Source of the DNA: a virus
IMG/VR virus record: IMGVR_UViG_3300033993_000376
Span: 1-21,876 of that record
DNA: 21,876 bases
Direction: 5' to 3' (one strand)
The notes below the pieces were generated by a model. That model ran no database searches. It had not been told where the DNA came from and worked only from the letters and a program-made list of their open reading frames with translations. Positions 1-21,876 of the stretch are shown one piece after another (positions within the stretch are counted from its first letter, which is position 1; the number at the start of each line of letters is the position of its first letter). The position numbers and the translations under genes are program-made.

Positions 1-433
1 AGGCGACTTGTTCAAAGTCATCATACTTGTCCCGCGCTGCTTCTTCACGCTCTTGATAGCTTTCGAGAACGGCTGATTGCTGCTTGGCTGCTTCACGTTT
101 GGCCAATAGTTCTTCAGCTTTCTGATAGGCCATTGCTTCCGCATAGGCTTCAGGGCTTTCAAACTGGTCAACGGACGCAGTTGGTGCAGCTTTCACGATT
201 TGCGATTCCGCAGACCGATTTGCTTGTTCTCTTTCCCACTTACGTTGCTCTCTTGCGAGGCGTTTGCCGATCATCGCATCAATTTCAGCCTGGGAGTACT
301 TCTTTTCCTCTGTGGCTTGATCAACTTGGTTTTCAGCGACTTCCGGCGTACTTTCAGCAACTTCAGGTGTGGCCGTCACATCCGTGGTTGGCGCGGAGTC
401 TACTTCCGCTAGGGCTTGGACTTCTTCAGTCAT
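1..433 (-). CDS. Capsid scaffolding-like protein, N-terminal part (cut by left edge)
   Basis: The reading frame starts at ATG 433 and runs off the left edge, so only about 144 N-terminal residues are seen. An in-frame TAA lies two codons upstream, so this ATG is the first possible one in its frame; an AGGA lies about 10 nt before it. The first ~45 residues are acidic, Thr/Glu/Val-rich and probably disordered. Then comes KKYSQAEIDAMIGKRLAREQ, followed by a long charged Glu/Lys/Ala-rich helical stretch. This pattern (disordered acidic start, then a YSQAEIDAMI-type helix and coiled coil) is usual for phage head scaffolding proteins, which guide procapsid assembly and are absent from the mature head. 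Its position after portal and tail genes suggests that the major capsid gene follows beyond the left edge. The family assignment rests on pattern, not on a search. It is cut by the window edge, not visibly broken. Confidence 0.7.
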   Translation of the reverse strand, partial: MTEEVQALAEVDSAPTTDVTATPEVAESTPEVAENQVDQATEEKKYSQAEIDAMIGKRLAREQRKWEREQANRSAESQIVKAAPTASVDQFESPEAYAEAMAYQKAEELLAKREAAKQQSAVLESYQEREEAARDKYDDFEQVA

Positions 434-498
434 TTTTTATGAATCCTAAGATTCCTCGGTCTACTGGGCCGATACAGTTGTTTAAATCTTACACCAGA

Positions 499-750
499 TT
501 ACTCTGGCTGTGCAACTACTTGAGCAGCTTGATAAGCGGCAATCACTTCAGGGGTGTGAATAGATGCGGCAATCGCTTGCACTTTGGCATCTTCAGCACT
601 GTAGTCAGCACCAGGCACAACAACGTGGCGGTGGAACTTGCTACTGATTTCAACGCCATCTTCTTTAATAGCGGTCTTGGTGCGAACTTGGATTGAACCG
701 TTTTCAACAACTTCAATCAGATCGACAGAGATAACTTTTTCGAGAGCCAT
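499..750 (-). CDS. Hypothetical phage protein, 83 aa
   Basis: This is a complete small gene with a good ribosome site (AAGGAA, 5 nt before ATG 750). The protein begins MALEKVISVDLIEVVENGSI and contains the mid-region SSKFHRHVVVPGADYSAEDA, then an Ala/Val-rich tail. I recognise it as the type of short conserved protein often encoded beside capsid genes in environmental podophages, but I know no function for it. It has no membrane segment, signal peptide or catalytic motif. It lies between the spike gene and the scaffold gene, in the same leftward late transcript, so a virion or assembly role is possible. The 67-bp gap to the spike gene contains no gene. Confidence 0.75.
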   Translation of the reverse strand: MALEKVISVDLIEVVENGSIQVRTKTAIKEDGVEISSKFHRHVVVPGADYSAEDAKVQAIAASIHTPEVIAAYQAAQVVAQPE

Positions 751-817
751 AATATTTCCTTGTTTCCAGCCACGGCATCCACCGTAGCATTAAGTCTGGT
801 GGGCCGCGCCAGTACGG

Positions 818-2515
818 TTATAGGTTGCCTTCAGATGTCCAAAAACCAGGCTCACCAGCAGTTGTGCATCGCCATGCTTTAGGCTGACCAACTACAGCGC
901 CTCGATTAATAACTCGATCTCCAATTGTGTATGCACCAGCAATAGGGGGTACTCCAGAATAAGTGTATTGTTCAACAATGCCTGTGCCAGTGTGTTGTAT
1001 TTTTTCAGTAATAAAATTTAATTTATCAAAAATACATCCTGTGCCTTCGGCAAGAACTACATCATAGTCAACACTTTCAGTTGATCTAAATGAATTTCCA
1101 CTTACATTTGTATATGTAGCATTTGCAAGAAAAAAAGCAATATTTCCACAAAATACTTTATTGTCTGCAATTGATCCGTAATTTACATAAGAAACTTGTA
1201 ATCCGTCAAAAACGGAGTTAATAATATTTCCGTTAATTACTACATCGTCCATAACACCGCTGGTAGTTCTTGAAAACAACATTCCAATACTAGCTGCATT
1301 AGTTGCATGAACATGATTATTAGAAACATTGATTGATTGTTGAGAAGCATTGATGCAGTCAACATAGATTGCAGCGTTACTTCCCATCTGGTAAACCTTG
1401 TTACCAATAATGTTGGAATAACTGCACTTGGTCATGCGAATACCGCTGTTAAAAGAGCCTGTCAGTTCTTCAGATCGAATCACATTACCTTGAACATGAA
1501 TTCCATGTTCTTGGCTAGAAGCCGCCCAAATGCCTGGGCCTCGCAAAGACTGAATTTGGTTATTTGAAACAATGATAGATGCAGTCTGTACTTCATCGGC
1601 AATGCTTGCCGTAATGCAAGCCATAGCCAAAGTGCCAAAATTGCTAGTGTTAAGGCAACAACGATAAACAGTGTTTCCTGTGCAAACTGCACCACCAGCC
1701 CCTTGTAAATAAATACCAGCACCAGACGCACCACCAACATAGTCACCAAGAATGTTGGACACAACATTATTAGAGATCACAGCAAGGCAGTCATATCCCG
1801 ATGGGGCTGAAACATCAGTTGTGTAATACAAGATGCCGTAGCCTTTTTTGTTGTCCACCCGATTGTTTGTGATGATGTTACCAATCATGGTTGCACCAAC
1901 TAAATAGTAATCATTAAATGCAATACCAACGCCAGCATTTGCACCAAGGCAGAAATTGCCTTCAACTACGTTGTACGAGCAAGCTCCATATGCGTAAATG
2001 TTTCCAGCATCTTCGTTTGCCGTCGCAGTTGTGTACCAATCACCAAAATAATTGTTGCGGATTTTGTTGTTAGATGAGTTGTAAAGCCGAATTCCGATGT
2101 TGTAGCAATTAAAAATGAAATTATTTTCAATTGTGCATTGTGCGGAATTGCTAAGATAAATTGCACCTTTACCGTTTAAACCGCCAAGAGTTCCCACAGA
2201 ACCACGGCACGACAGTTTAAGATCACGAACGGTGACACCAGCCTTGTTGGTCAAGTCAATTCCAGTAGTATCGCCATCTTTAATGATGATGTGAGAATCT
2301 CTGCCAGCGCCAAAAATTAAGCTATTACCCTGTGGCAAAACAGCCGATCCAATGTAGTACTCACCTTCGGGAAAAAACACACTTTGACTTGCATTAAAAG
2401 CAGCTTGAATAGCCGCAGCGTCATCGTTTGGAAAGCCAAGACCAGTCGCTCCAAAGTCTAAAACATTGGCTACTGCACCTTTAATCATCGAATAGGATGC
2501 TTTAGTCAAAGACAT
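818..2515 (-). CDS. Tail spike with right-handed beta-helix (pectate-lyase-like fold)
   Basis: The 565-aa product most likely binds or cuts host surface polysaccharide. Residues ~14-60 (VLDFGATG, then NDDAAAIQAAF and FFPEGEYYIGS) match the start of the Pectate_lyase_3 / right-handed beta-helix family. Residues ~80-500 are a long series of Asn-rich rungs (for example NNFIFNC, NNKIRNNYF, GNIITNNRVDN), typical of a parallel beta-helix. The last ~45 residues (AYTIGDRVINR, then WRCTTAGEPGFWTSEGNL) form a terminal module common at the C-termini of phage tail proteins. There is no head-binding domain in this chain, so it presumably attaches through a partner such as the 166-aa protein encoded upstream. 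It starts at ATG 2515, two bases after the stop of the preceding fibre gene. Parts are very AT-rich (1081-1140 is about 27% GC, against about 58% at 14161-14220), suggesting acquisition from elsewhere. A lyase or hydrolase activity is not proven by the fold. Confidence 0.85.
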   Translation of the reverse strand: MSLTKASYSMIKGAVANVLDFGATGLGFPNDDAAAIQAAFNASQSVFFPEGEYYIGSAVLPQGNSLIFGAGRDSHIIIKDGDTTGIDLTNKAGVTVRDLKLSCRGSVGTLGGLNGKGAIYLSNSAQCTIENNFIFNCYNIGIRLYNSSNNKIRNNYFGDWYTTATANEDAGNIYAYGACSYNVVEGNFCLGANAGVGIAFNDYYLVGATMIGNIITNNRVDNKKGYGILYYTTDVSAPSGYDCLAVISNNVVSNILGDYVGGASGAGIYLQGAGGAVCTGNTVYRCCLNTSNFGTLAMACITASIADEVQTASIIVSNNQIQSLRGPGIWAASSQEHGIHVQGNVIRSEELTGSFNSGIRMTKCSYSNIIGNKVYQMGSNAAIYVDCINASQQSINVSNNHVHATNAASIGMLFSRTTSGVMDDVVINGNIINSVFDGLQVSYVNYGSIADNKVFCGNIAFFLANATYTNVSGNSFRSTESVDYDVVLAEGTGCIFDKLNFITEKIQHTGTGIVEQYTYSGVPPIAGAYTIGDRVINRGAVVGQPKAWRCTTAGEPGFWTSEGNL

Positions 2516-2517
2516 AA

Positions 2518-3240
2518 TTAAACCTTGTATGTGATTTCAAAGCCAGCATATGTGCTTGCACCTGTACTGGCCCACGAAACAGTGTTACCAATAAAATCAA
2601 GAAGTGTAATTGTTGTTGATGACGGAGATACGTTTAAAGACAATCCATTTGTGATTGTTGTTCTACCGCACCACACAGAACCAACAGCGTAAGCAGCAGC
2701 ATTTGATGTGAAAGGCAAACCAGTCACACTGATTGCACCCGCAGCGCCTACGTTGCTTACATCCCTGAATGAACAATAAACAGTTACTTGATCACCAATT
2801 TTTGTGTAATAGGCCGTTGCTGTTATTGGTGTTGTTGGCGGTGTTGCCGATGTCAAAGTAGCGGTAAAAGTGCCTTCTTCATAATCATCAAACAATTCAC
2901 TTGTGCCTGTGTTTGGTGTGGCAGAAAAGTCAATGCCGTTGCCTGATGTGCCGATAACCAAGTTGCCTGTGCTTAAAGTTTGATCACCAGTAAATGATTG
3001 GGCAGCGTCTGTTCTCGCAACAGTAAAGTTGGCATTAGGTACAGTTGCAACGCGAGTTGTACCAGTACCAGGGCCAGTAACTTGCAAAATACCAGTTGTT
3101 GCATTTGACCGAATGTTTTTAACCGTCAAATCATCGGTTGCCACTTTAACCGTAGCGCCACTTTGAACAATAGGCAATACTTCTGTGCCAGCAAGCGGTG
3201 TAGTTGCGCTAGTTAGTGCGGAGATTTTCTTATCTGCCAT
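2518..3240 (-). CDS. Tail fibre-like structural protein, 240 aa
   Basis: The protein starts MADKKISALTSATTPLAGTE, a typical beginning for phage tail fibre proteins, followed by low-complexity Thr/Ser/Gly/Val beta-rich sequence (TGILQVTGPGTGTTRVATV, NLVIGTSGNGIDFSA). The C-terminal ~120 residues (DDYEEGTFTATLTSATPP to FEITYKV) look like a compact receptor- or partner-binding domain ending in beta strands; the EEGTFTATLT motif recurs at fibre C-terminal domains. The ribosome site is TAAGGAAC before ATG 3240. It is flanked by the 166-aa head-binding-like gene upstream and the beta-helix spike downstream, so the three probably build one adsorption apparatus. No enzyme motif is visible. The exact place in the virion is inferred. 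Confidence 0.75.
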   Translation of the reverse strand: MADKKISALTSATTPLAGTEVLPIVQSGATVKVATDDLTVKNIRSNATTGILQVTGPGTGTTRVATVPNANFTVARTDAAQSFTGDQTLSTGNLVIGTSGNGIDFSATPNTGTSELFDDYEEGTFTATLTSATPPTTPITATAYYTKIGDQVTVYCSFRDVSNVGAAGAISVTGLPFTSNAAAYAVGSVWCGRTTITNGLSLNVSPSSTTITLLDFIGNTVSWASTGASTYAGFEITYKV

Positions 3241-3252
3241 GATAGTTCCTTA

Positions 3253-3753
3253 TCAGTTGTATAAAATCTCAATAAGAGATGTGAGAGGTGGCGCTTCAGA
3301 AAATGTTAGTGTTGTTCCTGAAACAGAAAATGTGTTTTTATTCTGATACACGCCGTTGATGTACACAGAAATGACGTTCTCATTCGCCACGCTAGTTGAC
3401 AAAGTAAAAGCAACGGTTGTTCCATCGCCAGTAAAGTTATCTGGATTATTAATTGGAACGCCTACACCAGAAATATTGTCATAAGTCGCAATCAATACAT
3501 CATTTGAGTCTTTAAGAACAAACTTATAGATTGCCGATGTAATCCATATTTCACCGCCATCAGGCACTCGGCCAGCCGCATCCAAAACAACTGGGTTTGT
3601 ACGAGCAACATTCCCCAAGTTAGTTGTATAACTAGGCAAAGGAGTTGTTGTACCAGCTGCATAGGTATACAGCTTACCGCCAGTCAGAACAGCGCCGGTA
3701 TTGGTAAAAAACTGGGCCGCTACACCGCCCACTGGGGATAAGAATACGGCCAT
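3253..3753 (-). CDS. Tail spike/fibre head-binding (adaptor) protein, 166 aa
   Basis: The N-terminal ~80 residues (FLSPVGGVAAQFFTNTGAVL, LYTYAAGTTTPLPSYT, NPVVLDAAGRVP, IWITSAIYKFVLKD) match the N-terminal virion-attachment domain seen on many podophage tail spikes and fibres. The remainder (NNPDNFTGDGTTVAFTLST, VYINGVYQ, FSEAPPLTSLIEILYN) is a short beta-rich module that also recurs in phage fibres. The attachment domain is normally fused to a long fibre; here the protein stops at 166 aa and the beta-helix is encoded separately, which suggests a split or multi-part spike. GGAG lies 9 nt before ATG 3753, inside the end of the preceding 54-aa gene. Confidence 0.8.
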   Translation of the reverse strand: MAVFLSPVGGVAAQFFTNTGAVLTGGKLYTYAAGTTTPLPSYTTNLGNVARTNPVVLDAAGRVPDGGEIWITSAIYKFVLKDSNDVLIATYDNISGVGVPINNPDNFTGDGTTVAFTLSTSVANENVISVYINGVYQNKNTFSVSGTTLTFSEAPPLTSLIEILYN

Positions 3754-3758
3754 TTAGG

Positions 3759-3923
3759 TCACTCCAAAAGAATTTGTCCATCGTCCTCTTGGACGAGGTT
3801 GTCGCCAGATTCGGTGAGAAGGTTGCCAACCGATGCACCGCTGTCGCGTGTGCCTGAAAACAGCGTGACAATACCCGCTAGGCCAATGGCCACCGAATTG
3901 CGAAGGGCGACACCAAAGCTCAT
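3759..3923 (-). CDS. Small phage protein, 54 aa, hydrophobic N-terminus
   Basis: This short gene starts at ATG 3923, in an ATGA overlap with the stop of the preceding gene (TGA at 3922-3920), so translational coupling is likely. The product begins MSFGVALRNSVAIGLAGIVT, with a mildly hydrophobic segment at residues ~11-22, and ends in an acidic repeat-like tail (NLLTESGDNLVQEDDGQILL). The TESGD/QEDDG tail resembles short beta-turn repeats found in phage fibre and neck proteins. The gene lies between a small structural-type gene and the head-binding adaptor gene in the late operon. The function is unknown. Support for it being real comes from the exact overlap and the snug fit between its neighbours. 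Confidence 0.7.
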   Translation of the reverse strand: MSFGVALRNSVAIGLAGIVTLFSGTRDSGASVGNLLTESGDNLVQEDDGQILLE

Positions 3924-4228
3924 TGCTTATTGATCGGTTTGCAGTACGCAGTGCCGTCTGTGCTACCAATTCGTATCACACTGACACGCCAAGGGGAGCC
4001 GTTTGAACTGAGTGTCAGAACAAACGGGATAGGTGTAAATGCAGGGATTGGTGTGCTGGCGCTAGTGGCAACAGCCCCCACACCCACTTCAACATAGCAG
4101 GGCACATCAGCCCAGACTAGCACACCTTGTGGGCCAGCGTTCCATGCGGTTGTGTTGCCTGCACTTGCGCCAGCAGTTGCGGTGTAAGCGGGGAAATCCG
4201 CTTTGCTCATTGGGTTGAGAAGTTCCAT
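3920..4228 (-). CDS. Hypothetical virion-associated protein, 102 aa
   Basis: A clear ribosome site (AAGGA, 5 nt before ATG 4228) supports the start; the internal Met 7 is a less likely start. The sequence (MELLNPMSKADFPAYTATAG, then NTTAWNAGPQGVLVWADVPCYVEVG, then a Pro/Thr-rich stretch and WRVSVIRIGSTDGTAYC) is mostly beta and recalls small phage proteins encoded near portal or neck genes. It has no membrane segment or catalytic motif. It is separated by 8 bp from the DUF5856-like gene upstream and overlaps the 54-aa gene downstream by ATGA. A minor structural role is inferred only from its position. Confidence 0.7.
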   Translation of the reverse strand: MELLNPMSKADFPAYTATAGASAGNTTAWNAGPQGVLVWADVPCYVEVGVGAVATSASTPIPAFTPIPFVLTLSSNGSPWRVSVIRIGSTDGTAYCKPINKQ

Positions 4229-4236
4229 GATGATCC

Positions 4237-4599
4237 TTACGCCAAGAATTTCAATTTGTACAAAGTCCGGAGATATATCTCAACGATATTATCTATCAAT
4301 TGTTGCATTGTTGAATCAGATTTATCACACACATCGTAACGAGCCGCTTCAATTTCAGCAAGTGAGTCCTGCAAGAATTCAGTGATGTTAGCCGTCTTCT
4401 TGGCCGAATTCAAGGTAATTGGGCCAATTAGACCATATCGGCCTTGGTAGGTTTCAGCAAAATCATCAGCCGCACCAATAATGCGGTTGTAGAAGATGTT
4501 GAGCGCTTCGTGCTTGCTAAAACTGCGTGTGTTCAGGTGTACGGAATGTGCAACATCCCGCGCCAAGAACAGCAAGCCTAAAAATTCATTTGCTTTCAT
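4237..4599 (-). CDS. DUF5856-like protein (ferritin/Dps-like helical fold), 120 aa
   Basis: The protein is almost entirely helical: MKANEFLGLLFLARDVAHSV, LNTRSFSKHEALNIFYNRI, DDFAETYQGRYGLIGPI, then two more helices. The order 'NEFL..LF..RD.AH..H..T.SF..H.AL..FY' followed by 'D.F.E.YQG.YG' is what I know from DUF5856 proteins of phages, which resemble Dps or ferritin four-helix bundles. Conserved His residues at ~18 and ~21 and Glu/Asp further on could be metal ligands, but this is not established. The gene begins in an ATGA overlap with the end of the portal gene, so it is translated together with it. Its role in the virion or the infected cell is unknown. Confidence 0.75.
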   Translation of the reverse strand: MKANEFLGLLFLARDVAHSVHLNTRSFSKHEALNIFYNRIIGAADDFAETYQGRYGLIGPITLNSAKKTANITEFLQDSLAEIEAARYDVCDKSDSTMQQLIDNIVEIYLRTLYKLKFLA

Positions 4600-6797
4600 T
4601 GTGGCATTCCTTGTGGAGGCATCTGTTGTTCTGGGGGCATCTCAGGAGGCATCATCTCCATGGGCATGGGTTCCTCGCGCATCTCAGGCATCTGGTTCAT
4701 CATGCTTTGCGACTCCATGGCCGCAGCGACAACACCCATGGCAATGTCTTGGATTTGTTCTTCAGTCATACCGGCCTGCACAGCGGCAATGCGCTTGGTT
4801 TCGGCATCGTATGCTTTGATCTGAGCCTCAAAGTCCTTGCGCTCCAAGTCTTGCATTTCGATTGACTTGCCGACATTCTGGATCATCTGGTACATCTGCT
4901 CCATCTCAGCGCCCATCGCCTGAATCTGTTGCTGGGCTGCCTGCAATGCTGGATCGTCCTCACCATCTGACAAGAACTTGGGATCAATGGTCTTGGCAAA
5001 GCGCTTAGACATTTCCTGTGCGCCAGGCCAGTCCATGTTCTTGACAAACAAGTCGCCAGCCACAGACCACAGTTGGGGATTACCCTGTAACAGTTGAGCC
5101 ATGGCTTCCAAGGCTTCTTGGCGCTTGGTTGCATAGCCTGGGCCAGTTGTGGCCACCACATCGTACTTGCCGACGCCGGGGTTGTAGATCTTCTCGATCA
5201 CAATGCCCTGCTCATTGACAATCTTGTTGACGGGTTGGGGCTGGTCAGGGTTAATCTTGACCATCTTAGTCTCGCCGTCTTCACCAATGATGCGAGCAAT
5301 GCGCTGTGTGTCGTAAATCTTGGGGATCAAGTCCACCAACTGACGGGCCACATGGCGCACGGCACGGGTTAGGTTATCCCCGTAATGGAAAGTACCTACA
5401 TCACCCTCACGCTGACGAGCCAGAATGGCTTTTCCAGAGCGTTCGTTGGAACCCATGCCGAGTGATGCGTTGTATTGGCCCGTTGTGGACTTGATGTCCT
5501 CAGATGCGCCTGCTTTGGCCTGCAATAGGCCGCTAGAGGCCATTGGTGGTTGTGCCCGCTGGGGTAGTGGCAAAACCGCACCTTGGCCGTCTGTAACGTC
5601 TGGATTGACCTCCAGATATGGCCAGTTGTTTGTGTTGGCGGTCTTCCACTTGTCCTCATAGCCCTCGAACTGGCCACCGTAGCCAATGAACGGAGCCTTG
5701 GGCGCCAGAGCCAGCATCTCAGCTTCTTGAGACACCCAATAGTTGTACATGCGCTGGGCATCTTTAGCGTTTCTGACAAGGCCAGAAATGTAAATACGGC
5801 CATCAACCTCAAACTCGTTGCCGATCACACGGATCACAGGAATCCATTTGCCAGCCCACTCTTTTTGTTCAAGGATTTCGTAGCCGTTGATCTTGCAGTA
5901 CATCACCCGTGGGCGCTCAGAGATGCGGCTTTTGATTGGCTTGCCAAACATGTCCTTGAGCATCTTGTCCTCTGGCGTGCCTTCAAAGGCAGACTGGTTG
6001 CCAGGGTACAAGTTCAGCTTGGTTTTGTCGTAGTCAATGTAGTAATAACTAGCGATACGCACTGTGTCTTCATTGAGCCAGTTGCTGATCGACTGGTCAC
6101 CCACACCAAGGGACTGCAAGGTTGAGATAGGCGCAGCATCTGGGTACTGGCGCTCATATTCTGCTTTTGTCAAGTCTTCGGTAATGAAGCAATACTTGGC
6201 ATCTGCGCCCGTTGGGTCTTGGATCAAAGGATCCATGTAGACCGAGAAGGAGTTGCGAATACGGCCAATCTTGATGTCCTGATCGAATGTGTTTTCGTCA
6301 CAGTACTCGGTCATCAGGGTGATGTAGCCCTCGCCATAGGACACCTGATTTTCGCAGGCCGTGTCGTATGCCACGTCAGCGTCAGAGATGTACTCAATGT
6401 GGCGAATCATGCCGTTAAAAATCTCGGCCACTTCCACATCAGCGTTGTCATCAACTGGGATGACCTTTGCGCCTGGGCGGTTCTGACGCATGTCATTCGT
6501 CACTTGACGAACGTGCTGCGGCAATTTGTTGATTGTCAGTGTTGGGCGTGCATTGATTGTCTGACCCTGCACCGCGCCGCGAGTGGCCAAGACATCAGCA
6601 GGCCACTGCCAATGATTGTCGGGTGATCCAGCATAAAAGCGCAGGTCGTCAATTTCGTCTTCGCGGCTCTCGGCCAGTGCAGAGACTGCCATGTCCAACC
6701 GAGCGCGGGCGGTTGTCAGAATGTCTGAGTCAGACTTGGGTGGTTTGCCGCCAGCGGCTACATTAGCCGCCGCGACCATTCCGGTTGGATCAGCCAT
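4596..6797 (-). CDS. Portal protein (P22 gp1-like)
   Basis: The 733-aa product forms the ring at the head vertex through which DNA enters and leaves and to which terminase and neck bind. Its length and layout match P22-type portals. The N-terminal helical part contains SREDEIDDLRFYAGSPDN, then TLTINKLPQHVRQVTNDMRQ with NRPG, and a stem/clip region follows (DADVAYDTACENQVSYGEGY, FSVYMDPLIQDPTGADAKYC). Residues ~620-690 form a Gln/Glu-rich coiled coil, and the last ~40 residues are Met/Pro/Gln-rich (EPMPMEMMPPEMPPEQQMPP), comparable to the barrel or tail extension of P22-like portals. The start overlaps the stop of the preceding 45-aa gene (TAATG). It lies shortly downstream of terminase, as usual. 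Confidence 0.93.
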   Translation of the reverse strand: MADPTGMVAAANVAAGGKPPKSDSDILTTARARLDMAVSALAESREDEIDDLRFYAGSPDNHWQWPADVLATRGAVQGQTINARPTLTINKLPQHVRQVTNDMRQNRPGAKVIPVDDNADVEVAEIFNGMIRHIEYISDADVAYDTACENQVSYGEGYITLMTEYCDENTFDQDIKIGRIRNSFSVYMDPLIQDPTGADAKYCFITEDLTKAEYERQYPDAAPISTLQSLGVGDQSISNWLNEDTVRIASYYYIDYDKTKLNLYPGNQSAFEGTPEDKMLKDMFGKPIKSRISERPRVMYCKINGYEILEQKEWAGKWIPVIRVIGNEFEVDGRIYISGLVRNAKDAQRMYNYWVSQEAEMLALAPKAPFIGYGGQFEGYEDKWKTANTNNWPYLEVNPDVTDGQGAVLPLPQRAQPPMASSGLLQAKAGASEDIKSTTGQYNASLGMGSNERSGKAILARQREGDVGTFHYGDNLTRAVRHVARQLVDLIPKIYDTQRIARIIGEDGETKMVKINPDQPQPVNKIVNEQGIVIEKIYNPGVGKYDVVATTGPGYATKRQEALEAMAQLLQGNPQLWSVAGDLFVKNMDWPGAQEMSKRFAKTIDPKFLSDGEDDPALQAAQQQIQAMGAEMEQMYQMIQNVGKSIEMQDLERKDFEAQIKAYDAETKRIAAVQAGMTEEQIQDIAMGVVAAAMESQSMMNQMPEMREEPMPMEMMPPEMPPEQQMPPQGMPQ

Positions 6798-6934
6798 TAT
6801 TTTTTCTTCTTTTCTGCTTCACGTTTGACTGAATACGCGATGGCCACGGCCTGCTTGACGGGCTTGCCAGCTTTAACTTCAGCTTTGACGTTCTTGCGAA
6901 AGGCTTCGGGTGATTTTGATTTAACCAGTGGCAT
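6797..6934 (-). CDS. Small basic lysine-rich phage protein, 45 aa
   Basis: The product is [20 protein letters not shown] followed by [20 protein letters not shown] and a run of Lys. It is strongly basic and probably helical. Proteins of this pattern ('SK.AF.KN...[16 protein letters not shown]') are common in phages between terminase and portal genes, but no function is known to me. It starts 2 bp after the stop of the preceding gene and its stop overlaps the portal start (TAATG), so it is embedded in the packaging operon. The charge suggests DNA or nucleic-acid contact, or a head-internal protein; this is inference. Confidence 0.8.
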
Positions 6935-6936
6935 GA

Positions 6937-7089
6937 TTATTTCTTCTTCGCTGTTTTGGCAGATTCTTTAAACGCTTTGGCAGTTGGCGCGCCCTTGTCG
7001 CCTGGCTGACGCATCTTTTCTTTGCTGCCAGCGGCTATGCGCTCACGTTTTGCATGGATATTGGCATATAAGCCGGGTTTGGTAGCCAT
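6937..7089 (-). CDS. Small basic phage protein, 50 aa ([19 protein letters not shown] type)
   Basis: I chose ATG 7089 ([20 protein letters not shown]) because GGAAG lies 8 nt upstream and the gene then begins one base after the preceding stop at 7091. The longer frame from 7134 has no ribosome site and would overlap its neighbour. The pattern '[30 protein letters not shown]...AKTAKK' is widely conserved in phage genomes, with no known function to my knowledge. It is rich in Lys/Arg and Gly. Together with its two neighbours it makes a cluster of three tiny basic proteins between terminase and portal. Confidence 0.8.
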
Positions 7090-7090
7090 A

Positions 7091-7348
7091 TCAACACTTC
7101 CATCGTTTAAGAGCTGCTTTAGCGCGTTCGCCATCTTTGGCGTTGGCCGCTACTGCGCCCATTCTTGCACAAAATGAATCCTTGCGCCCCTGATCTGCCT
7201 TCGTCTTGGGGTTAGGCGCTGGCGCCTTCAAGTTAGAACCCGTTGCGGCATTGTACTTAGCGCGGCCCTTCTCGGTCAAGCCAGCACCTTTGCTGACCGG
7301 CAACTTTTCGCCTCGGCCAACGCTTAAGGACACACTCTTTTTAGCCAT
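7091..7348 (-). CDS. DUF6321-like small protein, 85 aa
   Basis: I chose ATG 7348 (MAKKSVSLSVGRGEKLPVSK), which overlaps the terminase stop as TAATG. The sequence GAGLTEKGRAKYNAATGSNL, then a Pro/Lys-rich linker, then RKDSFCARMGAV and a final RAKAALKRWKC match the layout I know for DUF6321 ('LT.KGR.KYNRATGSNLK ... RR.SFCARM ... AL.RW.C'). Two Cys residues (in SFCAR and at the C-terminus) are typical of that group and could bind metal, although this is unproven. It is very basic. The function is unknown, but it is found in many phages near packaging genes. Confidence 0.8.
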   Translation of the reverse strand: MAKKSVSLSVGRGEKLPVSKGAGLTEKGRAKYNAATGSNLKAPAPNPKTKADQGRKDSFCARMGAVAANAKDGERAKAALKRWKC

Positions 7349-8874
7349 TACGATCCCATCCAAGAAGTTGCAACCACGCCTCTGCCATTGTACGTGCGGC
7401 GCTGCGTGGATTCACGCGCCTCACGGTGGGCTACTGGGAAGGCAAAAGTGACGCATATAGCGTCAGCCGCATCAGGCGAGGCCAATCCGCGTGCCTTCAT
7501 GTCCTTTTTCGACTCCAAAAAGATAGTCCCTTTGGAGTCGGGCTTCATCATAGGCGAAATTAAATCAGTTTTAAGAAACCTGTCAAGCGGGATTGAAGCA
7601 GTTTTCAGCCAATCCTTCATTTTGCCCCACATTTCGGCCCTTTTGTTGCCATACATGACCGGATTTGCCGATTTATTGCCAAAGTTGACACCTTTGATTT
7701 TGTACCTTTGCTCTTTCAAACGATCCACAATACCCGCCCCCAAGCCGCCTTCGTCAATCACGACCAGCGCGGGCTTGTATTCTTCAATTGCCTCAATCAC
7801 ATGACCCACAACGGTCATGGTGTCGTCGCCCCTGTGGCGCTGAATGGCAATAATGTCGCGCCCTTGGCGCACGGCAATAACTGTTGCATCCGCGCCAAAG
7901 CGGGCTGGGTCTACGCCGATCACAATTGGGGCTGACTGATCCTGATATTTAGGCCGCTTCATCGCCTCGTCCACAAGACTGGCCGAGATGAACTGATCGT
8001 CACCCTCGGACGGGAACTGACCGTACACCTCGACGTGCGCTTGGCTAGAATCAGCACCGTATTCGTCAATGATCTGCTGGTAGACCTGTTTGTCCGTGCC
8101 TTCGACCGTGCGCGCGTCCACCACCTTGGTCGTCCAGAACTCCCGCTTGCTATTAAACGCTTCGTAGAAGTACCCAGTGTTGCGCCGTGGGTTGCTAAAC
8201 GCCATCCAGAATCTGTTAGGCGTGTTCTCTGTAAAGAATCCACTGGTCACCGCCCAGATGCTGTCGTCAATACCTGACGCCTCGTCGAACACGACCAGCA
8301 CACCGTCAAAGTTGTGAACACCCGCGTAAGCGTCGGGATTCTCCGCTGACCACAGCCGTCCCTCAACGCCCCAGTAGCGCGTGCCCTTTTTAAGATCACG
8401 CTCGACCAATTCCGTGAGCCACTTGGCTGGCATCAGTCTGGTGGCCGACACCTCAAACCAGTGGCTGTTAAGCGCCATCGCCAGCCACTTGGTAATCTCG
8501 GCCCATGTGACTGACCTTAGCTGAGACTCACTGTTGGCTGAGATGATGGTCGTGGAGCCGATGCGGGTTGTGAGCATCCAGATCGTGATCCATGAGACTA
8601 GGGCCGACTTACCAATACCGCGTCCACTACTTACGGCGTGCCGTAGTGTATTGAAGTCTAGCTTGCCTTTGTTCTGGGTGATGTGGTCAGCAATATGCGT
8701 CAGCACTTCACGCTGCCATTTGCGTGGGCCTTTGAAGTGTTCTAGCGGTGTGCCAGGCTGGCCCCAAGGAAACGCAAACATTACAAACGCCAACGGGTTG
8801 TCCTTGATCGCTGGCGCCCACAATCGCGCCATGAGTTCCTGTTCGTCTTCAGCGCTGTATATGGTCGATTGCAT
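7348..8874 (-). CDS. terL: Terminase large subunit (packaging ATPase and nuclease)
   Basis: The 508-aa motor protein pumps DNA through the portal and cuts it. The ATPase domain shows a Walker A-like GRGIGKS (residues 84-90) and Walker B VVFDE (194-198), followed by the coupling-motif region SNPRRNTGYF (~227-236). The RNase H-like nuclease domain shows acidic residues in GVDPARFGAD (D322), VVIDEGG (D374) and SPDAADA (D468/D471). The conserved N-terminal FPWGQPGTPLEHFKGPRKWQ is characteristic of this phage group. The start at 8874 overlaps the small-subunit gene by 26 bp and has no clear ribosome site. ATG 8832, preceded by AGGAACTC, is an alternative that would drop 14 residues. Confidence 0.95.
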   Translation of the reverse strand: MQSTIYSAEDEQELMARLWAPAIKDNPLAFVMFAFPWGQPGTPLEHFKGPRKWQREVLTHIADHITQNKGKLDFNTLRHAVSSGRGIGKSALVSWITIWMLTTRIGSTTIISANSESQLRSVTWAEITKWLAMALNSHWFEVSATRLMPAKWLTELVERDLKKGTRYWGVEGRLWSAENPDAYAGVHNFDGVLVVFDEASGIDDSIWAVTSGFFTENTPNRFWMAFSNPRRNTGYFYEAFNSKREFWTTKVVDARTVEGTDKQVYQQIIDEYGADSSQAHVEVYGQFPSEGDDQFISASLVDEAMKRPKYQDQSAPIVIGVDPARFGADATVIAVRQGRDIIAIQRHRGDDTMTVVGHVIEAIEEYKPALVVIDEGGLGAGIVDRLKEQRYKIKGVNFGNKSANPVMYGNKRAEMWGKMKDWLKTASIPLDRFLKTDLISPMMKPDSKGTIFLESKKDMKARGLASPDAADAICVTFAFPVAHREARESTQRRTYNGRGVVATSWMGS

Positions 8875-9286
8875 GGATTGTTGGCTCGATTATTGTTGCG
8901 TCTTCGACTGTGAGCGCTCGCTTGGTTGCCTCGGCCAGCGCGCCAGTGATGGAGATGCGCTGGTCGACCTCGACCGAGATAGCTTGCTTGGCCACCCAGC
9001 CGTGTTGATGTCTGAGGATTTCTAACGCCGACTTAGCGTCGCCCTGCAAGGCGGCAGACCGGAGGACGTTGGCCATCTCTATCTCAGCGTCTGCCTTGCC
9101 CTTTTGCGCGGCAAGTTCCACCACGGGGTCAAGTTGCGTGAGTTGTCTGTATTCAATAGGCAGCATGCCTGCGGCTAACGCCAGTGCGTCGCCTTTGAGG
9201 CCCAGCTTGGCCGCGTCATATATCGCCTTCAAGCGCGACTCGGTTGCTTCGACCTTGCGCGGTGTAAATGGAATCGAATGGAACAT
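8849..9286 (-). CDS. terS: Terminase small subunit
   Basis: The 145-aa product presumably recognises the packaging site on phage DNA and loads the large subunit. Residues ~15-55 (ESRLKAIYDAAKLGLKGDAL, ALAAGMLPIEYRQL) look like a helix-turn-helix start of small terminases. The middle (KGKADAEIEMANVLRSAALQ, DAKSALEILRHQHGW) is the helical oligomerisation core often seen in this family. The assignment rests on position directly before the large subunit as well as on this pattern. GGAG lies 5 nt before ATG 9286. The repeat-rich gene-free region lies immediately upstream, which is relevant because small terminases often bind repeated DNA sites near their own gene. Confidence 0.85.
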   Translation of the reverse strand: MFHSIPFTPRKVEATESRLKAIYDAAKLGLKGDALALAAGMLPIEYRQLTQLDPVVELAAQKGKADAEIEMANVLRSAALQGDAKSALEILRHQHGWVAKQAISVEVDQRISITGALAEATKRALTVEDATIIEPTIHAIDHIQR

Positions 9287-9367
9287 GTGTTCTCCATGCA
9301 GTTTGCACGTGGTGCGAGTTTACAACAAAAAATAAAAAATTGTTCGTGAACGCTACGTTTTTGCTGG

Positions 9368-9397
9368 CCCTTTGCGCTCGGCCCTACCCCCTCCCCC
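9368..9397 (-). other. Possible G-quadruplex motif on the minus strand
   Basis: The plus strand has C-runs at 9368-9370, 9382-9384, 9387-9391 and 9393-9397. The minus strand therefore has four G-runs (5, 5, 3 and 3) with loops of 1, 2 and 11 bases. The motif lies 82-111 bp upstream of the terminase small-subunit start, in what would be its leader or promoter region. The long third loop makes it a weak-to-moderate candidate. Confidence 0.4.
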
Positions 9398-9428
9398 TTC
9401 GGATCTTTTGCAGCATGCCACGCGCCCG

Positions 9429-9833
9429 TGTGGGTCATGTGGACAATGTGGACCATCAGTTTTAAGTCACATGGCCACGCAAGCCACAAGCCTGCGCGCT
9501 ACCTGGTGTGGACAATGTGGACAATCATTTTGCAATAGTCCACATGACCCACATTTTTCTTTCGCGCCAGTTCTTTCTTTTTGCGTGGGAATTCCCTGCG
9601 CGTGGATTTGTGGACAATGTGGACCATTTGGACCATCGTTTTAAATCGGCGCCGGATGAGGCGTCAACCTAGCGTTACACACACCCATACATATATCTCT
9701 ACTTCAAACTTTTATCTTTTTTTTATTATCCACATTGTCCACAACACTTCGCAGACCGCGCCGTTGCTTGGTTTGCGTGTGGACAATCGTCAACCCTCAC
9801 TAAGTCCACATTCTTATCCACGCATGGTCCACA
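9429..9833. repeat. Sixteen 9-bp iterons, consensus TGTGGACAA (complement TTGTCCACA)
   Basis: Plus-orientation copies start at 9429 (TGTGGGTCA), 9438, 9447 (ends CCA), 9507, 9516, 9609, 9618 (ends CCA), 9627 (TTTGGACCA) and 9778. Minus-orientation copies lie at 9536-9544, 9545-9553, 9726-9734 (exact TTATCCACA), 9735-9743, 9802-9810, 9814-9822 (TTATCCACG) and 9825-9833. Several are directly head-to-tail without spacer (9429-9455, 9507-9524, 9536-9553, 9609-9635, 9726-9743). Most differ from the DnaA box TTATCCACA by one or two bases. The 16-mer at 9429-9444 is repeated perfectly inverted at 9538-9553. The units are seen directly; what protein binds them is inference. Confidence 0.9.
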
Positions 9834-9864
9834 AACCTAGGGAAAGTCCTATGTAAAATATTTG

Positions 9865-9892
9865 TTGACAAGATGTGCAGCATGCAAAGAAT
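9865..9892 (+). promoter_or_regulatory. Sigma70-like promoter for the rightward early operon
   Basis: A perfect -35 hexamer TTGACA (9865-9870) is followed after 16 bp by AAGAAT (9887-9892; 4 of 6 to TATAAT). It is correctly oriented and about 65 bp upstream of the first early gene. A better-matching hexamer TACAAT at 9898-9903 would need a 27-bp spacer, so it is less likely. A consensus -35 without phage factors fits early transcription by host RNA polymerase. Confidence 0.6.
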
Positions 9893-9948
9893 TCGTTTAC
9901 AATGTGTTACCGCGACAAAAACACGCGGTAAAACCTAAAGTAAACGAA
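9892..9948 (+). promoter_or_regulatory. Nested inverted repeat in the early-operon leader
   Basis: The outer arms TTCGTTTAC (9892-9900) and GTAAACGAA (9940-9948) pair over 9 bp. The inner arms TTACCGCG (9907-9914) and CGCGGTAA (9924-9931) pair over 8 bp around a 9-nt A-rich loop. Unpaired stretches of 6 and 8 nt separate the two stems. The outer arm touches the ribosome site AAAGG (9947-9951) of the first early gene. No T-run follows, so it is not a normal terminator. It could be an RNA regulatory structure or a double operator. Confidence 0.7.
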
Positions 9949-9956
9949 AGGCAAAC

Positions 9957-10232
9957 ATGTACACATTAGATGAATTGAAGGCCAAAGACTTTGGCGAGTG
10001 GGACTTCTACGCATTCGACGACGCTGAAACAGTCGGCGAATTCTGCGCCGACGGCGACGGTTTCGTTTCCGTGCAAGTGCAGAAAGACGGATCAATTCGC
10101 CTGCTTGATCAAGGCGAATACATGCGCGACTTGTCGTCTGACATTGATGAGGCAATCAAACAAGCCACCGAACACTTGCGCGAACAATGGCCCAACATCT
10201 ATTCAATGTGGTTCGAAGGATCTGAGCAATGA
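9957..10232 (+). CDS. First early-operon protein, strongly acidic, 91 aa
   Basis: The start ATG 9957 has AAAGG 5 nt upstream. The product begins MYTLDELKAKDFGEWDFYAF and has 22 acidic against 7 basic residues (net about -15), spread along its whole length. It has no membrane segment and no known motif. It is the first gene behind the consensus-like promoter, a place where phages often put host-takeover or anti-restriction proteins; strong acidity is a feature of DNA-mimic proteins such as T7 Ocr. That role is only an inference here, and the protein is otherwise unrecognised. Its stop overlaps the next start (ATGA). Confidence 0.8.
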   Translation: MYTLDELKAKDFGEWDFYAFDDAETVGEFCADGDGFVSVQVQKDGSIRLLDQGEYMRDLSSDIDEAIKQATEHLREQWPNIYSMWFEGSEQ

Positions 10233-10375
10233 AAACCGCCTCATGGGTCATTGTCGACAAGCAAACAGGCGCGGCCTTGTTTGAAACATTCCAAGCCTCA
10301 ATCATTCCAAAGATCAACACCGCGCGCTATGAGGCGGTGCCTATCCTCACTTACTTGCAAGGACTAAACAAATGA
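10229..10375 (+). CDS. Small early protein, 48 aa
   Basis: The frame begins in an ATGA overlap at 10229-10232 and ends in another at 10372-10375, which strongly suggests coupled translation and a real gene. The product reads MKTASWVIVDKQTGAALFET, then FQASIIPKINTARYEAVPIL and a short TYLQGLNK end. I recognise this as a short protein of a type found in many phage early regions ('ASWVI..K.TG.A.FET....I...N...YE.VPI..YL..LN'). No function is known to me. It is predicted soluble and cytoplasmic. Confidence 0.78.
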   Translation: MKTASWVIVDKQTGAALFETFQASIIPKINTARYEAVPILTYLQGLNK

Positions 10376-10467
10376 AACACACCATTCTTGACATTCTCGC
10401 CGCCGTGGCCATTGGCCTTCTCTTAACTGTAGGCGCATTGGCCTACTTCGACATTCTTTGGAGTTAA
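10372..10467 (+). CDS. Tiny single-span membrane peptide, 31 aa
   Basis: It starts in an ATGA overlap with the 48-aa gene. The product begins MKHTILDILAAVAIGLLLTV; residues ~7-25 form one clear membrane segment with a short C-terminal tail FDILWS. It may be an inner-membrane peptide made early in infection, but no family is recognised. Its stop (10465-10467) lies three bases before the next start, and its last codons carry the GGAG ribosome site of that gene. Its small size makes it less certain than its neighbours, although the tight packing supports it. Confidence 0.65.
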   Translation: MKHTILDILAAVAIGLLLTVGALAYFDILWS

Positions 10468-10469
10468 TC

Positions 10470-10670
10470 ATGAACTTTGTACTAATTCAAAACGTAAACG
10501 ACGAACCCGTCTATGCCATCGAGTTAGACGGCGCGACTATCTTTAACCCTAATTTCAGCGAATGCGGGCGCTTTGCAGTCAACCCTAAAGAACATTACGG
10601 ACTGGACCAAAAAACTGTAGACGCATTGGCCATGCTCAATGCTCATTTCGGCTATTCAACGGAGTGCTAA
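10470..10670 (+). CDS. Small early protein, 66 aa
   Basis: I chose ATG 10470 (MNFVLIQNVNDEPVYAIELD) because GGAG lies 6 nt upstream; the upstream in-frame ATG 10458 lies inside the membrane-peptide gene. The rest (GATIFNPNFSECGRFAVNPK, then EHYGLDQKTVDALAMLNAHF and GYSTEC) is unrecognised. Three bases separate its stop from the next start. The function is unknown; it belongs to the early small-gene operon. Confidence 0.75.
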   Translation: MNFVLIQNVNDEPVYAIELDGATIFNPNFSECGRFAVNPKEHYGLDQKTVDALAMLNAHFGYSTEC

Positions 10671-10673
10671 ACC

Positions 10674-10919
10674 ATGACACATTCCATTTGCTTTGCTTAT
10701 CCATGCTCCGACTTAGCCGACCGCGTCGGTCGGTCTGCCTTTGTCGTTGAACATGGCCAGTCGGCCATGGCCTTCGACTCATACGAATCTGCTTGCGACT
10801 ATGCCAGCGACCTTGGCACGGCGCCCGACCACATGTCAATCGACAACCCCAAAAATGCGGCCATGCTTCACACGGCCATTCTTGCAAGCCTGCGCCACAT
10901 CAGACTGGCGTCAATTTAA
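10674..10919 (+). CDS. Small early protein, 81 aa
   Basis: ATG 10674 follows GGAG (10661-10664) after 9 nt. The product begins MTHSICFAYPCSDLADRVGR, continues FVVEHGQSAMAFDSYESACD, then a helix-rich end (MLHTAILASLRHIRLASI). No family is recognised. Two perfect 7-bp hairpins lie within the first third of the gene (10717-10733 and 10752-10769). The gene ends just at the ribosome site AAGGAG (10918-10923) of the next gene. Confidence 0.72.
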   Translation: MTHSICFAYPCSDLADRVGRSAFVVEHGQSAMAFDSYESACDYASDLGTAPDHMSIDNPKNAAMLHTAILASLRHIRLASI

Positions 10920-10931
10920 GGAGACACACAA

Positions 10932-11168
10932 ATGTTCTATGTAACTATGACCGACAAATTTATGAGCGGTTGGGGCTACGCCAAAGGCCGTACCAACAAA
11001 CTGATCATTGAGTGCGACACCATCGACGAGGCCGCGCAGATTGAGCGCGCCGCCCGCCAACGCGCCGAAATGAAGTATGTCAACATCTGCACACGCCGCC
11101 CGCGCTACGGCGCGCATGTCTTGGAGTCTTGGAAGACTTACGCCGACATGACTGGATGGAGGGCTTGA
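10932..11168 (+). CDS. Small early protein, 78 aa
   Basis: ATG 10932 follows a consensus AAGGAG after 8 nt, one of the best ribosome sites in the operon, so high expression is plausible. The sequence (MFYVTMTDKFMSGWGYAKGR, TNKLIIECDTIDEAAQIERA, then RQRAEMKYVNICTRRPRYG) follows a pattern I have seen in environmental phages: 'FYVTMTDKFMSGWG.A.G..NKLI..C......A..I...A..R.EM.YVNI'. The function is unknown. The C-terminal codons carry the ribosome site of the next gene. Confidence 0.8.
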   Translation: MFYVTMTDKFMSGWGYAKGRTNKLIIECDTIDEAAQIERAARQRAEMKYVNICTRRPRYGAHVLESWKTYADMTGWRA

Positions 11169-11170
11169 AC

Positions 11171-11452
11171 ATGGACCGCTACGAAGAAATGCGCCGCAAT
11201 AACGGCGAGGCGCCTAAAGAGATTGACCGCGACAGGTTTTGGTATTTGCTAGAAGTGCTGCCGCCTGCCAAGTGGACACGCCGAGGCAGTAGTGAATCGT
11301 TTATGGTCATTGAATGCGAGACCGCCAACCTTTACACATGGTGCGCGCGCATAGGCGAGCGCTATTACGAAATGATTGCACCCAACGACTGCAATCACTT
11401 TGACATTCTTAACCTTATTGCCATGCACTTGCCAGAGGAGGCTACACCATGA
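11171..11452 (+). CDS. Small early protein, 93 aa
   Basis: I chose ATG 11171 (MDRYEEMRRNNGEAPKEIDR) because GGAGGG lies 7 nt upstream; the longer frame from 11129 would overlap the preceding gene without a ribosome site. The middle reads FWYLLEVLPPAKWTRRGSSE, then SFMVIECETANLYTWCARIG, ending NLIAMHLPEEATP. The pattern 'LEVLPP..W.....SE.F...E...........R.G..YY' is seen in other phage small proteins of unknown role. Its stop overlaps the next start (ATGA). Confidence 0.8.
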   Translation: MDRYEEMRRNNGEAPKEIDRDRFWYLLEVLPPAKWTRRGSSESFMVIECETANLYTWCARIGERYYEMIAPNDCNHFDILNLIAMHLPEEATP

Positions 11453-11598
11453 CAGTCGCAGAACTAATCCAACAACTTCAACAATGTGACCCAACCCTCC
11501 AGGTTTACACATTCAATGACCACGACATCCACGCCATTGCTTATGTCGACGGCAGTATGGACGAATGGGTACATATTAACTTAGGAGCAGAACAATGA
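11449..11598 (+). CDS. Small early protein, 49 aa
   Basis: The frame is bounded by ATGA overlaps at both ends (11449-11452 and 11595-11598). The product begins MTVAELIQQLQQCDPTLQVY and continues TFNDHDIHAIAYVDGSMDEW. 'T..ELI..L...DP...V' is a common start of small phage proteins with an N-terminal helix and a beta hairpin. No function is known to me. AGGAG inside its last codons is the ribosome site of the next gene. Confidence 0.75.
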   Translation: MTVAELIQQLQQCDPTLQVYTFNDHDIHAIAYVDGSMDEWVHINLGAEQ

Positions 11599-11819
11599 CC
11601 GACGTCAAACATTACGACCGCACAACGGTCACCTTTCACCGTGGCAATGCGTTCACGCCGGAAGGCGTGGATGCTGCACCCTTTGCCACATTCACCATGA
11701 ACGACTTGGTGGACCGCGACTTAATCGACGCCATCTGCGCCTTGGTGCGCGAACACACAAATAAGGCACACGCCGACTTTTGCAACATTAAATTAACAAC
11801 TGAAGATTGGGATGTATAA
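11595..11819 (+). CDS. Small early protein, 74 aa
   Basis: ATG 11595 follows AGGAG (11583-11587) after 7 nt and overlaps the preceding stop (ATGA). The product begins MTDVKHYDRTTVTFHRGNAF, then TPEGVDAAPFATFTMNDLVD, a helix (RDLIDAICALVREHTNKA) and an acidic end (TTEDWDV). No family or motif is recognised. It is predicted soluble and is part of the early small-gene operon. Confidence 0.72.
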   Translation: MTDVKHYDRTTVTFHRGNAFTPEGVDAAPFATFTMNDLVDRDLIDAICALVREHTNKAHADFCNIKLTTEDWDV

Positions 11820-11820
11820 C

Positions 11821-12018
11821 ATGATTGACTTAACAAAATTGACGCCAGACGAAGCAGAGGCCATTGCACACGCTGAGGGCTTTACGGGTATTGCTGCCAT
11901 GTTCGCACAGATTGCGGATCTGCAACACGCCGTCTATGCCCTCTTAGACGCCATCGAAGACGGCGACACAGAGAAGTTGGCCAAGGTTACATCAGACGCT
12001 AGGGAGTTACTGCCATGA
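11821..12018 (+). CDS. Small early helical protein, 65 aa
   Basis: I chose ATG 11821 (MIDLTKLTPDEAEAIAHAEG), one base after the preceding stop; ATG 11812, adding three residues and overlapping by 8 bp, is equally possible because neither has a strong ribosome site. The product is almost all helix (FTGIAAMFAQIADLQHAVYA, LLDAIEDGDTEKLAKVTSDA) and acidic. No family is recognised. Its stop overlaps the next start (ATGA at 12015-12018). Confidence 0.7.
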   Translation: MIDLTKLTPDEAEAIAHAEGFTGIAAMFAQIADLQHAVYALLDAIEDGDTEKLAKVTSDARELLP

Positions 12019-12212
12019 ACAAGACCATAGCAGAGGCGCTCGCGCCTTTTAGACCCCTGACCTATACCGAACACTATTACATCGACCTTGGTTATAGGCA
12101 TGAGCAGGGAAAGGCCGAAGAATACGAATACAAGGCGGCCATGGCCGAAGGGCCAGAGGCGCGCCGCCTTATGAATCGGGGCGCGTTGGAGGCCATGACA
12201 AGGAGTTATTGA
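12015..12212 (+). CDS. Small early protein, 65 aa
   Basis: ATG 12015 overlaps the preceding stop (ATGA) and has GGGAG about 8 nt upstream. The product begins MNKTIAEALAPFRPLTYTEH and continues YYIDLGYRHEQGKAEEYEYK, with an Ala/Glu/Arg-rich helical end. No family is recognised. The gene contains the 12-bp perfect palindrome CGGCCATGGCCG at 12136-12147. Its stop overlaps the start of the following 19-codon frame (TGATG). Confidence 0.7.
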   Translation: MNKTIAEALAPFRPLTYTEHYYIDLGYRHEQGKAEEYEYKAAMAEGPEARRLMNRGALEAMTRSY

Positions 12213-12271
12213 TGGTTCTATTGATCGCGGTTATAATGGCCGCGCTACTGGCCATTCTCCTTGATCTGTAG
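12212..12271 (+). CDS. Putative 19-aa hydrophobic peptide
   Basis: A 19-codon frame starts at ATG 12212, 6 nt after AGGAG and overlapping the preceding stop as TGATG. It encodes MVLLIAVIMAALLAILLDL, which is a single membrane-spanning segment and little else. It is the last frame before the terminator. The good ribosome site and overlap support translation; the tiny size keeps the call tentative. A role in the membrane is inferred only from hydrophobicity. Confidence 0.5.
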   Translation: MVLLIAVIMAALLAILLDL

Positions 12272-12288
12272 CGTTGCCACACCTCATA

Positions 12289-12314
12289 AGCCCCTAGCAA
12301 TAGGGGCTTTTTTT
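12289..12314 (+). terminator. Rho-independent terminator of the early operon
   Basis: A perfect 8-bp GC-rich stem, AGCCCCTA (12289-12296) and TAGGGGCT (12301-12308), with loop GCAA, is followed by seven T (12308-12314). It ends the rightward small-gene operon. Its T-run overlaps the stop codon of the converging primase-helicase gene (12313-12315). There is no equivalent T-run on the other strand, so it acts mainly rightward. Confidence 0.92.
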
Positions 12315-14607
12315 ATTTGACCAACCTAACAGACATTGGCGATGGCACATCTTCAACAAGGCGGCGCAGTTCAGACTTGGACACATCGACCATATCTGGC
12401 GCGCAGAAAATATGCTTTTTAGAGTCAAACTCCCGCGACTTCAATCTGCCCATGTCAACCCATCCCGCCTCTTTCAGGGCATGCAACAAGGCAGGCTGCG
12501 GAACTTTTACGCCAGACGGCGCGGCGCCCGCTAGGCGGTCACAAAGCGCATGGAAGGGAGACGCCACCACACCCTTAGAAAACTCACCCATGCGGGTACG
12601 CATTAACTCGACAAGATAACTTTCGGCCATGCTCATACCATGCTCAACCAAGTTCATCTTGAATTCGGTCAACATGGGGGCTGCACCAGGATTAAATGCG
12701 GCCACATCACGCGAAGCAAGCCAACCGCTAATGGCCGCAAAGCCTCCCGCCTTGTACCACTTCCACATCTTTTCAGCGGCCTGCGCGGTCATGCGCGGCG
12801 CGTGCGACCACACGCAAAACCAACGGCGGTCTTGCGAGTCCAGACTAATTGGCACAGGGTCATTAGAAAACGCCAACACAAACACGCGATTGGCCATCTG
12901 GTAGGGGTGTAGGCCCTTGCGGTTAACTGTCAGCATCTCAGGAGGCGCGGCGATGATGGGCTTGAGTTTGTTGGCCAAGGCCCTGCGCTCCTTGGCGTCT
13001 GGTTCTTTCAACTCGTTCAAGATCAGGATCTCAGACTCAAGGGCATATCCGAACTGCGACGACATGGTGTCGTTGTCCAGCAGGCCACGATTCTTAAGGT
13101 GTGGGCCACAGACGGCCCAGATGAACGGCGCCCACATGGTATCTTTGCCAGACCCTTGATCGCCGCCATGCAACACGGCATGGTTGATCTTGGTCTCAGG
13201 GTGCTGCACCTTAAACGCCATCACGTCAAAGATGTGTTCTAACTCGTCAGCGTTAGGCACTAGCGCCCTGCAATGCTCAAGCCAAGGGGTCACATCACCA
13301 GACCCGACCGCAGGGCGCGCATCGCGCCAACGATTGCCATACAGATCACCATCACGGGCCACAATGACCGACTCGCCTGCTGCGTATGTAATGCCGACAA
13401 GCGCCTTTGCGCCCATGGTCTGGCGGTTCTCGTCAAAACTAACAGACGCCTCGACTTTAGGGTTTTTACCATGTATGGACTTGCAGGGGATGTGACGGAA
13501 CAAGGCGTTAAAGGTCTGGCGGGAGATCTCACGGCGGTCCTGCATATCAAAGTAGGACTCGTCGTCTTGGATGTACGCAAAGCGCTCATACCATTGCGAC
13601 TTCTCGACACGGCCCAGCTCCTTGCGCTCGACCTCGGCGATCACGGCTGCGGCGTCATCTGTGAACATATCGGAGGGCGTCAACTTGGACAACGCCTGAT
13701 CCATGGCCATGGTCAGCAGTTCTTCACGAAGTCCAGGCGCATGCTTGGGGCCGCCATTGTCTGACACCCACTTAAGGAACGCGCTAGAGTCGACTTCAAG
13801 GCAATGACTATGCAGACAGCAATACGCACGATTGGCGGGCATGTAACGGCCTTCTGGGTTGCCGTCGGTATGCTCGGCTGAGTTAGGGCAGATCACGCCT
13901 GCCCAGCCCTCAGCGTTGGGTTTAGACAACAGCAGACCCTGACCCGACAACCACGCCATCACATCGTCTGCGCCGTCGTCTGTTAATCGAATGGGCTTAA
14001 CACCTACTGAGTCAGCAGGCGCGGGAACAACGTCAAGCGCTGCACAGATCTGCTCAAGCGTAAATTCGCGCTCTGGGTGAAACTCGACCAACTTAGATGC
14101 AAAGTTGTTGCGGTCTGGTTTCAAGTTGATCGAACCAGGCAGGCGGAAGTTACGCACGGCATTGATCGCGCCAGAGTCGGTGTAGCCTGCATCGGCAATG
14201 GCTTTGATGGCCGCGCTGAAATCCATCTTTGTAGGTTGTTCTGAGAAGGCGTAGCCCCATTGGAACGAACCCTCTGAGGTTTCCATCTTCCAAGTCGGCT
14301 CAAGAGGCGGGGTCTTGGCCTTTGTGCCCACATCGTCAAGCACCATCACAAGCACATACTCGCAGTAAGCCGCGCCTGCTGACACATGACCATCCTTGAA
14401 ACGGTCAACGATAAACGACGCGGTGTTGCCGTAGATTGCCCAGTCTTTTTTAATCTTGGCGTCAGGCAACATGGCGGGCCATGTGCATTTGATCGCGCCG
14501 TCTGCATGAAACTGCAACTCACCATCCTTGAGCATAGGTTTCTGACGCACGATCAGCGCAGTCTCACCCTCTGGGGCCAAGGACACTAAAAATTCAAGAA
14601 AGTTCAT
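12313..14607 (-). CDS. Primase-helicase: AEP (RepB-like) primase fused to SF3-type helicase
   Basis: The 764-aa product probably primes and unwinds DNA at the phage fork. The N-terminal ~190 residues resemble archaeo-eukaryotic (RepB-like) primases: acidic YVLVMVLDDVGTK (D91, D92) and VRNFRLPGSINLK (151-163), a hallmark motif of that group. Residues ~240-270 have the zinc-ribbon-like arrangement C240, H246, C263/C264, H266, H268, C269. The C-terminal half is a DUF5906/SF3-like ATPase: Walker A GGDQGSGKDT (481-490), acidic Walker B region ILILNELKE (526-534), sensor-like AFSNDP (579-584) and QDRRW (592-596). It starts in an ATGA overlap with the polymerase stop, so it is coupled to it. No separate replicative helicase is seen in the window. 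Confidence 0.88.
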   Translation of the reverse strand: MNFLEFLVSLAPEGETALIVRQKPMLKDGELQFHADGAIKCTWPAMLPDAKIKKDWAIYGNTASFIVDRFKDGHVSAGAAYCEYVLVMVLDDVGTKAKTPPLEPTWKMETSEGSFQWGYAFSEQPTKMDFSAAIKAIADAGYTDSGAINAVRNFRLPGSINLKPDRNNFASKLVEFHPEREFTLEQICAALDVVPAPADSVGVKPIRLTDDGADDVMAWLSGQGLLLSKPNAEGWAGVICPNSAEHTDGNPEGRYMPANRAYCCLHSHCLEVDSSAFLKWVSDNGGPKHAPGLREELLTMAMDQALSKLTPSDMFTDDAAAVIAEVERKELGRVEKSQWYERFAYIQDDESYFDMQDRREISRQTFNALFRHIPCKSIHGKNPKVEASVSFDENRQTMGAKALVGITYAAGESVIVARDGDLYGNRWRDARPAVGSGDVTPWLEHCRALVPNADELEHIFDVMAFKVQHPETKINHAVLHGGDQGSGKDTMWAPFIWAVCGPHLKNRGLLDNDTMSSQFGYALESEILILNELKEPDAKERRALANKLKPIIAAPPEMLTVNRKGLHPYQMANRVFVLAFSNDPVPISLDSQDRRWFCVWSHAPRMTAQAAEKMWKWYKAGGFAAISGWLASRDVAAFNPGAAPMLTEFKMNLVEHGMSMAESYLVELMRTRMGEFSKGVVASPFHALCDRLAGAAPSGVKVPQPALLHALKEAGWVDMGRLKSREFDSKKHIFCAPDMVDVSKSELRRLVEDVPSPMSVRLVK

Positions 14608-16508
14608 TTGCCATACCTTTTCATAGTTTCAACTTCAGCGGCCAAGGGCAGGCCATCTGCCCACTCTGGCGCTGTACACATCACACGTTTTAAATTTTCT
14701 GCCGCTTCTGGGTCGGCTGTTTCGACAACGATTTCATCATGCACATGGAGCACGACGTCATCGAGTTGTCTAAGGGAATGTCGGAGTAAGTCATTGGCGA
14801 CCGCCTGCGTCACATTTTCACATGCCAAGCCTTTCCAAAGGCGGGCGCGTGGCCATTCTTTTGCATCTTGCGCGGGCTTCCATGCCGCCTTGGCATAACT
14901 GACGCCCTCTGATTCCAGTTTGGCATAGGGGTAGCACAAGATCCGGCCAGAGGGTAGGGCATACCATAGGTGTTGACCGTCAAACAAGTATGTGATACGG
15001 CCAGCCTTAAATTCACGCCCCTTGTTTCTCATTGCGCGGGTATAAGCCTCCTCCAGAGCCGACCAATAAGGGACAGACCAAGGATTAGCCCGCCTCCAGC
15101 CATCAACCATCCGTTTGGCGACAGGTTCAGGTAAGCTGATCCCATAAGCCCGACCCATAGCAGCGAAAGCCCCAACACCACCGGCGAATCCACAAGCCAA
15201 TTCTTGTACTTTTCCAATCTGTCGTTGATCTTTGGTGACGTCTGCCACGCGAACATTGAAGGTTGCGGCGGCGTTGACTTTATAGACATCTTCCCCAGTT
15301 CGGAATAGTTCCAGTTTATCGGCGCCTCGCCCTGAAAGCCACGGGTTGACTCGCGCTTCGATGGCCGCCCAGTCTGCCACGACAAAGTGCTTGCCTGTTG
15401 CAGGGACGAGCGCTGGTCTAAGCATTCCCTTAAGTACATCGGTAACGCGCTTTCCATACCGAGGCACGATTGCGTGTCCTCTGACCATGGCTTGCCTGAC
15501 GTCTTCTGGTTCGTCAGCGCACTTGCGTGTGAAGTTGTGGACTTGGGCGCCGTAGGATGATGCTCGGCCTGTTGCTGAACCGCCAGCAAATACGAACGCT
15601 CCGCGTACCCTCTGATCCTCCTCATCCGCCAGACAGCTAAGTCGGTTGAACTTTGCCACCGAAGACGCCCAGAGGTCGTCGGCGCATTGGATAACTTCTT
15701 GGACATCGGCAGGGACTTCATCGGGGTTCTCCATGAGTAAAAGATTGGCTCGTACAGTTTTGTCAATGGAGTACTTGCCATCCTTCTCCATCAACTTCTT
15801 GGCTTCATCGCCCACGCGCTCAAGCACCCACTCACGCATGCGTGGCGACCTGACGCTAGTGATCGCGCCGCCCGTGACTTCCTTGACAATCTGCTCGATC
15901 TCAATCAGTTCATCGGAGGCAAACTTAACGGCTGCTTGGCATAGCGGCACATCGACCAACACGCCGCGATCATTGATGCGCTCGTTGACGTGGTAGTCTG
16001 TAAGTTCTTCGGCAGACAAGTCGCGCATGGCCTTGCTGATCGCACGCATGGCGCGCACGTCTTGCTCACAGTACTGGATCATCTCGGCCATGAGTTCAGG
16101 CGAGTCTTTGAACGGCGGCACGCACATCAAGCGAATTAATTGCGCGCCCCTGTGATCTTTTTTCATAGACGCGCCAGCAAAGCGGCCAACGTCCTCAAGT
16201 GAGCCAGGCGCGCAGTTGGCGCGGGCTTGTGTGGCCGTGCAGTAGAACTGCTCCAACTTAAAATTGATCTGCAACACATACCAAAAGATCAAGCGCTCAA
16301 ACGCAGCGTTATGCGCCCTGATCTGGCCGGTGTAGTTGCGAACGCGCTCAGGGAAGGGCTGGGACGGCACCCATGTCACCACTTCCTCATCGTCGAAAGC
16401 GTAGGACATACACAGCACGTCGGTGCTTGCATCTTGCGCGTAGTTGTATACGCCTTTAGAGCGTAGGTCGCATGTACTGCGTGTCTCGAAGTCAACCCAC
16501 AATGTCAT
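14604..16508 (-). CDS. DNA polymerase, family A, with 3'-5' exonuclease domain
   Basis: I chose ATG 16508 (MTLWVDFETRSTCDLRSKGV), which overlaps the preceding stop as ATGA; extension to TTG 16526 is less likely. The 634-aa product has proofreading motifs Exo I VDFET (D6, E8), Exo II HNAAFE (66-71) and Exo III YCEQD (146-150). The polymerase part has SATGRASSYGAQVHNF (311-326), motif A VVADWAAIEAR (376-386), motif B around R429 and K433 (QRQIGKVQELACGFAGG) and motif C LHVHDEIVVE (587-596). Motif B carries ELACGFAGG where Pol I-type enzymes have NFG..YG, a variant I associate with phage polymerases. No 5'-3' exonuclease domain is present. Confidence 0.95.
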   Translation of the reverse strand: MTLWVDFETRSTCDLRSKGVYNYAQDASTDVLCMSYAFDDEEVVTWVPSQPFPERVRNYTGQIRAHNAAFERLIFWYVLQINFKLEQFYCTATQARANCAPGSLEDVGRFAGASMKKDHRGAQLIRLMCVPPFKDSPELMAEMIQYCEQDVRAMRAISKAMRDLSAEELTDYHVNERINDRGVLVDVPLCQAAVKFASDELIEIEQIVKEVTGGAITSVRSPRMREWVLERVGDEAKKLMEKDGKYSIDKTVRANLLLMENPDEVPADVQEVIQCADDLWASSVAKFNRLSCLADEEDQRVRGAFVFAGGSATGRASSYGAQVHNFTRKCADEPEDVRQAMVRGHAIVPRYGKRVTDVLKGMLRPALVPATGKHFVVADWAAIEARVNPWLSGRGADKLELFRTGEDVYKVNAAATFNVRVADVTKDQRQIGKVQELACGFAGGVGAFAAMGRAYGISLPEPVAKRMVDGWRRANPWSVPYWSALEEAYTRAMRNKGREFKAGRITYLFDGQHLWYALPSGRILCYPYAKLESEGVSYAKAAWKPAQDAKEWPRARLWKGLACENVTQAVANDLLRHSLRQLDDVVLHVHDEIVVETADPEAAENLKRVMCTAPEWADGLPLAAEVETMKRYGK

Positions 16509-17206
16509 AGTGAGCAGACCCTGCAAGTAGGTGCATTGCCATCACCGCGAATCTTGCGGCCTTTCTCAAACTCAACGGCCAAGTCTTTGAGCGCAGCAGG
16601 CCACGCATCACGCTGTGGTGATCTGAACGTGTGGCCGAGCTTCTCCTCGATGGCCACACCCCTTGCATATTCTTCAGGGTAATCACGCCAGAGGTCACGC
16701 CACTCGCCCAGACGCTGATAAGGGCACACGGCGCAGTCGGTGCGACGCGGTATTGACACGCCGCGCTCACCTAAGTATTTCCAGACGTCTGCTTCTTTCC
16801 AGCCCCACTCACGCATGGGAAAGCGAATCTTCATGTCTTCGCCGTAGATGCCGCGCCTGGCTTCTTCGTCAGCGCGCAGGCCAACGTACAAAACAGAACC
16901 TTCGGGCAGCGATTCAAAATATTTGATAGTCGGCTCGATCTTGAGGATACGAGTACACCAGCGCGCCCTGAAGTTGGGCAACATCTGCATCTCGTCAATC
17001 AGGCCGTACAGATCGGTCGTGTGACCGACGCGTTTGATAGGCAGGCCGAGCATGCGCTCCAGCTTTGCCCAATGCTCAACCATCTCAGGCAACTCGTTGC
17101 CCGTGGCGTTGCAGATTAGTTCATACTCACGCGGCTCGACTTCCATAAGCCGAAGCGCAAGCGCTGTGGAATCTTTTCCCCCACTCAGACCAATAACGTG
17201 CTTCAT
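16505..17206 (-). CDS. PAPS-reductase-like PP-loop (ATP pyrophosphatase) protein
   Basis: I chose ATG 17206 (MKHVIGLSGGKDSTALALRL) because AAGGAG lies 6 nt upstream. The 233-aa product has the PP-loop LSGGKDST (7-14), RARWCTRILKI (80-90, C84) and VGLRADEEARRG (108-119), all typical of the PAPS reductase / N-type ATP pyrophosphatase family. Two CxxC pairs (C158/C161 in TDCAVCPYQR, C228/C231 at the C-terminus) could bind Zn or an Fe-S cluster. Relatives include PAPS reductase, DndC of DNA phosphorothioation and tRNA-modifying enzymes; this sequence alone does not tell which activity it has. It sits inside the replication operon between the 210-aa protein and the polymerase, so a role in nucleotide or DNA modification is attractive but unproven. 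Confidence 0.85.
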   Translation of the reverse strand: MKHVIGLSGGKDSTALALRLMEVEPREYELICNATGNELPEMVEHWAKLERMLGLPIKRVGHTTDLYGLIDEMQMLPNFRARWCTRILKIEPTIKYFESLPEGSVLYVGLRADEEARRGIYGEDMKIRFPMREWGWKEADVWKYLGERGVSIPRRTDCAVCPYQRLGEWRDLWRDYPEEYARGVAIEEKLGHTFRSPQRDAWPAALKDLAVEFEKGRKIRGDGNAPTCRVCSL

Positions 17207-17215
17207 AAGCGTCTC

Positions 17216-17250
17216 CTTTCCAAAGCCCCCTGTCACGGGGCTTCAGAAAG
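17216..17250 (-). promoter_or_regulatory. Hairpin touching the ribosome site of the PP-loop gene
   Basis: In the 44-bp gap between genes, the minus-strand RNA can form CTTTC-TG-AAGCCCC, loop GTGACAG, GGGGCTT-TG-GAAAG: 12 bp with a symmetric TG/TG interior loop. The last three bases of the stem are also the first three of the AAGGAG ribosome site (17218-17213). There is no T-run, so it is not a standard terminator. It could reduce translation of the PP-loop gene or protect the upstream mRNA end. Confidence 0.6.
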
Positions 17251-17883
17251 TTAAGCGCTACGGCGGCGGCGTGAAGGTGCTGCTTCTGGCTCTGGTTTAA
17301 CTTCAGGCGACTCGCCATCCATACTGACCCACTCGACAATCTCAAAGACTGGCGTGTAAATCTTGCCGTAGGATTTGTGAGCGTAGTGGTCTTTCTTCAG
17401 ACGCACGACAGGCACTGGCTTGGTTTGGTCTTTCTCGACTTGCTCTGCCAGAGCAACAGCCAAGGTTTGAACTGCGCGCTTGCCGCCCACTGACGTGGTG
17501 GTGAAGCGTGCTTCCATGCCCTTGTCTTCGCCGCTGATGCACTTCAAAGACATGCCAACTTGGCTCTCCCAGCCCTTTTTGGCTTGAGGGGGCGCCTCAT
17601 CTAAAGCAGGCAAGGGATTGCTAACGCTGGTCATTTTCTCGCCCAACACTTCGCCATCGCCCCAAGCAATAAAGCCGTGGACAAAGGAGAAAGGATTGAC
17701 AGCCCAAACAGCGTCGTCTTCGACTTCAGTTTGATCTGCACCAAAGACCCAGTGACCAGTTTTGTCCATCTTGAGGATGACAACACCGGCTGGGCCGACT
17801 TCGGCTTGGATCGAACGCAAAGCGCTAGACAAGGTTGAAACGGCGGGGAGGTTTGCTTGAGAGAAGGTTACTAAACTAGACAT
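17251..17883 (-). CDS. Replication-operon protein of unknown function, 210 aa (candidate ssDNA-binding protein)
   Basis: A ribosome site AAAGGA precedes ATG 17883, nine bp after the exonuclease stop. The product reads MSSLVTFSQANLPAVSTLSS, then AEVGPAGVVILKMDKTGHWV and FGADQTEVEDDAVWAVNPFS, FVHGFIAWGDGEVLGEKMTS. The C-terminal half is mixed beta sequence (KKGWESQVGMSLKCISGEDK, then KSYGKIYTPVFEIVEWVSMD) ending in a Glu/Pro tail and RRRRSA. This protein type is common in phage replication modules beside Cas4-like exonucleases and family A polymerases. Its place and beta-rich, charged-tail build suggest single-strand DNA binding or an annealing accessory role. It lacks a recognisable OB-fold motif, so the function is inference. 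Confidence 0.8.
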   Translation of the reverse strand: MSSLVTFSQANLPAVSTLSSALRSIQAEVGPAGVVILKMDKTGHWVFGADQTEVEDDAVWAVNPFSFVHGFIAWGDGEVLGEKMTSVSNPLPALDEAPPQAKKGWESQVGMSLKCISGEDKGMEARFTTTSVGGKRAVQTLAVALAEQVEKDQTKPVPVVRLKKDHYAHKSYGKIYTPVFEIVEWVSMDGESPEVKPEPEAAPSRRRRSA

Positions 17884-17892
17884 GATTTTCCT

Positions 17893-19020
17893 TTACTGGA
17901 TTTTAGAAAGGGCAGCAGATAACTGTTTGCCCAAGAGCATCACTTCGGGTCGTGGGTCATCCACGCTTGCCAAAGTGTTACCTGACGAGATGGCGACCAC
18001 GAGGTCTTCTGGTAGGCCGAGCTTGCGTTTCTTCAACGCCTTCTCGGCCTTCGCAGGGGAGACGACAGAAGTCTCCATCACTTCAGATTCTGTGAGGCCG
18101 TATGCGAACAAAGCGACTTTGGCTTTCTCCTCATCCGACCATGACCTGATGGCACGCTTGGCCACCAGTTTGTATTCAGGCAACTTGGCGCCAGACTCAA
18201 GCATTTGCAATGCAAGGGCGCGTAAGTCTTTGATCCAATCCTCAAGCATGTCAGCGTTCTTGAGATAAGCGCTGATCTTGGGCGCGTCTAAATTATCAAG
18301 TTGCACCTTCAATGCGCGGTCTACTGCGCCGGTCATCTTAGGACAGATAGGCTTGGCCGCGCACCAACGGCAATGGTCACCGACGGCCAATGGCGCGTCT
18401 GGCTTCATAGCTGTTTTGACTGCGGCGTACAACTGCACTTCAAACTCCCAAATGCGCTTTGGTGTTGTCACCCAGCGGCGTACTTCAGGGGGCTGGACAA
18501 TGACCATTTCGATCTCAGTCACGCCCTCAAACGCCCACTGCGCTTCGGGTGTACGCATAGCGGCGGCGGCGTAGAACATCAACTGTGGGTTTTCTTCCAC
18601 CTCGACCATGACACCATCACCGAATTTCCAATCAAGAACGACGGCGCGATTACCAAGGCGGCCAATAAGATCAGTAGAACCAAACACGCCAGGAAGCAGA
18701 TCACCAAAACCAACTCTAGTCTCTGCCTCAATTTCCATCTTATGCTCGGGGTCGATGATGTCAAGGGCGCGCAAGGCTGGCAGAATCTTTTCTTCCACCA
18801 ATTCAAGCGTAAGAATTTGATCTTCATAGCGTGTGCCAATGTAATATTCTGGCGGCTCCTCGCTCATGATGAGTTCAGCCATGACGTTGTGTAGGAGTGT
18901 GCCTTCGTCAGCGTATTTGCTTGAAGGCTTAGGGGGCATCTTTTGCACCAGCGCCACACTGCCTGGGCAGTTGATGACGCGCTTGGCTGTTGAGCCGCCT
19001 ACGATGTTTGAGTGTTGCAC
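17893..19020 (-). CDS. Cas4/DUF2800-like PD-(D/E)XK exonuclease
   Basis: The start is GTG 19020 with AGGA 8 nt upstream. The 375-aa product has nuclease motifs in order: EGTLLHNVMAE (39-49, with H44), GVFGSTDLIG (111-120, D117), VVLDWKFGDG (127-136, D130 and K132) and NPQLMFYA (144-151, Q146 and Y150). Cysteines C18 (INCPGS), C217, C220 and C226 (HCRWCAAKPICPK) fit the four-Cys Fe-S cluster of Cas4/AddB-type nucleases. DUF2800 proteins of this length are frequent in phage replication modules and probably resect DNA ends for recombination. It is the first gene of the leftward replication operon. Confidence 0.88.
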   Translation of the reverse strand: MQHSNIVGGSTAKRVINCPGSVALVQKMPPKPSSKYADEGTLLHNVMAELIMSEEPPEYYIGTRYEDQILTLELVEEKILPALRALDIIDPEHKMEIEAETRVGFGDLLPGVFGSTDLIGRLGNRAVVLDWKFGDGVMVEVEENPQLMFYAAAAMRTPEAQWAFEGVTEIEMVIVQPPEVRRWVTTPKRIWEFEVQLYAAVKTAMKPDAPLAVGDHCRWCAAKPICPKMTGAVDRALKVQLDNLDAPKISAYLKNADMLEDWIKDLRALALQMLESGAKLPEYKLVAKRAIRSWSDEEKAKVALFAYGLTESEVMETSVVSPAKAEKALKKRKLGLPEDLVVAISSGNTLASVDDPRPEVMLLGKQLSAALSKIQ

Positions 19021-19048
19021 TTTACTGTCCTTTAGTTAATGAGCTTTT

Positions 19049-19097
19049 AATGTAGCACAAAAATAATTGTTGTGCAAATCTTTTTTACATGTATACT
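19049..19097. promoter_or_regulatory. Back-to-back promoters and a dyad between the replication operons
   Basis: Leftward: -35 TTGCAC (minus strand 19077-19072), 17-bp spacer, -10 TACATT (19054-19049), about 30 bp before GTG 19020. Rightward: TTGTGC (19070-19075), 16-bp spacer, TATACT (19092-19097), only 7 bp before ATG 19105. Arms GCACAA (19055-19060) and TTGTGC (19070-19075) form a perfect 6-bp dyad around a 9-bp AT-rich centre, covering the core of both promoters. It is a possible operator that controls both operons together. The hexamers are only moderate matches. Confidence 0.45.
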
Positions 19098-19104
19098 TTG
19101 CGGC

Positions 19105-19377
19105 ATGCGTGAAAAAGAAATTGAAATTTATTTTGACTGGGCGGTGCAGAGCATTGGCGGCAGGACTTGGAAGTTTACTTCGCCTGGACGCAAAGGTGTA
19201 GCAGATCGCATTGCGTGTTTACCCGATGGGCAGACATGGTTTGTGGAAGTCAAAACCAAGGGCGGCAGACTGTCTGCGCTCCAGAAATTATTTGAAACCG
19301 ACATGATGCTGTTGCGTCAAAACTACGCATGTCTTTGGACTAAGGAACAAGTTGATGAGTGGATTAAAAGTACTTAA
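19105..19377 (+). CDS. VRR-NUC domain nuclease, 90 aa
   Basis: I chose ATG 19105 (MREKEIEIYFDWAVQSIGGR); the longer frame from 19072 would start inside the promoter. The single domain shows the PD-(D/E)XK core: E5, GVADR (31-35, D34), FVEVKTKGG (46-54, E48 and K50) and SALQKLFE (57-64, Q60). Stand-alone VRR-NUC proteins of phages are often found beside SNF2-type helicases, as here, and are thought to act as structure-specific nucleases such as Holliday-junction resolvases. No ribosome site is visible and the putative -10 box is so near that the mRNA may be leaderless. It overlaps the methyltransferase gene by 23 bp. Confidence 0.9.
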   Translation: MREKEIEIYFDWAVQSIGGRTWKFTSPGRKGVADRIACLPDGQTWFVEVKTKGGRLSALQKLFETDMMLLRQNYACLWTKEQVDEWIKST

Positions 19378-19954
19378 TTTGTACGCCGGTATCGGTGGTA
19401 ACCGCCGTCTATGGGGGGGGTGTGAAGTGACGGCTGTTGAATACTCACCAGAGATCGCGCAAGTCTATGGACAGCTTTACCCGCAAGACACTGTGGTCGT
19501 CGGCGACGCGGTCGCGTACTTGGAAAAGCGCTACGCTGAGTTTGACTTTATCTGGGCCAGCCCGCCCTGCCCAAGCCACGGCCAGTATCGGCATAACGTT
19601 GGCGTCATTGGCAAAGGCTTTGCGCCCATCATGCCCGACATGTCGCTGTACGCGCAGATTGTATTTTTACAACACTATTTCAAAGGCAAATACGTCGTTG
19701 AAAACGTCAAGCCTTACTACGAGCCGCTTGTCAAACCCACGTTTGAAATGCAGCGCCATTTGTTTTGGTCAAACTTTGACGTCCCTGCGCGCAAGTTTGA
19801 CAAGTCTGACATTCGGCACAAAAACAAGATTTCAGATTTTGAAGGCCATGAGATTGTCGCGGCTAGTAAGATTTCTAACAAGCGCCAGGCGCTACGCAAT
19901 TGCGTTGACTCTGACTTAGGTCTGCATGTGTTTGAAAGCGCGTATGCGACTTAG
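19355..19954 (+). CDS. Short C5-cytosine DNA methyltransferase
   Basis: ATG 19355 follows AAGGA after 8 nt; TTG 19352 is an alternative. The 199-aa product has the SAM motif LNLYAGIGGNRRLW (7-20), acidic E29 and D51, the catalytic ASPPCPSHGQYR (69-80, C72), motif VI VVENVKPYYEP (114-124) and QRHLFWSNFDVP (133-144), then KRQALRNCVDSDLGLHVFES (176-195) as the closing motif. Typical C5 methyltransferases are 300-400 aa with a target-recognition domain between motifs VIII and IX; here there is room for only about 35 residues. The role could be self-protection against host restriction. A G8 run (19413-19420) lies at codons ~20-22. The gene is in a tight row with the VRR-NUC and helicase genes. Confidence 0.9.
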   Translation: MSGLKVLNLYAGIGGNRRLWGGCEVTAVEYSPEIAQVYGQLYPQDTVVVGDAVAYLEKRYAEFDFIWASPPCPSHGQYRHNVGVIGKGFAPIMPDMSLYAQIVFLQHYFKGKYVVENVKPYYEPLVKPTFEMQRHLFWSNFDVPARKFDKSDIRHKNKISDFEGHEIVAASKISNKRQALRNCVDSDLGLHVFESAYAT

Positions 19955-21263
19955 ACCCTATCAAGAGACAGCCGCTGACTTTCTCTACGAGCATGACCGC
20001 GCCATGATCTTGGCGCCCGTCGGTGCTGGTAAGACAGCCATCACGCTGACCGCTATGTGGGAGATGATCCGCGACGGCCACGTCAAGCGCTGGCTGGTGC
20101 TGGCACCCAAGCGCGTCTGCACGGACGTGTGGCCAGTCGAGCGCCCCAAGTGGGCAGACCGCATCAGCATGGCTCTGTGCGTTGGCACACCTAAGCAGCG
20201 CCTAGACGCCCTCAAGACCAACGCCCAAGTGGTTGTAACCAACTACGACAACTTGCAGTGGCTGGCCGAGCAGAAGCTGAACTTTGACGGGGTTGTGTTT
20301 GATGAACTCACGCGCCTTAAGAACCCATCCGGCACACGCTTCAAAGCGTTTCTCAAAGTGGTTGACCCCATGACGACACGCTGGGGCTTGACTGGCTCGT
20401 TCACCAGTAACGGTTTGGAAGATGTCTTTGGCCAGTGCAAGATCGTTGACCAGTCTTTGCTTGGCCGTTCAAAGGGCGCGTTCATGCAGCAGTACTTTGT
20501 GCTGGTCAACAAAGACTTTGGCGAATGGTCGCCGCGTGTAGGCTCGCTTGAGAAGGTTATGAACGTGATCAAGCCTGCCACATTTGTCCTGGAGGCAGGA
20601 GAGTATAAGGACAAGTTGCCGCCTTTGCATACTGTCGAAGTCAAGTGCGACATGGATCTGACGCCTTACAACAAGATGAAAAAGGACTTCGTGCTGGACG
20701 GCATCACGGCAGTCAACGCGGCTGTGGTCACGGGCAAGTTGCAACAATTAGCGTCAGGCTTTGTGTACGACACGATCACCACGCCATCGCATGTGCCTGG
20801 CAAGTTTACATCTACCCAGCGCCCGATCTGGTACGGCCTGCACAAGTTTGAACGCCTTGAAGAATTACTAGACGAGAACCAGCATGCCAACACCATCATT
20901 GTGTACAACTACCAAGAAGAACTTGCCGAACTCACAAGGCGCTTCGGACGTTTGCAAACCCTTGACAGCCCAGACGCCATCGAGCGATGGAATAAAGGCG
21001 GAATACAACTGCTCGCTGTACATCCAAAGTCAGCAGGCCACGGCCTCAACCTCCAACACGGCGGCTGTCACATGGTGTTTCTGTCACTGCCGTGGAGTCT
21101 GGAACTATACGAGCAGACCATTGGCCGTCTGCACCGCAGCGGGCAAAAACACCCTGTGTGGTGCTATGTAATGCTGACCAACAAAACGGTTGACGAGAAA
21201 ATCTGGGCAGCGCTTCACGACAAACGCGCCATATCTGACATTGCTATGGAGGAACTTAAATGA
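19944..21263 (+). CDS. SNF2-type (superfamily 2) helicase/translocase
   Basis: I chose ATG 19944 (MRLRPYQETAADFLYEHDRA), where the family's conserved RLRPYQ begins; ATG 19926 adds six residues and is also possible. The 439-aa product has motif I APVGAGKT (24-31), motif II DELT (120-123), motif III LTGSFTSNGLEDVFGQ (149-164), motif V HPKSAGHGLNLQHGG and motif VI YEQTIGRLHRSGQ, so both RecA-like lobes are complete. Such phage proteins remodel or translocate on double-stranded DNA and frequently pair with VRR-NUC nucleases in replication and recombination. It overlaps the methyltransferase gene by 11 bp, and its stop overlaps the next start (ATGA). Confidence 0.93.
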   Translation: MRLRPYQETAADFLYEHDRAMILAPVGAGKTAITLTAMWEMIRDGHVKRWLVLAPKRVCTDVWPVERPKWADRISMALCVGTPKQRLDALKTNAQVVVTNYDNLQWLAEQKLNFDGVVFDELTRLKNPSGTRFKAFLKVVDPMTTRWGLTGSFTSNGLEDVFGQCKIVDQSLLGRSKGAFMQQYFVLVNKDFGEWSPRVGSLEKVMNVIKPATFVLEAGEYKDKLPPLHTVEVKCDMDLTPYNKMKKDFVLDGITAVNAAVVTGKLQQLASGFVYDTITTPSHVPGKFTSTQRPIWYGLHKFERLEELLDENQHANTIIVYNYQEELAELTRRFGRLQTLDSPDAIERWNKGGIQLLAVHPKSAGHGLNLQHGGCHMVFLSLPWSLELYEQTIGRLHRSGQKHPVWCYVMLTNKTVDEKIWAALHDKRAISDIAMEELK

Positions 21264-21355
21264 ACTGGCCATTCCCACCATTCCCAAACCCCAAAGACAA
21301 GGGCGCTAAACAGCCCAAGTTTAACCCTGACAACTACGAGGACGCACCGCGATGA
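21260..21355 (+). CDS. Tiny proline-rich protein, 31 aa
   Basis: The frame is bounded by ATGA overlaps at both ends (21260-21263 and 21352-21355), with GGAGG at 21249-21253 before it. The product begins MNWPFPPFPNPKDKGAKQPK and ends FNPDNYEDAPR. It is Pro-, Lys- and Asp-rich and probably unstructured. No family or function is recognised. The two exact overlaps are the evidence that it is real. Confidence 0.65.
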   Translation: MNWPFPPFPNPKDKGAKQPKFNPDNYEDAPR

Positions 21356-21576
21356 CTGATTGGACACAAGAGGAAGACGAAGCCTTCAACGACGTCGAGA
21401 AGTACAGCAACCTTGGCAAGCAAATCTTGCGTGAGATTGGCCAGCCATATCACTTTCAAAAGCGTGAGTGGGTCGGCCTGACGGATTTTGAAATATTCTC
21501 TTGCCGAAGGGAAGACTATTTTGAAACTTACAAAGCCATTGAAGCCAAACTGAAAGAGAAAAATGAAAAGACTTGA
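21352..21576 (+). CDS. Small phage protein, 74 aa
   Basis: ATG 21352 overlaps the preceding stop (ATGA). The product begins MTDWTQEEDEAFNDVEKYSN, continues LGKQILREIGQPYHFQKREW and VGLTDFEIFSCRREDYFETY, and ends in a Lys/Glu-rich helix. It is charged, soluble and unrecognised. It belongs to the rightward operon behind the helicase and overlaps the next gene by 14 bp. Confidence 0.72.
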   Translation: MTDWTQEEDEAFNDVEKYSNLGKQILREIGQPYHFQKREWVGLTDFEIFSCRREDYFETYKAIEAKLKEKNEKT

Positions 21577-21727
21577 CTTATGGAAGGCCAAGCTCAAGAC
21601 GGCCAAGGCTGAATTGCGTATCAGAGAGCGCAACCTTAACGCCAGCACCCGCGCCTACGCTAACTGCAAAAAAGAAATCTACGAACTGGAGAGAAAAATT
21701 GAACGACACCTGGCGCAGCCTGAATAA
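21563..21727 (+). CDS. Small coiled-coil protein, 54 aa
   Basis: ATG 21563 starts within the end of the preceding gene (14-bp overlap) after an AAAGAG-like ribosome site. The product (MKRLDLWKAKLKTAKAELRI, then RERNLNASTRAYANCKKEIY and a final ELERKIERHLAQPE) is one long basic helix with heptad-like spacing, so a coiled coil is likely. No function is recognised. Its stop lies inside the next frame. Confidence 0.65.
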   Translation: MKRLDLWKAKLKTAKAELRIRERNLNASTRAYANCKKEIYELERKIERHLAQPE

Positions 21728-21876
21728 CAAATTAAGCAGTCTGACAGAGGAAGAAGTCCTCAGACTGCTGACCGAAGAACGTGAAGGCGCCAAGCGCGTC
21801 TCCATGCTTCAGCGCCTTCACCAGCGCTACAACACCCTGCGCGTTGCGCGGGAGAGACTAGAACTACTCAAAGGAG
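21699..21876 (+). CDS. Small helical phage protein, N-terminal part (cut by right edge)
   Basis: The frame starts at TTG 21699, 7 nt after GGAG (21688-21691), and overlaps the preceding gene by 29 bp; no ATG lies near. It reads MNDTWRSLNNKLSSLTEEEV (TTG read as Met), then LRLLTEEREGAKRVSMLQRL and a basic helix, and is still open at the edge. 'NDTWRSLNNKLSSLTEE.V..LL..E..GAKR.SML.RLHQRYN.LR..RER' is a pattern I know from environmental phages, without function. AAAGGAG at 21870-21876 may be the ribosome site of the next gene, so only a little is probably missing. Confidence 0.7.
   Translation, partial: MNDTWRSLNNKLSSLTEEEVLRLLTEEREGAKRVSMLQRLHQRYNTLRVARERLELLKG

Follow-up and report, generated by a model that had tools for sequence, protein, structure and literature searches.

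The window analysed here is the whole 21.9-kb virus fragment (21,876 nucleotides), and its relatives reach 36-39 kb. Family searches identified a terminase large subunit (TerL), a DUF5906 primase-helicase and a family-A polymerase, together with a DUF2800 exonuclease, an endonuclease-family protein, a partial C5 methylase-like protein and an SNF2-type helicase. The small gene at 8849-9286 (- strand) had no family match in these searches and is named terS by its position beside terL. Between the divergent late and early operons lies an array of short repeats (9429-9833, unstranded), the first copy of which is 143 bp from the start of terS, a distance already given correctly in the first-pass annotation. 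On the early side of the array a motif scan found one sigma-70-like promoter reading into the early genes (9865-9892, + strand; 0.9 expected by chance), and the primase-helicase, which is of the PrimPol type by family, sequence and fold matches, is encoded at 12313-14607 (- strand).

Some other features of the window were also observed. A GGCCCTACCCCCTCCCCC element at 9380-9402, between the array and terS, is a candidate late promoter, regulatory or packaging element, and GGCCCTACCC is present upstream of terS in 70 of 100 loci. The 200-aa protein encoded at 19352-19954 matches C5 cytosine methylases over their first part alone (residues 6-85), and it may be a truncated or divergent MTase. A DNA-level search of phage records gave no near match and one marginal distant match.

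When the window was scanned for TGTGGAYMA with at most two mismatches, sixteen elements were found in the array, starting at 9429, 9438, 9447, 9507, 9516, 9536, 9545, 9609, 9618, 9627, 9726, 9735, 9778, 9802, 9814 and 9825. This bears out the sixteen 9-mers noticed earlier, and their number is far above chance. Strong matches ([TC]GTGGA[CT][ACT]A) occur twelve times in the 405-bp array and once in the other 21.5 kb of the window, and TGTGGACAA with at most one mismatch was found 19 times in the window, where shuffled sequences gave 6.6 on average and none of 100 reached 19. Many of the elements are placed head-to-tail with a period of 9 bp. Three such iterons (9609-9635, + strand) form a left arm and two, TTATCCACA TTGTCCACA (9726-9743, - strand), form a right arm, and both arms face a tract with an AT-rich right half (9640-9725, unstranded) that we propose, from the comparison of convergent iterons described below, as the DNA unwinding element. 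The outer left part holds two tandem iteron pairs (9438-9455 and 9507-9524, both on the + strand), followed by an inverted pair, TGTGGACTA and TGTGGGTCA (9536-9553, - strand), which is an inverted copy of 9429-9447. The outer right iterons (9778-9833) start at 9778 on the + strand and at 9802, 9814 and 9825 on the - strand. The array is in this respect a cluster of short direct repeats beside an AT-rich tract, as is found in iteron origins of the SaPI/P4 type.

The first-pass annotation described these elements as DnaA-box-like, belonging either to a phage origin that borrows host DnaA or to a decoy that titrates it. An exact DnaA box, TTATCCACA, is indeed present at 9726-9734 and abutted by the AT-rich tract, TTATCCACG is found at 9814-9822, and most of the remaining elements are near the box in sequence. 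This does not hold for the elements at 9429-9437 and 9545-9553, which are TGTGGGTCA/TGACCCACA, the iteron word of another class of relatives (TGACCCAC); within a GTCCACA array they may be remnants of an earlier specificity, or sites of lower affinity.

Searching IMG/VR with the TerL and primase sequences recovered about 155 loci, and further ones came from a scan for the repeats. Only part of the relatives found with TerL keep TGTGGACAA between terS and the early genes, so the 9-mers of the window are conserved in some related phages and replaced in others. The relatives without it have, at this intergenic position, an array built in the same way: iterons of 9 bp lie head-to-tail and point towards an AT-rich tract from either side, but the repeated word is a different one. 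For instance, TGACCCAAA is the word in L013, L021 and L033, TGACTCAC in L008 and L010, and TGACCCACA in L014, and the TerL of these phages is 98-99% (L008, L010, L013 and L014), 96% (L021) or 93% (L033) identical to that of the window. Across relatives with differing words (TGACCCAAA, TGACTCAC, TGACCCAC) TerL is 92-99% identical. The words seen over 216 loci include TGTCCACA, TGACCCAA, TGACTCAC, TGACCCAC, GCCAACA, AGCCCA, TGCCTACA, TGTCCATA and GTTTACAT. The architecture is conserved, as the iterons nearest the AT tract face inward from both sides in 37 of 41 GTCCACA and 39 of 41 TGACCCA loci (76/82 together). These inward-facing iterons are mostly 90-120 bp apart, the AT tract has a median AT fraction of 0.80 over 50 bp, and 9-bp tandem spacing was counted in 140 cases in the GTCCACA class and 180 in the TGACCCA class.

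Classification by the top 8-mer mislabelled loci with other repeats (CTAACTT palindromes in L041, L048, L051, L055 and L183; a GGCA microsatellite in L160) and was replaced by de novo motif finding. Because other repeats also confused this step, eight labels (L008, L014, L041, L048, L051, L055, L160 and L183) were set by hand after the protein residues discussed below had been seen, that of L183 without its array being printed. A second, palindromic repeat family (AGTTAGTGGYCACTAACTT-like) lies on the terS side of the array in L041, L048, L051, L055, L074 and L183; it does not track iteron class, and these palindromes are possibly the operators of a regulator. Homologues also lie on MAG contigs, among them contigs of Rhodoferax and other betaproteobacteria, a host link that possibly reflects binning only.

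The comparison with relatives bears directly on the role of DnaA. Of the 41 arrays of the same class 14 hold the exact box and 27 lack it, and it is present in 0 of 59 arrays of other classes. TTWTNCACA is not conserved in relatives, TGACCCAAA and GCCAACA are not DnaA boxes, and L063 has two TGTGGACAA but no TGTGGATAA at the place matching the box at 9726. Head-to-tail packing at exactly 9 bp is also unlike bacterial oriC, and the ORFs of the window that were scanned include no DnaA-like gene. In favour of DnaA speak the two words at 9726 and 9814, the 14 same-class arrays with an exact box, and a stand-alone DnaA domain-IV protein (Bac_DnaA_C, E 1e-17) in MW202483, which is a distant relative. 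The gene for this protein lies at 31423-31719 of that record (L004, MW202483.1), yet the word of the L004 array is GTTTACAT. Since TTGTCCACA, the word of one iteron class, is one base from TTATCCACA, we regard the likeness to DnaA boxes as a by-product. An origin recruiting host DnaA, or a decoy for DnaA titration, is therefore highly unlikely; of the earlier proposal the origin is well supported and the borrowing of DnaA is not, as relatives carry non-DnaA words in the same place and architecture. The case also warns against reading DnaA-box-like words in phages without a comparison of relatives.

The word of the array follows the predicted C-terminal winged helix of the primase-helicase, and not TerS, TerL, portal or polymerase. 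In an alignment of 100 distinct primase-helicases, columns 719, 722, 723, 725, 728 and 733 fully separate GTCCACA from TGACCCAA primases, the two main classes. Residues 723/725/728 are KRD in 40 of 41 GTCCACA phages and KRE in one, A(G/S/A)(Q/P) in all 41 TGACCCA phages, and KRT in 9/9 TGACYCAC (TGACTCAC/TGACCCAC) phages. K723 and R725 are kept even in GTCCACA phages whose primases are only 65-70% identical to that of the window. On trees of the same 92 loci the array label changed 38 times for TerL and 38 times for TerS, as compared to 22, 16 and 14 times for primase segments 1-430, 431-690 and 691-764, where the minimum is 12. Among the 51 loci with a polymerase, TerL, TerS and polA required 22, 21 and 20 changes (shuffles about 25), and the primase C-terminus required 11 against a possible minimum of 10; for the portal, in a 42-locus set, 22 changes were counted against 22.8 after shuffling. 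In independent pairs K723 went with class in 8/8 on the TerL tree (p=0.008), 6/6 on the TerS tree and 8/8 on the primase N-terminal tree. The array and the primase-helicase thus covary as a cognate initiator/iteron pair, as in iteron origins of the SaPI/P4 type.

These counts also bear on a packaging (pac) site bound by TerS, which had been raised as a main rival and for which the 143-bp distance to terS speaks. The word is tracked by neither TerS nor TerL, with 38 changes on each tree against 14 for the primase C-terminus and values near the shuffled ones in the 51-locus set, and the word differs even between phages whose TerL is 98-99% identical. As the class of the array changes while TerS and TerL stay near-identical, a pac site is not supported and we consider it very unlikely. 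Simple hitch-hiking is likewise a poor explanation for the covariation, because the primase C-terminus, 2.5 kb from the array, tracks the word while terS at 143 bp does not, and because most of the intervening genes are missing in the majority of loci. Joint inheritance or transfer of the array and the C-terminus could nevertheless be a partial source of it. One of these genes, an early gene of 68 aa at 11812-12018, is confined to the GTCCACA class, but as just 18 of those 41 phages have it, it was rejected as a general determinant of the word.

The position between divergent late and early operons, next to the sigma-70-like promoter at 9865, would also suit an operator array for a phage repressor or an early/late switch protein, without any origin role, and operators likewise diversify quickly. 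However, the protein that covaries with the array is a replicative primase-helicase and not a repressor, no DNA-binding regulator was found among the early ORFs scanned, and most genes from array to primase are not common to the class, and we therefore find this alternative very unlikely. A dual use is possible, where the array is an origin and the bound helicase also controls the promoter.

An AlphaFold2 model of the whole primase-helicase (mean pLDDT 72) matched the C-terminal region of NrS-1 polymerase first in a fold search (6k9c, E 7e-13), as well as SaPI5 PriRep1 (7ola, 7pds) and S-2L PrimPol (6zp9), and NrS-1 was also matched in a sequence search (E 2.6e-11). By homology and fold, an AEP primase and an SF3-type helicase are present in one protein, as in SaPI/P4-type systems. 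The C-terminal 124 residues, modelled with 58 homologues, gave a mean pLDDT of 84.6 and mostly 88-97 over the domain at residues 660-752 (12352-12630, - strand). Its topology, helix-strand-helix-helix-strand-wing-strand-helix, is predicted with high confidence to be that of a winged helix, and we propose it as the origin-binding domain. With predicted strands at 717-722 and 731-735, residues 723-730 (12418-12441, - strand), which include K723, R725 and D728 and covary with the iteron word, make up the predicted wing. A domain-only search of PDB folds gave no significant match, the non-significant ones including several winged-helix proteins, and the P4 origin-binding domain was not recovered by the sequence search or by the domain-only fold search. 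Where the first-pass annotation saw no dedicated initiator, only a primase-helicase, this protein, with a C-terminal wing that covaries with the repeat, is the best initiator candidate.

Two further scans and a genome scan added 99 new distinct arrays, and their class was predicted from residues 723/725/728 by a pre-fixed rule before the DNA was read. The rule gave a prediction for 80 loci and named the word correctly in 61 of them (permutation mean 22.9, highest value 40 in 10,000), a comparison that gives no independent p value since the new loci are related to each other. The prediction was right for 20 of 22 GTCCACA, 20 of 22 TGACYCAC and 21 of 36 GCCAACA loci. The misses mostly concern phages in which the wing MGRLASREYQTKKH goes with a degenerate GACCCACA/GCCTACA mix and not, as in others, with GCCAACA; 15 of the 36 GCCAACA predictions failed. 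Evidently, residues outside the trio matter too and the wing is not the sole determinant.

Taken together, our results suggest that the array is very probably the own replication origin of this freshwater phage, with iterons bound by the predicted C-terminal winged helix of the primase-helicase, since the word and the tail residues change together and the packaging genes do not change with them. In the mechanism that we propose, this winged helix would bind the tandem 9-bp iterons flanking the AT tract, and wing residues K723, R725 and D728 would largely set which word is read. Two helicase rings may then assemble head-to-head over the inward-facing iterons and melt the AT tract, after which the same PrimPol-helicase would prime synthesis for the family-A polymerase of the phage and replication would proceed bidirectionally. 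On this view the phage has an iteron origin like those of P4 and SaPI, which its self-loading PrimPol-helicase would melt. The GC skew, proposed earlier as a check, showed no turning point at the array in the window, which is a fragment, and no clear one in the complete relative MW202483.

We give even chances to a wider reading, in which a wing-led, RFX1-like recognition code of about three residues specifies the 9-bp iteron in abundant free-living freshwater phages and the specificity is switched often, possibly as an escape from satellites or competing phages that use or attack the origin. An iteron origin with a primase-helicase is of a known kind; the new part is the rapid and readable switching of origin specificity in free-living phages, and in a limited literature search neither this phage group nor a wing-to-iteron code was found described. 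The analysis names a likely origin and initiator for a widespread, little studied phage group, and with its natural series of about ten initiator/iteron pairs, origin recognition by a replicative helicase becomes directly testable, as does the evolution of this specificity in a replicon that must survive each change.

Among known systems, SaPI Rep and Cch2 bind iterons via their C-terminal domain (PMC7581432). The phage system resembles SaPI Rep/ori (SaPI5 PriRep1, a structural match to the primase-helicase of the window) and SCCmec Cch2 with its direct repeats, where a self-loading AEP/SF3 primase-helicase or helicase places a C-terminal domain on short iterons (PMC7581432), a contact that by analogy would be made here as well. 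SaPI origins lie directly downstream of rep, whereas in this free-living, podovirus-like phage 2.5 kb separate the array, next to terS, from the primase-helicase gene, and the 9-bp iterons are arranged in many inward-facing tandem blocks. P4 gp-alpha (PMC10516667, citing Yeo 2002) is likewise a fused primase-helicase with a winged-helix origin-binding domain, in our protein a predicted one, and the P4 domain is said there to resemble RFX1, which reads the DNA major groove with its wing (PMC4333399); P4, in contrast, is a satellite. NrS-1 primase-polymerase is the closest solved homologue (6k9c), but PMC10516667 reports that it has a tail domain unlike the P4/C962R winged helix, and the NrS-1 genome contains an 8-nt recognition sequence in two copies (PMC7102993) and not an iteron array as here. 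Origin/initiator covariation and swapping under phage nuclease attack is known from the PLE satellites (PMC8263062). The RepA_N/ori of Vibrio cholerae PLE differs in that the initiator fold is unrelated and the elements are satellites, with two variants as compared to the about ten words found here.
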